Source of the DNA: Sulfurovum sp.
Lineage (GTDB): Bacteria > Campylobacterota > Campylobacteria > Campylobacterales > Sulfurovaceae
Length of the DNA stretch: 64,000 nt
Direction: 5' to 3'
NCBI GenBank assembly: GCA_027082955.1
Contig: JALWTA010000017.1
Location: 1-64,000, forward strand
Shown here: piece after piece, positions 1-64,000 of the stretch
Layout: the number at the start of each line of letters is the position of its first letter
Numbering within the stretch: the first letter of the stretch is position 1
Notes under the pieces: model-generated
Database searches by the model: none
Told to the model about the DNA's origin: nothing
Seen by the model: only the letters and a program-made list of their open reading frames with translations
Position numbers and translations under genes: made by a program

Positions 1-131
1 TACTTTCACTCCTTGGGGAAAGAGTGCACCCGATGGGTGAAAGAATCAAGTGCACTTTTTTCTCTGGTTTCTTCGTATTTTACGACACTCCCGCTTATTT
101 ACATTTTTTCTATTTCGATTTTAGGGATAAA
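1..131. other. Gene-free window edge
   Basis: I see no convincing gene here. On the minus strand a good Shine-Dalgarno sequence (AAGGAG, positions 9-14) points off the window, so a minus-strand gene may begin just before base 1. Two copies of a GTGCAC core (27-32 and 51-56) could pair in RNA. Confidence 0.3.
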
Positions 132-353
132 TCACAACCCATCAAGCGTCTCGATGAGCAGTTCTATCTCATTTTCATAACTCGTTGCCTGTTTGGCAAG
201 GCGCAGATAGGCTTTGAGAAGCTTGTCGGGTTTGTTGTCTGTATGCAGGTTGATGCCTGCTTCTGTCAGATCTTTGTTCACAAAATCCGCAAAGGCATCT
301 TCAAGTTTGATCTCGTAACGGTTCCCCGAAACAGTCAGTCCAACGGTTTTCAC
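132..353 (-). CDS. Conserved small hypothetical protein (73 aa)
   Basis: This is a 73-residue soluble protein with a short beta start (MKTVGLTVSGNRYEI) and a mostly helical remainder rich in Asp, Glu and Lys. The start is a GTG at 351-353, chosen because AAAGGAG lies 8 nt upstream. I see no catalytic motif. It is downstream of the coiled-coil gene at 450-719 on the same strand, so the two may be co-transcribed; the gap between them holds a heptamer-array repeat. The length and the pairing with a coiled-coil gene are reminiscent of ZapA/ZapB-type division proteins, but residue similarity is too weak to assign a function. Confidence 0.6.
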   Translation of the reverse strand: MKTVGLTVSGNRYEIKLEDAFADFVNKDLTEAGINLHTDNKPDKLLKAYLRLAKQATSYENEIELLIETLDGL

Positions 354-365
354 GTTTACTCCTTT

Positions 366-449
366 GGAGATTGAAATTAAAAATTAAATAGGGGAAAATT
401 AAAAAGTTTTCCTCTTACTTTAATTTCTAATTTCTAATTTCTAATTTCC
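366..449. repeat. Heptamer-array element, AT-rich copy
   Basis: The right arm has about four tandem copies of AATTTCT (419-448). The left arm holds degenerate inverted copies (GAAATTA, AAAATTA) around 371-400. It fills the gap between two minus-strand genes and begins beside the Shine-Dalgarno of the 73-aa gene. It lacks the GGTATGC hairpin of fuller copies, so membership in the family rests on the 7-bp period and the inverted arrangement. Confidence 0.55.
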
Positions 450-719
450 TCACGCCAGCAGCGCCTCTACCTGTGCAATGATCTTCTCAATCTCCGCATC
501 TTTCTCCAGCAGCTCACGTTTGAGTGTCTCTACCGTACTCTCAAGCGACTGTACCTTCTCTGCCTCTGCACGAAGATTGTTGATGAGCATCTCCTGTTCA
601 GACTGAGAACTGCTCATGGTCGTAAGCTGATTTCTCAGCTCTTCATTCTGCTGTTTCAAAGACTCATAATCAGTCTTGAGTTGGGTGATTTTTTCCTGCA
701 ATCTATTTAATGCTGACAT
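450..719 (-). CDS. Coiled-coil protein (89 aa)
   Basis: The whole 89-residue protein reads as one long helix with heptad-like Leu/Ile spacing and alternating Glu/Lys/Gln (LQEKITQLKTDYESLKQQNE and similar), so it is predicted to form an extended coiled coil. There is no signal peptide or membrane segment. Size and composition resemble small division-associated coiled coils such as ZapB, but that is only analogy. It diverges from the transcription unit leading to uvrB; the intergenic region holds a -10 box for the opposite strand. Its stop codon abuts the AATTTCT array. Confidence 0.65.
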   Translation of the reverse strand: MSALNRLQEKITQLKTDYESLKQQNEELRNQLTTMSSSQSEQEMLINNLRAEAEKVQSLESTVETLKRELLEKDAEIEKIIAQVEALLA

Positions 720-752
720 AGTGACTCCGTATGTTGTTTGTTTTCTATGTGA

Positions 753-758
753 TATAAT
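753..758 (+). promoter_or_regulatory. Putative -10 box (TATAAT)
   Basis: A perfect TATAAT follows a T-rich stretch (TTGTTTGTTTTC), the usual Campylobacterota sigma-70 pattern with a weak -35. It lies upstream of the array element and is probably the uvrB promoter, with the element inserted into the leader. Confidence 0.55.
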
Positions 759-765
759 AGCGAAA

Positions 766-1210
766 GAATTAGGAATTAGGAATTAGGAATTAGGAATTTT
801 GATGAAAAAAGAGAATATTCTGCATACAAAAAGCTATCAGTTTGCTATCAGAATCGTCAATCTGTCACTTTATTTAAATAAAGAAAAAAAAGAATACATC
901 TTAAGCAAACAAGTATTAAGATCGGGTACTTCTATAGGTGCTTTGGTCAGTGAGTCCAAATATGCACAATCAAAAGCTGACTTTCTCAATAAACTGATGA
1001 TTTCACTGAAAGAAGCAAATGAAACACAATACTGGATCAACCTTCTATATGATACACATTTTATTACACCACAAATGCACCAAAGTCTTTTTAGTGACAT
1101 TGATGAAATCATCAGCCTTTTAAGCGCTATAACCAAAACCATCAAAAATCAAAGCATTACAACGTAATGCATACCATCATTCCTAATTCCTCATTCCTAA
1201 CTCCTGATTT
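766..1210 (+). mobile_element. Heptamer-array element carrying a four-helix-bundle gene
   Basis: The left arm (766-797) has four to five copies of GGAATTA. The middle is a complete four-helix-bundle gene. Overlapping its 3' end is the hairpin GCATTAC-AAC-GTAATGC (1154-1170), followed by ATACC and a right arm of inverted heptamers (TTCCTAA, TTCCTCA, TTCCTAA; about 1178-1207). Other loci have the same hairpin as GCATTGC/GCAATGC, so the stem changed in a compensatory way. It lies between a promoter and uvrB. The layout resembles 23S rRNA intervening sequences (an ORF between inverted repeats), but here it is intergenic. Mobility is inferred. Confidence 0.65.
802..1167 (+). CDS. Four-helix-bundle protein (23S-IVS / Avd-like)
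   Basis: This 121-residue all-helical protein carries the family signature RSGTSIGALVSESKYAQSK, then FLNKLMISLKEANETQYW. It belongs to the four-helix-bundle family encoded in 23S rRNA intervening sequences and related to Avd of diversity-generating retroelements; those proteins form pentameric nucleic-acid-binding barrels, but the role of stand-alone members is unclear. I chose ATG 802 because AGGAA inside the heptamer array lies 5 nt upstream; an in-frame TTG at 799 is also possible. The stop codon falls inside the right-end hairpin. A close paralogue lies at 32438-32791, in the same kind of element. Confidence 0.85.
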   Translation: MKKENILHTKSYQFAIRIVNLSLYLNKEKKEYILSKQVLRSGTSIGALVSESKYAQSKADFLNKLMISLKEANETQYWINLLYDTHFITPQMHQSLFSDIDEIISLLSAITKTIKNQSITT

Positions 1211-1225
1211 AACACAAGGAAATAT

Positions 1226-3199
1226 ATGGCAAATTTTACCGTAAAAAGCAATTACGCTCCCGCCGGCGACCAACCCGCCGCCATCACATCACTTGCAGAG
1301 TCCATCAATAAGGGTAACCGCTACCAGACACTGCTTGGCGTAACAGGGTCAGGGAAGACCTACACCATGGCGAAGGTGATCGAAAAGACCCAAAAGCCTA
1401 CGCTGATCATGACACACAACAAGACGCTTGCCGCGCAGCTCTACAGTGAGTTCAAAGCCTTTTTCCCCAATAACCATGTCGAGTACTTCATCAGCTACTA
1501 TGACTACTATCAGCCAGAGGCTTATCTGCCAAGGCAGGATCTTTTCATTGAAAAGGACAGTTCTATCAATCAAGAGCTTGAACGGCTCAGGCTCAGTACT
1601 ACCGCCAGTCTGCTAAGCCACGACGATGTCATCGTCATCGCTTCGGTATCGGCAAACTACGGGTTGGGTAGTCCGGAAGACTACCGCTCCATCGTCCAGA
1701 AACTCTCTGTGGGTGAAGAGTACAACCAAAAAGAACTCCTGCTGCGGCTTGTCGATATGGGATACAAGCGCAATGACGAGTTTTTTGACATTGGGAACTT
1801 TCGTGTCAGTGGTGAAGTGATAGACATCTATCCCGCCTACTCGGACGAGTTTGCCGTTCGCATCGAGTTTTTCGGTGACGAGATAGAGGATATTTATACC
1901 TTCAACTCACTGACTGGAGAGAAAGAGAAGCACATGGAGGAGGTGACCATCTACGCTGCCAACCAGTTCGTGGTGGGCAAAGAGAAGCTCGCGCGCGCCA
2001 TCAAGAGCATTGAAGAGGAGCTGGATGAACGGCTTGCCTTTTTTCAGCGTGAGGGGCGCATGGTGGAGTACAACCGTCTCAAGCAGCGTACCGAGTTTGA
2101 CCTTGAAATGCTTGAAGCCACCGGTATGTGCAAGGGTATCGAAAACTACTCGCGGCACCTCACAGGCAAAAAGCCCGGCGAGACACCCTACTCGATGATG
2201 GACTACTTTGAAGTCATGCATGACGACTACCTTGTCATTGTGGACGAGTCACACGTCTCTTTGCCGCAGTTTCGGGGGATGTACGCCGGTGACCGAAGTC
2301 GTAAAGAGGTGCTGGTAGAGCACGGGTTCAGACTGCCAAGCGCACTGGACAACCGTCCACTGAAGTTTGACGAGTACATCAACAAAGCCCCCCACTACCT
2401 CTTTGTCTCTGCCACCCCTGCCCAGCTCGAGCTTGACCTCTCCGCCACCGTTGCCGAACAGGTTGTCAGACCCACCGGGCTGCTTGACCCCGAAATAGAG
2501 GTGATCGACTCTACCTATCAGGTGGAAAACCTGCATGACCGTATGAAACCGGTCATCGAACGGGGTGAACGGGTGCTTGTCACCGTATTGACAAAAAAAA
2601 TGGCAGAGGAGTTGACAACCTACTACAACGACCTTGGGCTGAAGTGTAAATATATGCACTCCGACCTTGACGCCATCGAACGTAACCAGATCATCCGATC
2701 TTTGAGGCTTGGGGAGTTTGATATTTTAGTTGGGATCAACCTGCTCAGAGAGGGGCTTGACCTGCCCGAAGTCAGTCTTGTAGCCATTTTGGATGCGGAC
2801 AAAGAGGGCTTTTTGCGTTCTGAAACGGCACTTATTCAGACTGCCGGACGTGCCGCACGTAACGCCAACGGCAAGGTACTGATGTATGCCAAAAAGATGA
2901 CCGACTCTATGAAAGCCACCATCGAGATCACACAGGCAAGAAGAGAGAAGCAGATCGCCTACAACAAAAAACACGGCATCACCCCAAAAACAACCATCCG
3001 TGAACTCGACACCAACCTCAAAGTCGAAGACGGCGGTGAACTCTACAACAAACGCAGCAAACTTGACAAAATGCCAAAATCCGAACGCCAGCAGCTTGTC
3101 AAAGAGCTCAAAGCCAAGATGCTTGCAGCAGCCAAAAATCTGGAGTTTGAAGAGGCGGCACGGCTGAGGGATGAGATTGCGAAGATTAAAAAACTATAA
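1226..3199 (+). CDS. uvrB: UvrABC excinuclease subunit B
   Basis: UvrB is the damage-verifying helicase-like subunit of nucleotide excision repair; it is loaded by UvrA and recruits UvrC. The 657 residues are full length for the family. Visible features are Walker A ([15 protein letters not shown], near 39-53), the beta-hairpin that inserts into DNA ([10 protein letters not shown], near 91-100), the DESH Walker B region, SATPAQ, motifs V-VI ([14 protein letters not shown], then QTAGRAARN) and the C-terminal UVR domain ([19 protein letters not shown]). The start has AAGGA 5 nt upstream. A heptamer-array element separates it from its probable promoter, and another begins 10 nt after its stop. 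Confidence 0.98.
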
Positions 3200-3209
3200 C
3201 TTTTTTAAT

Positions 3210-3378
3210 GAAGAGTTAAGAGTGAAGAGTGAAGAGTTTTGGTATGCTTTCTTTACAGAAAGCTTTTATTATTTATTCGAAGATGTAAGGATATTATGAT
3301 GACCCTCTTACCAACACTAAAAGCATTGCAAAGCAATGCAAACCACCACTCTTCACTCTTCACTCTTCACTCTTCACT
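3210..3378. repeat. Heptamer-array element, non-coding, complete
   Basis: This is the clearest complete non-coding copy. Left array 3210-3236 (GAAGAGT units), TTTTGGTATGC, hairpin GCTTTCT-TTAC-AGAAAGC (3246-3263), TTTTAT; about 60 bp of spacer; then AAAGCATTGCAAAGCAATGC (hairpin 3323-3339) and a right array of inverted units (CTCTTCA, 3348-3378). Both outer junctions have inverted duplications: ATTAAAAAA (3185-3193, end of uvrB) is repeated inverted at 3201-3209, and the first bases of ppk are repeated inverted at 3379-3393. Confidence 0.75.
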
Positions 3379-3413
3379 AAATCTACCATTTGGAGCGACC
3401 AAATGGTAGATTT
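3379..3413 (+). promoter_or_regulatory. Hairpin enclosing the ppk ribosome-binding site
   Basis: AAATCTACCATTTGG (3379-3393) pairs perfectly over 15 bp with CCAAATGGTAGATTT (3399-3413), leaving the 5-nt loop AGCGA. The only plausible Shine-Dalgarno of ppk (GGAG, 3392-3395) lies at the stem top and loop, and the ATG (3403-3405) is in the 3' strand. The structure could repress ppk translation unless opened; the pairing is seen, the regulatory effect is inferred. Confidence 0.6.
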
Positions 3414-5487
3414 AAACGATCCCCAGCTCTACTTCAACCGTGAACTCAGCTGGCTGCAGTTCAACTCCCGTGTGCTGGCGCAGGCGCTTGATGAGACACT
3501 GCCGCCGCTGGAACGTTTGAAATTCCTTGCCATCTACGGTACGAACCTCGATGAATTCTACATGATCCGTGTTGCAGGGCTGAAGAGCCTTTTCAAAGCT
3601 CGGGTACAGCAGACAGGACCGGACAAACTCACCCCTGCTGAGCAGTTGAAGCAGATACGTACCTACCTGCACAAAGAGCATGACATTTTGGAGTCGTGCT
3701 ACACCTCTATCATCTCCGAACTGCATACGCATGGAGTGCACATTAAAAACTTTGATACCCTCTCACAAGAAGAGCAGGAAGAGGTGCGAGAGATCTTCTT
3801 TGAAGAGATATACCCTGTCATCATCCCCATTGCCATCGATGCTACCCATCCCTTCCCACACCTGAACAACCTCAGTTTCGCACTGGCGATCACCCTGCAG
3901 GATGAGTCGCAGCACATCAAACACGGGCTGATCCGCATTCCCCGTATTTTGCCGCGATTCGTGCATATAGACCATACCTTCATCCCTATTGAAAGTGTGG
4001 TAGAACACTTCACAACAGAGCTTTTCCCCGGGTTTACTCCACTGGCATCAACCCCTTTCAGGGTGACACGCAATGCCGATATCGAGATCGAGGAAGAGGA
4101 GGCAGATGATTTTCTGGAGATCCTTCAGGAGGGGCTGCGTTCACGCAACAAAGGCTCGCTTATCCGCCTTGAACTGCTTGAAGGGGTCGATGAAGACCTG
4201 CTTCAGTTCCTGCTGACTCACCTGAACCTGAATGAACACGACATCTACCCTTACAAAAGCCTGCCGCTCAACCTCGGGGCACTCTGGCAGATCGTAGGTG
4301 ACAAGCGGCTCTCCCATCTGGTACTGCCCACCTTCACACCCAAGATCCTGCCGCCGTTTGATACCGAAAATGTCTTTGAAGCCATCGAAAAGCAGGATGT
4401 TGTCCTCTACCATCCCTTTGACAGTTTCGAGCCGGTGGTGCAGTTCATCAAGCAGGCAGCTGCCGATGCAGAGACCATCGCTATCCGTATGACGCTCTAC
4501 CGTGCCGGACAGAAATCACCTATTGTCAAAGCACTCATTGATGCGGCACGTGACGGCAAGCAGGTAACGGTACTGGTCGAGCTTAAAGCGAGGTTTGATG
4601 AAGAGAACAACCTCCGCTGGGCAAAAGCGCTTGAAGATGCGGGAGCGCATGTCGTCTACGGCATCCCGGGGCTGAAAGTCCATGCCAAGATCGCACAAGT
4701 CATCAAACGCAAGGGGCGCAAACTGCAAAGCTATGTCCACCTTGCTACCGGGAACTACAACCCAACTACTGCCAAAATCTATACGGATATCTCCTACTTT
4801 ACCGCAAAAGAGGTCATCTCTACCGATGCCACCCACTTTTTCCACTTCCTGACCGGTTTTTCGACCTATACCAAACTGGGTACGCTTTTCATGTCACCTG
4901 TACAGATCAAACCCAAACTGATCAAACTGATAGAGAAAGAGGCACAGCACGGCAAAGAGGGGTACATCATTCTCAAAGCCAATTCACTGGTCGATCAGGA
5001 CATTATCAAGACCTTGTATAAAGCATCACAGAAAGGATGCCGTATTGAGCTGATCATCCGCGGTATCTGCTGTCTTAAACCCGGAGTCAAAGGTGTCAGT
5101 GAAAATATCACTGTCTCTTCGGTGATCGGGAAATACCTTGAACACCCCCGCATCTACTGGTTTAAACACCAGAAGGTCAAGACCTACATCTCCAGTGCCG
5201 ACCTCATGCCACGCAACCTTGTCCGCCGTGTCGAGCTGATGACCCCGATACTCGAGCCCAACCTTTCACAGAAGATCGAGCAGATACTCATGCTGCAGCT
5301 TACAGATAATCAGCTGCGCTGGACGCTCCAGCCAAGCGGTGAGTACATTAAAGTACCTGCGCTGGGCAAGAAGGTCAACAACCATGAGATACTCGAGCAG
5401 TATGTCAACAAGATCCATGACAAAACCAAAAAAGCAACACCGGACTATGTCAGCCGTCTGGCAAACCGGATACTAAAGGAAGGATAA
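3403..5487 (+). CDS. ppk: Polyphosphate kinase 1
   Basis: This enzyme reversibly makes polyphosphate from ATP. The 694 residues match the PPK1 family: an N-terminal domain (NRELSWLQFNSRVL near 12-25), a head domain, and two phospholipase-D-like catalytic domains. The autophosphorylated His is in GLKVHAKIAQV and the second catalytic His in YLEHPRIYWF, followed by ISSADLMPRNLVRRVE. The start matches the family N-terminus (DLNDPQLYFNRELSW) but sits in a 15-bp hairpin created beside a heptamer-array element. A carbonic anhydrase-like gene follows after 3 nt and is probably co-translated. Confidence 0.97.
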   Translation: MVDLNDPQLYFNRELSWLQFNSRVLAQALDETLPPLERLKFLAIYGTNLDEFYMIRVAGLKSLFKARVQQTGPDKLTPAEQLKQIRTYLHKEHDILESCYTSIISELHTHGVHIKNFDTLSQEEQEEVREIFFEEIYPVIIPIAIDATHPFPHLNNLSFALAITLQDESQHIKHGLIRIPRILPRFVHIDHTFIPIESVVEHFTTELFPGFTPLASTPFRVTRNADIEIEEEEADDFLEILQEGLRSRNKGSLIRLELLEGVDEDLLQFLLTHLNLNEHDIYPYKSLPLNLGALWQIVGDKRLSHLVLPTFTPKILPPFDTENVFEAIEKQDVVLYHPFDSFEPVVQFIKQAAADAETIAIRMTLYRAGQKSPIVKALIDAARDGKQVTVLVELKARFDEENNLRWAKALEDAGAHVVYGIPGLKVHAKIAQVIKRKGRKLQSYVHLATGNYNPTTAKIYTDISYFTAKEVISTDATHFFHFLTGFSTYTKLGTLFMSPVQIKPKLIKLIEKEAQHGKEGYIILKANSLVDQDIIKTLYKASQKGCRIELIIRGICCLKPGVKGVSENITVSSVIGKYLEHPRIYWFKHQKVKTYISSADLMPRNLVRRVELMTPILEPNLSQKIEQILMLQLTDNQLRWTLQPSGEYIKVPALGKKVNNHEILEQYVNKIHDKTKKATPDYVSRLANRILKEG

Positions 5488-5490
5488 ATC

Positions 5491-6015
5491 ATGCTGATAA
5501 AATTTAAAGAGTGGACACCGAAACTGGGTAAAAATGCCTGGATCGCCGAAGGGGCAAGCGTCATTGGACGCACTACCATAGGAGAAGACTCTGCCATCTG
5601 GTTTGGCTGTGTGGTACGTGGTGATGTGCATTTCATCACCATCGGTGACCGTACCAACATTCAGGATTTGAGTATGATCCATGTCACCCACCACAAAAAA
5701 GCCGATATGAGTGACGGATACCCTACTGTCATAGGCAACGATGTCACTGTCGGACACCGCGTCATGCTGCACGGATGTACCATTGAAGATGCCTGCCTGA
5801 TCGGTATGAGCGCCACCATTCTTGACGGTGCAGTGATTGGCAAAGAGTCCATCGTCGGTGCGGGAAGTCTGGTAACCAAAAACAAAAAGTTCCCGCCTAG
5901 AAGCCTCATTATGGGCAGCCCTGCCAAAGTTGTCAGAGAACTGACCGATGAAGAGGTAGCGGAGCTGTATGCCTCTGCCAAGAGATATGTGGCGTTTAAG
6001 AATGAATATCAGTGA
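5491..6015 (+). CDS. Gamma-carbonic anhydrase-like hexapeptide protein
   Basis: This 174-residue protein is built of left-handed beta-helix repeats (for example ASVIGRTTIGEDSAIWFGCV, then VIGNDVTVGHRVMLHGCTI). It has the gamma-carbonic anhydrase/YrdA/CaiE layout: RGDVHFITIGDRTNIQD, a His-rich strand (MIHVTHHKK) and GHRVMLHGC, giving three His for a trimer-interface metal. The C-terminus is helical, as usual. Carbonic anhydrase activity is not certain, since many YrdA-type members have no shown activity. The gene follows ppk by 3 nt with AAGGAAGGA as Shine-Dalgarno. Its stop codon abuts the CAGGTAG array. Confidence 0.88.
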   Translation: MLIKFKEWTPKLGKNAWIAEGASVIGRTTIGEDSAIWFGCVVRGDVHFITIGDRTNIQDLSMIHVTHHKKADMSDGYPTVIGNDVTVGHRVMLHGCTIEDACLIGMSATILDGAVIGKESIVGAGSLVTKNKKFPPRSLIMGSPAKVVRELTDEEVAELYASAKRYVAFKNEYQ

Positions 6016-6102
6016 ACAGGTAGCAGGTAGCAGGTAGCAGGTAGCAGGTAGCAGGTAGCAGGTAGCAGGTAGCAGGTAGCAGGTAGCAGGTAGCAGGTAG
6101 CA
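6016..6102. repeat. Tandem array of CAGGTAG, about 12 copies
   Basis: A nearly perfect 7-bp tandem repeat starts at the stop codon of the upstream gene and runs for about 86 bp. It resembles one arm of the heptamer-array elements, but I find no inverted partner or GGTATGC hairpin after it. Its regularity makes copy-number variation between strains likely. Confidence 0.85.
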
Positions 6103-6143
6103 ATTTTTCATACTTTGATTAAAGTCTGCCTTAAATCTTGTCT

Positions 6144-6333
6144 GGAACCGAAAGCTTTAGCTTCGCCCTAACATTAAATTGATTCAATAACGTTTATTCG
6201 GGACTAAAGTCTCCGATGCCATATCATATCTTGTTCCCATACTTCTGCATGTGAGAACGGAACCGAAAGCTTTAGCTTCGGATATATAATATGTTCTAAA
6301 ATAACGTCTGGTAGGGCTAAAGCCTCCGATTCC
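6144..6333. repeat. REP-like palindromes, two inverted pairs
   Basis: Four related palindromic units form two head-to-head pairs. Units 6144-6166 and 6259-6281 share CCGAAAGCTTTAGCTTCG; units 6199-6220 and 6313-6333 have the inverted form (GGGACTAAAGTCTCCGAT, AGGGCTAAAGCCTCCGAT). The core is CTTTAG/CTAAAG flanked by covarying bases and CGG. This is the arrangement of REP/BIME elements, which RAYT transposases mobilise in other bacteria; no such gene lies in the window. The last unit ends about 20 bp before the Shine-Dalgarno-start region of the EI24 gene. Confidence 0.7.
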
Positions 6334-6352
6334 AGAAAAAAAGGAAAAACAC

Positions 6353-7003
6353 ATGAACAAAATCATCACCAAAAGCTTCAAAGACCTCTTTTCCGCCACC
6401 GTTCTGGCATTCATCGCCAAAACCACCCTCATCTCACTGGTACTGACCGCTGCCATCGCATGGCTCTTTGGCAGTACTGTCTCTTCTTTTGTCAAACACT
6501 ATCTGACATGGATTCCGTGGGAGTGGGTACAGACTACCGGCGCATCCGTAGCAGTCATTGCCGTTGCCTATATGCTCTTTGTCGCCATTCATACCGTTGT
6601 CACCTCTTTCATGGTCGAACCGCTGCTGGCAAAACTGGCACAACAACACTACCCAAATTCACCAGTTGTCGGTACACCGAGCATTACAGCATCCCTGCTT
6701 GTAAGCCTTCGCTCAGCCGCTGTATTTCTTTTCGTGTTCCTCTTTACCTTCCCGCTGATGTTCGTACCGCTGCTTGGGGCGGTCTATATGCTCTGGCTCT
6801 GGTCTATTCTTATCAAAGCACCGACTATCTATGATGTAGGCAGTATGTTCATCGCAGATAAAAAAACCCTCAAAGCACGCAGCAGCAAAACCACCCTCCT
6901 TGCCATGATCGCCGCTGGGTTTAACTACATTCCACTGCTCAATATCTTTTCTCCTGTGTTTGCGCAGATTCTGTTTTTGCATAGGATTGTGGGAGAGGAG
7001 TAG
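6353..7003 (+). CDS. EI24-domain inner-membrane protein
   Basis: The 216-residue membrane protein has about four to five hydrophobic segments (near 18-45, 60-85, 120-155 and 185-205). It fits the EI24/CysZ-like family, whose CysZ members are linked to sulfate uptake; nothing here proves that activity. A typical mark is the amphipathic stretch VTSFMVEPLLAKLAQQHYP between membrane segments. The start has AAGGA about 8 nt upstream. It is preceded by REP-like palindromes and its stop codon (TAG) is part of a GTAGGAA heptamer array, so both flanks are repeats. Confidence 0.75.
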   Translation: MNKIITKSFKDLFSATVLAFIAKTTLISLVLTAAIAWLFGSTVSSFVKHYLTWIPWEWVQTTGASVAVIAVAYMLFVAIHTVVTSFMVEPLLAKLAQQHYPNSPVVGTPSITASLLVSLRSAAVFLFVFLFTFPLMFVPLLGAVYMLWLWSILIKAPTIYDVGSMFIADKKTLKARSSKTTLLAMIAAGFNYIPLLNIFSPVFAQILFLHRIVGEE

Positions 7004-7150
7004 GAAGTAGGAAGTAGGAAGTAGGAATGATAACAATGTATGAGCCTATGTCAACCTTAACAAAAATATCTTTTCAAGCCCCCATGCAATAAAAGCATTG
7101 CACAGCAATGCATACCAAAACTCCTACCTACTACCTCCTACCTCCTCACT
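6996..7150. repeat. Heptamer-array element between convergent genes
   Basis: Left array of GTAGGAA units (6996-7028) overlaps the end of the EI24 gene. The right part has ATAAAAGCATTGC-ACA-GCAATGC (hairpin 7095-7111), ATACCAAAA and inverted units (CTCCTAC, CTACCTC). The left GGTATGC hairpin is missing. The right array encodes the last residues of the exonuclease gene on the minus strand. Confidence 0.7.
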
Positions 7151-7924
7151 CTTAATCCTTCTGCTCTTCTTGCTCGACGTCGAAAACTGCAGCAGATCAT
7201 CCGTCGTCTTGACATACTCCGGCAGGGTTTCAAAACTCTTTAGCATCACTTTGGAGGCACATAGCGCATCGGAATAGGCGCGGTGGTGGTTGGTTTCTTC
7301 CATACCGAGTGCCTCGATGAGATAGGCAAGCCCATAGCGTTCACTCTCAAAAGTACGTCTGGCAAGGTCGATGGTACAGAGTTTGGGGTTCCCGATGCCG
7401 CCAAGCCCGAAACGCTCGAAAGAGGCATCGAGAAAGGTATAGTCAAAGTTGGCATTGTGTGCCACAAAGACAGCATCTCCCATAAACTCTCGCAAACCGG
7501 TCAACGCTTCTCTGCGTGTCGGTGCACCAATAAGATCTTCAGGTTCAATACCGGTGATTTTTGTGATATACTCAGGCAAAAAAGCACACTCGACAAAGGT
7601 TTCATATCTGTCAACCACTTTGCCTCGCTCAACCATCACTGCACCGATCTCAATGACTTGAGAGGTACCCGGTTTGCTGCCGTTGGTTTCAATATCGATC
7701 ACACAGTATTGTGCTTCATCGTAGGGTGTAAAAAAGGGTTTAAAACGATAGGTATCTGATTTCTGCTCAATAGGATAACCGGAAGCCTGCAGCAAAATAA
7801 AGATAGTGTCGCTCTCTTCGAGCAGTGTGGTATGCCTTTTAACCACAGTGTCATACTGCTGTTGTGTCAAGATGCCGTTATGTTTGCGAAACGCGTCGGT
7901 CAGTTCGCTAAATACTTTTCGCAT
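7124..7924 (-). CDS. DnaQ-family 3'-5' exonuclease
   Basis: The protein has 266 residues. An N-terminal helical region of about 65 residues is followed by a DEDDh exonuclease fold: Exo I YCVIDIETNGSKPGT (Asp and Glu ligands), Exo II VAHNANFDYTFL, Exo III NHHRAYSDALCA. It resembles the epsilon subunit of DNA polymerase III and related proofreading or repair exonucleases; whether it is the replicative proofreader cannot be told from sequence. Its start overlaps the 3' end of trpF by 17 nt, so translation is probably coupled. The C-terminal residues SEEVGGSR come from a heptamer array and are unlikely to be functional. Confidence 0.88.
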   Translation of the reverse strand: MRKVFSELTDAFRKHNGILTQQQYDTVVKRHTTLLEESDTIFILLQASGYPIEQKSDTYRFKPFFTPYDEAQYCVIDIETNGSKPGTSQVIEIGAVMVERGKVVDRYETFVECAFLPEYITKITGIEPEDLIGAPTRREALTGLREFMGDAVFVAHNANFDYTFLDASFERFGLGGIGNPKLCTIDLARRTFESERYGLAYLIEALGMEETNHHRAYSDALCASKVMLKSFETLPEYVKTTDDLLQFSTSSKKSRRIKSEEVGGSR

Positions 7925-8498
7925 TGGCGATAAAACGCTCTACTTTCGTAGGATCTTTTTTCCCTTTTACCGACTCCACACCGGAGCTGACATCCACACC
8001 GTAAAATCCATAGGCTTTGGCTTCTGCTACATTCTCCGGAGTCAGCCCGCCTGCAAGGATGATCTTGGAGCAGTCAACATCTTTGAACCACTCAAGGTTC
8101 AACCGCTTTCCGCTGCCTCCATAGCTTTCACAATAGGCATCAACCAGACGGTAGCGGTCGGCAAATCGGTGCAGATCTTCCGGTTTTTGCGCCCGTACCA
8201 CAGGCAGGGTTTTGGTATCGACCGCATCGAGAGACTCCGCATCGACATCAAAATGGATCTGCGCCAGAGAGATACCGGTATAACGGCATACGGTGTCGAT
8301 GGTCTCTACCCCCTCATCAACAAAAAGCCCTACCCTCTCTACAAAAGGAGGAAGCTGGTCTATGATATGCTTGGCATCTTTGGGGGTAATATATCTTGGT
8401 GATTTATTGTAAAATACAAATCCAAGCGCATCCGCACCGCATGCAACCGCATGCAACGCATCTCTAAGATTGGTGATACCACATATTTTTACGCGCAC
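7908..8498 (-). CDS. trpF: Phosphoribosylanthranilate isomerase
   Basis: TrpF catalyses the Amadori rearrangement in tryptophan synthesis. The 196-residue TIM barrel starts with the family hallmark MRVKICGITNLRDA (catalytic Cys), continues with GADALGFVFYNKSPRYI, and has the phosphate-binding segments LAGGLTPENV and GVDVSSGVE. The start is GTG (8496-8498) with GGGAG 5 nt upstream. That Shine-Dalgarno is inside a 6-bp hairpin whose other strand abuts a heptamer array. No other trp genes are nearby; it is paired with an exonuclease gene. Confidence 0.96.
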   Translation of the reverse strand: MRVKICGITNLRDALHAVACGADALGFVFYNKSPRYITPKDAKHIIDQLPPFVERVGLFVDEGVETIDTVCRYTGISLAQIHFDVDAESLDAVDTKTLPVVRAQKPEDLHRFADRYRLVDAYCESYGGSGKRLNLEWFKDVDCSKIILAGGLTPENVAEAKAYGFYGVDVSSGVESVKGKKDPTKVERFIANAKSI

Positions 8499-8502
8499 GG
8501 GG

Positions 8503-8518
8503 TCTCCCTTATGGGAGA
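8503..8518 (-). promoter_or_regulatory. Hairpin containing the trpF Shine-Dalgarno
   Basis: TCTCCC-TTAT-GGGAGA makes a perfect 6-bp stem. On the minus strand the 3' half is the GGGAG that serves trpF. It touches the outer end of the heptamer-array element, like the ppk hairpin. An effect on translation is inferred only. Confidence 0.45.
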
Positions 8519-8682
8519 AGTGAAGAGTGAAGAGTGAAGAGTGAAGAGTTTTGGTTTGTTTTTCTTACGAAAAACTTCTATTTTAATATGTTTCATATTT
8601 TCTCCTATCTATAATATAAAAGCATTGCACAGCAATGCATACCGACACTATTCACTATTAGTTATTCACTCTTCACTTCAAA
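8516..8682. repeat. Heptamer-array element between rpe and trpF
   Basis: Left array of GTGAAGA units (8518-8549), TTTTGGTTTG, hairpin GTTTTTC-TTAC-GAAAAAC (8558-8575), CTTCTATTTT; spacer; ATAAAAGCATTGC-ACA-GCAATGC (8622-8638), ATACC and degenerate inverted units (TTCACTA, CTTCACT). The outer right junction is the palindrome AAGAGGCG-AT-CGCCTCTT (8681-8698) within the end of rpe. The rpe stop codon is in the right array. Confidence 0.72.
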
Positions 8683-9314
8683 GAGGCGATCGCCTCTTCA
8701 ACCCCTTTTGGATGCTTATAGACATACGATCCGGCAACAACGACATCTACACCGGCATCGGCAAGCAGTTTAACATTCTGGTCGTTGACACCGCCGTCAA
8801 CTTCAATGAGACAATTGGGGTTTCGTTTTTCGATCATTGCTTTGAGGCGCTGCGCCTTTTCTATGACAGAAGGGATAAATTTCTGTCCGCCAAACCCGGG
8901 ATTGACACTCATCAGCAGTACCATATCAAGGTCTTCAAGCAAAAACTCAACCGCTTCAGGTCTGGTATGGGGGTTGAGGACAATGCAGGGTCGGATACCC
9001 AGTGAGCGGATGTACTGAATCAGACGGTGTGGATGCTTCTCCTCTTCGATATGAAAGGAGATAAACTCCGGCTTTAAAGGAGCAAAAAGGTCGACAAAAA
9101 AGGTATTGTTCTCTACCATCAGGTGGATGTCGAGCGGTTTTGTCGCTGCTTTGGCAACCGCTTCGACCACCACAGGACCGATCGTAAGGTTCGGTACAAA
9201 GTGACCATCCATCACATCGACATGCACAAGGTCACATCCGCCGTTACAGACTGCTTCGACATCCCGGGCAAGGTGCCCGAAATCGGCAGAGAGAATACTG
9301 GGGGCTACCATCAT
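8673..9314 (-). CDS. rpe: Ribulose-phosphate 3-epimerase
   Basis: Rpe interconverts ribulose 5-phosphate and xylulose 5-phosphate in the pentose-phosphate and Calvin cycles. The 213-residue barrel shows VAPSILSADFGHL, the metal-binding HVDVMDGHFVPNLTIGP, HLMVENN, MSVNPGFGGQKFI and the catalytic IEVDGGVNDQN. I prefer ATG 9314 (MMVAPSIL), which has AAGGAG upstream, over an ATG 36 nt earlier that lacks one. The last codons (IASLK) are part of a perfect 18-bp palindrome and the stop is within a heptamer array, so the C-terminus may have been remodelled. Confidence 0.96.
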   Translation of the reverse strand: MMVAPSILSADFGHLARDVEAVCNGGCDLVHVDVMDGHFVPNLTIGPVVVEAVAKAATKPLDIHLMVENNTFFVDLFAPLKPEFISFHIEEEKHPHRLIQYIRSLGIRPCIVLNPHTRPEAVEFLLEDLDMVLLMSVNPGFGGQKFIPSVIEKAQRLKAMIEKRNPNCLIEVDGGVNDQNVKLLADAGVDVVVAGSYVYKHPKGVEEAIASLK

Positions 9315-9440
9315 GATCTTCTCCTTTTCATAAAGCAAAGCTTCACCCAAAAAATTTTCGATATTATAGCTATATCTTACTTTGAGTCCTTATTTGCGTA
9401 CATCGCAAGGCAATTAACTCCCCCTTAAGTTTTTTTTGTC

Positions 9441-9446
9441 TATAAT
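9441..9446 (+). promoter_or_regulatory. Putative rpmB -10 box (TATAAT)
   Basis: TATAAT follows AGTTTTTTTTGTC, the T-rich upstream pattern expected for this phylum, and lies about 55 bp before the rpmB start codon. No recognisable -35 hexamer. Confidence 0.65.
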
Positions 9447-9499
9447 CGCACAAATTTTTCACGCTGTACAAAATAGCGTAAGTACAAGAAGGATACATC

Positions 9500-9709
9500 A
9501 TGGCAAGAAAATGTTCAGTAAGCGGCAAAGGTCCGCTGGTCGGAAACAACGTGTCTCACGCACACAATAAAACAAAGAGAAGACAGCTTCCAAACCTCAG
9601 ATCTGTCAAAATCACACTTGAAGACGGTACAACCAAAAGAATCAAAGTTGCCGCTTCTACACTTAGAACCATGAAGAAAAAAGCTGCACAAGCTGCTGCA
9701 GCTAACTAA
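9500..9709 (+). CDS. rpmB: Large ribosomal subunit protein bL28
   Basis: This 69-residue basic protein starts [20 protein letters not shown], the L28 signature, followed by [12 protein letters not shown], the rRNA-binding loop. Length is normal and one of the zinc-ribbon cysteines (Cys5) remains, so it is probably the zinc-free form. A strong Shine-Dalgarno (AAGGA) precedes it, and a clear -10 box lies upstream. The downstream K+ channel gene begins 33 nt after its stop and is probably transcribed with it. Confidence 0.97.
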
Positions 9710-9742
9710 ATTCTCAGATAGGAGAGGGTATACTCTCTTATC

Positions 9743-10873
9743 ATGACCTCCATAGACAAATTCAAAAAGTTTCTCGGATGGAGAAGCGCACCTAAACCGC
9801 ATATCACCCTCAATGACGAATACTATTCGCACCTAGCACCATTTAGACTTCCATTTATCCTAACTGTTCTCATGATGCTCATTGGGACAATTGGTTACAT
9901 GGTTATTGACCATTTCCCTCTCATGGATGCTATTTACCAGACAGGAATCACATTCACAACTGTCGGTTTCGGAGAAATACGCCCTATTTCGGATATGGGA
10001 CGTATCTTTACCATCACTCTGATCATTTTCGGCTTTATTGTGTTCTCTATTGCCGTAGGGATCATCGCAGAAGTTGTCAAAAAGGGTGAATTCCAAAAAA
10101 CTGCCAAGGAACGGAAAATGCTTTATGAAATAGCCCGGCTGAAACACCACTTTGTTGTCTGTTACCACAATGAATTTACCGTGCAAGTAACCAAACAGCT
10201 CCGCACCAACCATATTCCTTTCGTTGTCGTCGATCCAAGCGAAGACCTTGAAGAGATCGCAAAGAAATACAAATATCCCTACTTTGTCTCTGCCGAACCG
10301 CATACTGAAGAGGGAATTTTGAAATCCCACCTCTCCTCTGCAAAAGGTATCATTACCCTTGCAGACAATGTTGCGGACAACATTGCCACCATCGCATCTG
10401 CACGCCTGTATGAAGGGGAAATAGGACGTATGCGGAAATATCTCATCATCGCCAATGCCAAAAGTTATGAAGATGAAACCAAACTGCTCAAACTCGGTGC
10501 TGACAAAGTGGTAACAGCCACCAAACTCATGGCACAACGTATCAATGCTATGGCTGCACGTCCAGATATGGAGAACCTGCTGCAGGAGTTCCTCTACAAA
10601 AAAGATACACCGCTTGATATGGAGGAGGCAAAAGTTTCCAAAACCTCATGGCTGACACTCAAACAGATCAAAGCGGCACGTTTCCGTGACATTGCCAATG
10701 TGACCATCATTGGTATACGCCAAAAAGACGGCAAGTTCATTCCTATGCCCAAAGGAGATACAATTGTGATGCCTGAATCCAAACTGCTCCTTATTGGTAC
10801 CAGTGATGGTATACGCAAAGCCAAAAAGATCATTCGCAAAAAAGAGAAGCCTGAAGAGCTGAAATACATCTGA
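9743..10873 (+). CDS. Two-TM potassium channel with RCK domain
   Basis: The 376-residue protein has a first membrane helix near 32-53, a pore loop with the selectivity filter TVGFGE (near 73-78), a second helix near 88-112, then a cytoplasmic RCK_N region (near 130-260) and an RCK_C/TrkA_C region (near 295-365). It resembles MthK/Kch-type channels gated by cytoplasmic ligands. The Gly-rich Rossmann loop normally found at the start of RCK_N is replaced by VVCYHNEF, so NAD(H) binding looks lost. The Shine-Dalgarno AGGAGAG lies 17 nt from the ATG and is partly in a small GAGAG/CTCTC hairpin. Confidence 0.9.
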   Translation: MTSIDKFKKFLGWRSAPKPHITLNDEYYSHLAPFRLPFILTVLMMLIGTIGYMVIDHFPLMDAIYQTGITFTTVGFGEIRPISDMGRIFTITLIIFGFIVFSIAVGIIAEVVKKGEFQKTAKERKMLYEIARLKHHFVVCYHNEFTVQVTKQLRTNHIPFVVVDPSEDLEEIAKKYKYPYFVSAEPHTEEGILKSHLSSAKGIITLADNVADNIATIASARLYEGEIGRMRKYLIIANAKSYEDETKLLKLGADKVVTATKLMAQRINAMAARPDMENLLQEFLYKKDTPLDMEEAKVSKTSWLTLKQIKAARFRDIANVTIIGIRQKDGKFIPMPKGDTIVMPESKLLLIGTSDGIRKAKKIIRKKEKPEELKYI

Positions 10874-10875
10874 TT

Positions 10876-11049
10876 AGTGAATAGTTTTGGTATGCCTGTG
10901 ACACTGCGTGTCAAGTGGAGAGTTAAGAGTGAATAGTGAATAGTTTTGGTATGCCTGTGACACTGCGTGTCAAGTGGAGAGTTAAGAGTGAATAGTGAAT
11001 AGTTTTGGTATGCTTTTCATTTGAAATGAAAAGCTTTTATAAATAAAAG
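10876..11049 (+). repeat. Triplicated left end of the heptamer-array element
   Basis: A 59-bp unit repeats: TTTTGGTATGC occurs with AGTTTTGG starting at 10883, 10942 and 11001. The first two copies carry the hairpin TGACAC-TGC-GTGTCA; the third has an 11-bp palindrome arm, GCTTTTCATTT/AAATGAAAAGC (11012-11034), then GCTTTTAT. The junction CTTTTAT-AA-ATAAAAG (11034-11049) includes the argJ Shine-Dalgarno AAAAGG. No right end is visible, so this is a partial, tandemly amplified copy. Confidence 0.75.
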
Positions 11050-11056
11050 GTTACAT

Positions 11057-12253
11057 ATGTCAAGTTATACAATTACCCCGCTTGAGGGCGGGCTTACCAA
11101 TGTTAATGGTTTTTATTGTGATGCTGTCAATGTCGGTATGCGTCCGGATGCTTCGCAGGGGGATGTTGCCTTTATCCGCTCTGAAATACTTTGTGATGTC
11201 AGCGCAGTCTTTACCACCAACCGTTTTCAGGCAGCACCTATCAAACACTACCAGCGATACCCGGAGGGTTTCCAGACCGATTTTGTACTAATCAATGCCA
11301 AAAATGCCAATGCAATGACTGGAGAGAAAGGTATTGACGATATTGACACCATTATGTCAACCCTTGCCAAAAGCATTGATGTCACCAATCCGATTATGAG
11401 TTCTACCGGTGTCATAGGCTACCGTCTGCCTGTTGACAAGATCACCTCGGCACTTGACAAACTCGATTTTCATGCCAAAAACTCCGATGCCGCAGCACGA
11501 GCCATCATGACTACAGACAGCTTCAAAAAGGAGCTTGCCTGCCGTGTTACCCTCGAAGACGGAACACACTTTCATATCGCAGCCATCTGCAAAGGTGCCG
11601 GGATGATCAACCCTGCTATGGCAACCATGCTCTGCTTCATCGTCACCGATGCCGATATCCCTAAAGCAGATATGGATATGCTGCTTCAAAGTGGTACAGA
11701 GGACTCATTTAACCGTATATCGGTTGACGGGGATACCTCTACCAACGACACGGTCATGCTGCTTGCCAACAGACAAAGCGGTGTCTATAACAAAGCTGCT
11801 TTTGCCGAAGCACTCAACACCATGATGTTCGACCTTGCCATGATGATACTCCGTGACGGAGAAGGGGCAAACAAAGTGGTCGCGTTTGAAGTCAAAGGGG
11901 CAAAGAGTGACGCCGAAGCACAAAAAGCTGCAACAGCACTGAGCAATTCTCTTTTGGTAAAGACCGCATTGTTTGGGGAGGACCCGAACTGGGGGCGTAT
12001 CGCATCGACCATCGGCGCAAGCGGAATTGAGTGTGATGATACAAAGCTTACCATTCACTATGATGATCTTCTGATCTACTCTGACGACTGCAGAGAGCTG
12101 GATGCAGCACGCGAAGAGGAGGCGTATCGCATCATGAAACAGGAAGCTTTCGCTGTCAGATGCGACCTGGGACTCGGAAAAGGCAGCTATACAGCGTACG
12201 GATGTGATTTGAGCTATGAGTATGTGAAGATCAATGCTGAGTACCGTACATAA
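11057..12253 (+). CDS. argJ: Bifunctional ornithine acetyltransferase / N-acetylglutamate synthase
   Basis: ArgJ moves acetyl between N-acetylornithine and glutamate, closing the cyclic arginine pathway. The 398 residues include the self-cleavage site NPAMATMLCFIVTDAD, where the nucleophilic Thr starts the beta chain, and family motifs SVDGDTSTNDTVML, FGEDPNWGRI and the C-terminal DLGLGKGSYTAYGCDLSYEYVKINAEYRT-type end. AAAAGG lies 6 nt before the ATG, inside a small hairpin at the end of the repeat region. Whether it also uses acetyl-CoA cannot be told here. A separate promoter for the next gene follows. Confidence 0.97.
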   Translation: MSSYTITPLEGGLTNVNGFYCDAVNVGMRPDASQGDVAFIRSEILCDVSAVFTTNRFQAAPIKHYQRYPEGFQTDFVLINAKNANAMTGEKGIDDIDTIMSTLAKSIDVTNPIMSSTGVIGYRLPVDKITSALDKLDFHAKNSDAAARAIMTTDSFKKELACRVTLEDGTHFHIAAICKGAGMINPAMATMLCFIVTDADIPKADMDMLLQSGTEDSFNRISVDGDTSTNDTVMLLANRQSGVYNKAAFAEALNTMMFDLAMMILRDGEGANKVVAFEVKGAKSDAEAQKAATALSNSLLVKTALFGEDPNWGRIASTIGASGIECDDTKLTIHYDDLLIYSDDCRELDAAREEEAYRIMKQEAFAVRCDLGLGKGSYTAYGCDLSYEYVKINAEYRT

Positions 12254-12297
12254 AGATTTGTATATACTCTTTCACCACACTGTTATTGCAAAAAAGC

Positions 12298-12303
12298 TAT
12301 AAT
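12298..12303 (+). promoter_or_regulatory. Putative -10 box for the DUF465 gene
   Basis: TATAAT in the context GCTATAATACGG, 27 bp before the start codon of the small DUF465 gene, after an A-rich run. Confidence 0.6.
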
Positions 12304-12329
12304 ACGGAAAATATATACAGGAGTGACCT

Positions 12330-12557
12330 ATGTTACACGAATACAGAGACGAAATCCATGAACTCAAACAGCAGAATGCACATTTTGCGAAGATTTTTGA
12401 AAAGCACAACGAACTTGACCAGAAGGTCGAGGATGCAGAAGCTGGACGCATTCCTATGACAGATGTCGAGCTTGAGACACTTAAAAAAGAGAAACTGCAC
12501 CTCAAAGACGAAGCGTACAAAATGATTATGGACTACAAAAAAAGCAAAGAAGCATAA
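12330..12557 (+). CDS. DUF465 / YdcH-family protein
   Basis: This 75-residue, highly charged helical protein matches the YdcH/DUF465 family: MLHEYRDEIHELKQQNAHF at the start, a turn at EAGRIPMTDVELETLKKEK, and a second helix. It is predicted to form an antiparallel coiled-coil hairpin. The family is widespread in proteobacteria and has no settled function. It has its own -10 box, a good AGGAG Shine-Dalgarno and a terminator right after it, so it is a monocistronic, probably well-expressed unit. Confidence 0.85.
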   Translation: MLHEYRDEIHELKQQNAHFAKIFEKHNELDQKVEDAEAGRIPMTDVELETLKKEKLHLKDEAYKMIMDYKKSKEA

Positions 12558-12561
12558 CAAT

Positions 12562-12582
12562 TGCGGGTTTCCCCCGCATTTT
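12562..12582 (+). terminator. Rho-independent terminator
   Basis: TGCGGG-TTTCC-CCCGCA (12562-12578) followed by TTTTC. It ends the DUF465 unit. Confidence 0.7.
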
Positions 12583-12633
12583 CTCTCTACCCTCTTCAAA
12601 TTTTCCGAATTTACATAACAAAGCGAGCTATAT

Positions 12634-13995
12634 ATGCCCCCGTTCTACACTCTATCCTCCATCCCAGACGCATTGGTTAAAAGACTCAAGAGCCTTCATC
12701 TCCATACAATGACTCCCGTTCAGGAAGAGAGCATTCCTGCCATACTTTCAGGGAAAGATCTCATTGCCCAATCCAAGACCGGATCAGGGAAAACATTGGC
12801 GTTTGGCATCCCGCTGCTTATGGAGGCAGATCCATCCAGTCATCTTCCCCAAGCCCTTATTATCACACCTACAAGAGAACTTGCTGATCAGGTTGCTGCT
12901 GCAACGAGGGAGGTTGCTACCTTTAAACCCAATCTAAAAATCACTACTCTTTATGGAGGTACACCGCTGCGTACACAAGCAGATTCCCTGCAAAAAGGTT
13001 CCCATATTCTCATAGGCACACCGGGACGTCTGCTCGATCACCTCTCCAAGGGAACCCTAAATCTTTCCAATATCAGCCAAATTGTACTCGATGAGGCAGA
13101 CAGAATGCTCGATATGGGATTTTACGATGATATTGTAAAGATCATCAACCATACACCTAAAAAGCACCAAACCCTGCTCTTTTCAGCAACATTTTCACCC
13201 AAAATTGAACAGCTTGCCACCAAACTTCTACATGCTCCACAGATCATAAAGGTACAAACCGAGCATGAAGCCCAAAATATTGTAGAGACCTACTATGAAA
13301 CAAACGAGAAGTTCAAAACACTTAAATTGCTTATTGGCAATTATAAACCAGATTCTCTGCTGATCTTTGCCAATACCAAAAATGATGTGACAGCACTTGC
13401 CCAAAAGCTGCAAGCACAGCACCACAGTGTCATTGCCCTCCATGGTGATCTTGATCAAACTGAGCGTAATGAAGCAGTCATCATGTTTGCCAACGGTTCC
13501 AAAAAGATCATGGTCGCTACCGATGTTGCCTCAAGAGGGCTGGATATCAAAGGGGTGGATATGGTAATCAACTATGATCTTCCTTTTGACAAAGAGGTCT
13601 ATATCCACCGCATAGGGCGTACAGGAAGAGCAGATGCCGCCGGTACCGCTATCTCACTTACCGGTACCCATATCAACCCAAAAACTGCCTATATCAGAGA
13701 CCGTGCCACAGAAGGTGATGCCAAAGCACTTCGTGCACCAAGAGACTACCATATGCTCTCAGAGTGGGACACGCTCTGCCTTGGCAGCGGCAAACGGGAC
13801 AAACTTCGAAAAGGGGATATACTCGGTACCCTTTGCAAAGAGATAGGCATAGATACAAAAGAAGTAGGCAGGATTGACCTTACCCAAAACAGAAGCTACA
13901 TCGCTCTGCATCACCATGTAACAGACAAGGTTCACAAAGCGTTGCAAAATGGTGTGAAAATAAAAAAGAGGAAAGTCAAGGGATGGGTACTGTAA
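12634..13995 (+). CDS. DEAD-box RNA helicase, DbpA-like
   Basis: The 453-residue helicase has all core motifs: Q motif (TPVQEESIPAILSG), motif I SKTGSGKT, Ia PTRELADQ, Ib GTPGRL, II DEAD in VLDEADRMLDMGF, III SAT, and motif VI HRIGRTGRADAAG. Residues from about 395 on match the DbpA-type RNA-binding domain (IGIDTKEVGRIDLTQNRSYI), which in DbpA targets 23S rRNA hairpin 92, so a role in large-subunit assembly or cold adaptation is likely. The Shine-Dalgarno is weak. Whether it is a strict DbpA orthologue or a CsdA/RhlE relative is not certain. Confidence 0.93.
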   Translation: MPPFYTLSSIPDALVKRLKSLHLHTMTPVQEESIPAILSGKDLIAQSKTGSGKTLAFGIPLLMEADPSSHLPQALIITPTRELADQVAAATREVATFKPNLKITTLYGGTPLRTQADSLQKGSHILIGTPGRLLDHLSKGTLNLSNISQIVLDEADRMLDMGFYDDIVKIINHTPKKHQTLLFSATFSPKIEQLATKLLHAPQIIKVQTEHEAQNIVETYYETNEKFKTLKLLIGNYKPDSLLIFANTKNDVTALAQKLQAQHHSVIALHGDLDQTERNEAVIMFANGSKKIMVATDVASRGLDIKGVDMVINYDLPFDKEVYIHRIGRTGRADAAGTAISLTGTHINPKTAYIRDRATEGDAKALRAPRDYHMLSEWDTLCLGSGKRDKLRKGDILGTLCKEIGIDTKEVGRIDLTQNRSYIALHHHVTDKVHKALQNGVKIKKRKVKGWVL

Positions 13996-14037
13996 GGATT
14001 TCCAAATCACCAGTCAACCAATACAGCAATCACACTT

Positions 14038-14652
14038 CTATTCATCCAATATACGTTTACGTCTTTTTTCTCTTACCACATAAAAAAGGGTAATCAAAAC
14101 AACCGCCAATAAAGCGATCAATGTGGCTGTATGAAGGTATTTTGAAATAAGTGCTTCATTGGATCCAAGCAGATATCCCAATGCAACCAGTACGATAATC
14201 CAAATGCCTGCACCCAACGCAGTATAGAAAGAAAATCTCGCCACATTCATTCTTGCCAGTCCCGCAGGAAGCGAAATGAGCTGTCTTATCCCTGGGATCA
14301 GTCTGCCATTGAAGGTAGAGACCTCTCCATGTTTTTTAAAAAAGGTTTCAAGTTTTTCAAGGGTATGTGGTTTGATAAGCATATATTTTCCGTACTTCAA
14401 CAAAAAAGCTCGTCCAAAATAAACGGCAATGTAGTAGTTGAAGAGTGCCCCTGCTATAGAACCGGCAATACCCACCAGGATAATAAGAGAGAGATTCATC
14501 TCTCCATGATAGGCAAGATAACCTGCAGGAATCATGATCACTTCACTGGGAAAAGGGAAAAAGGTGCTCTCCAGAAACATCAACGCAAAGATACCGGTAT
14601 AGCCTAAACTTCCGATTTTGTCAACAAGGAAAAGTGCTATTTCGTGAATCAT
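14038..14652 (-). CDS. DedA-family membrane protein
   Basis: The 204-residue inner-membrane protein has the DedA/VTT pattern: a re-entrant motif [20 protein letters not shown] near 27-46, further membrane segments near 55-80 and 140-200, and the second conserved motif [20 protein letters not shown]. DedA proteins act in phospholipid or undecaprenyl-phosphate translocation and membrane homeostasis. It starts 6 nt after accA and ends the acpP-fabF-accA-dedA run, so it is probably expressed with fatty-acid synthesis genes. C-terminal residues are strongly basic (REKRRKR). Confidence 0.9.
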
Positions 14653-14658
14653 CTGCTG

Positions 14659-15594
14659 CTATTCGCTGAAAGCACCGACGCTTGTGAGTTTTTCATACCG
14701 TTTTTCAAGCAGTGTTTCAACCGGCAGTTCTCTCAATGTTTTTACACTCTCAAGGAAATACTGTTTCAGTACTTCCGCCGCGGTTTTTTTGTCGCGATGT
14801 GCACCAATAAGCGGCTCATCCAGAACATCATCAATCAATTTATGTTTTAACAGATCATCAGGTGTGATCTTGAGTGCTTTGGTAGCTGTCTCCACTTTGC
14901 TTGGATCGTTCCAGAGAATAGCGGAACATCCCTCTGGAGAGATGACCGCATAGACAGAATAGCGCATCATCGCCAATTTGTCTCCCACACTGATCGCCAA
15001 GGCACCGCCTGATCCGCCTTCACCGATAACGACGGAAACCATTGGCACACGTATCGATGCAAATTCAAAAAGGTTCCTTGCAATTGCTTCGGACTGTCCA
15101 CGTTCTTCTGCACCAAGCCCGGGATATGCACCGGGGGTGTCTACCAGCATCAGCACTGGGATATTAAACTTTTCGGCAAGTCTTACCGCACGCAGTGCTT
15201 TTCGGTACCCTTCAGGGTTTGGCATACCGAAGTTACGTTTGATCTTGTTTTTAACCCCACGTCCCTTCTGCTCACCAATAACCATGGTCTTCTGACCATC
15301 AATCCATCCTATATAACATAAAATGGCAGGATCATCACGGAACGCCCTGTCTCCATGTATCTCATAGGCATCTTCAAGGATCAGCTTTATATAATCAAGC
15401 GCATAGGGTCTGTCCGGGTGGCGTGCAAGCTGAAGTTTCTGATAGTCACTCAGTGAGCCAAACGTTTTTTCAACTTCTTTTTGCAGCTCTTTTTGGAGTT
15501 TTTCAACCTGTTCAAGATTGGCAACTGCATGTGCCGAGACGATCTCTTCCTGTATCTTCTCGATCTTGCTTTCAAAGTCCAAATAGGTTGCCAT
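14659..15594 (-). CDS. accA: Acetyl-CoA carboxylase carboxyltransferase subunit alpha
   Basis: AccA pairs with AccD to carboxylate acetyl-CoA to malonyl-CoA. The 311 residues include an N-terminal helical region, [19 protein letters not shown], the oxyanion/CoA region [20 protein letters not shown] and [16 protein letters not shown] good Shine-Dalgarno (GGAGA) precedes the ATG. It lies 14 nt downstream of fabF and just before dedA, consistent with one lipid-synthesis operon starting at acpP. Confidence 0.97.
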
Positions 15595-15608
15595 ATGTCT
15601 CTCCGCTT

Positions 15609-16826
15609 TTATAGTTTTTTAAAGATCACAACACCATTGGTTCCGCCAAAACCAAATGAATTGCTCATAACTACATTGATGTCCGCTTTTCGAGCTTCAT
15701 TTGGTACATAGTCAAGATCACAGTTCTCATCAGGTGTAGTATAATTAATGGTTGGAGGCAATACACCATCTCTCATAGCCATAAGAGAAACGACCGCTTC
15801 TATTGCACCGGCTGCACCGAGACAGTGACCGATTTGTCCTTTGATGGAACTAACGGGAGGGCAGTTCTCTTTACCGCCAAAAAGCTCTTTGAGTGCTGCT
15901 GTTTCATTTTTGTCATTGATCGGCGTAGAGGTACCGTGTGCATTGACATAATCGACCTTTGGCTCACCTGCCATTTTATATGCCATCTGCATAGCACGAA
16001 GCGGGCCATCCATCGTCGGTGTTGTAATATGGTTGGCATCTCCACTTTCACCAAATCCGATAATCTCACCATAAATGGTTGCACCGCGCGCAACAGCATC
16101 TTCATATCTTTCCAATACAAGCGCGGCAGCACCTTCCCCCATGATAAAACCGTCACGTTCTGCATCGAACGGTCTGGAGGCGTGCTGTGGATCATCATTG
16201 CGGGTAGAGAGTGCCTTCATTGCGGCAAACCCGCCTACACCGGCTGCACAGATGGCCGCTTCTGCTCCAACGACCAGCATTTTGTCCGCTGTACCGACCA
16301 TAATGGACTTAGTGGCCTCTCCAATGGCATGGGTACCGGCCGCACATGCTGTTACAGAGGAAAGATTCGGTCCTTTCAATGTGTAGGCAATAGAGACAAA
16401 CCCTCCCAGCATATTGACAAGCGATGAAGGAATAAAGAAAGGGGATATACGTCTTGGACCGCGTGTTGCAGCGATAACAGAGTTCTTTTCAATATTGATC
16501 AATCCACCGATTCCCGAAGCAGAAGCCACACCGAAACGCTCATGGTCAACATCTTCAGGCAGTGCAGCATCCGCCATTGCTTCCTGTGCTGCTTTCAAGC
16601 CAAGCTGAATGAACCTGTCTGCCTTTTTAACCTCTTTGGCATCCATGACGCTTGTCGGATCAAAATCGGTAATTTCTCCGGCAATTTTGACTGAATGTTT
16701 TTCTGTATCAAAGGAGGTGATCTCTTTGATCCCGCATTTCCCGTCTACGATTGCCGAGAAAGCACTCTCTTTATCCAACCCTAGAGAGTTGACCATTCCC
16801 AAACCTGTTACCACTACTCTTTTCAC
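15609..16826 (-). CDS. fabF: Beta-ketoacyl-ACP synthase II
   Basis: FabF elongates acyl-ACP with malonyl-ACP. The 405 residues show the thiolase-fold Cys-His-His triad: [11 protein letters not shown] (nucleophile Cys), NAHGTSTP and [12 protein letters not shown]. The C-terminal [10 protein letters not shown] loop is present. The start is GTG (16824-16826) with AGGAG 5 nt upstream. It is separated from acpP by about 90 nt holding two strong hairpins, so message levels of acpP and fabF may be set separately. Confidence 0.97.
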
Positions 16827-16853
16827 TGCTTCTCCTATCTGATTTCATAAGAT

Positions 16854-16909
16854 ATAGATGAATGTTCAGAAAACACTCATCTATCTCTTCATGTCTCCCC
16901 AAGCGGGGA
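16854..16909 (-). promoter_or_regulatory. Double hairpin between acpP and fabF
   Basis: On the minus-strand RNA the first hairpin is TCCCC-GCTT-GGGGA (16896-16909) and the second a 13-bp stem with one G-U pair and a 5-nt loop (16854-16884). Neither has a proper U-tract, so they may protect the acpP 3' end or mark a processing site, letting acpP exceed fabF. This role is inferred. Confidence 0.5.
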
Positions 16910-16918
16910 AGTTACTGC

Positions 16919-17152
16919 TTATGCCTGTGCATTCTCGATAAATTTAATCGCATCTGCTACAGTAGCAATCGCTTCTGCCTGGTCATCAGGGATTTCGATA
17001 TCGAATTTCTCTTCAAGTGCCATGACAAGCTCAACGACATCAAGACTGTCAGCCCCAAGGTCTTCTACAAACTTGGACTCTTCCTTCACCTCATCGGGGC
17101 TCACGTTCAGTTGTTCAACAACCACTTCTTTTACATCATCAAATAATGCCAT
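16919..17152 (-). CDS. acpP: Acyl carrier protein
   Basis: This 77-residue acidic helical protein carries growing acyl chains on phosphopantetheine attached to the Ser in [16 protein letters not shown]. The flanking helices match AcpP, ending [11 protein letters not shown] strong AAGGAG lies upstream. It heads the fabF-accA-dedA unit and has its own -10 box (17185-17190), with hairpins after its stop codon, consistent with high expression. Confidence 0.98.
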
Positions 17153-17184
17153 TGATTTCTCCTTAATGTGTTAAAATACGCACA

Positions 17185-17190
17185 AGTATA
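17185..17190 (-). promoter_or_regulatory. Putative acpP -10 box (TATACT)
   Basis: On the minus strand TATACT in the context GCTATACTT lies 33 bp before the acpP start codon; -35 is not evident. Confidence 0.5.
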
Positions 17191-17307
17191 GCAGAGAATT
17201 GATAAAAAGCTCATGGAGCATGTCACTCAATTGGCATGCTTTGCCCTCTAACCAGCGTTTATATTTTTATAAAAAAACGTATCTATATTATACATTATAT
17301 GCCCAAC

Positions 17308-17313
17308 TATAAT
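17308..17313 (+). promoter_or_regulatory. Putative -10 box for the hybrid receiver gene
   Basis: TATAAT in ACTATAATAATC, 58 bp before the start at 17371. The region around it is very AT-rich and holds other TATA-like strings (17337 and on), so the exact box is uncertain. Confidence 0.4.
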
Positions 17314-17370
17314 AATCTTTAGATATACTTGTAGATATCCATATCATATCATACAGGCAGTTGCACATTT

Positions 17371-19275
17371 ATGAAAACACTTTACGGTCGTATTGCAGAC
17401 AAATTTAAACATTTCGGTGGGAAGAAGAGAGATGAAGAAACTTCCCAATCACAAACGGCTTCAGGGTCAGACATTCTTGAACAATACCGTATCGATACAA
17501 AAAAAATCAAAATAGAAAACCAGCCTTTTCGGCTTAGCGGACTGCTGCATATCCTGACAAACAAGATCAGTGATCCGCTTCAGGCACACAAACACCATCT
17601 CTACTACGATGTCGATAAAGAGGTGGGGCGCTACATTATCGGTGACAACGACTACATAGAACAGATACTCCGCCCTCTTTTAATAGAACTGATAGAACAG
17701 AACAACAATGCTGAGGTTATACTTCATATATCGAAATACAAAGAGCAGTTCATTGTATTTGATATGGGGAACGATACTGCTGTTTTGCCAAAAGCGCTGC
17801 TAAAAGCCTACGAATCCCCGGAAACGACGCCTGAAACATACAAAACGTCTGTAGAGACTTTTATCAAAGCACAAAAGATCGCTGAAGCGATGGGGGGTTC
17901 TCTCTCGGTCAAAAGCGGCAAACGTACAGGGACACATTTTATCTTCAAACTGCCATACATTGTCGACAGAGACAATCGAAGTAATCAGGCAAAGCTCAAA
18001 AACTTTCTCAATGGGAAACGGGCACTCTTTATCGGCAGAACAAAGTATGATACACAACGTGCACAGTACATTTTCGGTGTGTTTGGCCTTAAAATCGAAA
18101 ATATGAAACTGGAGGATTTTGAGAATAAAAAACCCCAACTTGATAAATATTTTATGGTCATTTTGCGATCTGAGGATCTCTCCCCCAAACACATCACTCT
18201 TCTCAAAATGCTCAAACAGAACAAAAAGAATGATTTTAAACTCATCGTCATCCATGAGCTGTTTGAAGAAACCGGCAAAATCGAAATGACCAAACAGATT
18301 GCGGATGCAGAGCTTTTCAACCCTACCATTATCGGTGATGTCGAAGAGATACTCTACCAGATGTTCATACTGAAAAGCAAAGCGGTCAAAGGCATCAGCA
18401 ATATGCAAGTATTTGATCCTGCATCCTTCATGGTTGTCGGGCACAAAGAGCCGACAAAAAAAGACATGGAATACTTTAAGGGTGCCCACATCGCTGTTGC
18501 CGAAGACAGCAAGGTCGATCAACGGGTTATGCGCAATATTCTCGATGTTGAGGGGGTCAAACTTTTTCTTGTAGGCAACGGTGAAGAGCTTTTGAAAGTA
18601 CTACGTACCGAAGAGATCGATATTGTCTTTACCGATATCAATATGCCTGTTATGGATGGGATCACGGCTACCAAAGAGATTAGAAGCGAATCTCGCTGGA
18701 AGGATCTTCCCATCATTTCCATTTCATCTATGGCCTTTGGGCATGAGATTAAAGCGATGCAGCTTGCAGGCATGAATGCATCGATATCCAAACCAATTTC
18801 GGCGCAGGATGTCTACCGTGCCCTGGAGCGTTTTTTGAAAATCACACCGGCGATGCAGGCACGTTATGCCAAAAAAATTCGCCAACAAAACATGCCATCA
18901 CGATACAAAGGTGACAGTACTGTGCTCGATGTAGAGAAAGGTATTGCAGCAGCAGGAGGAAAACTGCAGTATGTAGAACTGCTTAATGAGACCATGGAGG
19001 TACTTGAAGACAGTCAGGAAGAACTGCGTAAACTGATCATCGGAGGCGAATATGTGGCATTGAAGAACTTTACACGATCAATGGTCAGTCTCTATACGAA
19101 CATCCATGCAACAGAGATGATTGCTATGTTCAACGAAATCATGATGTACCTCTCAAGCCACAGTACAAAAAGCTACCTCTCTGAATATATTCTCCTCTAT
19201 GCCAAAAACCGTAAACGGCTTGAAGAGGAGATCAATAGTTTTAAAGCCTATCTAACCGATATTGCACTCGCATAA
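17371..19275 (+). CDS. Hybrid signalling protein with degenerate kinase and receiver
   Basis: This 634-residue cytosolic protein has three recognisable parts. Residues about 60-200 look like a HATPase_c domain (GDNDYIEQILRPLLIELIEQ, then AMGGSLSVKSGKRTGTHFIF), but the N-box Asn is missing and the G1 box DxGxG is FDMGND; no HisKA dimerisation domain with a phospho-His is seen. Residues about 205-335 resemble a pseudo-receiver. Residues about 370-490 are a good receiver (VAEDSK, phospho-acceptor FTDINMPVMDG, conserved Lys in SKPI). The C-terminal helices (about 515-630) resemble an HPt bundle without the expected His. It is probably a signal-binding or scaffold receiver, not an active kinase. 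No partner gene is adjacent. Confidence 0.75.
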   Translation: MKTLYGRIADKFKHFGGKKRDEETSQSQTASGSDILEQYRIDTKKIKIENQPFRLSGLLHILTNKISDPLQAHKHHLYYDVDKEVGRYIIGDNDYIEQILRPLLIELIEQNNNAEVILHISKYKEQFIVFDMGNDTAVLPKALLKAYESPETTPETYKTSVETFIKAQKIAEAMGGSLSVKSGKRTGTHFIFKLPYIVDRDNRSNQAKLKNFLNGKRALFIGRTKYDTQRAQYIFGVFGLKIENMKLEDFENKKPQLDKYFMVILRSEDLSPKHITLLKMLKQNKKNDFKLIVIHELFEETGKIEMTKQIADAELFNPTIIGDVEEILYQMFILKSKAVKGISNMQVFDPASFMVVGHKEPTKKDMEYFKGAHIAVAEDSKVDQRVMRNILDVEGVKLFLVGNGEELLKVLRTEEIDIVFTDINMPVMDGITATKEIRSESRWKDLPIISISSMAFGHEIKAMQLAGMNASISKPISAQDVYRALERFLKITPAMQARYAKKIRQQNMPSRYKGDSTVLDVEKGIAAAGGKLQYVELLNETMEVLEDSQEELRKLIIGGEYVALKNFTRSMVSLYTNIHATEMIAMFNEIMMYLSSHSTKSYLSEYILLYAKNRKRLEEEINSFKAYLTDIALA

Positions 19276-19282
19276 AAAAAGA

Positions 19283-19295
19283 GCTTCATTGAAGC
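19283..19295. terminator. Weak bidirectional hairpin
   Basis: GCTTC-ATT-GAAGC lies between the convergent ends of the hybrid receiver and the TonB-dependent receptor, with an A7 run before it and A/T runs after it. It could end transcription from both sides. Confidence 0.35.
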
Positions 19296-19298
19296 GAT

Positions 19299-21341
19299 TT
19301 AAAAACGATATTTGAGATTGGCGTAAATATAGCGTCCCGGCTCGTTCATCAACATGATCTCATCCCCTCCGGTGATTAATGTCAGGTCTTTGTATGTATT
19401 GGAGATGGCATAGGTTTTGTCAAAAAGATTGTCAATACCGACAGTCACCTCAAAGTGCTTGGCAAACGTTTTTGTTCCTTTCAAATTGACAACAGCATAT
19501 CCGTCCAGTGCCTGTTCACCGTTGTCTGCATCGTAGTCCGACCACTTTGCCGATGCGATGAGCTCTGCTGAGAGTGCAAGTGTCTCATCCCAGTCATAAT
19601 TGAGTGCTATATTGGCTTTCAACGGCGGGATCTCAGGAAGATCCGTATCGGTCTGACCGGTCAATGGATCTTTTTTTTCACCTCTTTGGTACGCTGCTCC
19701 GTAATCGATATAAAATAACTCTGAGAACGCATAAGTACCGCTTAACTCAGCACCCCAAATGGCAGCATCCGCATTCTCATACCGTTGTGTAGTGGCGTTG
19801 TAGAGAATGTCATCTTTGAGGTCACTGTAGAAGAGTTTGGCTTTGAATGTCGCATTATCATACGCAGCATCGACACCAATGTCAACTTCACGGTTCACCA
19901 CTTTATTGAGGTCAAGGTTGCCTACCGTATGTCCGGTTTTGCCTTTGGTATGAAAGTAAAGCTCTTTCCCGTCAGGTACCCTTGAAGCGATACCCACACC
20001 AGCAAAATATTTCAGATTTTCATCTGCATGGTAGGTTGCAAAAAGATTTCCGTTTAGGGCATTGTAGTTGTTTTTGGGAACGCCGGGTCGTGCAGTTGAG
20101 ACTGTTGTATCGTCATATCGGAGTCCCGCTTTTAGATCAACACTCTTCAAAGCGACTTTGTCTGCCACAAACAGCGCAGTGTTTTCCGTTTGGGCATCCC
20201 AGATACTATGAAAGTTTGGATGGGAAGCATTGGGAAACGGCTTTTCATTTCGCCAATAGGCACCGTCCCAGTTGCGCTTGGAGTAGTCAATCCCTACAGT
20301 AATATTATGGTTGTCCATCGTAAATGCATTTTTCAGCTTTGCCCCCTGCATTTTGCTACTAAGCTGATGTTTGAGTACACCAAGTGTACCGCTTCCCATC
20401 GGTTTGGCAGTTGATTTTCTGTAACGGTTGGACATAGGATGGTCTACCTCTGAGCGGTACAAATCGAGCGTCAGTTTTTCAGAGTATCTTCCCAACGCTT
20501 TGAGTGTATAGTTAAATGTATAGATCTCTCCCTTGTCATAATCGGCATCCATCGGTGTATTGGGATAGAGTACATCCTCACTCTTATCCTGCGTATAGCC
20601 AAAGCTTACCGACTGCGTATCGGTAATATCCCAAAAGAGTTTGCCCATGATTGTCTTTTTGCTAAAGGCATCCAGACCACGGTACTGCGGCTTGTATGCC
20701 ATCCCTTTGGCTTTGGGATGGGTTGCAATGTAGGCATCCTGCTGCTGGGCAAAATCTCTGCCCTCACCGTCTTCATACTGTCCACTCTTTTCTGTTGAAG
20801 CCGAAAGCAGTACCCTTACACTGTCAGTACCTCCTGAAAGGCTCACAGCACCCTTTTGGTAGCCCCAGCTTCCGGCATTGAGACTCACATCACCGTGCCA
20901 CTCTTTTGTGGGCTTGAGAGTATGGATCTTGACATCGGCACTCAATACCCCGAAATCTTCTACATTGTAAGGTCCTTCATTGATCTCGACATAGTCAATG
21001 TTATTGGTAAGGACATGTGACACCGGAGGATCCATCCGGTTGGGGCAGGCACCGTAGAGTTTGGCTCCGTCTATCGTGACATTGACATTGTCTTTCTTCT
21101 GTCCGCGGACAATGATGTCATTTGCCACACCCGAACGGCGTACCAGTGTCACACTCGGTGACTGTTTGAAAAGCGCCTCGGAGAGATCGGCAGACTTTAT
21201 CTCATCTCCGTGTACATCCTTGACTACTTCCGTATCGATATTTGATACCACATCGATCGTACCTATCTGCTGAGCACTCTCCGCATGCAGCGATACTGCA
21301 CATGCCAATGAGATCATAATCAGTGCATTTTTTTTAGCCAT
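19299..21341 (-). CDS. TonB-dependent receptor, OprC/NosA-like (copper)
   Basis: This is a 680-residue outer-membrane receptor: signal peptide (first ~20 residues, ending SLHA), plug domain (about 30-145), then a 22-strand-type barrel ending in the usual aromatic (NLKYRF). The plug contains GACPNRMDPPVSHV and the barrel has HPM, giving CxxxM (Cys99, Met103) and HxM (His301, Met303). The CxxxM-HxM set is the copper-binding signature of OprC, and the GACPNRMDPP string is typical of the OprC/NosA group. I infer copper as substrate; siderophore uptake is less likely. It follows exbB-exbD-tonB on the same strand, 63 nt after tonB. Confidence 0.87.
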   Translation of the reverse strand: MAKKNALIMISLACAVSLHAESAQQIGTIDVVSNIDTEVVKDVHGDEIKSADLSEALFKQSPSVTLVRRSGVANDIIVRGQKKDNVNVTIDGAKLYGACPNRMDPPVSHVLTNNIDYVEINEGPYNVEDFGVLSADVKIHTLKPTKEWHGDVSLNAGSWGYQKGAVSLSGGTDSVRVLLSASTEKSGQYEDGEGRDFAQQQDAYIATHPKAKGMAYKPQYRGLDAFSKKTIMGKLFWDITDTQSVSFGYTQDKSEDVLYPNTPMDADYDKGEIYTFNYTLKALGRYSEKLTLDLYRSEVDHPMSNRYRKSTAKPMGSGTLGVLKHQLSSKMQGAKLKNAFTMDNHNITVGIDYSKRNWDGAYWRNEKPFPNASHPNFHSIWDAQTENTALFVADKVALKSVDLKAGLRYDDTTVSTARPGVPKNNYNALNGNLFATYHADENLKYFAGVGIASRVPDGKELYFHTKGKTGHTVGNLDLNKVVNREVDIGVDAAYDNATFKAKLFYSDLKDDILYNATTQRYENADAAIWGAELSGTYAFSELFYIDYGAAYQRGEKKDPLTGQTDTDLPEIPPLKANIALNYDWDETLALSAELIASAKWSDYDADNGEQALDGYAVVNLKGTKTFAKHFEVTVGIDNLFDKTYAISNTYKDLTLITGGDEIMLMNEPGRYIYANLKYRF

Positions 21342-21404
21342 TACACTTCCTTCCTCGAAAAATATTGAAGAAGTATGACAAGCTTGTGTTAAATTAGTGT
21401 TAAA

Positions 21405-22142
21405 TCAGCGCAACCGGTACCTCAAAGTAAGTGACACGGTACAGGGAAGCTGCATGGGTGCTTTGTTTGCATCAACTGGGAAAGCACTTTGAATCGCCTT
21501 ACGTGCAGAGCTGTAGAAGAGACTGGAACCGGAGAGAACAATATTGCCGACACTGCCGTTTTTCAAAATGGTAAACCGTGCCTTGACCGTTCCTTGCATG
21601 CCGCGTCTCTTTGCCACACGAGGATAGCTTTTTGCCTTATTGATTTTCGCTCTAATCTGTGCAAGAAACTCATTTTTGCGTGCCGCGCTTCTATGAGGTG
21701 TTCCTCCGCCGCTTACGCGACGTTTTTGATGCACAGAGTGGGTCTTCTTTTTTACCCTTTTATGTTGCTTGGTCTTCTTTACCGCTGTTTTTTTGACAAC
21801 TGGTTTTGGTATTGGTTTTACTATCGGTTTTGGCATAGGTACAGGTTCTGGCTTTGGCGGGGTTGGCTTTTTGGGAGGCGTTTTAGGTTTGGGAGACTTC
21901 GGTTTTGGTTTCTCTTTTCTCTCTGGCTCTTGTTTGACAGGCTGCTCAGGCTGAATGGGTGCAGCAACATTGGTGGGCAGGGCTTTGGGAACAAACTGCG
22001 AGAGCGAAAGATCTATTTTGCTCTCATCCGGTTTGTCAGAGATGGCGATAATCGTTTTAAAAGTGTCAACATAAACCCATGCGGCAAACAGGTACAAAAG
22101 GGCTGTCAGAAAAAAAGAGACCTTGTAGCGATGCCGTTTCAC
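21405..22142 (-). CDS. tonB: TonB energy transducer
   Basis: TonB spans the periplasm and passes proton-motive force from ExbB/ExbD to outer-membrane receptors. The 245 residues have one N-terminal membrane anchor (near 8-27), a long Pro/Lys linker (KPKSPKPKTPPKKPTPPKPE and so on, about 75-135), a basic stretch, and a C-terminal domain (YPRVAKRRGMQGTVKARFTI) that binds receptor TonB boxes. The start is a GTG with GAGG upstream. It lies between exbD and the OprC-like receptor and is probably dedicated to it. Confidence 0.93.
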   Translation of the reverse strand: MKRHRYKVSFFLTALLYLFAAWVYVDTFKTIIAISDKPDESKIDLSLSQFVPKALPTNVAAPIQPEQPVKQEPERKEKPKPKSPKPKTPPKKPTPPKPEPVPMPKPIVKPIPKPVVKKTAVKKTKQHKRVKKKTHSVHQKRRVSGGGTPHRSAARKNEFLAQIRAKINKAKSYPRVAKRRGMQGTVKARFTILKNGSVGNIVLSGSSLFYSSARKAIQSAFPVDANKAPMQLPCTVSLTLRYRLR

Positions 22143-22150
22143 GCAAACCT

Positions 22151-22528
22151 CTACTGCTTGGTTACAATGGAGATGTTCTCAAACTCTCTGGCTTTCATCA
22201 CATCGATCACTTTGACAAAATAGTCAAATGGTGTCAACTTGTCCGTGTGCAGCGAAACAATATCTTTTTTAGGATGCAGCGTATTCAGTTTCCTTTTTAA
22301 CGCTTCAAAGGTGACAGGGGATTTATTGTAAAAATATTTCCCCTCCTTGTCAATAGCGATGACAATACTCTTTTTCTCTTCAGACTTCTTGCTGCTCGCA
22401 GCAGGCAGGTCTATCTTGATGGTTTTGTTCTGTACAAAACTTGCCGTTGCCAGTACAATGACAAGCAGTACCAGTACAATATCGATGAAGGGGACGACAT
22501 TCATCTTGTCAAAGCGTTCGCGTCTCAT
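22151..22528 (-). CDS. exbD: Biopolymer transport protein ExbD
   Basis: The 125-residue protein has a short cytoplasmic start (MRRERFDKMNVVPFIDIVLV), one membrane helix containing the conserved Asp (PFIDIVLVLLVI) needed for proton flow, and a periplasmic domain (VTFEALKRKLNTLHPKKDIV). It overlaps the exbB stop (ATGA) and precedes tonB by 8 nt. Confidence 0.94.
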   Translation of the reverse strand: MRRERFDKMNVVPFIDIVLVLLVIVLATASFVQNKTIKIDLPAASSKKSEEKKSIVIAIDKEGKYFYNKSPVTFEALKRKLNTLHPKKDIVSLHTDKLTPFDYFVKVIDVMKAREFENISIVTKQ

Positions 22529-22974
22529 CCGCGCAGTTTCCCCTCGTCACGCAAGATCTCCCACTGGGAGATGAGCTTGTCAACCTTTGACAACAAAGCG
22601 TTGTAGATCGCCGTGGCAGGAATGGCAACGACCAGTCCCGCAGCCGTTGCTTTCAGTGCCAGTGCAAGATGTTTCATGATCTCTCCGGCATTGATGTCAT
22701 TTTGGTTGTCGCCAATGATATAAAATGTCAGAATAATCGCCAACACCGTACCAAGCAGTCCGATATAAGGCGCATTGACCCCGATAGAGGCGATGGTCGA
22801 CAGATGTTTCCCCAAATCAAGCTCCAGTGCCTTCTCATGGGTATACTCCTCAAGCTTGACACTGCGGTAAAAAAGGATACGCTCAATGGCAAAAGCAAAG
22901 GTAATGAAACTCAGGAAAAGCAGAAACCCGATAATTCCGTAATCGATAATGTGTTTGATCTGTTCTACCGGCAT
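22525..22974 (-). CDS. exbB: Biopolymer transport protein ExbB
   Basis: The 149-residue protein has three membrane helices (near 10-30, 65-88 and 105-128), with the MotA/TolQ/ExbB signature APYIGLLGTVLAIILTF and ALKATAAGLVVAIPATAIYN. It is of the short ExbB form common in Campylobacterota. It is the first gene of exbB-exbD-tonB-receptor; a -10 box and hairpin lie just upstream. Confidence 0.94.
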   Translation of the reverse strand: MPVEQIKHIIDYGIIGFLLFLSFITFAFAIERILFYRSVKLEEYTHEKALELDLGKHLSTIASIGVNAPYIGLLGTVLAIILTFYIIGDNQNDINAGEIMKHLALALKATAAGLVVAIPATAIYNALLSKVDKLISQWEILRDEGKLRG

Positions 22975-22988
22975 AGACCCTCTTTTCC

Positions 22989-23031
22989 ATCCGCATGATG
23001 CGGATTGGTTTATTTGAATGCAGAGATTATA
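22989..23031 (-). promoter_or_regulatory. Putative exbB promoter and leader hairpin
   Basis: On the minus strand TATAAT (23026-23031) is followed by ATCCGCA-TCA-TGCGGAT (22989-23005), a perfect 7-bp stem ending 6 nt before the GAGGG Shine-Dalgarno of exbB. The palindrome could be an operator or a leader hairpin. Metal control is plausible for a copper uptake operon but not shown. Confidence 0.45.
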
Positions 23032-23043
23032 TTGGAAATTAGA

Positions 23044-23946
23044 TTATAAACCGGAATCTTTCAATACCGGACATCCCGTCGGAAGGATCAGTTCTATCTC
23101 TTTGTGCCGCACTTCAAAGCGTATTCTCTGGGCACTGTACGGCTCTCCGTCAAGATTGACAGCACTCTTTGTCTTAGGGATAGACTCCACCCACCGTTTT
23201 TGAAACCGTTTAACGTAAATACCTGAATGCTCATAATCAAGTACCTCGGCGATTACCTCCCCCAGATCGGTCATAGGAAACTCTAGAATAATCACAATAT
23301 CGAGCAGTCCGTCATCAATATAGGCTTTGGGCGCAAGCATCTGTCCTCCGCCGGCTTGCCGTCCGTTACAGACCACACCGGCGATTGTCCTTCCTTCAAT
23401 GTCAAGATCATCCGCAATTAACCGTCCCTCATGGCTGGTATAGTTTAGTGCTTTGATAACTGCCGAAAGCGTATAGGCACCCCCTCCAAGGAAGTTTTTG
23501 AGAGAAGGCGGGGTATCTGCCACCACCTGCGCACCAAATCCGCTGGAAGCAACATTGATAAAGTAGCGTTCATTCGCCTGTACCACATCGACCGCATAGC
23601 TCTCTCCCTCTACAGCCAAACGCAAAGCTTCAAGCGGCAGCACAGGAAGCGCACATGCGGTAGCAAAATCGTTGGCAGTACCCATAGGGAGTATCGCCAG
23701 TTTCGGACGCTGTGCTTTTGGAAGACGCATCAATCCATTGACCGCTTCGTTAACAGAACCATCCCCGCCTGCGATCACTACTCTTTTGACTCCCTCACGG
23801 CTCGCCTCTTCAACAAAGCGTATGGCATCACCATACTCCCACGTCACACGCACACCGATTTCAACCCCTTCGCTTCTTAACTGCATCACGGCATCGCGAA
23901 AGGTTTCATCCAATGCCTTTTTGCCGTTGAGTATGACCCGTATCAT
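23044..23946 (-). CDS. Diacylglycerol/lipid kinase (YegS-like)
   Basis: The 300-residue enzyme has the DAGK catalytic fold: VIAGGDGSVNEAVNGL (the GGDG nucleotide loop) and LPMGTANDFATA, then a C-terminal beta sandwich with the metal/substrate region NGRQAGGGQMLAPKAYIDDGLLD. It is expected to phosphorylate diacylglycerol or a related lipid. It overlaps the upstream sensor kinase by 4 nt (ATGA), so the two are co-translated, an unusual partner for a two-component system. Confidence 0.9.
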   Translation of the reverse strand: MIRVILNGKKALDETFRDAVMQLRSEGVEIGVRVTWEYGDAIRFVEEASREGVKRVVIAGGDGSVNEAVNGLMRLPKAQRPKLAILPMGTANDFATACALPVLPLEALRLAVEGESYAVDVVQANERYFINVASSGFGAQVVADTPPSLKNFLGGGAYTLSAVIKALNYTSHEGRLIADDLDIEGRTIAGVVCNGRQAGGGQMLAPKAYIDDGLLDIVIILEFPMTDLGEVIAEVLDYEHSGIYVKRFQKRWVESIPKTKSAVNLDGEPYSAQRIRFEVRHKEIELILPTGCPVLKDSGL

Positions 23947-24803
23947 CTGCTTTCTCTCTCCTCTTCATTCACCATGATCCGATTAAGATCAAGTACTACT
24001 TTTGTACCTTCCCCTTTTTGGGAGTAGATCTGAATCCCGATATCCTCTCTGTCACAGTAGGCTTTGACCAGTGCCAGACCGATCCCCTCTCCTTGGTGGG
24101 AAGCATCTGCCTGATAGTAACGTTCAAAAACCCGAAGCAGCTGTGCTTCATCCATGCCAATACCGCTGTCAATGATCTCAAGTATACCGTTTTTACAGCT
24201 TATATGTACAGGTACTGTTTTGGGTGAGTATTTCATCGCATTGAGGATCAAGTTATCAAACATCTGTTCAAAACCGATTTTATCCGCAAACAGCATACAC
24301 GCATCTACATCCGCTGTTATAGGGTTTCGCCGCTGCTCTTCAAAGATTTCAATACGCTCTTTCACAAGATTATCAAGCGAAAATTGTTCCCGTGTAATCT
24401 CCTGCATCTCTTTTCGCATAGTATAGAGCAGTTCCTCGTACAAACGGCTCAAACGTTTTGCTGCCCCCTCAATGCGTGCCAGACGTTTTTGTGTCCGTTC
24501 ATCTTCAGCTGTTTTAGAAAGCATGGAAAGGTTTGCTTCGATCGTCGAGAGAGGAAGATTGAGCTCATGTACAATATCTTTAGTCAAATGCAACAGATGC
24601 GCTTCACGCTTTTTGTGCGGTGCCACAAGCTGGGATGCGATCACATACCCCCACCCTGCACTCAGAAGCAGTACAAGCCCGCTGCCTGCAAGAAATGTCT
24701 CTTCCGAAAACCCTTCATTACGCAAAAACCAGTAGAGAAAACTCAGCAGCAGCGCCACGGTCGTCACATATCCCAGTGCTGTCAGGGCAATTGCTTTTTT
24801 CAT
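23943..24803 (-). CDS. Sensor histidine kinase
   Basis: The 286-residue protein has two membrane helices near 7-27 and 35-57 with almost no periplasmic domain, so it probably senses the membrane. The HisKA phospho-site is KDIVHELNLPLSTIEANL; catalytic boxes are NLILNAMKYSP (N), DSGIGM (G1), a FERYYQ F box and GEGIGLALVKAY (G2). It follows the response regulator by 58 nt and overlaps the lipid kinase, in the fabG operon. Confidence 0.93.
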   Translation of the reverse strand: MKKAIALTALGYVTTVALLLSFLYWFLRNEGFSEETFLAGSGLVLLLSAGWGYVIASQLVAPHKKREAHLLHLTKDIVHELNLPLSTIEANLSMLSKTAEDERTQKRLARIEGAAKRLSRLYEELLYTMRKEMQEITREQFSLDNLVKERIEIFEEQRRNPITADVDACMLFADKIGFEQMFDNLILNAMKYSPKTVPVHISCKNGILEIIDSGIGMDEAQLLRVFERYYQADASHQGEGIGLALVKAYCDREDIGIQIYSQKGEGTKVVLDLNRIMVNEEERESR

Positions 24804-24861
24804 ATTTGTATCTCTTTTTCACAGAAGATTCGCCCTTGGCAAGGGAAACATATATGTGTCA

Positions 24862-25518
24862 TTATGCTTTCCAGCGGTACCCAAGACCGCGTACATTGAC
24901 GATTGCATCCGGAAAAAGTTTTTTAAGCTGTGTGACATAGACACGAAGTGCCCCGTCACTCGCCTGCTGTCCGGAAGCCCACAGCCGCTCTCTTATCATC
25001 TCCATGCTGACCAACTCCCCTTTTGCCTCAAGCAGCAGTATCAGCAGATCAACAGCCTTCTTGCTGATATTGAGATCATTGCCGGATGTATCATAGAGCG
25101 TTTTGCTCATACTCTCAAGTCTATAGTCCCCCACCTGCACATACTTTTGACGTATCTGCCGACGCAGTACCGCCTCAATGCGCAGCAGCAGTTCATCCAG
25201 ATCAACCGGCTTTTTCATGTAATCATCCGCACCGACACCAAATCCTTCATGCAAAGAAGCTTTGTCTTCACGGGAAGTGAGAAAAATAGCGGGAGTCACA
25301 TCTTGACTTTCCCTCAGTTTTCCAAGGAGATCAAAACCGTTTTCATATGGAAGATTGACATCGAAAAGGTAGAGATCGTAGATGTTGCTATAGGTAAGAT
25401 CAAGTGCGGTGTAAGGGTCAAGCGCCGTATCGACAGCAAACCCCTCCTCTTCAAGAAAGTCCTGCAGTGTCTCGTTAAAGAGCTTGTCGTCTTCGAGAAG
25501 GAGGAGTTTAGCAGACAT
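24862..25518 (-). CDS. OmpR-family response regulator
   Basis: The 218 residues are a receiver (acidic pair ED-D at 9-11, phospho-acceptor Asp53 in YLFDVNLPYENG, conserved Thr in FLTSRED and Lys in MKKPVDLDELLLRI) and a winged-helix DNA-binding domain (DLNISKKAVDLLILLLEAKG, ending VRGLGYRWKA). Its ATG overlaps the fabG stop (TAATG). It pairs with the sensor kinase downstream. Targets are unknown; linkage to fabG and a lipid kinase suggests envelope lipid control. Confidence 0.95.
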   Translation of the reverse strand: MSAKLLLLEDDKLFNETLQDFLEEEGFAVDTALDPYTALDLTYSNIYDLYLFDVNLPYENGFDLLGKLRESQDVTPAIFLTSREDKASLHEGFGVGADDYMKKPVDLDELLLRIEAVLRRQIRQKYVQVGDYRLESMSKTLYDTSGNDLNISKKAVDLLILLLEAKGELVSMEMIRERLWASGQQASDGALRVYVTQLKKLFPDAIVNVRGLGYRWKA

Positions 25519-26261
25519 TACATGAACATCCCGCCATTTACTTTCAGGGTCTCTCCGGTTATGTAGGAAGCGTGGTCGGAAAGCAGGAACGCTACTGCAT
25601 CGGCTACCTCTTTTGGTTCACCGAAACGTCCCATCGGAATCTTGGCAATGAATGCCTCTTTGACCTCATCTTTGAGCACATCGGTCATCTCTGTGGCGAT
25701 GAAACCCGGAGTGATGGTGTTGTAGCGGATACCGCTGGCTGCTGCCTCAAGCGCAAAGCTTTTGGTCATGGCGATGGTACCGCCTTTGCTGGCACTGTAA
25801 TTGGTCTGTCCTGCATTGCCTGTCTCACCGACAATAGAGGCGATGTTGACCACAGAGCCAAAACGTTTTTTACGCATTACTTTGAGGGCTTCACGACAGC
25901 CGATGAAGGTCGATTTGAGATTGGCATTGATCACATCCATGAACTGTTCACTCTTCATACGCATTGCCAAACCATCCTTGGTAATCCCTGCATTGTTGAC
26001 AAGATAGGCAAGTGAGCCGTCAGTTGTCACAATCTGCTTGATCGCGTCAACAAATGCCGCCTCGTCACTGACATCAAATCCAATTGTCTCTGCCTGACCG
26101 CCGGCAGCTTCAATCTCTGCTTTCACTGCAGCCGCTTCCGCTTCTCCGCTTCGGTAGTTCACCCATACTTTCAATCCCATAGCTGCCAATCGCTTTGCAA
26201 TCTCCGCACCGATCCCTCTGCTCGCTCCTGTTACCAGGACATTATCCCCTGAAAATTTCAT
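25518..26261 (-). CDS. fabG: 3-oxoacyl-ACP reductase
   Basis: This 247-residue short-chain dehydrogenase reduces beta-ketoacyl-ACP with NADPH in fatty-acid elongation. It has the TGASRGIG nucleotide loop, NNAG, the catalytic Ser in VNIASIVGETG and YSASKGG (YxxxK), and the FabG-type end ITGETLKVNGGMFM. It overlaps the response regulator start by 1 nt. It is away from acpP-fabF-accA, heading a signalling operon. Confidence 0.95.
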   Translation of the reverse strand: MKFSGDNVLVTGASRGIGAEIAKRLAAMGLKVWVNYRSGEAEAAAVKAEIEAAGGQAETIGFDVSDEAAFVDAIKQIVTTDGSLAYLVNNAGITKDGLAMRMKSEQFMDVINANLKSTFIGCREALKVMRKKRFGSVVNIASIVGETGNAGQTNYSASKGGTIAMTKSFALEAAASGIRYNTITPGFIATEMTDVLKDEVKEAFIAKIPMGRFGEPKEVADAVAFLLSDHASYITGETLKVNGGMFM

Positions 26262-26286
26262 ATTGCTCCTTTATATATGTAATTGA

Positions 26287-26625
26287 TTAACACTCAAACA
26301 GTCTTTTTTTGATCTTTTCAAGAAAGGCATAATCCTCTTGGCTGATCTTGTCCGAATAGATCATATGGTTCAACTGTTCAAGCAGGTGAAATTTGGAAAG
26401 TTTGTCTTCACACAGTGCCTGATTGATCACATCGATATGTTCATCCAAATCATAGTCGGTATGAAGTACTTTTGTTAAAAAATCTTTTGCTTCCTCTTCG
26501 CTACAGTCGAAATCTTCACCCATGATCGCACAAAAAAGAGGCGCCTCTTTCTCCACATCCCGATGGTCTATTTTGATAATATGCGCCAGCAGTGTGCCAA
26601 CCGACTCTTTGATACGTTTTTCCAT
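26287..26625 (-). CDS. Hypothetical helical protein, possibly TerB-like
   Basis: The 112-residue acidic, all-helical protein has paired Asp/Glu clusters (AIMGEDFDCSEEEAKDFL, SDKISQEDYAFLEKI) like the TerB/tellurite-resistance helical fold, but I cannot confirm the conserved metal-binding residues. No signal peptide or membrane segment. It lies 25 nt before fabG on the same strand and may be the first gene of that operon. Confidence 0.55.
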   Translation of the reverse strand: MEKRIKESVGTLLAHIIKIDHRDVEKEAPLFCAIMGEDFDCSEEEAKDFLTKVLHTDYDLDEHIDVINQALCEDKLSKFHLLEQLNHMIYSDKISQEDYAFLEKIKKRLFEC

Positions 26626-26710
26626 GATTGCGTCTCCTTTTCAACAGCACATTGTACACACCCGATTGTGTACAGACAGATATCCTGCTATTGTACCAAA
26701 TATCTGGAGA

Positions 26711-28195
26711 CTATGCAATCAGCGGTTCATCCATCTCCTCTGGTATATCCAAGCCCATCAGCTTCAGCACTGTAGGCGCGACATTGTTCAGTCCGCCACC
26801 CTCTTTGACTTCTGTAACGCCTTCTGCCAGCACAAAACACCATACATCCCCAACCGTATGATTGGTCAGCACATGTCCTTCTCCGTCACACATCTCTTCA
26901 CAGTTACCGTGGTCTGAAGTCAGCACAACCGCATATCCGAGTGCCTGCGCTTTTTCGATAATCTGTCCCAGTTCATGATCGACAGCCTCTACCGCTTTGA
27001 CAGCAGCGTCAAAGTTACCGGTATGTCCCACCATATCACCGTTTGCGAAGTTGACCACAATAAAATCATACGCTTCATCCATCGCTGTACGTACCGCTTC
27101 ACCAACCTGGGGTGCGGACATTTCCGGTTTCATATCATAGGTTTTGACATCAGGACTTGGAATGAGCACACGGCTCTCTGACTCCACAGGGGTTTCGATG
27201 CCGCCGTTAAAGAAGAAGGTCACATGGGCATACTTCTCGGTCTCTGCCGTATGCAACTGACACAGCCCGGCACGCGAAATCACTTCTGCCAATGTATTTT
27301 TTGGTGCCTCTTTGGGAAAGAGTACAGGGTAAGGGAAACTCGCATCATACTGTGTCATCGTGGCAATATGCAGCGGAATATATCTGCGTTCAAAGGCATC
27401 AAACTCAGGATCACCCAATGCCGTCGTGATCTCCCGTACACGGTCAGAACGGAAATTGGTCACAATGACTGCATCACCCTCCTGCATCCCGTCATAATCG
27501 GCAAATGCCACAGGTTCGATAAACTCATCGGTCTCACCTTTGGCATAACTTGCCTCCACGTAGGCTTTCGGATCAAGATCACTCTTGGGTGTCGCTTCTG
27601 CAATGGCACGGTAGCCCTTCTCCACACGCTCCCAGCGGTTATCCCTGTCCATTGTATAGAAACGCCCGCCAATGGTTGCAATCTTGATATGCTCATTGCA
27701 GATCGCCTCTATCTGTTCAATGTATCCATTTGCCGAAGTAGGACTCACATCACGCCCGTCTGTGATCAAATGCAAAAATACCTGTTTGCCTCGACTTGCC
27801 GCCAGTTTTGCAAAACCGATAGTATGCTCAATGTGTGAATGTACCCCACCGTCACTAAGCAGTCCAATCAGATGCACACGGTCACTCTTTTGCAGTACCG
27901 TACTAAGCGCCTCGTTGGTTTCAATGCTGCCATCTTCAAGTGCCAAAGAGATCTTAACAAGATCCTGGTAGAGCACACGCCCTGAACCAATGGTCATGTG
28001 TCCGACTTCAGAGTTTCCCATCTGCCCTTCGGGAAGCCCGACACTTAGCCCATAGGTGGCGATAAGCGCTTTAGGTGCCTCTTTCAACAGAGTGTCATAG
28101 GTCGGTTTTTTCGCTGCATCAAATGCATTGCATGCACTCTGCGGTTTATAGCCGATGCCGTCTGTAATGATCAGTATTGTCTTTTGTCTATCCAT
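26711..28195 (-). CDS. gpmI: Cofactor-independent phosphoglycerate mutase
   Basis: GpmI interconverts 3- and 2-phosphoglycerate using two Mn ions and a phosphoserine intermediate. The 494 residues are usual for Campylobacterota. Seen are the N-terminal metal Asp ([10 protein letters not shown]), the catalytic Ser in [14 protein letters not shown], the substrate region [22 protein letters not shown] and [10 protein letters not shown]. It is transcribed alone and divergently from mraY. Confidence 0.97.
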
Positions 28196-28298
28196 TATAG
28201 TGTCTTCTCTTATTTTTTATGAAATCATAGTAAAATAAGCTTTTGTAAACCTAAAAGGGCTTGATGTGCCCTAAACCATTTGAAAGTTGCTGATACCT

Positions 28299-29357
28299 AT
28301 GCTCTATACACTATCCCATCTTTTCGACATCAACCTTTTTGGATATATCTCCGTACGTGCCGGGTTCGCTTTTATGATCGCATTTATCTTCACCCTTGCT
28401 GTCATGCCAAAATATATCCGGTGGGCAGCGGCGCGCAATGCCAACCAGCCTATCAGCAAATTTGTCAAAGCGCATGAGAGCAAAGGGAAGACACCCACTA
28501 TGGGAGGTGCCATTTTCCTTGCCGGTACGCTTCTTTCGGCACTGCTGACTGTTGATCTTTCAAATCCCTATATCTGGGGAGGCATCATCACCCTGACCGG
28601 CTTTGGTGCAGTAGGTATGAAAGACGATCTTGGCAAAGTGCTCTCTGGAGACAACCTTGAAGGACTCAGCCCAAGAGGAAAAATGGCACTTCTTGCCATC
28701 ATTGCCGCCATCGCAACAGGGTTGCTGCTTGTTTCCGGATTTCCTACAGAGTTTTATCTCCCTTTTTTGAAAACACCCCTCTTTGACATGGGCATCTTTT
28801 CCCTCTTCTTCTGGATACTGATCTTTCTGGCAACCACCAACGCTGTCAACCTGACAGACGGACTGGACGGACTGGCAACGGTTCCCTCAATCATCGCACT
28901 CTTTACCCTCGGTATCATCGTCTATATTACAGGGCATGCCATCTTCTCCAGCTACCTGCTGATCCCCAATATCAAGGGGGTAGGAGAGGTAATGATCCTT
29001 GCTGCTGCACTTGGCGGTGGGCTCATGGGCTTTCTATGGTACAACGCCTACCCCGCAGAGGTCTTCATGGGAGATACCGGTTCACTCGCTATCGGCGGGT
29101 TCCTTGCTTACCTCGCTATTCTTGGGAAAAGTGAAGTGCTGTTGATTCTCATTGGCTTTATTTTTGTCGTTGAGACCCTTTCTGTTATTTTTCAGGTAGG
29201 GAGTTTCAAACTGAGAGGCAAACGCATCTTTCTTATGGCACCCATCCACCACCACTTCGAACTCAAAGGCTGGCCGGAGAACAAGATCATTATCCGTTTT
29301 TGGATGATCGCCTTTATTGCCAATATTTTGGCGCTGATCAGCTTTAAGTTCAGATAA
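28299..29357 (+). CDS. mraY: Phospho-N-acetylmuramoyl-pentapeptide transferase
   Basis: MraY makes lipid I by moving phospho-MurNAc-pentapeptide to undecaprenyl phosphate. The 352-residue protein has about ten membrane helices and the catalytic loops [39 protein letters not shown] and the His cluster [14 protein letters not shown] chose ATG 28299 (MLYTLSHLF), near the family N-terminus; an upstream TTG (28287) is less likely. It precedes murD, as in many dcw clusters, but the rest of the cluster is not here. Confidence 0.96.
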
Positions 29358-29360
29358 TAT

Positions 29361-29556
29361 GAAGCGCTGAGTGTTGAGCGTTGAGTACTGAGAGATTTTA
29401 ACTCACAACCAATATTGTGCTAAAATCACAAAAACATACTATCAAAGAGCAGACAATGAATACCCCATCAATAAAAGCATTGCAAAGCAATGCATACCAT
29501 AACCCTTCACTCTTCACTCTTCACTCTTCACTAACAAAGCAAGACCTTGCTTTGTT
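29361..29556. repeat. Heptamer-array element at the mraY-murD junction
   Basis: A GTTGAGC/GAGTGTT array (29361-29394) follows mraY. ATAAAAGCATTGCAAAGC (hairpin 29477-29493), ATACC and an inverted array (CTTCACT units, 29503-29532) lie inside the murD reading frame. The outer junction is AACAAAGCAA-GACC-TTGCTTTGTT (29533-29556), an inverted duplication of the native murD start region. The left array matches not this right array but the one at 29792-29824, so two insertions may overlap here. Confidence 0.7.
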
Positions 29557-30772
29557 CGGTTACGGACTAACAACAAAGGCAATCGCCAAAAAACTCGGCG
29601 GTGGCTGCACCTTTTTTGACGACAATTGCAAAACACCTTATACTGATGAGATGGGTAACCAGATCTTTCCCTCAGAGATGTTCGACCCTGACAAAAGCAG
29701 CCTTGAGATAACCACCCCAAGCCTTCCCCCAAAACACCCGCTAATCCAACAAGCCAAAAACCTCATGAGCGAATATGACTATTTTCTTTCCCCTGAACGC
29801 TCAACGCTGAACACTGAACACTCCAAACCGTTCACGGTTTGGATAAGCGGCACCAATGGCAAAACAACCACCACCCAAATGCTCACCCATCTGCTCAAAG
29901 ACCGTGGTGCGGTAAGCGGCGGCAACATCGGTACCCCTTTGGCAGAACTTGACCCCAAAGCCCCTGTCTGGGTGCTAGAGACAAGTTCTTTTACACTCCA
30001 CCACACCCGTACTGCTTCACCAGATATCTATCTGCTGCTGCCTATTACACCAGACCATCTCGACTGGCACGGTACACCGGAAGCCTATGCCGCAGACAAA
30101 CTGCGTCCGCTGCTTACCATGCGAGAGGGAGAGCTCGCACTTGTACCCAAAGGGCTTGACCTCCCCAAAACCGATGCCTATGTAGTTGAGTACGACAGCA
30201 ATGCATCTCTCTGTAACTATTTCGGTCTGGATCAGACAAAACTCAATTACAAAGGTGCTTTTTTGCAGGATGCACTGCTTGCACTGGCTGTCACAAAAGT
30301 GCTTTTTGATGTAACAGACTACGATCTTCTTAACCACTTTGAACGTGATGCGCACCGACAGGAGGAGCTTACCGATACTAAGGAACGGCTCTGGGTCAAC
30401 GACTCCAAAGCCACCAACCTCGATGCGGCAATACAGGCGGTTAAAACCTATGCCCATACCCCCATCCACCTTATCCTCGGCGGCGATGACAAAGGGGTTG
30501 ACCTTACCCCGCTTTTTGAGACTATCGTACCCCTGAACATCACCCTCTACAGCATCGGTGCAAACAGTGAAAAAATAAAAGCCCTCTCAGAACGTTTTGG
30601 TATTAATCTAAAAGAGGCAGGTACACTCGAGCGTGCCGTAGCTATGATCGACAAAGTCCATACCGACAACAGCACCGCCCTTCTCTCTCCCGCTGCGGCA
30701 AGTTTCGACCAGTTCAACTCCTACAAGCACCGGGGAGAGACCTTTGTTTCACTTGTAAAAGCACTTTCCTAA
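29456..30772 (+). CDS. murD: UDP-N-acetylmuramoylalanine-D-glutamate ligase with repeat-derived N-terminus
   Basis: MurD adds D-Glu to UDP-MurNAc-Ala. The 438 residues include the N-terminal Rossmann region beginning LALFGYGLTTKAIAK, the P-loop SGTNGKTTTTQML, the central ligase region and a C-terminal domain (HLILGGDDKGVDLTPL). Residues 1-32 (including [13 protein letters not shown]) are translated from a heptamer-array element; the native protein probably began near LALFGYG. A further short segment (ERSTLNTEHSKPF) just before the ATP domain also comes from an array. ATG 29456 is preferred over GTG 29417, which overlaps a probable -10 (TAAAAT). Confidence 0.9.
   Translation: MNTPSIKALQSNAYHNPSLFTLHSSLTKQDLALFGYGLTTKAIAKKLGGGCTFFDDNCKTPYTDEMGNQIFPSEMFDPDKSSLEITTPSLPPKHPLIQQAKNLMSEYDYFLSPERSTLNTEHSKPFTVWISGTNGKTTTTQMLTHLLKDRGAVSGGNIGTPLAELDPKAPVWVLETSSFTLHHTRTASPDIYLLLPITPDHLDWHGTPEAYAADKLRPLLTMREGELALVPKGLDLPKTDAYVVEYDSNASLCNYFGLDQTKLNYKGAFLQDALLALAVTKVLFDVTDYDLLNHFERDAHRQEELTDTKERLWVNDSKATNLDAAIQAVKTYAHTPIHLILGGDDKGVDLTPLFETIVPLNITLYSIGANSEKIKALSERFGINLKEAGTLERAVAMIDKVHTDNSTALLSPAAASFDQFNSYKHRGETFVSLVKALS
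29792..29842. repeat. Heptamer array inside murD
   Basis: The in-frame array CTGAACG CTCAACG CTGAACA CTGAACA (29793-29820) is the inverse of the array after mraY (29361-29394). It is followed at once by the perfect hairpin CCAAACCG-TTCA-CGGTTTGG (29823-29842), whose 3' half encodes native FTVW residues. Confidence 0.65.
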
Positions 30773-30825
30773 AGAGAAAAAACAGGAAAACCGCTTTTTC
30801 TCAATCTTTTTTAAGGTTACATAGC

Positions 30826-30831
30826 TATAAT
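30826..30831 (+). promoter_or_regulatory. Putative tRNA-Phe -10 box
   Basis: TATAAT in AGCTATAATTTC, 24 bp before the mature tRNA 5' end; T-rich upstream. Confidence 0.6.
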
Positions 30832-30854
30832 TTCATCCACTTCACGACAACAGT

Positions 30855-30930
30855 GGCTCTGTAGCTCAGTTGGTAGAGCAAAGGATTGAAAATCCTTGTG
30901 TCGGCGGTTCGATTCCGTCCAGCGCCACCA
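30855..30930 (+). tRNA. tRNA-Phe (GAA)
   Basis: The 76-nt cloverleaf has GGCTCTG as 5' acceptor strand, D arm GCTC/GAGC, anticodon stem AAGGA/TCCTT with loop TTGAAAA (anticodon GAA), T arm GGCGG-TTCGATT-CCGTC and encoded CCA. The 3' acceptor strand CAGCGCC leaves position 4 (T) opposite C69, a mismatch in an otherwise paired stem. It stands alone between murD and rimO. Confidence 0.95.
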
Positions 30931-31013
30931 TCCCTACTTTTTATCTCAATCTTTTATCATTAGATCAACAATCAGTTTTGTTTTTCAATAATATTTCTAT
31001 CCCTCATTTATGT

Positions 31014-31074
31014 TATACTTCCATCATCATTACCGCATTCAATGCCGTAATATCCATAAAGACAGTTTCTGTCT
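31014..31074 (+). promoter_or_regulatory. Putative rimO promoter and leader hairpin
   Basis: TATACT (31014-31019) is a likely -10 for rimO, 88 bp before its start. In the leader AGACAG-TTT-CTGTCT (31060-31074) forms a 6-bp hairpin followed by an A/T-rich stretch; it could weakly end transcription from tRNA-Phe or tune rimO. Confidence 0.4.
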
Positions 31075-31106
31075 AATATATTTTACTGAATAACGGATCA
31101 TCTATT

Positions 31107-32435
31107 ATGTCAAAAAAACTCCACCTTGTCAGCCTCGGCTGCACCAAAAACCTCGTTGACTCCGAAGTGATGCTCGGCAGACTTCAGGAGTACGAGATCA
31201 CCGACGACAACACCGAAGCGGATGTCATTATCGTCAACACCTGTGGCTTTATCGATGCTGCCAAAGAGGAGAGTATCAATACTGTCCTAAACCTCCACGA
31301 TGAACGGAAAAAAGACTCTGTACTGGTCATGGCAGGATGCCTCTCGGAGCGCTACAAAGAGGAGCTGATGCAGGAGCTTCCAGAGATCGACATCTTCACC
31401 GGTGTAGGCGACTACGAAAAGATCGATGCGCTTATCGCCAAAAAGCAGAGTACCTTCTCCCCGGAAGTCTATCTCGCTACCGAAGAGAGTGGCAGGGTCA
31501 TCACAGGATCGAACTACCATGCCTACATCAAGATCGCTGAGGGCTGCAACCAGCAGTGCAGCTTCTGTGCGATCCCAAGTTTCAAGGGCAAACTCCATTC
31601 TCGTAGCCTCGAGTCGATCGTCAAAGAGGTGCGTATGCTGGCGGAGAGGGGTTTCTATGACTTCTCTTTCATCTCACAGGACAGCTCCAGCTACGGACGC
31701 GATATAGGGCTCAAAGACGGTCTGCGTGACCTCATCAAAGCAGTTGAATCCATCGATGGTGTCAAAAGTGCGCGTATCCTCTACCTCTATCCAAGTACGA
31801 CAAGTTTTGCACTCATCGATGATATCGCCGACTCCAAGATCTTTCAAACCTACTACGATATGCCCATCCAGCACATCGATGACTGTGTCCTCAAGACGAT
31901 GAAGCGGGGCTTTGGAGAAGAGAAGACCATCGCCCTGCTTGAACATATGAAGAGTAAACCTGATGCCTTCATCCGTACCTCTGTCATCGCCGGGCATCCT
32001 GGAGAGAGTGAAGAGAGCTTTGCCAAACTTTGTGACTTCATGGAAAACTTCGGCTTTGACCGCTTCAATGTCTTCGCCTACTCCAACGAAGAGACAACAG
32101 CTGCCTACACCATGGAGCAGCTGCCGCCAGAAGTGATCGAAAGCAGAGCCCAGATCCTGGGCAAAATCGCAGAAAAGACCACAAAAACCTCGCTTGAAAA
32201 GATGGTCGGCAAAACCGTTACCCTCGTCATCGACGGCGAAAGCGACGAACACGAGTTCCTCCTCTCCGCACGTCCGCTGCAATGGGCAGTAGACATCGAC
32301 GGAGAAGTGCTTGTCAACGATACCAACGACCTTCCTGTGGTGTATGGTAAGCTGTATAAGGCAAAGATCACTGAGTTGATAGGTAATCAATTGCTTGCCA
32401 CCCTGATTAGTGAGGAAGTAGGAAGTAGGAAGTAG
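31107..32435 (+). CDS. rimO: Ribosomal protein uS12 methylthiotransferase
   Basis: RimO is a radical-SAM enzyme that methylthiolates an Asp of ribosomal protein S12. The 442 residues comprise the MTTase domain (HLVSLGCTKNLVDSEVMLG, with Cys ligands also in NTCGFIDAAKEES and AGCLSERY), the radical-SAM motif EGCNQQCSFCAIPSFKG, and a C-terminal TRAM domain. LGCTKNLVDSE distinguishes it from MiaB. The final residues EEVGSRK are encoded by a GTAGGAA array, so the native C-terminus was probably shorter. The four-helix-bundle gene starts 3 nt after the stop. Confidence 0.96.
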   Translation: MSKKLHLVSLGCTKNLVDSEVMLGRLQEYEITDDNTEADVIIVNTCGFIDAAKEESINTVLNLHDERKKDSVLVMAGCLSERYKEELMQELPEIDIFTGVGDYEKIDALIAKKQSTFSPEVYLATEESGRVITGSNYHAYIKIAEGCNQQCSFCAIPSFKGKLHSRSLESIVKEVRMLAERGFYDFSFISQDSSSYGRDIGLKDGLRDLIKAVESIDGVKSARILYLYPSTTSFALIDDIADSKIFQTYYDMPIQHIDDCVLKTMKRGFGEEKTIALLEHMKSKPDAFIRTSVIAGHPGESEESFAKLCDFMENFGFDRFNVFAYSNEETTAAYTMEQLPPEVIESRAQILGKIAEKTTKTSLEKMVGKTVTLVIDGESDEHEFLLSARPLQWAVDIDGEVLVNDTNDLPVVYGKLYKAKITELIGNQLLATLISEEVGSRK

Positions 32436-32834
32436 GAGTGAAAGAGAGTGTTTTATTGGAAAAGAGTTTGGCTTTTGCATTACGTATTATCAAACTCTCT
32501 CGTTATCTACAACAAGAGCATAAAGAGTATATTTTATCTAAACAGGTAGTCCGTAGCGGAACAGCTATTGGAGCACTCATTCGAGAAGCACAATACGCAC
32601 AATCTAAGGCAGATTTTCTTAGCAAACTTACTATTGCACTTAAAGAAGCCAATGAAACAAAATATTGGCTAACAATATTGGTAGAATCATCATATATTAC
32701 GCAAACGATGTATCAAAGTATTGAACCTGATGCTGAAGAACTCCTAAAACTGCTTATTGCAAGTACAAAAACATTAAAACAAGGGGAGTAGTCCATGCTC
32801 ACACTCCTACCTCCTACCTCCTACCTCCTACCTA
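32411..32834 (+). mobile_element. Second heptamer-array element with a four-helix-bundle gene
   Basis: Left array of GTAGGAA units (32411-32440), a complete four-helix-bundle gene, then an inverted array (CTCCTAC, CTCCTAC, CTCCTAC; 32800-32834). The GCATTGC hairpin of other copies is not seen. The element joins rimO and tilS into one run: its left array encodes the RimO tail, and its right array encodes the TilS N-terminus. Mobility is inferred from the shared architecture with 766-1210. Confidence 0.65.
32438..32791 (+). CDS. Four-helix-bundle protein, second copy
   Basis: This 117-residue protein is closely similar to the one at 802-1167: both have KEYILSKQV, RSGT-IGAL, YAQSKADFL and LKEANET-YW in the same order. 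It belongs to the 23S-IVS/Avd-like four-helix-bundle family. The start is a GTG (32438) inside the heptamer array, with AGGA from the array 7 nt before it. Its last codons (AAGGGGAG) form the Shine-Dalgarno of tilS, which starts 3 nt after its stop, so tilS translation depends on the element. Confidence 0.85.
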   Translation: MKESVLLEKSLAFALRIIKLSRYLQQEHKEYILSKQVVRSGTAIGALIREAQYAQSKADFLSKLTIALKEANETKYWLTILVESSYITQTMYQSIEPDAEELLKLLIASTKTLKQGE

Positions 32835-33790
32835 AAAAGAATCTCCTCGCTTTCTCCGCCGGTATCGACTCCTCTGCCCTCTTTTTCCTTCTTTTGGAAA
32901 ATAACATCACATTCGACATCGCTATTGTCGATTATGGCACAAGGGCTCAAAGCAAAGCGGAGGTAGCGCATGCCAAGGCGTTGGCAGCACAATACAACCT
33001 CACCTGCCATACCGCAACAGCACCTCAGTTTACCTCACACTTCGAACAGCAGGCACGAACGTTTCGCTATGATTTTTTCGAGTCACTCATACAACAACAC
33101 GGCTATGACACCCTGCTCACTGCCCATCAGCTCAATGATCAACTGGAATGGTTTTTGATGCGTCTAAGTAAAGGAGCGGGAGTGAGCGAACTTGTAGGAC
33201 TGGAACCTGTCACAGACAAGGGGTACTACACACTGCTGCGTCCGCTGCTTGAACATACCAAAGCAGAGCTGCTCGAGTATCTTGAATCAAACGGTTACCC
33301 CTATTTTGTCGATGAAAGCAACAGTAAGGAGAAGTATGAACGCAACCGCTTCAGAAAAGCCTTTTCTGATCCGCTTCTTAAAGACTACAGCGAAGGAATA
33401 CGCCGAAGTTTCAACTATCTCAGAGAAGAGAAAAAAAGACTTGAAGCAGACTATGAAGTAATCACAAAGATAAAATCACTAAGCATCATCAAGCTACACA
33501 ACATCCAAGCCAAAAGCAAAGCGGCAGATGTCACACTCAAGCAACTTGGCTATCTCCTCTCTGCCGCACAAAGAGAGGAGATTGACAAGGAAGACTCACT
33601 GGTGATCGGCGGCAAATGGGCAGTGGCGTATCAAGAGGGGCTTCTCTACATCGCCCCCTACCTCACTACCGATATGCCCAAAGCATTCAAAGAGCGATGC
33701 AGAACAAACAAAATACCGTCAAAAATAAGACCCTATCTCTTCGAAGCAGAGATCAATCCGGAAAAAATACACCAATTAAACCATCCGTAG
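32795..33790 (+). CDS. tilS: tRNA(Ile)-lysidine synthase with repeat-derived N-terminus
   Basis: TilS puts lysidine at C34 of tRNA-Ile(CAU), an essential decoding step. The 331 residues include the ATP PP-loop (FSAGIDSSALFFLL), then AIVDYGTRAQSKAEVAHAKAL, a HQLNDQLEWFLMRL region and TLLRPLLEHTKAELLEYLE. It is short, as usual in this phylum, without the long C-terminal domains. The first 13 residues (MLTLLPPTSYLLP) are the translated inverted heptamer array; native sequence resumes at KKNLLAFSAG. The stop codon starts a REP-like repeat. Confidence 0.93.
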   Translation: MLTLLPPTSYLLPKKNLLAFSAGIDSSALFFLLLENNITFDIAIVDYGTRAQSKAEVAHAKALAAQYNLTCHTATAPQFTSHFEQQARTFRYDFFESLIQQHGYDTLLTAHQLNDQLEWFLMRLSKGAGVSELVGLEPVTDKGYYTLLRPLLEHTKAELLEYLESNGYPYFVDESNSKEKYERNRFRKAFSDPLLKDYSEGIRRSFNYLREEKKRLEADYEVITKIKSLSIIKLHNIQAKSKAADVTLKQLGYLLSAAQREEIDKEDSLVIGGKWAVAYQEGLLYIAPYLTTDMPKAFKERCRTNKIPSKIRPYLFEAEINPEKIHQLNHP

Positions 33791-33973
33791 GGTGTTATCC
33801 CCCGACAACACCGGAACATCAAACGGGAAAAACGCCACAATAAACCCAAGGCACACTCAAAATATTTGGATAAATGCGTAGGGTGCGAAATCTCGCACCT
33901 TCATACCATTGTCAAGAAATAACGATTGTTTCTATTTTATACGTTTCAAAGGTGCGTGGGCTACGCACCCTAC
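33787..33973. repeat. REP-like GTAGGGTG palindromes
   Basis: Three units share GTAGGGTG followed by a stem: GGTGTTATC-CCCC-GACAACACC (33791-33812), GGTGCGA-AATC-TCGCACC (33882-33899) and the inverted GGTGCGT-GGGCT-ACGCACC with CCTAC (33951-33973). The last two form a head-to-head pair. A fourth unit is at 42376-42402. The space between tilS and the Xer gene (about 200 bp) holds only these and an array. Confidence 0.7.
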
Positions 33974-33976
33974 AGT

Positions 33977-34003
33977 TTCTCAGCGCTCAACACTCAACGC
34001 TCA
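33977..34003. repeat. Single heptamer array at the Xer gene 3' end
   Basis: CTCAGCG CTCAACA CTCAACG CTCATCG is a four-unit array of the same type as those at 29361 and 29792. It encodes the Xer C-terminal residues GSDER and the stop. Confidence 0.6.
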
Positions 34004-34842
34004 TCGCTTCCTTTAGCCAACGGATGCGCCTTCATATACTCCTGCATCTTCTTCACACTTCCAAGCTTGGTATAAACTTGTGTCGTTGCCATTGTTTCAT
34101 GCCCAAGCAGCTCACTCACATCAGCAATGCGCGCACCGTGGTTGAGCAGATGGGTAGCAAAGGAGTGGCGCAGTTGGTGCGGGGTGGCTTTAATGCCGTG
34201 TGTCTTGAAACATTTTGTCAGTTTATAACGCAACTGCGCGGCATTGAGCGGCGCATTCCCTTTTTCAAAGAGATACGTTTTGGGCACTGCCTGTGCGAGA
34301 TAGACTTGCAAAAGATCCCGAAGAGAAGGAAGCAATGGCAATTGACGCACTTTATTCCCTTTTCCGTGTATCTCGACCCAGCCGTTTTTGATATCGGAAA
34401 GTTTCAGTGTGCTAAGTTCCGATATACGCAACCCAAGCCCATAAAGCATTGAAATCAGCAACTGCTCCTCAATAGTTGCATCGGAAAGCACCTCATCAAT
34501 GTAGGTCTCTTCTATAGGTTTGGGAAGGTTTTGGGGTACTTTGATGGACTCATCGGAGACCACACGTACCGACAGATGGCACTGATCTTCGAGATATTTG
34601 ACAAAAGAACGCACCGCAGAGAGCTTCTTGACAATGGTCTTTTTGCTGTTTTTGACAATCTTGAAACGAAAAGGGGTCAGATCAAGTACCCATCCTCCCT
34701 CCTCTTCATAAAAAGAGGCAGAGGCTACCATCTGCCCAAGTGCAATCTCATACGTCTCTACCGTTGCCTCCGAATACCCCCGCACATCCAGCAGATACGC
34801 CAAAAAATCATCTATCTGTTCCTTGATCTCTTCACTCTTCAC
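33994..34842 (-). CDS. Xer-type tyrosine recombinase
   Basis: The 282-residue recombinase has an N-terminal SAM-like DNA-binding domain (FLAYLLDVRGYSEATVETYE) and a catalytic domain with Arg in GLGLRISELSTL, HxLRH in HQLRHSFATHL, the second His in ELLGHETM and the nucleophile Tyr in TTQVYTKLG. Size and layout fit XerC/XerD/XerH, which resolve chromosome dimers; no phage genes are near, so a housekeeping role is likelier than an integrase. The start is a GTG (34840-34842) inside a GTGAAGA array, and the last residues come from another array, so both ends are repeat-derived. Confidence 0.88.
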   Translation of the reverse strand: MKSEEIKEQIDDFLAYLLDVRGYSEATVETYEIALGQMVASASFYEEEGGWVLDLTPFRFKIVKNSKKTIVKKLSAVRSFVKYLEDQCHLSVRVVSDESIKVPQNLPKPIEETYIDEVLSDATIEEQLLISMLYGLGLRISELSTLKLSDIKNGWVEIHGKGNKVRQLPLLPSLRDLLQVYLAQAVPKTYLFEKGNAPLNAAQLRYKLTKCFKTHGIKATPHQLRHSFATHLLNHGARIADVSELLGHETMATTQVYTKLGSVKKMQEYMKAHPLAKGSDER

Positions 34843-34856
34843 TCTTCACTCTTCAC
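34827..34856. repeat. Single heptamer array at the Xer gene start
   Basis: Four units of CTCTTCA (minus strand TGAAGAG) fill the 13-bp gap between the acyltransferase stop and the Xer start and run into both genes. Each minus-strand unit has GTG with GAAGAG before it, so the array supplies both start codon and Shine-Dalgarno-like sequence. Confidence 0.7.
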
Positions 34857-35482
34857 TACATAAGCGTGTGTTCAAGCATCTTCTCTCTGAGGTATGCTCT
34901 TGCTTCATCAATCTCCATTCCCTCTACCGAAACGATCTTGATATAAAAATCAAGTGTAGCAAAAGGTTTTGGGATCACAAACGCATCCCAACTGCCAAGC
35001 TTCCAGTATGAAGAAGGGATATAATTAACCGCCATAATAGGGGCATTGGCTTTCATCGCAAGTGCAAGAGCACCCTGACTGATCTCATGTCTTGGACCTC
35101 TGGGACCATCGGGAGTGACCAGCAGATCATCTCCCTTTTTGAGTGCACGAAAGGCTTCGAGCAGTACCTGCTTGGCGCCCTTACTGCTTGATCCACGCAG
35201 TGGCACAATATGGAAAAACCCAAGTATCCGTGCAATAATCTCTCCATCAAAATGGCGGGAGATAATCCCGGAGGCTGCCTGTGTACGATGCAGGTGACGA
35301 TATGCCTGCGGAGAGCAGAGCAGTTCACCATGCCAGCAGACAACAATATGCTGTTTTTGAGTAACGGTACCCTCGATATGAAAATGTTTTTTTGACGTGT
35401 ACCAGTAAAAACGCATCAGCATATAGCCAAGCGGCGGTAAAACAACCGCTCCAATACGCCGAAACAAAAGTTTTTTGTTCAT
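34856..35482 (-). CDS. Lysophospholipid acyltransferase-like protein (DUF374)
   Basis: The 208-residue protein has an N-terminal hydrophobic helix and the DUF374/LPLAT pattern: [12 protein letters not shown] (in place of the HxxxxD box), [20 protein letters not shown] and the phosphate-binding [13 protein letters not shown]. It probably acylates a lipid or lipid A-like substrate at the inner membrane. ATGA overlap with miaB indicates co-translation. The order HP0268 family - miaB - DUF374 matches H. pylori HP0268-HP0270 as I recall it. Confidence 0.85.
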
Positions 35483-36783
35483 CCTGAAACCACAACGCCG
35501 TCAAGCGCTCCCCGGGAGGTCTTCACGATCTTCACATCCACGATCTTCCCAAGCAGCTCTTCGCTTCCCTCGACAAAGACCAGTTTACCGTCATCGCTGC
35601 GTCCTGCCACTCGGTTACCCGGCTTAAGCTCATCGAAATAGACCTGATGTATCTTGCCAAGCTGTGCATCCATCACCTCATCGAGTATCTCGGTATGGCG
35701 TTGCTGCAGCCGTGTCAGACGTGCAGATGCCACAGCATCATCTACCTGATCTGTATAGCTTGCCGCCTCTGTGTGCGGACGTGGAGAGTATTTGAATGAA
35801 AAGAGCTGCTCAAAGCGTACTTTTTCAAGCACATCCATCGTATCTTCAAAGTCTGCATCACTCTCTCCCGGGAAACCGACAATAATGTCTGTAGAGATGG
35901 TCGCTTCAGGGCAGAGTGTGCGTATCTTTTCACAGCGGTTGAGGAACCACTCTTTGGTATACCCCCGCTTCATCCGCTTCAACAGTTCTGTAGAACCACT
36001 CTGAAGCGGCACATGGATCTGCTTGCATATTTTGGGGTTGGAAGCGAACTCCTCCAAAAATGCATCATCCATATGGAGCGGATGCGGGGAGGTAAAGCGT
36101 ATGCGCTCAAGCCCTTCTATCTGCGATATTTTACGCAGCAGTCCAGTAAAGTCAATCTTCTCCTCTGTTGCCCCGAAACGTCTGCCGTAATTGTTGACAT
36201 TCTGTCCCAGCAGCATTACCTCTTTGGCACCGGTAGCAACCGCCTTGGTAATCTCCTGCACCAACAGATCGCTTGGAATGGAGATCTCATCCCCTCTGGT
36301 ATGCGGAACAATGCAGAAGGTACAGGACTTGTCACACCCTATAGAGATGTTGACCATGGCTTTGAAAGGGTTGCTTCTAAACTCCCCAAAGGCATAGGTG
36401 CTCTCATCGTAGTCCGTACTTACTTCAACCGCATGTTTTTTCTCTACCACTTTGGTGATTTTGGAGACATTTCTCGCACCCAGCACAAAATCGACAGAAG
36501 GAGCGCGTTTGATGATCTCTTCACCAAGGTGGCTTGCCGTACAGCCAGCCACACCAATCTTTGCTCCGGGCTTTTTCTTTTTGTTGAAAACTCCTATTTC
36601 AGAGAAGAGCTTAGCCACCGGCTTTTCTCGTACGGAGCAGGTGTTGATGATGATCAGATCCGCCTCTTCCATATGCTCAGTAAGCTCATACGCCTCCTTG
36701 GTGCTCAATTCGGCAATCATATGTTCTGTATCACGTACGTTCATCGCACAGCCAAGGGTTTCGATAAATAGTTTTTTGCTCAT
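35479..36783 (-). CDS. miaB: tRNA-2-methylthio-N6-isopentenyladenosine synthase
   Basis: MiaB methylthiolates i6A37 in tRNAs. The 434 residues show the MTTase Cys set ([37 protein letters not shown]), the radical-SAM motif [16 protein letters not shown] and a C-terminal TRAM domain ([13 protein letters not shown]). CAMNVRDTE marks MiaB as against RimO. The partner prenyltransferase miaA is at 49185-50081, unlinked. Confidence 0.97.
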
Positions 36784-36880
36784 GGTATCAGCTCTGTTTC
36801 ATTTGGTATATTTTGGGGTATTGTAGAAAATGCGGAGAAAGAGAAAATGTGCAGTCGCTGCAGTGCATTATGCACCAGCC

Positions 36881-37120
36881 TTATGCGATAATATGCACTT
36901 CATAGATATATTCATTGTCATCCAGTCCGTATTTGACCTCTCGCATATAGACAGAGTAACCTTTTTCCTCAAAATACTCAATCATCTCTTTCAGCTCTTT
37001 ATGGGAGTTGTCTTTGTCAAAATAGAATATAGATCTGTTCGCTAGTTCCTCTTCAAGTTTTTTCAACTCAATGGTTTTCGGTCTTGCTTTCATGGTGGTT
37101 CTAGCCAGTTTCAGTTTCAT
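36881..37120 (-). CDS. HP0268-family protein
   Basis: The 79-residue protein (MKLKLARTTMKARPKTIEL at the start, then YFDKDNSHKELKEMIEYFEE and a beta end YEVHIIA) resembles H. pylori HP0268, a small protein reported to have nuclease activity. Assignment rests on remembered similarity in length, start and end, and on being next to miaB as in H. pylori. The nuclease role should be treated as provisional. A TATAAT box at 37163-37168 serves it; nusA is divergent. Confidence 0.7.
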   Translation of the reverse strand: MKLKLARTTMKARPKTIELKKLEEELANRSIFYFDKDNSHKELKEMIEYFEEKGYSVYMREVKYGLDDNEYIYEVHIIA

Positions 37121-37162
37121 CTATAATTCCTTTAAATATTTCTTAGGTACACTTAATGATAG

Positions 37163-37168
37163 ATTATA
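37163..37168 (-). promoter_or_regulatory. Putative -10 box for the HP0268-family gene
   Basis: Minus-strand TATAAT in AGTATAATCTATC, 43 bp before the start codon. Confidence 0.5.
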
Positions 37169-37196
37169 CTTTATTTTGAGTAAAGGTTTGATTAGA

Positions 37197-37202
37197 TATA
37201 AT
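37197..37202 (+). promoter_or_regulatory. Putative nusA -10 box
   Basis: TATAAT in AGATATAATTTTGC, 95 bp before the nusA GTG; preceded by T-rich sequence. Confidence 0.5.
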
Positions 37203-37297
37203 TTTGCACTTCCAAAACAGACCCTCCCAGACGTTCTTAACACTGTTTTGTTACCTCTAGTAGCGGTAAAGTTTTGAAATTCACACAAGGAAGAAGC

Positions 37298-38428
37298 GTG
37301 GAAAAAATAGTAGATATTATTGAAGCAATCGCGCATGAAAAAAACATCTCCAGAGAAAATGCCATTGAGGCATTCAAAGAGGCTCTGATAAACACAGCAA
37401 AAAAGCTGACAAGTCAGACATCAACATTTGAAGCACTCATTGACAATGATACAAAGACCTATGCTATCAATAAAGTGATTACTGTTGTTGCTGATGATGA
37501 CGAAAAACTGGAAGAGGCGCCTGACAGCTACATGCCTCTTAGTGAAGCAAAAGAGTTTGATCCATCTCTGGAGATCGGTGACCAGCTCAAAGAGGAGTTC
37601 CAACTGGAGGACTATGGACGTACTGCATCTGCCAATCTTTTCAGAGAATTGGAGTACCATGTTCAAAGACGCATTGAACAGGATCTATTTGAAAAATACC
37701 GCGAAAAGGTCGGTACTGTCATGCTAGGTACTGTCAACCGCATTGACAACGATGATAACACACATGTAGAGATTGGTGAGCTCAAAGGTATCCTGACTCG
37801 AAGAAATCGTATCAAGGGCGAAAGTTTCAAGCGAGGAGATACTATTCGTGCTCTACTGCGTTATGTCAGTGTCGATCCACAACACGGACTCTTTTTGGAG
37901 CTGACACGCACCTCTCCAAAATTTCTTGAAGCCCTGATGGCAAACGAAGTTCCTGAAATTGCGGATGGAGTCGTCGAAATTGTTGCTGCAGCAAGAATTC
38001 CCGGAGAAAGAGCAAAAATTGCACTTAAAACGGAACAGATGAACGTTGATCCTATTGGTGCTGCTGTCGGTGTCAAGGGGGTTCGAATCAATGCGGTCAG
38101 CGAAGAACTCAACGGTGAAAACATTGACTGTATTGAATATTCCCCTATCCCGGAAATTTTTATTACACGGGCACTCTCTCCTGCCATCACGCAAAACATT
38201 CGTGTCGATGCTGACGCAAAAAAAGCCGTCATTGACATCACAGGAGACCAAAAAGCAAAAGCCATAGGGAAAAGCGGGATCAACATCCGTCTTGCTTCCA
38301 TGCTGACAGGCTATGATATTGAGCTAAATGAGGTAGAGGGAATTACAGAAAGACAATCAGATAATACACTTCAGGGTGAAACAGTAAAAACAACCGACAC
38401 TTCCGCACTTGAAAATCTCTTTAAGTAA
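37298..38428 (+). CDS. nusA: Transcription termination/antitermination factor NusA
   Basis: NusA binds RNA polymerase and nascent RNA to control pausing and termination. The 376-residue protein has the N-terminal polymerase-binding domain (IVDIIEAIAHEKNIS), an S1 domain (near 130-195), and KH domains (DPIGAAVGVKGVRINAVSEELNGE, then GKSGINIRLASMLTGYDIEL). The acidic repeats of the E. coli protein are absent, as usual here. GTG 37298 is preferred because AAGGAAG lies 6 nt upstream; the upstream TTG (37274) has none. Confidence 0.96.
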   Translation: MEKIVDIIEAIAHEKNISRENAIEAFKEALINTAKKLTSQTSTFEALIDNDTKTYAINKVITVVADDDEKLEEAPDSYMPLSEAKEFDPSLEIGDQLKEEFQLEDYGRTASANLFRELEYHVQRRIEQDLFEKYREKVGTVMLGTVNRIDNDDNTHVEIGELKGILTRRNRIKGESFKRGDTIRALLRYVSVDPQHGLFLELTRTSPKFLEALMANEVPEIADGVVEIVAAARIPGERAKIALKTEQMNVDPIGAAVGVKGVRINAVSEELNGENIDCIEYSPIPEIFITRALSPAITQNIRVDADAKKAVIDITGDQKAKAIGKSGINIRLASMLTGYDIELNEVEGITERQSDNTLQGETVKTTDTSALENLFK

Positions 38429-38446
38429 GCATGTCGCTTCTCTTTC

Positions 38447-38480
38447 CCGTGCTTTAGCACTCCGTTTATCGGAGTAGCGG
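38447..38480. terminator. Paired hairpins between nusA and tpiA
   Basis: GTGC-TTTA-GCAC (38449-38460) and ACTCCG-TTTAT-CGGAGT (about 38459-38475) lie between convergent genes. The GCTTTAGC core recalls the REP-like units at 6144-6333. There is no long T-tract, so terminator function is only probable. Confidence 0.4.
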
Positions 38481-38502
38481 TAGAACATACTTTCAACTTG
38501 GC

Positions 38503-39198
38503 TTATGCCCGATGTAAGATCATGGACGCAAATACTTCCGGATCTAATGAAGCTGAACCTACCAAAACACCGTCAACATTATCGGTCTCTACGATCTGAG
38601 CGATATTTGCAGGATTAACCGAACCGCCATACAAAAGAGGTACATCCACTGCTTTTCTAAGCATAGCATGTGTTGCAGCGATCTCTTCAGGATGGGCAGA
38701 ACGTCCTGTGCCAATCGCCCAGATCGGCTCATAGGCGACTATCAGCTTTTCATAAGAGAGATCAATCCCTTCAAACTCTGCGAGCAGATAGGAACGCACT
38801 GCCTCTTCACCTGCTTCGCGTACCTCAAGAGGCTCACCGATACAATAGATAATCTCAAATCCTTTTGCCCTGAAAAAAGCAAACTTCCGGGCAATTTCCT
38901 CTTGTGATTCATGCAGAAATATACGTCGTTCGCTATGCCCTATCAAAATGGTACGTATACCAAACTCTTCAAGCTGTTCAAGTCCTATTTCTCCAGTATA
39001 TGCACCTTTCTCTGCAGGATACGCATTCTGCACCCCTTGCGTAAACAGTCCCGCGTACTCTCCTAAAGCCGTTGCCGGGGGGAAGATATAGACTTGATCA
39101 TCGGGAGCTTTCTCTGACAAGCGTTCATTGAGCACAGAGAGGTACTGCTCTGTACTACGACGGGTATGGTTGGTTTTAAAGTTCGCTGCATAGATCAT
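38503..39198 (-). CDS. tpiA: Triosephosphate isomerase
   Basis: TpiA interconverts dihydroxyacetone phosphate and glyceraldehyde 3-phosphate. The 231-residue barrel has AANFKTNHT (catalytic Asn/Lys), GHSERR (His), VAYEPIWAIGTG (Glu and flexible loop) and LYGGSVNPAN. ATG 39198 (MIYAANFK) fits the short Campylobacterota form; the frame continues 24 nt upstream over the pgk stop but without family sequence. It follows pgk and gap in one operon. Confidence 0.96.
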   Translation of the reverse strand: MIYAANFKTNHTRRSTEQYLSVLNERLSEKAPDDQVYIFPPATALGEYAGLFTQGVQNAYPAEKGAYTGEIGLEQLEEFGIRTILIGHSERRIFLHESQEEIARKFAFFRAKGFEIIYCIGEPLEVREAGEEAVRSYLLAEFEGIDLSYEKLIVAYEPIWAIGTGRSAHPEEIAATHAMLRKAVDVPLLYGGSVNPANIAQIVETDNVDGVLVGSASLDPEVFASMILHRA

Positions 39199-39202
39199 TG
39201 CA

Positions 39203-40399
39203 TTAAGCCTTAAGCGCTTCAATACCCGGCAGTTTCTTGCCTTCGATCAGATTCAAGCTTGCACCTCCACCGGTACTGACAAAGGTCATTTCATCGACAT
39301 CGCCGGCACGCTGTGCAACATCAGCCGTATCTCCTCCGCCGACAATCGTTGTCGCATGGGTTTCGGCAATATAATGAGACATCATCATGCTCCCTTTAGC
39401 ATATTTATCCATCTCATACACGCCCATTGGACCATTCCAAATAATTGTCTGCGCATCATTAAGCACTTCTCTAAAGAGTCTGCTCGATGCCGGACCGATA
39501 TCCAACCCCATCCATCCTTTGGGAATCTCCTGAGTCGGCAAATACTTGGCAATGCCGCTTTCGCTAAATTCAGACGCACATACAACATCGACAGGCAGAT
39601 AAAATTTCACTCCCTCTTTTCGCGCCTTTATCATCACGGTGCGTGCTTCATCCAGCAAGTCGTCTTCAACAAGAGAATTGCCTACTTCAAAGCCCTGTGC
39701 TTTAAGGAACGTAAATGCCATACCGCCGCCGATGATAATTTTATCAACCTTATCGAGCAACTGCCTAAGCGCTTCAAGTTTGCCTGATACTTTTGAACCG
39801 CCTACCACTGCAACAAACGGACGTACTGGGTCTTCAAGTGTTTTTTCGAAAAACTTCACCTCTTTGGCAAGCAGGAAACCTGCGGCTTTATGCTCTTTGT
39901 CATATAGCCGTGCCATCGCATCAATAGAAGCATGCGCTCTATGGCAGGCGCCGAATGCATCGTTAATATAGACATCTGCCATACTTGCCAACGCTTTGGC
40001 AAATGCCATGTCATTTTTAGTCTCTCCTGCTTCATAACGCAGATTTTCCAGTACCAATACTTCGCCACCCTGAAGTGCAGCAGCTTTGGCTTGTGCATCC
40101 GGTCCTACCACATCACTTGCCAGTTGAATATCATCAGCGATCTTGAGTAATCTGGTCAATCGTCTGACTACTGGTGCCAGAGAATACTTCTCTTCGTATT
40201 TTCCCGGTTCCGGGCGTTCATAGTGCGAACCAAGAATCACTTTACAGTCACGGTCGATACAGTAGCGTATGGTAGGCAGTGCTTCGCGAATACGTCTGTC
40301 ATCGGTAATATTGCCGTCTTCATCTTTGGGTACATTGAAATCACAACGGATAAAGACACGTTTCCCTTCTATCTGTATATCTTTGATTGTCCTCATCAT
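39203..40399 (-). CDS. pgk: Phosphoglycerate kinase
   Basis: Pgk makes or uses 1,3-bisphosphoglycerate with ATP. The 398-residue two-domain enzyme shows [58 protein letters not shown] and the C-terminal [31 protein letters not shown]. It starts with two ATGs; either is possible. It lies between gap and tpiA. Confidence 0.97.
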
Positions 40400-40406
40400 C
40401 GCTGCC

Positions 40407-41402
40407 TTACTTCTTGCTCACATGAACTGCCATATCTACCAAGCGGCAGGAGTATCCCCATTCATTGTCATACCATGAAAGCACTTTTACCATCTTCTCT
40501 CCTATCACCTGAATGGTATCGAGCGGTACGACGGTACTGAGTGACTCTCCAACAAAATCCTGTGATACACGGTACTCCTCATCTACGCCGAGAATCCCTT
40601 TGTGGGTTCCCTCTGCTGCCATCTTGAATGCCGCTTTGACTACCTCTTCGGTCACGCTTTGCTTCAGTGTCACGGTCAGGTCAACCATGGAGACATCTGC
40701 TGTCGGTACACGCACCGCCTGCCCATTGAGTTTGCCGGCAAGACTTGGCAGAACTTTAGAGATCGCTTTCGCCGCTCCGGTACTTGTCGGTACAAGGTTT
40801 GTCGCACCTGCTCGCCCTTTGCGAGGATCTTTTTTATGCTTCGCATCCAAAATAGGCTGAGAAGAGGTGTAGGAGTGGATCGTTGTCATCAGTCCATGTT
40901 CAATGCCAAAGGCATCATCCAACACTTTCGCCACCGGTGCCAGACCATTGGTGGTACATGAGGCATTGGAGACGATCGGTTCACCTGCATAGCTGTCGGC
41001 ATTGGCACCGATGACAAAGGTTGGCGTGTCATCTTTTGCCGGTGCAGAAAATACCACTTTTTTAATACCGTTCTCCAGATAGGGCTGCACACTCTCCTGC
41101 GTCAGGAATGCACCGGTACACTCCAGTACCAATTCAGCACCATAGTCGGCAAAGTTGAGTTTTGCCGGATCACGTTCTGAAAGGATCTTCGCTTTGTCGC
41201 TGCCAAGATAGAGATATCCGTCACTTACCCTTGCATCTTTTCGTGTACCGTGTACGGAGTCATACTTGACATTGTACTCGATCATCTCGGGGGCACCGCT
41301 GGCATTGACCGCAACCAGTTCAATATCGTCTCTGTCGGCGATAATACGCGCTACACATCTTCCGATTCTGCCTAATCCGTTAATTGCTACTTTTACAGCC
41401 AT
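40407..41402 (-). CDS. gap: Glyceraldehyde-3-phosphate dehydrogenase
   Basis: The 331-residue enzyme has the NAD loop [11 protein letters not shown], the catalytic [13 protein letters not shown] (Cys), HSYTSSQP (His) and [18 protein letters not shown] 41402 is chosen because AAAGG lies 6 nt upstream. It leads gap-pgk-tpiA, 7 nt before pgk. In an autotroph these serve gluconeogenic flow. Its promoter region is shared with divergent nadD. Confidence 0.97.
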
Positions 41403-41457
41403 ACTCAACCTTTATTGTGCTAAAATTGCGTAATTTTACAGTAAATGAGGTTAGCAT

Positions 41458-42024
41458 TTGGTTAATAGCCCGGCGCGCAAAGCCGCCATATTCGGGGGCA
41501 GTTTCGACCCGCCCCATACCGGACATCAGCAGATCGTACAGACGGCACTCTCTACACTGGATATCGATACGCTGATCGTACTGCCAGCTTATCTCAATCC
41601 GTTCAAATCCTCCTGTCTTGCTGATGCTTCGCAACGGCTTGCATGGTGTCAACAGCTTTTCGGTAACATCCCCGGTGTGCTTGTCAGCGATTTTGAGATA
41701 CGGCAGGGTAGAAGTGTCACCACAGCAGAGAGCCTCAGACATTTTCAACAAGCATGGAATGTCCGTTATCTTGTCATTGGGGCTGACAACCTGTCAACAT
41801 TGACACAGTGGCATGACTTTGCATGGCTCAACAGCCAGATCACATGGGCGGTAGCAACCCGTCCGGGCTTTGCTCTACAGACTAAGATGCTGCGCTCCTG
41901 GGTTACACTGGAAGTGGATGTGTCCGTAAGCTCCTCAGAGATACGCTGTAAAAAAGATGTCAGCCATGTTGACACAACCATTGAACATGAAGTCAAAAAG
42001 ATACTAAAAGGAAACCATACATGA
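41458..42024 (+). CDS. nadD: Nicotinate-nucleotide adenylyltransferase
   Basis: NadD adenylates nicotinate mononucleotide in NAD synthesis. The 188 residues show the nucleotidyltransferase motif IFGGSFDPPHTGHQQIV, then IGADNLSTLTQWHDF and the C-terminal SSSEIR (ISSTxIR-like). The start is a TTG (41458) with GAGG 8 nt upstream; the only nearby ATG is out of frame. It overlaps rsfS by 4 nt and is divergent from gap. Confidence 0.95.
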   Translation: MVNSPARKAAIFGGSFDPPHTGHQQIVQTALSTLDIDTLIVLPAYLNPFKSSCLADASQRLAWCQQLFGNIPGVLVSDFEIRQGRSVTTAESLRHFQQAWNVRYLVIGADNLSTLTQWHDFAWLNSQITWAVATRPGFALQTKMLRSWVTLEVDVSVSSSEIRCKKDVSHVDTTIEHEVKKILKGNHT

Positions 42025-42365
42025 CTATTGATGAAAGAATTGACCAGATCGTAGCGGTACTCGATGAAAAAAAAGCAGAAGAGATAGAGGTATTTAACCT
42101 CGATGATGCCGACTATATCGCTGACCGTGTGGTCATTGCCAATTCACTGAACCCCAAACATACACAGGCACTTTTCGATCAACTCAAAGAGGCACTCAAA
42201 CCCAAAGGGGAGACCTTTCTCCATGCCGATACCAGTGATGAGTGGGTCGTTGCAGATCTTGGGGACATTCTGATACACATCATGATTCCGGAGTACCGCC
42301 AGCGTTATAGTCTCGAAGCGTTTTTGAGTGAACTCATCGCCAACCAGCGTCAATCTAAGCAATAA
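42021..42365 (+). CDS. rsfS: Ribosomal silencing factor RsfS
   Basis: RsfS binds uL14 and blocks subunit joining when nutrients are low. The 114 residues match the family: IEVFNLDDADYIADRVVIAN, then EWVVADLGDILIHIMIPEYRQRYSLE. It overlaps the nadD stop (ATGA), the common nadD-rsfS pair. A GTAGGGTG REP-like hairpin follows 11 nt after the stop. Confidence 0.95.
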   Translation: MTIDERIDQIVAVLDEKKAEEIEVFNLDDADYIADRVVIANSLNPKHTQALFDQLKEALKPKGETFLHADTSDEWVVADLGDILIHIMIPEYRQRYSLEAFLSELIANQRQSKQ

Positions 42366-42375
42366 ATACACCCAT

Positions 42376-42402
42376 TGTAGGGTGTTGTCCCCTGACAACA
42401 CC
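42376..42402. repeat. REP-like GTAGGGTG palindrome
   Basis: GTAGGGTGTTGTC-CCCT-GACAACACC has a perfect 9-bp stem. Same family as the units at 33787-33973. It lies between convergent genes and could also act as a terminator, though no T-tract follows. Confidence 0.65.
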
Positions 42403-42440
42403 AATCGTTATGAGCCAATCATCTCATTACAGGATATACG

Positions 42441-42782
42441 TTAAAACAGCGACCCCCAGACATCCTCATAACGTGATCCCTCTATCAATGAGAGGGCAAT
42501 AAAAAGCACAATCGTTATAACCGGAGAGAAGATCAGCCACCACACATACCTTCCCCGAAACATATAATAAAGCAGTCCCAGCCATGCAAAGACGATCAAT
42601 ACGATATGTGCCAGAAAGAGAGGGATGATCGGACGTGTAATGTTTCCCATGATCCCAAGCGATATAAGAAAAATAAAGCTGCCAAGCGAAACCAATAGCT
42701 GTTTGCTGTTACGGTTACGCCAATAGCGTAAAAAGATCAAGCCAAAGGTCAGCAAAATCGCAAGAATCAGCAGCGCTTTCAT
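42441..42782 (-). CDS. Small membrane protein of unknown function (113 aa)
   Basis: The 113 residues contain about four hydrophobic helices (near 2-20, 32-49, 55-75 and 82-104) with basic loops (RYWRNRNSKQ, YMFRGRY), suggesting an inner-membrane protein with short loops. I recognise no family. ATG 42782 is chosen because GAGGTGA lies upstream; this places it 11 nt after the argS stop, so it is probably the next gene of that operon. Confidence 0.65.
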   Translation of the reverse strand: MKALLILAILLTFGLIFLRYWRNRNSKQLLVSLGSFIFLISLGIMGNITRPIIPLFLAHIVLIVFAWLGLLYYMFRGRYVWWLIFSPVITIVLFIALSLIEGSRYEDVWGSLF

Positions 42783-42792
42783 AAAATCACCT

Positions 42793-44490
42793 CTACAGTT
42801 TGTCAACTACCTCTATACCAAGTATAGCCAAGCCCTGCTTAATGGTCTTTGCCGTCAAATCAGCCAATAGCAGACGTGAAGTACGCGTCTGTTCATCCAC
42901 ACCCTCTTTTAGAATCGGATTGCGTTCATAAAAGCGCATAAAGAGTGTTACAAGATCATAAAGATAGCTTGTGATCTGATTTGGTGCGGCATCTTCTGCC
43001 GCTTTGTCAAGTATGTCTTCAAAACGCAGCAGCGTCACAGCAAGACGGTGTTCCAGCTCATCGGTAAGAACAATCGTGCCAGAGACCTCTTTGCCGTATT
43101 TTCGGAAAATACTCTGGATACGTGCATAGGCATACTGCATATAGAGTGATGTATTGCCCTCAAAGGAGAGCATCTTGTCCCAGTCGAAAATATAGTTTGA
43201 CTCACGGTTGATCGCCAAGTCGGCATACTTGACCGCCCCGATACCGACAATACGCGCCAGATTCTCAAGAGCTTCAGGTGTGTAGTCATCTTTTGCCGTG
43301 ATCGCCTCTTTGGCACGCACCACCGCTTCATCAAGCAGGTCGATCAGTTTGACCGTTCCGCCGTCACGGGTTTTGAAGGGTTTGCCGCTCTTGTCCATCA
43401 TGGTACCGAATGCTACATGCTCCAGCTTAACATCTTCAGGGACAAATCCTGCCTCTTTTGCCACACGGAACACCTGCTTGAAGTGCCCGCTCTGACGGGC
43501 ATCGACCACATAGCTGATACGTTTTGCCCCAAGTACATTCGCACGGTAGTAGAGTGCCGCAAGGTCGGTCGTTGCGTAGAGGTAGCCACCATCGCTTTTT
43601 TGCACGATAACTGGGATCTCATCTCCCTCCAAGAAGACACACTGCGCCCCGTCACTCTCTTGAAGCATACCCGCTTTGTCAAGGTCGGTAATCACTTTTG
43701 CGAGGGTATCATTGTAAAAACTCTCCGCACGGACATCCTCACGCGTCAGATTGACTCCCAGCTTCTCATACACCTCTTCGCAGTGCCCCAGAGAGATATC
43801 GATGAACTTTTTCCAAAGTGTCAGACAGTGGGCATCACCGCTTTGTATCTTGACCACATACTCCCTTGCCTTGTCGGCAAAAGAGGCATCGGCATCAAAA
43901 CGTGCTTTGGCATCCTTGTAGAACTGTTCAAGATCTTTCAAAGAGGTATTGCCGTCCTCTCCTACCTCTTCAAGATAGGCTATCAGCATCCCAAACTGTG
44001 TGCCCCAGTCACCAATATGGTTTTGGCGTATCACCTCATCACCGAGAAAATCCAACAGGTTTGAGAGCGTATCTCCGATAATGGTCGAACGCAGGTGCCC
44101 TACATGCATCTGCTTCGCCATGTTCGGTCCGGAGTAGTCAACCACGACCTTAATGGGATCAGCTTTTTGTGCCACGCCTATCCGTGGATCCTTGAGGGCA
44201 TTATCACAAGATGCAGCAACCTGATTTGGGTTAAGCCAGAGATTGACAAATCCCGGACCTGCGATCTCCGCTTTGGCAATGATACCCCCAAGATCAAGAT
44301 GTTCAACCACAGTTTGGGCGATCTCTCTTGGATTTTTCTTCAGGCTTTTTGCCAGTGCCATCGCACCATTGAACTGATAGTCCCCAAACTCTGGTTTGGT
44401 CGCTTCGGTCACACTGATAGGGGTTGCATCGATCCCGGCTTTGCGAAATGCATCCTGGATGGCATGGTTGATTGTTTCTTTCAGTTTCAT
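42793..44490 (-). CDS. argS: Arginyl-tRNA synthetase
   Basis: The 565-residue class I synthetase has the N-terminal tRNA D-loop domain, the HIGH motif as HVGH in NMAKQMHVGHLRSTIIGD, a KMSK-region MDKSGKPFKTRDGG, and the C-terminal DALR anticodon domain (NYIFDWDKMLSFEGNTSLYM). The gene order argS - tatA - gmk - HP0322-like matches H. pylori HP0319-HP0322 as I recall it. Confidence 0.97.
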   Translation of the reverse strand: MKLKETINHAIQDAFRKAGIDATPISVTEATKPEFGDYQFNGAMALAKSLKKNPREIAQTVVEHLDLGGIIAKAEIAGPGFVNLWLNPNQVAASCDNALKDPRIGVAQKADPIKVVVDYSGPNMAKQMHVGHLRSTIIGDTLSNLLDFLGDEVIRQNHIGDWGTQFGMLIAYLEEVGEDGNTSLKDLEQFYKDAKARFDADASFADKAREYVVKIQSGDAHCLTLWKKFIDISLGHCEEVYEKLGVNLTREDVRAESFYNDTLAKVITDLDKAGMLQESDGAQCVFLEGDEIPVIVQKSDGGYLYATTDLAALYYRANVLGAKRISYVVDARQSGHFKQVFRVAKEAGFVPEDVKLEHVAFGTMMDKSGKPFKTRDGGTVKLIDLLDEAVVRAKEAITAKDDYTPEALENLARIVGIGAVKYADLAINRESNYIFDWDKMLSFEGNTSLYMQYAYARIQSIFRKYGKEVSGTIVLTDELEHRLAVTLLRFEDILDKAAEDAAPNQITSYLYDLVTLFMRFYERNPILKEGVDEQTRTSRLLLADLTAKTIKQGLAILGIEVVDKL

Positions 44491-44581
44491 AGACAGTTTC
44501 CGTAATATTTGATGTGGAGATTGTGGTAAACAGTGCAGTGCACTTGGTAGGATAACGTGAATTTAGAGAAGCAAAACGCGT

Positions 44582-44806
44582 TTATGCGTTCTCGCTCTTC
44601 TTCTCTTCTGCCTTGGTTTCAACCGCAGGCTCTTCTTTTTTCGCAATCTCTTTGACGTCGTCCTCTTCGCCCTCTTTCATCGCACCTTTGAACTCTTTGA
44701 TCCCTTTTCCCATACCTTTGGCAAGTTCAGGAATCTTTTTCGCTCCGAAAAGCAGTACCACGATCGCCAATACGATCAGCAGTTCCGGCATACTTGGCAT
44801 ACCCAT
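44582..44806 (-). CDS. tatA: Twin-arginine translocase subunit TatA
   Basis: TatA forms the pore for export of folded proteins. The 74 residues have a short membrane helix ([20 protein letters not shown]), the [21 protein letters not shown] amphipathic helix and a charged tail. ATG 44806 is chosen for its AAAAGG Shine-Dalgarno; an upstream ATG adds eight residues. A small hairpin (ACCCG/CGGGT, about 44822-44835) lies in the leader. tatB/tatC are not here. Confidence 0.95.
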
Positions 44807-44923
44807 AGTCGATCCTTTTAAACCCGTCACCGGGTGAAATTTGGATAATTATACTTAAATTTGTTTAACTTTATCCCCAAATCTCGAAATAGAATTTTTT
44901 GCATTTCTATTTAAAGATTGGAG

Positions 44924-45544
44924 TTAACCCAACCAGTGGCGAATGAACGCCTCTTCATCCTCACGGCTCTGTTTGAGTCTCGCCGCTTTTGCCACAATGA
45001 CAAACTCTTTGGCAGCCTCTGCTATGGTGTCGTTGATGATCGTAAAGTCATACTCTCCCACCGCACGGATCTCCTCTTTGGCATTTTCTATGCGCCGTGT
45101 GATCACCTCATCAGTATCGGTACATCTTTCACGCAGCCGCTTCTCCAGCTCTTTGAGTGTCGGCGGCGTGATGAAAGCGGAGGTTGTAATGTCATTCATT
45201 TTGGCTCGAACCAGTCTGTGTCCCTGTACATCAATGTCAAAGATCACCAGTTTGCCTTCTTCCAATGCTTCTCTGACAGGTTTGAGTGACGTACCGTAGT
45301 AGTTGCCATGTACCTGTGCATACTCAAGAAAGTTCCCCGCTTTGATATCCTCTTCAAACGCCTCTTTGGTGACGAAGAAGTAATCTTTCCCATGTACTTC
45401 GCCGACCCGTGGTGCCCTGGTTGTGGTCGAGATGGAGAAGTAGTACTCTCCTATCTCATCCGATGCCGCGTTGATGATGGTACTTTTTCCTGCTCCGCTC
45501 GGACCGGAAAGTACCAGTATCGCTCCTTTATTCCCTATCTTCAT
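44924..45544 (-). CDS. gmk: Guanylate kinase
   Basis: The 206-residue enzyme phosphorylates GMP. It has the P-loop VLSGPSGAGKSTI, the GMP-binding STTTRAPRVGEVHGKDYFFV, YGTSLKPV and a C-terminal R/E-rich lid. Its ATG follows the upstream gene's stop directly, so they are co-translated. It precedes tatA. Confidence 0.96.
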   Translation of the reverse strand: MKIGNKGAILVLSGPSGAGKSTIINAASDEIGEYYFSISTTTRAPRVGEVHGKDYFFVTKEAFEEDIKAGNFLEYAQVHGNYYGTSLKPVREALEEGKLVIFDIDVQGHRLVRAKMNDITTSAFITPPTLKELEKRLRERCTDTDEVITRRIENAKEEIRAVGEYDFTIINDTIAEAAKEFVIVAKAARLKQSREDEEAFIRHWLG

Positions 45545-46360
45545 CTATTTTTTATCCTTAAACCGTATGCTGATGGTTACCTCTGCATCTTTCAGCAGCT
45601 TTTTGATTTTTTTGGGTTTCATATTCTCCACGGCAGCAAGCAGCGCTTCTTCAAAAGTATAGACAGATTCCCTCTTTTTGCTCTTTTTGTTTTTATGCTT
45701 TTTCTTTTTACCTTTTTTCTTGCCTGCCTCATGGCTAAGTACATCGGCGATCTCTTCCTCATGTACTATTTCCAAGCCCTCTTCTTCAAGCTTTTGTGTA
45801 ATAACCTCGATCTTTTTAGCCTCATAACCATCGGTATCTGGGATTGCTTCTGTTGGAACATGTTCATCAGTTTCTTCAAGTAGTGCCTTTATTTTTTTCA
45901 CCTCTCCGGTGTCAAGTACACGTTCCTCCTGTATTGACGTATCTTGATAATCTTCATCTTTTTGAGGAGAAGAAAGAGGGAATATGAATGCATGTTCTTC
46001 CTTCTCCTCTTGTGCACTATTAGAATCAACACTACTGTCTGTTTGCACCATCTCATCAATCACATGTTGTATCTGAGAAGGCAGAAAAGGCTTTAGAACG
46101 ATTTTGTCAAAACGCTCTACTTGTATCTTCTCTTCGCTTTTCCCTGACAGATATACAACTCTAGTACTTTTCGGCAAATGCCCTACAAATGATGAAACTG
46201 CATCATCATAGACACCGTCATCGACAAAAACAATATCATAGACCGCTTCATCCCCAAGCATAACCGTTGCCGTCTCGTTAAACTCAATGGTTTCATCACG
46301 TACACACAGTCCTACCAACCGCGATACAACAGGATTGGTATTGATCAGAAGAATTTTCAT
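45545..46360 (-). CDS. Acidic protein with receiver-like N-terminus (HP0322-like)
   Basis: The 271 residues split into a receiver-like domain (about 1-110: MKILLINTNPVV, VFVDDGVYDDAV, VYLSGKSEE, VLKPFLPSQI), an acidic, low-complexity middle (Glu/Asp-rich, about 115-205) and a very basic stretch (KKGKKKKHKNKKSKKRE) before a short helical end. The position next to gmk matches the poly-E-rich protein HP0322 of H. pylori. The acidic pair of a true receiver is missing near the N-terminus, so phosphorylation is doubtful. Function is unknown. Confidence 0.65.
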   Translation of the reverse strand: MKILLINTNPVVSRLVGLCVRDETIEFNETATVMLGDEAVYDIVFVDDGVYDDAVSSFVGHLPKSTRVVYLSGKSEEKIQVERFDKIVLKPFLPSQIQHVIDEMVQTDSSVDSNSAQEEKEEHAFIFPLSSPQKDEDYQDTSIQEERVLDTGEVKKIKALLEETDEHVPTEAIPDTDGYEAKKIEVITQKLEEEGLEIVHEEEIADVLSHEAGKKKGKKKKHKNKKSKKRESVYTFEEALLAAVENMKPKKIKKLLKDAEVTISIRFKDKK

Positions 46361-46513
46361 GGAGTTACTCCCAAATGTAGTGGTATTATTATAGGATAAT
46401 TGAGGTTAGATAGAAATTTGAAGGCTTTTTCTTGGTTACGTTCAGGTTTTACTCTTGTTTTGCGAGGTGTACATCAAGTAAAAATGAGTGAAATATGGAT
46501 GCAAATAAAAAAG

Positions 46514-46590
46514 TGGTACACTCTACAGGATTCGAACCTGTGACCTTCGGTACCGCAAACCGATGCTCTATCCAGCTAAGCTAAGAGTGC
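46514..46590 (-). tRNA. tRNA-Arg (GCG)
   Basis: The 77-nt minus-strand cloverleaf has acceptor GCACTCT/AGAGTGT, D arm with GCTT/GAGC, anticodon stem TCGGT/ACCGA with loop TTGCGGT (anticodon GCG), variable loop AGGTC, T arm ACAGG-TTCGAAT-CCTGT and encoded CCA. Most bacteria read CGC with an ACG (inosine) tRNA, so GCG is worth checking. It is isolated in a 280-bp gap that otherwise holds nothing I recognise. Confidence 0.93.
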
Positions 46591-46641
46591 ACTTTTGAAG
46601 TTACTGCGATATTTGGTGAGCGAATTGTAGCAAAAAAAGCT

Positions 46642-47340
46642 TTACTTTTCAAGTAAATGCATCCTTCCAAACAATTCCTGTGCATTTTTATTAGCAATAA
46701 AGCTGTGGTTGTAGGGGTGTTCCATCTCTATGGTATCGAAATGTGCCAGCGGCAGGGTGCGTTTCAATGCCTGCGCATGGCTGCCAAAGAGAATGAGTTT
46801 GGGAGACTGGGCAGTGAGTGCTTCAAGCAATATCTGCATGAACGGTCGCCACGCTTTGATATGTTTTGCGGAGCTCTTTTTATCGGTAAAGACAAGCGCT
46901 GTGTTGAGCAGCAGCACCCCTTCGCGTTCAAAGTTTTGGCGCAGTGCCTGTACAGAGTCGATCAGCGGGGTTTTGTCTATTGCAGCAATCGCATTTTGGG
47001 AAGTGTCTTCGATGGAGAGATCACCCCGTGCCACCAGTGCCATTTTAATGAAATTGCGCAGACTTGTGGCGCGGTTTACCTCTTTACTCAAACCGTTCGG
47101 AGAGAAGATACGCTTTACCTTCTCATCAATAAACGCATACCCTCCGGCACTCTCTCTTCTTGGGTATGGATCCTGCCCAAAGAGGATATAGCGCACATCC
47201 TTTTTGGGCAGGGTTTTAAAGACATTAAAACAGTCCGGCTTCGGCGGGAAATAGGCAGTATCTGTCTCAAGAAACCGTCGGTAGTCCGGATCGAGTGCAC
47301 AGTATGCCCTTTCGATAACCTTCTGCCATGCTCCGCTCAT
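46642..47340 (-). CDS. Uracil-DNA glycosylase family 1-like protein
   Basis: The 232 residues fit the family-1 UDG fold: the water-activating motif appears as FGQDPYPRRESAGGYAF (canonical GQDPYH), then LLLNTALVFTDKKSSAKHI, LILFGSHAQAL and EHPYNHSF where the canonical protein has HPSPLS. The catalytic Asp and the His are present, but the Pro after GQDPY and the altered loop make it divergent. It probably excises uracil; another base specificity is possible. It overlaps the next gene by 4 nt. Confidence 0.82.
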   Translation of the reverse strand: MSGAWQKVIERAYCALDPDYRRFLETDTAYFPPKPDCFNVFKTLPKKDVRYILFGQDPYPRRESAGGYAFIDEKVKRIFSPNGLSKEVNRATSLRNFIKMALVARGDLSIEDTSQNAIAAIDKTPLIDSVQALRQNFEREGVLLLNTALVFTDKKSSAKHIKAWRPFMQILLEALTAQSPKLILFGSHAQALKRTLPLAHFDTIEMEHPYNHSFIANKNAQELFGRMHLLEK

Positions 47341-47669
47341 ACGCCCTGCTGCCCTTTTTTGATCCTGTCGAACTTAATGATCATCTCCACTTTGTCCAAA
47401 GGCATTTGAAGCACCCTTGCAATCTCCTCTTTGGTTTCTCCCTCTGCCAACATCTGCATCACCCTGTCAGATTCAGAAAGGTTCTCTATCACATCCTTAA
47501 TCAGTACCCTGTGAGATTCAAGGTTTTCAATTGTTTTGTCTTTCACCTCGACGATGTTTCGTAAAAGCGCATTCTCTTTAGCAAGATTCTTGTTTTTTGT
47601 TGCCAGAATCAAAAGAATGATCGTCAATACACCTACCAGCCCCAATACTATTAAATCCAACGGCTCCAT
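47337..47669 (-). CDS. Membrane-anchored coiled-coil protein (110 aa)
   Basis: One N-terminal membrane helix (LIVLGLVGVLTIILLILAT, near 6-24) is followed by a coiled coil (about 28-65) and a C-terminal helix-turn-helix-like part (EGETKEEIARVLQMPLDKVE). The layout resembles small Campylobacterota proteins of the DUF6115 type. Function is unknown. It sits between mqnP-like and UDG genes with overlaps at both ends, so all are co-transcribed. Confidence 0.65.
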   Translation of the reverse strand: MEPLDLIVLGLVGVLTIILLILATKNKNLAKENALLRNIVEVKDKTIENLESHRVLIKDVIENLSESDRVMQMLAEGETKEEIARVLQMPLDKVEMIIKFDRIKKGQQGV

Positions 47670-48550
47670 TACAACACCTCTCCTATGATCAAGATCAGGA
47701 ATACAAATCCAAGGTAACCGTTTACCGTAAAAAATGCCCTGTCTATTTTTGTAAAATCCTTGTTGACCAGGTAGTGTTCATACCCTAGCATCAACGCAGA
47801 AAACAATACGGCAGTATAAGCCCAGGCACCAAGCTGTGCACTGACAACAAACTGCCACCAGAAGACTATGGTGAGTACATGAAACACACGTGCGATACGC
47901 ATAGTGTTTGAGACACCAAAATGCGAAGGAATGGAGTGCAAACCGTGTGCTTTGTCAAATTCAATATCCTGCAGCGAGTAGAGCAGATCAAAGCCTGCAA
48001 CCCAAAACATCACCCCTGCAGCAAGATAGAGTGACCAGAGGGTGATTTCCCCTTCAACCGCTACCACTCCGGCAATGGGTGCCAATCCAAGACTGATTCC
48101 CAGTACAAGGTGTGCCAATGGAGAAAAACGTTTAAAAAGTGTATAGGCACCCAGTATCAAAAGAATAGGGACAGAGAGTTTAAATGCCAAATCGTTGATC
48201 AGATAAGCTGTCGCAACAAAGACAGCCGCATTGAGCCAAACGAACATCTGCATCTGTACTGTGCTGACCCTGCCGTCGACCGAGGGCCTGTTTTGGGTAC
48301 GCGGGTTGAGTCTGTCAATATCTCTGTCAAGATAGCGGTTGACACCCATGGCAAAGTTACGTGCGCTCACGGCAGCCACCGTACCCAACAGTAACAGTTT
48401 CCAGCCAAACCAACCATTTGCGGCAACGATCATTGCGATGAAGATAAACGGCAGTGAAAAAACTGAATGCTTAAACATGACAAGTTCAGAAAAATCTTTC
48501 AGTTTCTGGGTGACATTGCTCCTTTTCATCTCTTTACTTTTCACTCTCAT
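47669..48550 (-). CDS. UbiA-family prenyltransferase, probable MqnP
   Basis: The 293-residue membrane protein has about eight to nine helices and the two Asp-rich motifs NRYLDRDIDRLNPRTQNRP and SLQDIEFDKAHGLHS, which bind prenyl diphosphate. In Campylobacterota, which make menaquinone by the futalosine route, the UbiA homologue is MqnP; that is the likeliest role, supplying quinone for complex I. ATG 48550 is preferred because it overlaps the pssA stop (ATGA); the frame is open further upstream, but that part is not family-like. Confidence 0.85.
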   Translation of the reverse strand: MRVKSKEMKRSNVTQKLKDFSELVMFKHSVFSLPFIFIAMIVAANGWFGWKLLLLGTVAAVSARNFAMGVNRYLDRDIDRLNPRTQNRPSVDGRVSTVQMQMFVWLNAAVFVATAYLINDLAFKLSVPILLILGAYTLFKRFSPLAHLVLGISLGLAPIAGVVAVEGEITLWSLYLAAGVMFWVAGFDLLYSLQDIEFDKAHGLHSIPSHFGVSNTMRIARVFHVLTIVFWWQFVVSAQLGAWAYTAVLFSALMLGYEHYLVNKDFTKIDRAFFTVNGYLGFVFLILIIGEVL

Positions 48551-49107
48551 GGATGGGGGATCTTCAGTTTTGAATTGAGTGACCACGCAATCACCAGAAC
48601 AAGGAGTGCCACCACATATCCGCTTCCGATCACACCATAAGCAGTCAAAAGATAAACAAGCCAAAGCAGTATAGCACCAAGCGGTGTAGGTACACCCTCA
48701 AAATACTTTGCTACCTCTCCCGCATCGACTTTCAGATTGAATTCAACAAGTCTTCTGAGCCCGGAAATGATGTACCAAATGAAGACCACTCCGAGAATCG
48801 TCTCTTCTGTCCCAGAGATATCAGCATAATAGCGTACCGCATAAAAAAGCAGGAAAGCCGGCATCACAACAAAGGAAAGAAAATCGGCAAAACTGTCTAC
48901 CTGGATACCGAACTCTGTGGAAAGTCCGTATTTTCTGGCAACTTTTCCATCTGCAATATCCAGTGCACCTGCAATCCATGCCAGCACGATTGCAGCAAAA
49001 AAGCTATTTTGCTGTATCAGGTACATAGCTATAATCCCGCAAGCGATATTGCCGAATGTAATGAGATTGGCAATATTAAAACGGTTGTTTTTCTCGAACA
49101 GGTTCAT
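48547..49107 (-). CDS. pssA: CDP-diacylglycerol-serine O-phosphatidyltransferase
   Basis: This 186-residue membrane protein has the CDP-alcohol phosphatidyltransferase motif DIADGKVARKYGLSTEFGIQ followed by VDSFADF, with the spacing D-x2-D-G-x2-A-R-x8-G-x3-D-x3-D. Size and N-terminus (NIANLITFGNIACGI) fit PssA, the first step toward phosphatidylethanolamine. ATG 49107 has GGGAG upstream. It overlaps the prenyltransferase gene. Confidence 0.9.
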   Translation of the reverse strand: MNLFEKNNRFNIANLITFGNIACGIIAMYLIQQNSFFAAIVLAWIAGALDIADGKVARKYGLSTEFGIQVDSFADFLSFVVMPAFLLFYAVRYYADISGTEETILGVVFIWYIISGLRRLVEFNLKVDAGEVAKYFEGVPTPLGAILLWLVYLLTAYGVIGSGYVVALLVLVIAWSLNSKLKIPHP

Positions 49108-49184
49108 ATATGCTCCCAAAAATGAATACATAATTCTACCCTTTTGGCACTTAACCCTTAGCTCTAAACTGTTATGATTATGCC

Positions 49185-50081
49185 ATGAACGATTTTAGAC
49201 AACTTGCCATCATTGGATCCACAGCTTCAGGCAAAACAGCACTGGCTGTCAAACTTGCACAGAGCATAAACGCATATGTCCTATCACTCGATTCTCTAGC
49301 CATATACAAAGAGATCGATATCGTATCTGCAAAACCGACGGATGAAGAGAGAGGTGGTGTTAGGCACTTTGGTATAGATGTGCTCTACCCAAATGAACCA
49401 TTTGATGTCACCACCTTTGCAAGACTCTACAACACAACCGCACAGCAATGTCGTACCGATGCAAAAAACCTTGTCATAGTAGGAGGTACAAGCTTCTACC
49501 TTAAAATACTTTTGGAAGGGATCAGTGAAATTCCGTCAATTCATCCGGAAACAGAACAAGAGATCACACACCTTATGAAGCAACCCGGAAAGATCTATGA
49601 TATGCTTTACCGACTTGACCCGACCTATATGGATCATATCAAACCGGGAGACACCTACCGCATACAAAAAGCGTTGGAGATCTATCTTGCAACCGGAGAT
49701 ACTCCTGGAAGCTATTTCCGTACACATCCACCGCAGCCAATGATAAATGAGCCTCTACCGATCTATGAGATCGATTGGGAAAGGTCCGTATTGAGGGAAC
49801 GTATCCGCCTTCGTACCAGAGCCATGCTCAACAGCGGACTCATCGATGAGATCATTATGCTTGAAAAGAAATATACACGAGCACCCAATTCCATGAAAGC
49901 CATTGGTATCAAAGAGACACTTGCATACCTTGATGGTGCATATGGCAGAAACACACTGCAAGAGAAGATTGCTACAAACACGGCACGTCTTGCAAAACGC
50001 CAAAATACCTTTAACCGCTCACAGTTTAAAGAGGTAGTGCGTGCAGATATTAAAACGCTTGAGAAAATGCTTATGATGTAA
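49185..50081 (+). CDS. miaA: tRNA dimethylallyltransferase
   Basis: MiaA adds dimethylallyl to A37 of tRNAs reading UNN codons, giving i6A for MiaB. The 298 residues have the P-loop IIGSTASGKTALAVKLA, DSLAIYKEIDIVSAKPT, VGGTSFYLKILLEG, and the C-terminal IGIKETLAYLDG and RLAKRQNTFNRSQF. It is divergent from pssA and converges on the nuo operon. Confidence 0.96.
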   Translation: MNDFRQLAIIGSTASGKTALAVKLAQSINAYVLSLDSLAIYKEIDIVSAKPTDEERGGVRHFGIDVLYPNEPFDVTTFARLYNTTAQQCRTDAKNLVIVGGTSFYLKILLEGISEIPSIHPETEQEITHLMKQPGKIYDMLYRLDPTYMDHIKPGDTYRIQKALEIYLATGDTPGSYFRTHPPQPMINEPLPIYEIDWERSVLRERIRLRTRAMLNSGLIDEIIMLEKKYTRAPNSMKAIGIKETLAYLDGAYGRNTLQEKIATNTARLAKRQNTFNRSQFKEVVRADIKTLEKMLMM

Positions 50082-50092
50082 GATAGCACAGA

Positions 50093-50110
50093 GGCAACCT
50101 TTTGGTCGCC
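50093..50110 (-). terminator. Hairpin between miaA and nuoN
   Basis: On the minus strand GGCGACC-AAAA-GGTTGCC is a complete 7-bp stem with one G-U pair; on the plus strand the same site has an A-C mismatch. It therefore better fits the nuo operon 3' end. No U-tract follows. Confidence 0.4.
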
Positions 50111-50129
50111 CTGGTAAAGATATATACGA

Positions 50130-51620
50130 TCAATACCCTGAGGCAGAGATCATATAGTACAGATAAGAGAGAAGCGGCTGGACATAGAAAATAGCTCCAA
50201 CTGTTGCAACAGTTGCCAGTCCAATAACCGCCATCAATGGTTTTGAAAGGTTGTAATAGACCGTGTCTACATCTTTGACAGGATCTTTGAGGAACATGTA
50301 GACAACCAGTTTCAAATAGTAGTATGCCGCAATCGCAGAGTTAAGTCCCATCACAATTGCCAGCCATACATACCCCGCATTAACTGCCGCCTGCATCACA
50401 TAGATCTTGCCCCAGAATACAGAGAATGGCGGTACACCTGCCAGAGAGAGCATAAAGAGCGCCATAATAACCGCCCCCATAGGCATAATTTTGATCAATC
50501 CCGAAAACTTTTCGTATGGATGGTCAAAACGTGCATTGAAACGTCTGACTTTGTGACGTGATATCCAAAGCATAGTAAAGGCACCAAGGTTCGTAAACAT
50601 AAAGAGCGCGTAATAGAGGAAGATACTTGCCGTTCCTTCGGTTGTATCAAATGCAATCGCTGCCATGATAAAACCGGCATGGGAAATGGAAGAGTACGCA
50701 AGCATACGTTTGACATCTTCCTGTACCAGTGCCATCACATTTGCGAGTGTCATGGTCAGCACGGAGAGAATAATAATGATATCCCTTACCCACTCTATAC
50801 CCAGATCAAGATACATACCGAATATTCTGATGGTTACAACAAATGCTGCAATCTTTGGCACGATAGACATATAACCAGCCAATGGAGCAGAAGCCCCTTC
50901 ATAGACATCCGGTGCCCATGTATGGAACGGGAAGAGAGAAAGTTTAAATGCAAAAGCGGCCATCAACAGTACCGACGAGCCCAAAATTGCAAGCATCAAT
51001 CCATGTTCACCAAGTCTGGCAGCAAGTACCTGTGCAACCTGATAGAGTTCGATTGAACCTGTCAGTGCATATACAACAGCAGATCCCATAGCAAAGAAAC
51101 CGGCAGACAACGCACCCATTGTAAAATACTTGACTGCTGCTTCATAAGAGTTTGCACGATTATGGAGCGCGATCAATGTATAGAGTGAGAGAGATGAGGT
51201 TTCAAGCCCTACAAAGATCAGTATCAGGTTGTCACTTGCCACCATAAACTGGAACCCTGCAACCATAAAGAGGAAAAGCGCAAAGAACTCCGGATAGGAG
51301 TACTCATGGAAACGCTTGGATGTCAGGGCAAGCGGTGTAAAGAGAATCGATGCCACGATGATAAGCAGTTGAGAAATAATTGAAATACCGTCGATCAACA
51401 TCACATCGAAGAATCCACGTTCATTCACGTTCAATCCCACAGTCGCACCAAAATCAACAATAAGGATCAAAATTGTCAACATCACATAGAGTGACTTATG
51501 GAGCTTACTATTGATCAGATCCAGTACCAAAATCACCAAACCGCCTGCAATCGCCAACAACATTGGGGCAAGGGTGATGAGATTGAGGCTTTCCATACTT
51601 ACTTTAATAGGTTCAAACAT
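50130..51620 (-). CDS. nuoN: NADH-quinone oxidoreductase subunit N
   Basis: NuoN is one of three antiporter-like proton-pumping subunits of complex I. The 496 residues have about 14 membrane helices; the conserved LFVGLETSSLSLYTLIAL (Glu), FKLSLFPFHTWAPDVYEGAS (Lys) and KRMLAYSSISHAGF regions are visible. It is the last gene of the operon and overlaps nuoM by 1 nt. Confidence 0.96.
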   Translation of the reverse strand: MFEPIKVSMESLNLITLAPMLLAIAGGLVILVLDLINSKLHKSLYVMLTILILIVDFGATVGLNVNERGFFDVMLIDGISIISQLLIIVASILFTPLALTSKRFHEYSYPEFFALFLFMVAGFQFMVASDNLILIFVGLETSSLSLYTLIALHNRANSYEAAVKYFTMGALSAGFFAMGSAVVYALTGSIELYQVAQVLAARLGEHGLMLAILGSSVLLMAAFAFKLSLFPFHTWAPDVYEGASAPLAGYMSIVPKIAAFVVTIRIFGMYLDLGIEWVRDIIIILSVLTMTLANVMALVQEDVKRMLAYSSISHAGFIMAAIAFDTTEGTASIFLYYALFMFTNLGAFTMLWISRHKVRRFNARFDHPYEKFSGLIKIMPMGAVIMALFMLSLAGVPPFSVFWGKIYVMQAAVNAGYVWLAIVMGLNSAIAAYYYLKLVVYMFLKDPVKDVDTVYYNLSKPLMAVIGLATVATVGAIFYVQPLLSYLYYMISASGY

Positions 51621-53155
51621 TACTTCACCTCCCCTGTTTTAGTCGCTGCATGCGGTACTTTGATGATATCCTTTGCTTCCTGTGTCACTGCTTTTTGATC
51701 CATAAAGACCAGCATAGCATTTACCGATTTGTTAATTGGATCAAGTATTGGTTTAGGATAAACACCAAGCCATATTACAATAGCAACCAGTGGTACCAGT
51801 GACCATGTCTCTTTGGGTGTCAAGTCTGTTAATTTCTTATTCTCCTCTTTGGTTACAGGACCAAAGAAACTCTTTTTAAACAGAGAAAGCATATAAACTG
51901 CCCCGACAATAATAGAGAGTCCAGCCAGGATTGTCATGACAGGAGAGAACTGGTAGAATCCAAGCAGTACAAGGAATTCACCTACAAAGCCGATGGTAAG
52001 CGGTAGTCCAACAGATGCCATCAGCATCACACCGAAAATAAGTGCATATTTTGGCATCACCGACGCAAGTCCGCCAAACTCACTCATCAGTTTAGTATGT
52101 CTTCTATCATAAATCACGCCTACAAGCATGAAGAGTGCGCCGGAGACAATACCGTGAGAGAGCATTTGAAAAACAGATCCACCAATACCCTCTCCATTCA
52201 TTGCAAATATACCGATCATGATGATCCCCATATGTGACACAGAAGAGTAGGCAATCACCTGTTTCATATCTTTTTGTGCATAGGCAACCATCGCTGTATA
52301 GACAACCATAACAATAGAGATCACAGCAATCGGTGTAATCATCATCACTGAAGCATCTGGGAACATTGGCAAAGAGAATCTTACGAAACCATAGGTACCC
52401 ATTTTAAGTAATACCGCTGCAAGAATTACAGAACCGATTGTCGGTGCCTGACCGTGTGCATACGGAAGCCATGTATGGAATGGGAACATTGGTACCTTGA
52501 TCGCAAAACCAAGGAAGAATGCAGCAAAAAGCCAGAGCTGGTAGTTAACCGGAAGCACCAGCAGATACCAGTCAGTAATAGCAAAACTCCAAACACCGGT
52601 CAGACTGTGATAAATATAGGCTACAAACAGCATCCCCACCAACATCACCAGCGATCCCATAAAGGTATAAAGGAAGAATTTAATCGATGCATATACACGC
52701 AGTGGCCCACCCCATGCACCGATAATATAGAGCATCGGCACCAAAGAGAGTTCCCAGAAAAGATAGAAGATGATTGCATCAAGTGCAACAAACACACCTA
52801 CCATTGTCATTTCAAGGAAAAGGAGTGTGATAATCATGTTCTTCACATCTTTTTCAATGCTCATGCTCACCATGCCAATGAGGGTCATCAATGTGGTCAT
52901 GATAATGATAAATAAGGAAATACCGTCAACCCCCAAATAGTAGTTTACACCAAAATCAGGGATCAATGGGATCATCTCGACAAATTGCATTCCTGCATTT
53001 GCTGTATCGAAACTGAACCAAAGCCACAAAGAGAGCAGGAACTCAATTGCGGCAACAGTAATACCGTATACCCTGGCACTCTCTTTGTTGACCACAAACC
53101 CGAGCAGCGCTGCAATCGCCGGGAAAAACACCAATACACTTAAAATATTATCCAT
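51620..53155 (-). CDS. nuoM: NADH-quinone oxidoreductase subunit M
   Basis: This 511-residue antiporter-like subunit has about 14 membrane helices. Seen are LFWELSLVPMLYIIG (conserved Glu), AFFLGFAIKVPMFPFHTWLP (Lys), HGQAPTIGSVILA and KQVIAYSSVSHMG. It lies between nuoL and nuoN, in the standard order. Confidence 0.97.
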   Translation of the reverse strand: MDNILSVLVFFPAIAALLGFVVNKESARVYGITVAAIEFLLSLWLWFSFDTANAGMQFVEMIPLIPDFGVNYYLGVDGISLFIIIMTTLMTLIGMVSMSIEKDVKNMIITLLFLEMTMVGVFVALDAIIFYLFWELSLVPMLYIIGAWGGPLRVYASIKFFLYTFMGSLVMLVGMLFVAYIYHSLTGVWSFAITDWYLLVLPVNYQLWLFAAFFLGFAIKVPMFPFHTWLPYAHGQAPTIGSVILAAVLLKMGTYGFVRFSLPMFPDASVMMITPIAVISIVMVVYTAMVAYAQKDMKQVIAYSSVSHMGIIMIGIFAMNGEGIGGSVFQMLSHGIVSGALFMLVGVIYDRRHTKLMSEFGGLASVMPKYALIFGVMLMASVGLPLTIGFVGEFLVLLGFYQFSPVMTILAGLSIIVGAVYMLSLFKKSFFGPVTKEENKKLTDLTPKETWSLVPLVAIVIWLGVYPKPILDPINKSVNAMLVFMDQKAVTQEAKDIIKVPHAATKTGEVK

Positions 53156-53165
53156 CTATCTCTCC

Positions 53166-55064
53166 TTAACCTATCACCGCAGCGGAAAGCGCTGCGACAA
53201 CCAAAAGCATGACTGCACCGACCGCCATCCAGTTCAGATAGTTCGAAAGGTTACCAGTCTGCATTTTTCTTGAACCGTCACCGGTTTTATAGAGGAATTT
53301 GGCAATTCCATCCACCGTTGCATCTACAATTTTCATATCTACTTTATTCCACATTGCCTCTGAGATCATGGCATACGGTTTAGAAATGAACTCTTCGTAA
53401 AAATTCGGAATATAGTATTGGTTTGCAAGCATTTTATAGTACCAGCTTGATTCGAGTTTTTCGTCTCGTTTCAAACCTCTGTAATACTTTTTGTATGCCA
53501 AAGCAATGCCACTGACAGCAAATGCCAGCACGATCAAACCCAATATCCAGGAAAGATGCTCTGTATGTTCGCTCATCTCATATTCCGGAAGCAGTTGTGT
53601 CACAAAATGCTCAAACGGCTCTTTAAAAAATCCTGCGATCACTGCCAATATAGCAAGTGGAGACATCGCGATCAGTACATATTTGTACATTTCATGCGGG
53701 TGGAACCCATAGGTCTTATAACGTTCATCTCCCTCAAAGGTAAGGAATACTTGTCTAAAGCTGTAGAAGGCAGTCATTCCCGCTGTTACTACAAGTATGA
53801 TCCAAAGGATCAGTGTCCCCTCATTCCATGCTGTCTCAATGATGGCATCTTTTGAAAAATATCCTGCAAAGAACGGAATACCTGCCAAAGCAAGTGATGC
53901 AACACCCATATAAAGATATGTCCATTTCATCGCTTTTTTCAAACCACCCATTTTGAAAATGTCAAGCTCATCATCCATCGCATGCATAACGTTACCAGCT
54001 CCAAGGAAAAGGAGTGCTTTAAAGAACGCATGTGCAGCAAGGTGGAAAAGCGCAATCCAATATGCACCGAGTCCTGCAGCAGCAAACATATATCCAAGCT
54101 GAGAAAGCGTTGAGAATGCAATGATACGTTTTAGATCTCTGTTAACCAATGCCATTGATGCTGCAAAAAACGCGACAAACGTACCCAATGCGGCAATGAA
54201 GTAGCTCACTTCAGGCGTTAATGCAAAAATTGGATTGGCGCGGATCACAAGGAAAACACCTGCCGTAACCATGGTTGCGGCATGGATCAATGCAGACACC
54301 GGCGTAGGACCTTCCATCGCATCAGTAAGCCAGGTATGCAGTGGGAACTGCGCTGATTTACCCATTGCACCGATGAAGAGGAAGAGAGCTGCTGCATTCA
54401 GGATCGCTCCACTCATCTGTGGCAGTGAGGCAAAGACAGCATCATACTGCAGCGAACCTACATTCCAGTAGATAATAAAGAGCCCTACGAGCATGCCAAG
54501 GTCTGCAATACGGTTCATAATAAATGCTTCGTTTGCTGCCCATGACGGAGATATGGCAGGATTCTCTTCTCTGCTGACATCCGGTTTATGATACCAGAAA
54601 CCGATCAGAAGCCAAGAACAGACACCGACTCCTTCCCAACCGATAAAAAGTCCTGCAAAGTTATCTGACATGACAAGTACCATCATGGAGAAAACGAATG
54701 CCGACAGATAGGAAAAGAATCGGTTAAAGCTCTTGTCGTGATCCATATATCCGTTTGAATAAATGTGAACTACTGTAGAGACAAGCGTGACAACCGTCAT
54801 CATGGTTACCGAAACCTGATCGACCACAAAGCCAAACGGTATATGCAGATCACCGGCACTGATCCAATCCATCATCGTTACGTGGATTGTATTGCCGGTT
54901 TGGTAGACATAGGCAGCCAGCATCAATGAAGCGACCAGAGAAATACCAAGAAGCACCGATGCAACGATACCTACAAACTGCTTTTTCGGACTCATGCCAA
55001 AGAGTGCGGCGAACAGGGAGCTCGCAAACGGCGCAAACAGCGCAATATAGACCAAGTTCTCCAT
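53166..55064 (-). CDS. nuoL: NADH-quinone oxidoreductase subunit L
   Basis: The 632-residue subunit has the antiporter core (IGWEGVGVCSWLLIGFWY, KSAQFPLHTWLTDAMEGPTP, KRIIAFSTLSQLG) and a C-terminal extension with a lateral helix and final membrane anchor (about 530-632). It carries the long amphipathic helix that ties the membrane arm. 10 nt separate it from nuoM. Confidence 0.97.
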   Translation of the reverse strand: MENLVYIALFAPFASSLFAALFGMSPKKQFVGIVASVLLGISLVASLMLAAYVYQTGNTIHVTMMDWISAGDLHIPFGFVVDQVSVTMMTVVTLVSTVVHIYSNGYMDHDKSFNRFFSYLSAFVFSMMVLVMSDNFAGLFIGWEGVGVCSWLLIGFWYHKPDVSREENPAISPSWAANEAFIMNRIADLGMLVGLFIIYWNVGSLQYDAVFASLPQMSGAILNAAALFLFIGAMGKSAQFPLHTWLTDAMEGPTPVSALIHAATMVTAGVFLVIRANPIFALTPEVSYFIAALGTFVAFFAASMALVNRDLKRIIAFSTLSQLGYMFAAAGLGAYWIALFHLAAHAFFKALLFLGAGNVMHAMDDELDIFKMGGLKKAMKWTYLYMGVASLALAGIPFFAGYFSKDAIIETAWNEGTLILWIILVVTAGMTAFYSFRQVFLTFEGDERYKTYGFHPHEMYKYVLIAMSPLAILAVIAGFFKEPFEHFVTQLLPEYEMSEHTEHLSWILGLIVLAFAVSGIALAYKKYYRGLKRDEKLESSWYYKMLANQYYIPNFYEEFISKPYAMISEAMWNKVDMKIVDATVDGIAKFLYKTGDGSRKMQTGNLSNYLNWMAVGAVMLLVVAALSAAVIG

Positions 55065-55066
55065 TG

Positions 55067-55369
55067 TTACCCCCTCATGTTGGCTAGATCATCAAGATCG
55101 AGACTGCCATGTTTTTTATACAGTACAATCAAAATACCGAGTCCTACGGCCACTTCACTCGCAGCAATAGCGATAATAAAGAATGCGAACATTTGACCGG
55201 TCAAATCGTTATAGTAATGTGAGATCGCAGCAAATGCGATATTGACCGCATTCAGCATTACCTCTGTCGCGAAGAAAAGCATCAGCAGATTCCGTCGTCT
55301 CAGGACACCGGCAAGACCGATGGAGAAGAGGATTGCTGATACAATAAGATAATGGGATAGACCTATCAT
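55067..55369 (-). CDS. nuoK: NADH-quinone oxidoreductase subunit K
   Basis: The 100-residue protein has three membrane helices, with buried Glu residues in LLMLFFATEVMLNAVNIAF and IIAIAASEVAVGLGILI that belong to the proton path. It overlaps nuoJ by 4 nt and precedes nuoL by 2 nt. Confidence 0.97.
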   Translation of the reverse strand: MIGLSHYLIVSAILFSIGLAGVLRRRNLLMLFFATEVMLNAVNIAFAAISHYYNDLTGQMFAFFIIAIAASEVAVGLGILIVLYKKHGSLDLDDLANMRG

Positions 55370-55929
55370 TTTGCATCCTTTTGTGTCAAGATTTCATCAT
55401 CTGCATCAATGTCTTCTGTCAGACTCTGATCCATTTTTTTACCCGCAAGTATAATGCCGGCGATCATTGCTACCAAGAGCATCACTGCCGCAACTTCAAA
55501 CGGAACAAGATATTTTGTAAAGAGCACAATACCGACATCTTGTGCATTGCCTACGCCTTCATGTATCGGGTAGAGTGCATGCACTGCTTCGGATTGGATA
55601 GGCGCAGCGAACATAAGCACAAGTATCAATGCACTAAGACCGCCAAGCAGGAAAACGAGCATACCCGGAGTGTTTTTCTCTTTGATATTGCGTGTCGCAT
55701 CAAAGAACATCATGGCAAAGGAGTAAAGTGCCATCACAGCACCTACATAGACAATTAACTGCACAACACCGAGAAAATCTGCACCAAGGATAAAGAAAAA
55801 TCCTGAAATAAGCACCATACCCGATGCCAGTGCCGTCATGGCGTACAATACATTTTTACTCATCACAGTGATGAGGAAAAGTACTATCGTCAACGCCGAA
55901 AAAAGGTAAAAGGCTATTGTTTCGTACAT
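55366..55929 (-). CDS. nuoJ: NADH-quinone oxidoreductase subunit J
   Basis: The 187-residue membrane subunit has five helices, including the conserved QLIVYVGAVMALYSFAMMF (third helix) and a C-terminal hydrophilic tail. The Shine-Dalgarno AAGGAGATATC is excellent. It lies between nuoI and nuoK. Confidence 0.95.
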   Translation of the reverse strand: MYETIAFYLFSALTIVLFLITVMSKNVLYAMTALASGMVLISGFFFILGADFLGVVQLIVYVGAVMALYSFAMMFFDATRNIKEKNTPGMLVFLLGGLSALILVLMFAAPIQSEAVHALYPIHEGVGNAQDVGIVLFTKYLVPFEVAAVMLLVAMIAGIILAGKKMDQSLTEDIDADDEILTQKDAK

Positions 55930-55938
55930 GATATCTCC

Positions 55939-56562
55939 TTAATACGCTAACGGCGTTTTTTTGATATTTTCATCTGCATTTGGAGAAACGGCACCAAATC
56001 CGTCATACTCCTGCTGCAGGTTGAGTTTGTCGATCGGGGTCAACATATCCTCAAAGAGAGAAAAACTCGCTCTTTGTTCTGAAGCGTTTTCATAGCGCGG
56101 ACCATGAACGATTGCCAACTCCGGGCATACCTCGGCGCAGTAACCACAGAAGATACAGCGACCGAAATTGATAGTATATTCGCTTACCTCTTTACGCTGA
56201 TTCTCATCATAACGTGTATCCATCGTAATACAGTTTGAGATACAGATCTTTTCGCAAAGTCCACAGCCAATACATCGATAATGTCCGCTCTCAAGCAGTC
56301 TCAGCATTTCATGAATGGCTCTGTACCGTGGAGAGATAGGCAATTTTTCAAAAGGATACTTTACAGTATGCATCTGACCTTTGAAGAGTGCATTGATCAT
56401 CTCTCTCATGGTGACCCACAAACCGATAATAAGCTCCGGTTTGAAAGTTCTTCTCAACACCTGAGAGAATTTACCCATCGGTGTTTCCGGTGTCTGCCCA
56501 AGCTCAAGTTTTACATACTTTTGCTGTCCGACATTTCTATTTTTAAATTGTTCCAATCCCAT
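55939..56562 (-). CDS. nuoI: NADH-quinone oxidoreductase subunit I
   Basis: NuoI carries clusters N6a and N6b. The 207 residues have two ferredoxin motifs, CIGCGLCEKICISNCI and CIFCGYCAEVCPELAI. ATG 56562 is chosen because AAGGAGAAAAG precedes it and it comes just after the nuoH stop; the longer frame would overlap nuoH and has no family sequence. The N-terminal approx. 50 residues include the membrane-contact helix. Confidence 0.96.
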   Translation of the reverse strand: MGLEQFKNRNVGQQKYVKLELGQTPETPMGKFSQVLRRTFKPELIIGLWVTMREMINALFKGQMHTVKYPFEKLPISPRYRAIHEMLRLLESGHYRCIGCGLCEKICISNCITMDTRYDENQRKEVSEYTINFGRCIFCGYCAEVCPELAIVHGPRYENASEQRASFSLFEDMLTPIDKLNLQQEYDGFGAVSPNADENIKKTPLAY

Positions 56563-56573
56563 ATCTTTTCTCC

Positions 56574-57626
56574 TTATACCATCATCACTATACCGGTGAT
56601 GACCACATTGATTACCGCAATCGGCATCAAAACTTTCCAACACAGCCACATCAACTGATCAGGTCTGACATGTGGCCACGCCGCTCTGATCCAGAGCATG
56701 AGGAAGAAGAAGAAACCAACCTTCAGAATAATCGTCAACCAGCCAATCCCTTCTTCGCTGTATCCCCCAAGGAATACAACTGCTGCAATAATGGAGATGG
56801 TAATCATGTTGGCATATTCCCCAATAAAGAACATACCCCATCGCATTCCGGAATACTCTGTAGCATATCCGGAAACCACTTCCGCTTCATGCTCAAGCAA
56901 ATCAAACGGTGTTCTGTTTGTTTCCGCAAATCCGGCAATCAAAAAGAGAATGAAGGCAACAGGCTGCTGCCAGATGAGCCAGTGACTTATTCCGCCTGCC
57001 TGTGCAGCATTGAAATCGACAAAGGAAAGCGATCCTACAAGCATAATTGGTGCGAGAATGGAGAGCCCTGTCACCACTTCATACGAGAGGAACTGTACAG
57101 CAGTACGTGCCGCACCAATGATACCCCACTTATTCGCTTGTGCCATACCTGCCAACAGCGGTCCGTAAAGTCCTGCTGCCATCATCCCAAGCACGAATAG
57201 GATACCAATGTTAAGATCTGCCGCGATTGAAGGAACAAATGTTCCTCCAAGTACAGGAACCCACTGAGGAATTGTAAAATTCGGGAAAACAGGGACAGCA
57301 GCAAGCGCTATAAAGGCTGTAGCTGCCGTTATCGCAGGGGCAAGCATAAAGATCAATCTGTTTGCATTCTGTGGTACGATATCCTCTTTTGTAAACAGTT
57401 TAATACCATCGGCGATGATCTGAAGCAATCCATACGGACCGACATGCATCGGTCCCAATCTTCGCTGCATGAAAGCAAGCACTTTCCTCTCAAGGTAAGT
57501 ACCAAATCCGGCAACTGCAGAAATAACTGCCAAAATAATAATAGCCTTGATCCATACACCTGCCGCCGTCACCTCAGGTAAATGCTGCACGAATGTCTCA
57601 ACGTTAGTATAGGTTACGACTTCCAT
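56574..57626 (-). CDS. nuoH: NADH-quinone oxidoreductase subunit H
   Basis: The 350-residue membrane subunit forms much of the quinone cavity. Visible are YLERKVLAFMQRRLGPMHVG, DGIKLFTKEDIVP, the acidic loop AETNRTPFDLLEHEAEVVSG and RAAWPHVRPDQLMWLCWKV. It follows the second nuoG by 1 nt and precedes nuoI. Confidence 0.97.
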   Translation of the reverse strand: MEVVTYTNVETFVQHLPEVTAAGVWIKAIIILAVISAVAGFGTYLERKVLAFMQRRLGPMHVGPYGLLQIIADGIKLFTKEDIVPQNANRLIFMLAPAITAATAFIALAAVPVFPNFTIPQWVPVLGGTFVPSIAADLNIGILFVLGMMAAGLYGPLLAGMAQANKWGIIGAARTAVQFLSYEVVTGLSILAPIMLVGSLSFVDFNAAQAGGISHWLIWQQPVAFILFLIAGFAETNRTPFDLLEHEAEVVSGYATEYSGMRWGMFFIGEYANMITISIIAAVVFLGGYSEEGIGWLTIILKVGFFFFLMLWIRAAWPHVRPDQLMWLCWKVLMPIAVINVVITGIVMMV

Positions 57627-57627
57627 A

Positions 57628-60105
57628 TTACACCTTTCTTATAGTTACTTTTCTATATCTGGACTTGCCGAAGAGTCCATAGACATCTTCCTCGCTCTTG
57701 AAATCTGCCAAGGATGTAATGTCACCTTCCATACGGTCATCTTCGATGACATCGACCACAATACTTCTATCACCAAAATCGATCTCTACACGTTCTCCAA
57801 GTGCCTCTGCTTTGGCAGGACTTGCATATAGACCGAATGCTTCAAAGATCTCATGTGCCTTGTTACTGAAGTCATTGAATTGTCTTTGCGGATTGCAGCG
57901 ATAGACAATCTCTCCCTCAAGCAGTGACTTCTCATCAATAGGCTCAACAGAGAACGCTTCAGTATCACATGCGATATTGTTAAGTGCATATCCTCTGTTT
58001 TCTGTACCGTCATTGAAATAACCATTTGGAAGATCATCGAATACTGCACTCTGGAAGCCCTTCTCTACAGGGAGCGATCTTGTCCAGTCAACCGTCAGTT
58101 CCGGTGCACCAACGAGTACCTTCATCAGATCATTGAGTTCGTACCCTTTATACTCCAAGGCAGCATTGGTCGGGGTTACACGCTTGTGCATGTTTGTCAG
58201 GGTACCTTCCTGCTGGTTCATTGCAGGCATATCAAGATCTCCATCACCGAGTGCAGAGAGTCTAAAGTCACCGTTTTCGTTATAGCCTACAGTATATCCT
58301 GTCACCTCATCATCCAGATCACAGATCAGCGCAACCCCCAAAGAGTTCGTTTTTGGAGGAATCATTGCCACACGAACAGGTGTTGTCTGTTCAATGAGGG
58401 CAATGAGCTTTGCAATGTTTTCTGCTCTGTTATGGAAGTAGAGATCTTCTCCAACGATCATTGAGAAGCGCTCTTTCTTCTTCATCATCTTTTCAAATTC
58501 AGCATCAAATGCATCGCTCTCTTTTCCAAGCAGTTCTACCAGACCGTTCTTCTCGACAGTTACCTCTTTTTCGACCATTTCAGGTACTTTTTTGGTAACC
58601 TCTTTCTCTTCACCGGTCTCTTCGTCAATGACTGTTTCAGTGACATCCTTCATCACCTTCTCTTTGACAGTCTTGGTTGTTGTGGTCTTGAAGCTCTCAA
58701 GGTAGGATTTTACATCTTCGGGAAGTTTCTCTTTGTCTGCGAAAAGGTCGAGCACCAAATAGAGTGCTGCCTCTTCAAGCCCCACTTTGTGCGTAAAGAC
58801 TTCAATGTTTTTTCCGAACGTCGGTACAAGATTGTCACCTACCGGATGGAAGTAGAGCCCTGCACCCTTGTTCATTTTTTGAACATTGTTGAATGCATAG
58901 CGCGCATTGGGGTTGTCGTTGCGCAGTGCTGCACCGACACTTATGACAAAGTCTGTTGCCATCACCTGTTTGAAGTCATAACTGTAGAGTGACTGCCCTG
59001 CCGCTTTGCTGTATGAAGCGAGGAACTTCTGGAAAGCTCTTGCATCCGGGTTGACCAGTTTGACGCCAAGCTTCTCTTTGAGTGTCTGAAGCATCAGCGC
59101 CTCTTCATTGGTAATGACAGAGTTGAAGCGGATCGTCTCCGCTTTTTTCAATGCCTCTACTGCTGCATTGAATGCTGCTTCGTCTTTTCCTTCCACTCTG
59201 TTCTCAAAATCATACCCGTAACGTCCGGCACCACACAGTGAAACATAGTTCCACTCATTGGTAACACGGTAGATCTTCTCACTTCGGTCAGATACAGAGG
59301 TATGCTTCTTCTCATAGTAGATCTGACAACCTGAGCTACAGTGTGCACAAGTGGCGGGCACACGCTCAAGCTCCCATGCATTGGAGGTGTAGACGAAGTC
59401 ACGTCCTGTCAGCGCACCCACAGGACATACAGCGGTACATTCACCACAGTCGGAACAGTCAGTAAAGTCAGTACCGTTGCTTGGCGCAATGATCGACTTC
59501 TGCAGCTTGTTCCACATTGCATAGGCATCTTTTGGCATTGTCTCTTTATACGCTTTGTCAAGCGATTCGCCGCCACGCTTCGTTGTTGAGATCGCAGCAT
59601 CGCCGATCATATCTTTACAGACAGTGGTACAGCGCTCACAGACAATACAAAGCCCTGCATCGTAGTGAAGTACAGAACTCCAGTTTTTCACTTCACGTTT
59701 GGTATCAGGAATTGCATACGTCTGCGAATCGACAGCCAACTCCAGTGTATAGTTTTGCAGTTCACACTCACCACTTTTGTCACATACACCACACTGAAGC
59801 GGGTGGTTGACATCATAGACTTCCATAATAGCACGGCGTTCAGCAAGGATATTCGGAGTATCGACTGTGATCTCCATCCCCTCTTTGACCTTTGCATTAC
59901 AGGCGTAAACCTGTTTGCCGTCCGCTTCAACAAGACAGAGACGGCAGGCAAGTGTCGGGCTGCATCGTGTCAGATAACAGATCGCCGGGATGAAAACATC
60001 ATTCGCACGTGCTGCATTGAGGATATATTCACCCTCTTTTGCATGATATGTCTTACCGTCAATGGTGATGGTAACCATATTCTCTACTGTTTTTACTTCA
60101 CTCAT
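57628..60105 (-). CDS. nuoG: NuoG paralogue 2, extra Fe-S motif
   Basis: The 825-residue protein has a 2Fe-2S domain (Cys43, 54, 57, 69), the His-ligated 4Fe-4S motif HPLQCGVCDKSGEC (His101, Cys105, 108, 114), then two full CxxCxxCxxxC sets (153, 156, 159, 163 and 217, 220, 223, 227), one cluster more than in usual NuoG, and an N7-like set (253, 256, 260, 291). The rest is molybdopterin-oxidoreductase-like. A charged insertion (about residues 472-520, KEKVMKDVTETVIDEETGEE and on) is absent from paralogue 1. It overlaps paralogue 1 by 8 nt. Confidence 0.93.
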   Translation of the reverse strand: MSEVKTVENMVTITIDGKTYHAKEGEYILNAARANDVFIPAICYLTRCSPTLACRLCLVEADGKQVYACNAKVKEGMEITVDTPNILAERRAIMEVYDVNHPLQCGVCDKSGECELQNYTLELAVDSQTYAIPDTKREVKNWSSVLHYDAGLCIVCERCTTVCKDMIGDAAISTTKRGGESLDKAYKETMPKDAYAMWNKLQKSIIAPSNGTDFTDCSDCGECTAVCPVGALTGRDFVYTSNAWELERVPATCAHCSSGCQIYYEKKHTSVSDRSEKIYRVTNEWNYVSLCGAGRYGYDFENRVEGKDEAAFNAAVEALKKAETIRFNSVITNEEALMLQTLKEKLGVKLVNPDARAFQKFLASYSKAAGQSLYSYDFKQVMATDFVISVGAALRNDNPNARYAFNNVQKMNKGAGLYFHPVGDNLVPTFGKNIEVFTHKVGLEEAALYLVLDLFADKEKLPEDVKSYLESFKTTTTKTVKEKVMKDVTETVIDEETGEEKEVTKKVPEMVEKEVTVEKNGLVELLGKESDAFDAEFEKMMKKKERFSMIVGEDLYFHNRAENIAKLIALIEQTTPVRVAMIPPKTNSLGVALICDLDDEVTGYTVGYNENGDFRLSALGDGDLDMPAMNQQEGTLTNMHKRVTPTNAALEYKGYELNDLMKVLVGAPELTVDWTRSLPVEKGFQSAVFDDLPNGYFNDGTENRGYALNNIACDTEAFSVEPIDEKSLLEGEIVYRCNPQRQFNDFSNKAHEIFEAFGLYASPAKAEALGERVEIDFGDRSIVVDVIEDDRMEGDITSLADFKSEEDVYGLFGKSRYRKVTIRKV

Positions 60106-62383
60106 CGTTGTTTCCTATATTCTCGTTATTGGTTTTTCTGAACACCAGTCTGCTAAATCTGTAAGAGGATAGCAAAGATGCACTTAATCCCATGTCAAAT
60201 GTCGGATTGAGAGCAATGGTTCCTTTCATCTCTGTATCAATCTTAAACAGACGTTCAAAAGATATACCATCAATCTCAAATGTGATTGTGTCACCATCTT
60301 GCAGTTTTGCAGCAGCTGCAAACTGTGTCGAACCAAACATCACCGGTTCATCTTTGAGAAGTGTGGACTTCGCAGTGAATGGTGAAAACTGCTCCACAGG
60401 GTCACAGCGATAGATCACAGCACCGTCAAATGCTTCGATCTCTTCTATCTCATCGAGCGTGCGCTTAACCGGTACTTTTTGGGATGCCAGCAGGTATCCG
60501 CGATGTTCGGTTCCCGTTGCATCAAAGTACTCATCGAGTGCATCAAATGCAGTCTCTTTGAAGCCTTTCTGCACAGGAAGCATCGGTGTATAATCTATCG
60601 TATATTTGGCGTGAAGTCCAAGTGCATTGGCGATGTCGTTCAGGACATACCCACCATACGACAGTGCAACATGCATCGGTACCACACGCTTGTCCACTGT
60701 CGTAAGCGTACCCTCCTGCTGATTGAGTGCAGGCATATCCAAATCTCCGTCACCCAATGCAGAGAGGGTAAAGTCACCTTTGACATTGTAGCCTACCGTT
60801 TTACCTTCGGCACTGTCGTCCAGCTCACAAATGAGCGATACGCCCATTGCATTGCCCGCAGGTGGTACACAGATCACATTGAAGCCGGCATATGTTTCAA
60901 GCAGCGCAACCAGTTTGGCGATCTGCTCAGCACGCGGGTGCATATAGAGATCACTGCCTACAACCAGAGAGAAACCTCTCTTTTTCAGCAGAGACTTCTT
61001 CAGAGCATCGAGCTCTTCTTCACCGACATTGCACTCTGCACTCAGGTTGCCGATATCAAGATCATCAAGATACTCTCTCAAGGTTTTTGTCACATCTCCA
61101 TTGCCCTCAAGCAGTGTATGTGCCAACAGTGCAGCAACGCCCTCTTCGCTGCCGACTTCATACTTGATAAACTGGGTCACAATATTTTGCATCTCACTGT
61201 CTTCCATCGGATGCATATAGATCACTCTGGCACGCTGCCATTTGCTTGCCATATTGATGTGGTACTTGACAGTTGGTGAATCATTGTTGATACGTGTTCC
61301 AAGCACAATGACTGCCTGAGAGTCAGAAAGGGTTTTCAAATCACCATTGTAAAGATGTTTACCTGTTACTGTACTGTACGCAGCCATGAACTTCTGATAG
61401 GCTCTCGCTTCATGAGAGACCAATTTGAAGCCATATTTCTCTTTGAGCTTCTGAAGGATCATCGCCTCTTCATTGGAGATTTGCGGGGCAAATACTACAC
61501 TGTCTGCATCTTTAAAGGCTTCTACTGCAGCATTGAATGCCGCTGCATCTTTACTCACCCCTTCATTGGCATAGTCAAACCCGAAACGTCCTGCTCCGCA
61601 GAGGGTACTGAACTCACACTCGTTGGTCACACGGTAGATACGGTCTCGTTTGACCTCATAATACATCTGACATCCGCCACCACAGTGAGGACAAGCAGAA
61701 GGGATCTTGGTCAACTCCCACGCGTTGGAGGTGTATTTGAAAGCGGTACTGACCAGTGCACCTACCGGGCATACTGCTGCTGCTTCGCCAAGAGAGGCAT
61801 AGTTTTTCTCCTGCTTGACATTGATAATGGTCGATCCGTATCCACCGAATTTGACCTTGAGCGCTTCGTCTCCGGTGATCTCTGTGGACACACGTACACA
61901 TTTTTCACACATAATGCAAAGTGCAGGATCATAAGAGACATGCCCCCAGTTCTCTACTGGTCTATGCTGGTCACGTGCAGTGAACTCCTGTGTATCAACA
62001 TCGAACTCCATCGTTTTGTTCTGCAGGTCACACTCGCCGCTTTTATCGCATACGCCACACTCAAGCGGGTGATTGACATCGTAGAGTTTCATAATGTTCT
62101 GTCGTTCATGGAAAAGTGCATTGTTGTTGGTCGTGATGACCGCTCCGTCAACTGCCTTCTCCTGACATGAGAGAATCATACCGTCAACACCTTCTACATT
62201 CACAACACACATTCTGCATGAACCGATCGGCTGTACTTTTGAAAGATAACACATCGTCGGAATATAGATATCATTTTCCCGTGCAATTTGAAGGATAGTC
62301 TTTCCAAATGTACTTTTACACACTTTGCCGTCAATCGTTACGGTGATCGGTTTGCCTGTATTGATTGAATTGTGTACACTCAT
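60098..62383 (-). CDS. nuoG: NuoG paralogue 1
   Basis: The 761-residue protein has the classic NuoG set: 2Fe-2S (Cys45, 56, 59, 73), HPLECGVCDKSGEC (His105, Cys109, 112, 118), CIMCEKC with distant Cys (156, 159, 162, 205) and an N7-like set (231, 234, 238, 262), then a molybdopterin-type domain without a visible cofactor site. It is similar along its whole length to paralogue 2, for example in SALGDGDLDMPA-NQQEGTLT, so they arose by duplication. It starts 1 nt after the GltD-like gene. Confidence 0.94.
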   Translation of the reverse strand: MSVHNSINTGKPITVTIDGKVCKSTFGKTILQIARENDIYIPTMCYLSKVQPIGSCRMCVVNVEGVDGMILSCQEKAVDGAVITTNNNALFHERQNIMKLYDVNHPLECGVCDKSGECDLQNKTMEFDVDTQEFTARDQHRPVENWGHVSYDPALCIMCEKCVRVSTEITGDEALKVKFGGYGSTIINVKQEKNYASLGEAAAVCPVGALVSTAFKYTSNAWELTKIPSACPHCGGGCQMYYEVKRDRIYRVTNECEFSTLCGAGRFGFDYANEGVSKDAAAFNAAVEAFKDADSVVFAPQISNEEAMILQKLKEKYGFKLVSHEARAYQKFMAAYSTVTGKHLYNGDLKTLSDSQAVIVLGTRINNDSPTVKYHINMASKWQRARVIYMHPMEDSEMQNIVTQFIKYEVGSEEGVAALLAHTLLEGNGDVTKTLREYLDDLDIGNLSAECNVGEEELDALKKSLLKKRGFSLVVGSDLYMHPRAEQIAKLVALLETYAGFNVICVPPAGNAMGVSLICELDDSAEGKTVGYNVKGDFTLSALGDGDLDMPALNQQEGTLTTVDKRVVPMHVALSYGGYVLNDIANALGLHAKYTIDYTPMLPVQKGFKETAFDALDEYFDATGTEHRGYLLASQKVPVKRTLDEIEEIEAFDGAVIYRCDPVEQFSPFTAKSTLLKDEPVMFGSTQFAAAAKLQDGDTITFEIDGISFERLFKIDTEMKGTIALNPTFDMGLSASLLSSYRFSRLVFRKTNNENIGNNDE

Positions 62384-62384
62384 C

Positions 62385-64000
62385 TTACACCGCCACCATT
62401 GAAATATAGTAACAACGCATACAGCGCTCTGCCTCGGCGATCGCCTCTTCTCCGGTAAAGCCGAGATTGACCTCTTTGTTGTTGGTTTTACGCTCGTCTA
62501 CACTGAGCTTCTCACTCACTGCACGAGGCAGCCCCGGCATCCAGCCTGTAATCTTTTCATTTTTGTCATAGACCTTCAGCTTGTTAAGGTGATCTTCCAT
62601 GATCTCCTCGTCTGTCAGGCTTACTTTGCCATCATAGATATAACGGCTGATGACCGATGCGGCACGTCTTGCCTGTCCAACCGCATTTACAATGGTCATA
62701 GGTCCATATTCACAGTCACCTGCAGCAAAAAGTCCGGGACGGGAACTCATGTAATCTCTTCCATTTGTCAGAATTGTATTCCATGAAGTAAGCTCAATGT
62801 TCCACTCTTCAGGCAGCAGTTGCAAATCGGCAGACTGTGAAACAGCTGGGATCAAATAATCACACTCGATCTCGAAGTCTGCACCCTCAATCTTTTTCAG
62901 CTGCGGTCTTCCGCCGTCAGGGTCTGGTACGAGTTCAAAACGATTGACTTTGAGTTTGGTGATTTTTTCACCATCATCGAAGATCTCTTCGATAGCTGAA
63001 TGGAAAATGAACTCCACACCCTCTTCTACCGCTTCATGGTACTCTTCGTAGGTCGTGTTTCGGATGATCGTCTTTTCATCACGACGATAGAGCATGATCA
63101 CTTTTTTTGCACCTTCTCTCACGGCACATCGCACCACATCCATCGATGTAAATCCACCGCCGACACAGACAACAACTTTATCTTTGAGCTCATTGGAAGC
63201 AGGTGATCCAATGCCATACTTATTCCAGAGATTTACCTTGTCAAGCATTGCAATGGCACCCCAGTATCCACCCATTTTCGGATTCTCATTTGTTGCACGA
63301 ACCTTTTTGGAAAGACGTGTACCAAATGCCAGAAGTGTTGCATCATATTCGGCATCAATCTCTTTGAGACGCTCCGCATCGACTCTATGGTTATTGTGAA
63401 TGTGTACGGTAGGGAGATCCAGTACTAGCTGAATATCTTTATTGTACTTTTCGACCGGCATACGGTATTCAGGCACACCTACAGCCACTTCTCCTCCGTT
63501 GACCGGAAGTTCCTCAAAAATATCGACATGTATTCCCTGAATACCAAGGTAGTATGCCGCTGTCAATCCCGCAGGTCCTGCTCCGATGATAGCAACTTTT
63601 TTCCCGTCATTTCTTGGAGGCTGCACTTCAAACGGATGCTGCCACGGAAGGGCATGGTCGGTTTCATAGTCTGCACCGAGTCTTTTAAGCTCCATGATGG
63701 AGATAGGTTCATCAAGATTGGCACGACGGCAGGCATCTTCACACGGATGCGGACAAACACGTCCACAAGTATGTGCCAACGGCATGGTCTGGCGTGTCGC
63801 CGCCAGTGAATCGGTAAAGATCATGTCACGCACACCTTCGATGTAGGCAGGGATATCCACATGTGCAGGACACATGTCTGTACATGGTGCCGTTACCTTG
63901 GCAATATAGCTGGTGTCACCGCCATAATGTCTGGAGGGCTGCTGCGCATCGATACAGGTATCAAACTGCTCTTTGTAGTGCTCCATCAGATCAAGGATAG
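62385..64000 (-). CDS. GltD-like Fe-S flavoprotein (5' end outside window)
   Basis: At least 533 residues of a glutamate-synthase-small-subunit-type oxidoreductase are present: Cys-rich N-terminus (APCTDMCPAHVDIPAYIEGV, then CGRVCPHPCEDACRR), FAD loop VAIIGAGPAGLTAAYYLG, a second dinucleotide loop VVVCVGGGFTSMD, a FAADCEYG-type FAD region (GLFAAGDCEYGPMTIVN) and a C-terminal AERCMRCYYI. The first ATG inside (63986) has no Shine-Dalgarno and the frame stays open to the edge, so it probably starts outside. It sits where nuoE/nuoF normally are and may feed NAD(P)H or other electrons to complex I. Confidence 0.88.
   Translation of the reverse strand, partial: ILDLMEHYKEQFDTCIDAQQPSRHYGGDTSYIAKVTAPCTDMCPAHVDIPAYIEGVRDMIFTDSLAATRQTMPLAHTCGRVCPHPCEDACRRANLDEPISIMELKRLGADYETDHALPWQHPFEVQPPRNDGKKVAIIGAGPAGLTAAYYLGIQGIHVDIFEELPVNGGEVAVGVPEYRMPVEKYNKDIQLVLDLPTVHIHNNHRVDAERLKEIDAEYDATLLAFGTRLSKKVRATNENPKMGGYWGAIAMLDKVNLWNKYGIGSPASNELKDKVVVCVGGGFTSMDVVRCAVREGAKKVIMLYRRDEKTIIRNTTYEEYHEAVEEGVEFIFHSAIEEIFDDGEKITKLKVNRFELVPDPDGGRPQLKKIEGADFEIECDYLIPAVSQSADLQLLPEEWNIELTSWNTILTNGRDYMSSRPGLFAAGDCEYGPMTIVNAVGQARRAASVISRYIYDGKVSLTDEEIMEDHLNKLKVYDKNEKITGWMPGLPRAVSEKLSVDERKTNNKEVNLGFTGEEAIAEAERCMRCYYISMVAV

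Follow-up and report, generated by a model that had tools for sequence, protein, structure and literature searches.

Intervening sequences (IVSs) in the 23S rRNA genes of Coxiella burnetii and Leptospira are ~400-430 nt long and carry a PF05635 open reading frame (ORF) between terminal inverted repeats that form a long stem. The Coxiella IVS is described in PMC4990558 as a selfish element with a 28-bp terminal stem. GACAGAT heptamers, whose number varies by strain, lie upstream of its S23p ORF, and cleavage by RNase III in vitro is reported in the same paper. Genes of the same family (23S_rRNA_IVP) are also found within cas loci; Zhang et al. 2013 (PMC3936711) regarded them as having cas-associated functions. 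Intergenic tandem repeats of 7 nt, often in inverted pairs, are likewise on record: GGGAATC in Xanthomonas, with 70 inverted pairs in X. campestris, GGGGA(C/T)T in Nostoc (PMC4692102), TAACTGA in Beggiatoaceae (PMC4679880) and the cyanobacterial STRR. The accounts of these heptamers that we draw on tie them to no gene.

The window analysed here, a 64,000-nt stretch of a Sulfurovum sp. genome, contains two genes of this family. We conclude that the first of them belongs, in all probability, to one copy of an IVS-like mobile element of ~400 bp, whose family resides chiefly not in rRNA but in transcribed gene junctions, and whose two arms are kept complementary by concerted change. A preliminary description of the window had placed the four-helix-bundle (4HB) gene at 802-1167 between inverted arrays, with its end inside a hairpin of non-coding copies, and the coordinates and scores obtained here agree. 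Element 1 (766-1209) occupies the uvrB leader, downstream of the uvrB promoter, and is built as follows:

753-765, forward strand: TATAATAGCGAAA, the -10 region of the uvrB promoter; element 1 begins directly 3' of it
766-798, forward strand: left heptamer array of element 1, perfect (GAATTAG)4.7
802-1167, forward strand: 4HB gene of element 1, ATG at 802, stop at 1167, 121 aa, PF05635 / TIGR02436
1154-1176, forward strand: 3' hairpin GCATTACAACGTAATGC (1154-1170) followed by ATACCA, common to non-coding copies
1177-1209, forward strand: right array of element 1, imperfect, inverse complement of the left array

A TATAATAGCGAAA-like box is present upstream of uvrB in congeners both with and without the element. 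The stop of the 802-1167 ORF falls within the GCATTAC-AAC-GTAATGC hairpin, the right array gives 79-89% matches in TRF, and the element as RNA (760-1215) is predicted to fold with z = -6.7. Element 2 (32413-32833) sits at the miaB-tilS junction and is likewise framed, as the same description had held:

32413-32437, forward strand: left array of element 2, (AGGAAGT)3.6, which gives the upstream miaB-like gene its stop
32438-32791, forward strand: second 4HB gene, GTG start, 117 aa, PF05635 / TIGR02436
32804-32833, forward strand: right array of element 2, (CTCCTAC)4.3, read as an N-terminal extension of the tilS-like ORF

With one array serving as the stop of the miaB-like gene and the other as the start of the tilS-like protein, insertion of element 2 reshapes the protein ends of both neighbours. 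The N-terminus of the tilS-like ORF, read from 32795-32833, is MLTLLPPTSYLLP... Smith-Waterman alignment of the upstream flank with the reverse-complemented downstream flank scored 47 for element 1 and 43 for element 2. The maxima were 29 in shuffles and 25 in 107 other ORFs, so the framing of the two window genes is not due to chance. Exact three-copy arrays numbered 10 at period 7 in the window and zero at periods 5, 6, 8, 9 and 10 and in shuffles.

The window elements share tandem heptamers near an S23 ORF with the Coxiella IVS as described in PMC4990558. In contrast to IVSs, they lie in the uvrB leader and the miaB-tilS junction rather than in a 23S rRNA helix, and their unit varies by locus. 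Since the protein, the stem and the heptamers match but the location differs, and an RNase III step is presumed by analogy, we call them IVS-like rather than IVSs. Rfam gave no match at L004, L006 and L007, hence no rRNA, group II intron or other catalytic RNA at these loci; the single rRNA case was L152, where a PF05635 gene with heptamer arms CGGAATACAGATTACAG lies within a 23S rRNA gene (Rfam LSU).

The proteins encoded at 802-1167 and 32438-32791 score 87.9 and 91.6 bits against PF05635 (23S_rRNA_IVP), and 95.4 and 100.2 bits against TIGR02436 (cut-off 24). AlphaFold predicts four helices for the 802-1167 protein (pLDDT 94.9). Among solved structures, the predicted fold matches 2RLD, an S23-family protein of Bacteroides, at TM 0.90 and Xcc0516 (2GSC) at TM 0.73. 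Against Avd (4DWL) the TM is about 0.73 at 12% identity, so that the suggested kinship with Avd holds as a distant one, through a four-helix bundle of the Avd fold. At fixed sites the 4HB dN/dS is about 0.06-0.27, although from few unsaturated pairs, indicating purifying selection and hence that the protein does something. We recognised no nuclease, transposase, recombinase or reverse transcriptase (RT) domain in the element, and no PADLOC model for anti-phage defence matched the 4HB protein. Searches with the 4HB protein found no relative in viral contigs and one distant match in phages.

To quantify framing, we aligned the upstream 220 nt of each gene to the reverse complement of its downstream flank, with thresholds of at least 28 in the genus and at least 25 in other phyla. 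Inverse arrays, with differing units, are visible by eye around each of the eight PF05635 genes of the source genome. Across the genus, 60 of 71 4HB loci (84.5%) scored at least 28, with a median of 37, compared to none of the 107 non-4HB ORFs at those loci (maximum 25; Mann-Whitney p 1e-27). Among Campylobacterota outside the genus, a score of 25 was reached at 21 of 28 4HB loci and at one of ten controls. The survey of Campylobacterota that had been suggested thus bears out the arrays, and homologues that regularly lack them at conserved positions were not seen. In other phyla 63 of 83 4HB loci scored at least 25 versus none of 33 control ORFs (p 5e-12). This sample covered Bacteroidota, SAR324, Cloacimonadota, Nitrospirota, Desulfobacterota, Bacillota, Acidobacteriota, Planctomycetota, Patescibacteria, Elusimicrobiota, Verrucomicrobiota, Gammaproteobacteria and others; its loci were selected by similarity to one 4HB subfamily, and the rate is that of the sample rather than of the whole Pfam family. 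About 15% of the genus loci and 24% of the sampled other-phylum loci fell below threshold. These counts confirm that framing of 4HB genes is general across many phyla.

The repeat unit varies from locus to locus, and the left array matches the right within each. For 74 loci the gene's own downstream arm ranked best among 182 candidates. A cross-locus null was exceeded at its 99th percentile by only seven genus loci; it is inflated by the similar units of different loci, and for this reason non-4HB ORFs and permutations served as controls. Of 132 framed loci, 109 had a dominant period of 7 or 14, and 14 had one of 8. C is scarce in the upstream arm (7.6%), as is G, correspondingly, in the downstream arm. 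In 61 congeners, the count of a common array pattern tracked 4HB copy number (Spearman 0.76) and reached at most five in 4HB-free genomes, the census consisting of 400-kb samples plus the count of one common pattern. Microsatellite expansion by polymerase slippage, with pairing around 4HB genes as a secondary matter, would fit the attribution of bacterial heptamer over-representation to slippage discussed in PMC4692102, as well as the two-unit difference between near-identical plasmids. It is nevertheless hardly credible as the whole explanation, given that mirror-image arrays occur at one protein family, that none of 140 control ORFs (genus and other-phylum) is alike, and that arrays track 4HB copy number.

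At fixed sites, change in one arm is matched in the other. In the uvrB leader the unit is GGAATTA, GAAATTA or AAAATTA depending on the species, with both arms alike (permutation p < 5e-5). At miaB-tilS there are three array types, AGGAAGT-like, GTGAGCA-like and AATGAGA-like, each present in both arms (permutation p 0.0003). This covariation indicates that pairing is kept while the sequence drifts. Repeated insertion at the miaB site is a less likely alternative. The miaB-tilS 4HB proteins cluster across species and not with the other copies of their own genome, although several forks are weakly supported. In one pair of near-identical plasmids (L196 and L246), the left arm differs by exactly two units (14 nt), a recent change in unit number.

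Congeners carry 0-11 4HB copies, some of them split or with stops. Empty sites, which the preliminary description had proposed looking for in close strains, were found at miaB-tilS, at uvrB and on cyanobacterial plasmids. The miaB-tilS junction is filled (~420-450 nt) in 10 of the 30 species examined and empty (49-53 nt) in five, and some other species have the right-hand array alone. Directly after TATAATAGCGAAA, the uvrB leader is filled or empty by species, and congener G047 has a gene-less remnant there. Cyanobacterial plasmids in which a given site is filled in one and empty in another are about 88-98% identical:

Site A: among conjugation genes, flanks 97-98% identical, filled and empty
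Site B: adjoining an integrase gene, ~90% identical, filled and empty
Site C: between cmr2 and cmr3, 88% identical, filled; PCC 7002 and Synechocystis relatives empty
Site D: between cas6 and cas4, 98.9% identical, filled and empty; junction sequence otherwise different
Sites E, F and G: further plasmid pairs, filled and empty

Compared with the empty PCC 7002 and Synechocystis relatives, the site C element appears to have been gained. Three plasmid elements are 78-81% identical over ~418 nt, with unrelated flanks. Occupied and empty sites and kindred copies in unrelated flanks, the general marks of a mobile element, are thus both present as judged from sequence comparison. Target sequence was lost at sites C, E and G, from a few nucleotides up to ~40 nt. 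Relatives at site A include a remnant (L247) and a gene-less hairpin (L255), so that loss besides gain is likely and empty plasmids may reflect precise loss. The 4HB insertions in CRISPR operons are at L197 2977-3345 (cas6-cas4) and L200 2977-3333 (cmr2-cmr3). They belong to the same protein family as the cas-locus genes of PMC3936711, but are array-framed and absent from related loci; the earlier cas-associated 23S_rRNA_IVP genes, as that paper presents them, may be such insertions.

The uvrB and miaB elements are old and were mostly inherited vertically. This history, with the purifying selection on the protein, means that they may have a host role. One could go further and see a small gene that benefits the host, its paired arrays forming an RNA structure that selection conserves, whether as a terminator or for mRNA stability or translation coupling, rather than the ends of a mobile element. 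The low dN/dS, the long vertical retention at uvrB and miaB-tilS, the sense orientation and the left array, which closes all three reading frames in 55% of cases versus 20% of shuffles, would accord with such a gene. We consider it improbable all the same, as the sites vary by genome and phylum (cas, cmr, ribonucleotide reductase and plasmid transfer operons, 23S rRNA), the copies are patchy and broken, with filled and empty pairs, similarity across sites is confined to the element, and gene-less hairpins are dispersed in the same genomes.

These gene-less copies and lone arrays are represented in the window by the following features:

371-448, forward strand: short gene-less array hairpin, right arm (TAATTTC)4
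3209-3378, forward strand: non-coding MITE-like copy made of array, TGGTATGC-hairpin, AAAAGC-hairpin-AAACCA and inverse array
6017-6102, forward strand: lone CAGGTAG array, perfect, 12.3 copies, partner array absent nearby
6999-7146, forward strand: non-coding copy with arms (AGTAGGA)n and (CTCCTAC)n
8519-8549, forward strand: left-type array (AGTGAAG)4.4 followed by TTTTGGTTTG
10871-11013, forward strand: left-end module of TGAATAG array, TGGTATGC and hairpin, in tandem with a 59-nt period
29460-29532, forward strand: right-end module (right-hand half-copy) with AATAAAAGC hairpin, GCATACCA and (CTTCACT)4
34828-34857, forward strand: lone (CTCTTCA)4.3 array

Coding and non-coding copies of the genus have the same end modules: on the left an array, TGGTATGC and a small hairpin; on the right AAAAGC, a small hairpin, GCATACCA or GCAAACCA, and an array. 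The 3' module of element 1 (AATAAAAGC-hairpin-GCATACCA or GCAAACCA, then array) recurs at 3209-3378 and 6999-7146 and in the half-copy at 29460-29532. The first of these non-coding copies (3205-3382) has a predicted folding energy of -72.4 kcal/mol (z = -12.5). Some sites carry a gene-less hairpin in one genome and a coding copy in another, which points to internal deletion, and it is possible that gene-less copies move in trans. Together, the general framing, the empty sites, the remnants at the same sites and the plan of L152 support the proposal of an IVS-like mobile element outside rRNA with MITE-like derivatives. MITEs and REP sequences are also short gene-less palindromes scattered between genes, and the terminal inverted repeats, the gene-less copies and the inner ends TGGTATGC / GCATACCA common to many genus copies could suggest a non-autonomous MITE mobilised by an ordinary DDE or Y1 transposase and carrying the 4HB gene as a passenger. 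Here, however, the outer ends vary in sequence between copies, and neither a transposase nor a RAYT was recognised. A constant target-site duplication was absent at the compared sites, site A alone having a possible 8-nt one (GTAATWAA on both sides). Framing in many phyla would also require one shared transposase, and the 4HB gene is the sole constant gene. A passenger gene is thus very improbable.

Of the loci with a callable gene on each side, 118 had both neighbours sense to the 4HB gene, 20 were mixed and none had both antisense. Outside this set, L199, between two ribonucleotide reductase genes, is an opposite case. The sense bias could reflect dependence on host transcription, an RNA intermediate or counter-selection of antisense insertions, and does not discriminate among the three. 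It bears on a retroelement copied via RNA, with an RT supplied in trans by a diversity-generating retroelement (DGR), a group II intron or the host, and with the 4HB protein as an Avd-like RNA/RT chaperone. The strong sense orientation, the fold that the modelled protein shares with Avd of DGR complexes (TM about 0.73) and a few PF05635 matches adjoining RT genes would agree with this route. Selection can also yield sense orientation, though, and at the window loci no RT, template or variable repeat of a DGR was recognised. No RVT_1 (PF00078) match was found in the source genome (8 copies; 95.6% complete) or in the high-copy congeners G002 (11), G016 (9) and G014 (6), and RT and 4HB presence showed no association (Fisher p 0.15). 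A resident RT is therefore not needed to hold many copies, and the wording "retro-copied" of the preliminary description is not upheld. RTs could have acted earlier or transiently, or lie in unassembled sequence, and we regard an RT-dependent route as unlikely. The PF05635 matches at G021:C69 (L035), G021:C312:23058 and G028:C9:32053, which lie 0.5-0.8 kb from RVT_1 genes, are probably true DGR Avd genes and offer a helpful class for contrast.

For the IVS-like mobile element, we propose the following course. The element would be co-transcribed from a host promoter or operon, and its arms would fold the transcript, or an extruded DNA strand, into a long stem. By analogy with rRNA IVSs, RNase III would cut this stem in the RNA, with the flanking host genes still being made. 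The 4HB protein, whose solved relatives are oligomers, may bind the paired arms and be required for insertion or preservation of the element. Hairpin-templated copying with slippage in 7-nt steps would convert one arm to the other; such a process could account for the 7-nt periodicity as well as for the joint change of the arms, which would remain complementary while the unit drifts. The classic 23S rRNA IVS would then be an instance of this element that had entered an rRNA gene. As the 4HB gene is usually the core of an array-framed element across phyla, rRNA insertions look like one special case of a widespread element that has largely escaped notice.

A broader reading, which we put forward tentatively and at somewhat below even chances, is that S23/4HB elements form a bacteria-wide mobile superfamily that inserts in sense into transcribed gene junctions by a route free of RT and transposase, maintains complementary arms of 7-nt arrays through concerted evolution templated by the hairpin, is the source of most bacterial heptamers and uses rRNA as one niche. 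The arrays described here are tied to 4HB genes, unlike the heptamers of Xanthomonas, Nostoc and Beggiatoaceae as presented in PMC4692102 and PMC4679880, and membership of those repeats is a candidate assignment only. The IVS-like element would give a common origin to the S23-in-IVS plan, the over-representation of 7-nt repeats and the widespread "four helix bundle protein" annotations, and some annotations of CRISPR-associated genes or operon members may in fact denote insertions of this kind. Its co-changing arms offer a natural system for studying inverted-repeat-templated conversion, and its movement may depend on no recognised transposase or RT. Our literature search, which excluded preprints and most subscription journals, found no paper linking S23 genes outside rRNA to heptamer arrays. 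IVSs, cas-locus IVP genes and heptamer repeats are known separately, and joining them appears new relative to the sources cited, although priority is uncertain. Next to uvrB in many congeners (L038, L039, L040, L041 and L047), two opposed 4HB elements flank 4-6 kb with pilin-like genes.

Follow-up and report, generated by a model that had tools for sequence, protein, structure and literature searches.

Predicted translational relays in S23-associated elements with paired hairpin ends between operon genes of Sulfurovum

Elements with inverted, hairpin-bearing ends recur between genes in the window (the whole 64,000-nucleotide stretch of Sulfurovum sp. DNA analysed here) and elsewhere in the same genome. 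From their sequence features, we consider it probable, though well short of certain, that they represent an S23/IVS-related element (IVSs being the rRNA intervening sequences from which the S23 protein is known) with short MITE-like derivatives that sits between operon genes and acts as a translational relay. The element is built from one B end and one A end in inverted orientation, each with a hairpin that is conserved in structure and, outward of it, about four heptamer units; the full-length form, of about 445 bp, also carries S23.

The junction between uvrB and ppk (3209-3378) holds two such inverted ends, each made of a heptamer array, GGTAT or GGTTT, a 7-bp hairpin and TTTTA. The left end (3241-3269) reads GGTATGCTTTCT-TTAC-AGAAAGCTTTTAT, the right end, on the minus strand (3344-3318), reads GGTTTGCATTGC-TTT-GCAATGCTTTTAG, and inverted heptamer arrays border both (3209-3237 and 3347-3378). 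The names uvrB and ppk come from Pfam; the remaining gene names are our reading of the sequence. The features of this element and its junctions (3186-3414) are as follows.

3186-3208, plus strand: hairpin over the stop codon of uvrB (TTAAAAAA-CTATAAC-TTTTTTAA), external to the left array (RNA fold; palindrome shuffle p ≤ 0.05)
3209-3237, plus strand: left heptamer array, units TGAAGAG/TTAAGAG, with stop codons on this strand (repeat scan, sequence)
3241-3269, plus strand: type B end, with GGTAT, stem GCTTTCT-TTAC-AGAAAGC (3246-3263) and TTTTAT (sequence, covariance model)
3296-3409, plus strand: predicted leader ORF of 37 aa, across the A hairpin, the right array and the ppk start hairpin (sequence)
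3318-3344, minus strand: type A end, with GGTTT, stem GCATTGC-TTT-GCAATGC (3323-3339) and TTTTAG (sequence, covariance model)
3347-3378, plus strand: right heptamer array (CACTCTT)n, inverse of the left array and stop-free on the plus strand
3378-3414, plus strand: 16-bp hairpin around the ppk start codon (TAAATCTACCATTTGG-AGCGA-CCAAATGGTAGATTTA) (palindrome; fold z -9.2)

The leader ORF ends in a TAG (3407-3409) that overlaps the ppk start (ATG at 3403). The hairpin around this start (z -9.2 for a fold of 3379-3415) is missing from relatives without the element, and in genomes G100 and G102 it has other letters with the pairing restored. When 3186-3420 is folded as a whole, the structure comprises the stop hairpin, a long array stem that closes both end hairpins, and the start hairpin (MFE -94.7, z -13.4). 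A search of the window against Rfam returned just two tRNAs, and the end hairpins match no family in it. An earlier note on this DNA had described both ends as sharing GGTATGC, a hairpin and TTTTAT; this layout is present at 3236-3357, with the exception that the right end carries GGTTT and TTTTAG and so does not match those words exactly. All four stems that the note quoted were located (3246-3263, 8558-8575, 3323-3339 and 1154-1170), and the change from GCATTGC to GCATTAC is, as it had claimed, matched on the partner arm (GCATTGC/GCAATGC at 3323-3339, GCATTAC/GTAATGC at 1154-1170).

A covariance model (R1), trained on 11 ends and used at a cut-off of E ≤ 0.1, identified 76 ends in the 2.1-Mb genome to which the window belongs (G000). 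All stem cells of the training ends are paired (77 of 77), and four of the seven pairs vary on both sides. Among 130 ends from other genomes, in an alignment fitted to the model, 98.9% of stem cells are paired and both-side changes occur in 138 cells, versus 49 in shuffles. The 80 loci drawn from other genomes are the top of one ranked list from an end scan of 150 family genomes; some are orthologous to sites in G000, and they are not mutually independent. As that scan scored 43 candidates per genome, its end counts are lower bounds.

Pooled covariation is inflated by the presence of two end types, part of it being a single old difference between A and B, and pairing was therefore counted within each type in a fixed register. 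Type A ends have a GCATTGC stem, with a 3-nt loop in 100 of 102 cases, and type B ends a GCTTTTC stem with loops of 3-5 nt. Against shuffles, which leave relatedness among ends in place, 709 of 714 type A cells are paired versus 668 (sd 2), with 12 distinct perfect stems, and 710 of 728 type B cells versus 646 (sd 3.6), with 13. At one orthologous site, the copies carry GCTTTTC, GCTTTCT or a longer 9-bp variant, all paired, and the copy in G014 is partly unpaired. Covariation of the stems, which the earlier note had raised for testing with a covariance model, thus holds within each type, and the original observation is confirmed in a stronger form than first put.

One A and one B end make up 37 of the 39 two-ended elements (the other two were typed BB). 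Along the direction of transcription, B precedes A in 25 of 27 co-directional A/B elements (8 of 10 in G000 and 17 of 17 elsewhere); the order is reversed at 8519-8677 and C38:17318, among others. Many R1 ends stand single. GGTAT or GGTTT lies immediately 5' of the stem in 182 of 206 ends. No enrichment between co-directional genes was seen (59 of 73 in G000 and 93 of 116 in other genomes, versus a background of 45 of 59). Gene starts and orientations in these figures come from our own codon-usage gene caller, and the palindrome search and shuffles are likewise our own. Elsewhere in the window, related features are found at these positions.

766-798, plus strand: left array (GAATTAG)n of the S23 element (repeat scan)
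802-1167, plus strand: S23 / 23S_rRNA_IVP gene, ORF from TTG at 799, its TAA overlapping the next ATG (PF05635, E 4.9e-25)
1154-1175, minus strand: type A end of the S23 element, stem GCATTAC-GTT-GTAATGC (sequence, covariance model)
1167-1244, plus strand: predicted leader ORF opening on the S23 stop (TAATG) and running through the array into the uvrB start (1226)
1179-1209, plus strand: right array (ATTCCTA)n of the S23 element (repeat scan)
6999-7146, minus strand: element bounded by a type A end (7095-7116) and, on the opposite side, a heptamer array
8519-8677, minus strand: second element with two ends (B stem at 8558-8575, A stem at 8622-8638), between genes that are co-directional on the minus strand
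10871-11046, plus strand: type B end, with array and GGTATGC segment head-to-tail at a 59-bp period
29456-29532, plus strand: type A end (stem 29477-29493) with array; leader ORF from 29456
32413-32833, plus strand: second S23 copy (32438-32791), enclosed by inverted heptamer arrays and lacking subterminal hairpins

The S23 protein encoded at 802-1167 matches PDB 2rld (E 8e-36), and the leader ORF of the second two-ended element (8596-8489) overlaps a downstream start at 8498. A promoter-like site, TTGACA-16-TATCAT, precedes the heptamer array of the element at 6999-7146. The same arrangement, TTGACA-spacer-TATCAT directly before a (TACTTCC)n-type array and opposite an A end, was seen at four sites (6999-7146 on the minus strand, L044, L056 and L073), and transcripts from such sites would begin in the array. 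Several other arrangements were observed. The repeated 59-bp unit at 10871-11013 holds an array, GGTATGC and a different hairpin (CTGTGACACTGCGTGTCA). The leader of the A end at 29456-30772 shares its reading frame with the gene that follows, and the element may thereby lengthen the protein. A perfect (CAGGTAG)12 array without a hairpin end lies just 3' of a gene stop at 6017-6102, and 70-75-bp elements in G000 pair unlike heptamers, GAATGAG-like on one side and GTGAAGA-like on the other. REP-like GTAGGGTGCGTAGTCACGCACC and GTAGGGTGTTGTCCCC...ACAACACC palindromes are abundant (33786-33973, 42376 and many other loci) and often adjoin elements.

To describe the ends relative to transcription, we classed them by the direction of the flanking genes as entry ends, in which the array precedes the hairpin, or exit ends, in which the hairpin is followed by the array and then the next gene. 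An ATG frame runs through hairpin and array at all 18 exit ends of G000 and at 41 of 43 in other genomes, versus 13 of 41 and 15 of 50, respectively, when entry ends are read in the same way on the strand that is not transcribed (P 3e-7 and 2e-11). The leader stop falls at -3 to +6 of the next predicted start in 12 of 18 cases in G000 and 24 of 41 elsewhere; for stops of the remaining two frames, the counts are 0 of 22 and 4 of 59. Leader and gene most often join by a stop-start overlap of four bases, ATGA for example (offset +3); the overlap with the next start may in part descend from a gene pair that already overlapped in an ancestor. Accepting any in-frame ATG 5' of the hairpin, a 5-base Shine-Dalgarno match precedes the leader ATG at 10 of 18 exit ends in G000 and 21 of 41 elsewhere (random interior positions: ~10%). 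These frames and overlaps, like the end structures and the strand asymmetry, are read directly from the DNA. A conserved leader peptide was considered and rejected: the leaders differ in frame, and the peptide itself is therefore unlikely to matter. As a separate observation on ends in G000, the upstream array can itself provide the ATG and Shine-Dalgarno letters of the leader.

A palindrome (shuffle p ≤ 0.05) lies directly outside the array at 38 of 76 ends in G000 and 68 of 127 (out of 130) in other genomes; in windows further out, the counts are 7 of 76 and 8 of 125. Exit ends carry such junction hairpins in 16 of 18 cases in G000 and 31 of 43 elsewhere, and these lie over the Shine-Dalgarno region or start of the next gene in 14 of the 16 and 22 of the 31. 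At the presumed ispG-dnaB junction, G149 has an empty site with a TGATG gene overlap, and six species have a filled one; the filled sites differ in their heptamers and show four different start hairpins, of which the 5-bp hairpin of G110 has a fold no more stable than shuffles (z -0.3). Comparison by eye of the empty G149 site with filled ones, at this one site, revealed no clear target-site duplication. At one orthologous end, the heptamer of the array itself also changes.

In the relay that we propose, the upstream array would provide stop codons in all frames, and ribosomes would load on the leader inside the element or arrive from S23. Leader ribosomes would then melt the start hairpin over the Shine-Dalgarno region or start codon of the next gene and hand over to that gene by termination-reinitiation, with hairpins and arrays working mainly in RNA. 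A portable relay of this kind would allow the element to persist in operons. For spread, the likeliest trans factor would be S23 or a host system acting with S23. We infer that the leader is translated, that it is coupled to the gene after it and that S23 takes part in movement.

The link to S23 comes from both element structure and distribution. G000 has eight S23 (PF05635) genes, all eight lying, by eye, between inverted heptamer arrays and two of them, at 802-1167 of the window and on C27, having GGTAT hairpin ends. The C27 element is 447 bp long with both ends present, in the order B end, S23, A end, and two-ended elements of S23 size (443-450 bp) also occur in other genomes; mini forms of 73-160 bp have the same ends as the 443-450-bp forms and are without S23. 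Across the 150 family genomes, ends were found in 52, S23 in 84 and Y1_Tnp in 114. S23 is present in 45 of the 52 genomes with ends versus 39 of the 98 without (OR 9.7, P 2e-8, Spearman 0.63, no phylogenetic correction), and the association is also seen inside the genus (53 listed members, P 0.0014, again uncorrected for phylogeny). Ends occur with no S23 match in seven genomes, among them G108 with 25 ends in a fragmented assembly. S23 genes also lie directly upstream of uvrB in G104, G110 and G118, which suggests an old shared insertion.

We also scanned named genomes with five of the eight S23 proteins of G000, an alignment of all eight being too divergent. This yielded 80 loci in Campylobacterota (many of them Sulfurovum), Bacteroidota, Chloroflexota, Gammaproteobacteria, Planctomycetes, Acidobacteria and other groups. 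Period-7 arrays lie upstream at 60 of these loci, downstream at 64 (one being a run of N) and on both sides at 53, and the last count is still 53 of 80 when N runs are penalised; control windows have them in 15 of 415 cases, and periods 5, 6 and 8-11 occur at no more than 4 of 80 loci per side. Where both arrays are present, they are an exact inverted match at 47 of 53 loci and match with at most one mismatch at 51 of 53, versus 9.5% and 38% between loci. At 16 of 69 loci, a frame that opens with ATG near the S23 stop closes exactly on the start of the following gene, where 0.29 would be expected from displaced starts (10 loci without a same-strand downstream gene and one without a readable stop were excluded). 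With wider tolerance, the count is 17 of 69, including loci in Gammaproteobacteria, Bacteroides and a Chloroflexi bin. These data raise the possibility, which we put at somewhat below an even chance, of a phylum-spanning class of S23 mobile elements in which inverted variable heptamer arrays and start-codon hairpins form a built-in relay, and of which the rRNA IVSs would be one branch.

The earlier note had likened the subterminal hairpins to single-strand transposition ends or to protein-binding RNA structures. On the former reading, they would be IS200/IS605- or REP-type ends that a Y1 HUH transposase (TnpA/RAYT) recognises when the DNA is single-stranded, and the short elements would be REPIN-like. 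The inverted pairing of the hairpins, the REPIN-like layout and three Y1_Tnp matches in G000 are in keeping with this, but the three Y1 loci have no R1 end within 1.5 kb, and the stem is preceded by GGTAT or GGTTT as counted above, not by the GTAG (or CGTC) tag of REPs. Nor do the ends follow the enzyme across the 150 genomes: Y1_Tnp is present in 39 of 52 genomes with ends and 75 of 98 without (OR 0.92, P 0.84, Spearman 0.008, no phylogenetic correction), and eight genomes, one of them listed as 100% complete, have at least five ends yet no Y1_Tnp match at E ≤ 0.001. The RAYT-like gene on C29, the only one whose flanks were closely read, has inverted ends of its own, GGGGTCAGGTGATAATGATAAC. 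As this reading also leaves the translation- and strand-linked features unexplained, and as the ends track S23 and not Y1 transposases, single-strand transposition is not supported and we judge it very unlikely, although a HUH enzyme may have been active in the past. The other half of the earlier suggestion, at the level of RNA, is supported, the support coming from translation-linked features and not from protein-RNA contact. The ends of the C29 gene, GGGGTCAG..., resemble the GGGGWSAS-bearing TIRs of TIRtrons in the portion of the source available (PMC3733652), and at about 3000-4250 of L092 (C29) this gene is accompanied by a second copy of its 3' part past a run of N. A reverse transcriptase route was set aside, G000 having no RVT_1 match.

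Two further explanations place the hairpins in RNA. If the inverted arrays paired as a long RNA stem that RNase III cut, as in an IVS, the messages of the two genes would separate and the hairpins would shield the new ends. The ~34-bp array stem closing both hairpins in the 3186-3420 fold (z -13.4), the matching arrays at 47 of 53 S23 loci and the heptamers, 28-bp stem and RNase III excision reported for the Coxiella IVS, in the part of that account available, all favour such processing. In hairpin-ended elements, however, array identity is 0.74 versus 0.77 for random pairs (28 of 39 elements), which argues that the array stem is not generally maintained there; the 73-75-bp forms have mismatched arrays, many ends are single, and a translated leader would open the stem. 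We regard processing as the explanation of these elements as unlikely, and it can coexist with the relay. A slimmer chance still attaches to the ends being intrinsic terminators or attenuators, in which a hairpin and T-run lie 3' of the upstream gene and the leader frames are by-products. A pattern scan did score hairpin and T-run as terminator-like at 3246, 11012, 1170, 3339, 7111 and 8638, and B ends are in terminator orientation in 28 of 31 (G000) and 38 of 48 (other genomes) co-directional cases. Against this, terminator-like sites number 15 versus 10.7 (sd 3.1) in shuffles, the stems are AT-rich, A ends face the opposite way at least as often (15 of 28 in G000, 33 of 45 elsewhere), and leader frames, start overlaps and start hairpins are not accounted for. 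The translational relay, which we favour, may operate together with terminator-like behaviour of the ends and with cleavage of matched arrays by RNase III.

S23 proteins and IVSs are still without an assigned function in the available part of the literature on them (PMC4990558), and a tie to dispersed intercistronic elements offers a testable role in expression with many natural replicates. If the relay is real, it would show how a mobile element can sit in housekeeping operons such as uvrB-ppk without breaking them, and it could account for the variable heptamer arrays beside S23 (four-helix-bundle) genes. It would also be a mobile element with its own translation-coupling cassette, a kind that we did not find described in the open-licence literature. 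That literature likewise yielded no description of S23 genes between inverted heptamer arrays outside rRNA; both searches are weak evidence of absence.

Short heptamer arrays adjoin start codons in the STRR of cyanobacteria. The TAACTGA heptamer direct repeats of Beggiatoaceae are similar in forming short arrays beside start codons, but these two families are mostly direct repeats of one heptamer, and S23 or paired hairpin ends are not described for them in the portion of the source available (PMC4679880). GTAG REP/RAYT systems and TIRtrons also have short hairpin-bearing repeats that are often inversely paired, as far as the accessible text describes them (PMC3733652); the elements here differ in having no GTAG/CGTC tag directly before the stem and no association with Y1 transposases. 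The rRNA IVSs of Coxiella and Leptospira share an S23-family ORF, heptamer repeats and a terminal inverted stem, and the length of 428-444 nt given for Coxiella compares with 443-450 bp here (PMC4990558, available part). In contrast to these IVSs, the S23 copies in G000 and the other elements lie between protein genes, in many copies per genome and in an assembly with no LSU rRNA match, and they add subterminal GGTAT hairpins, S23-less mini forms and leader ORFs predicted to be coupled to the next gene. MITEs found in transcripts (ERIC, Correia/NEMIS, YPAL and RPE) are, in the sections available, 100-200-bp intergenic repeats with inverted ends and stable RNA folds, some of them cut by RNase III and some with ORFs fused to their neighbours (PMC2229807, PMC10969869). 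Unlike these, the elements described here have varying heptamer arrays, two distinct ends with a preferred order along transcription, ORFs that end on the downstream start codon, and a full-length form that carries S23.
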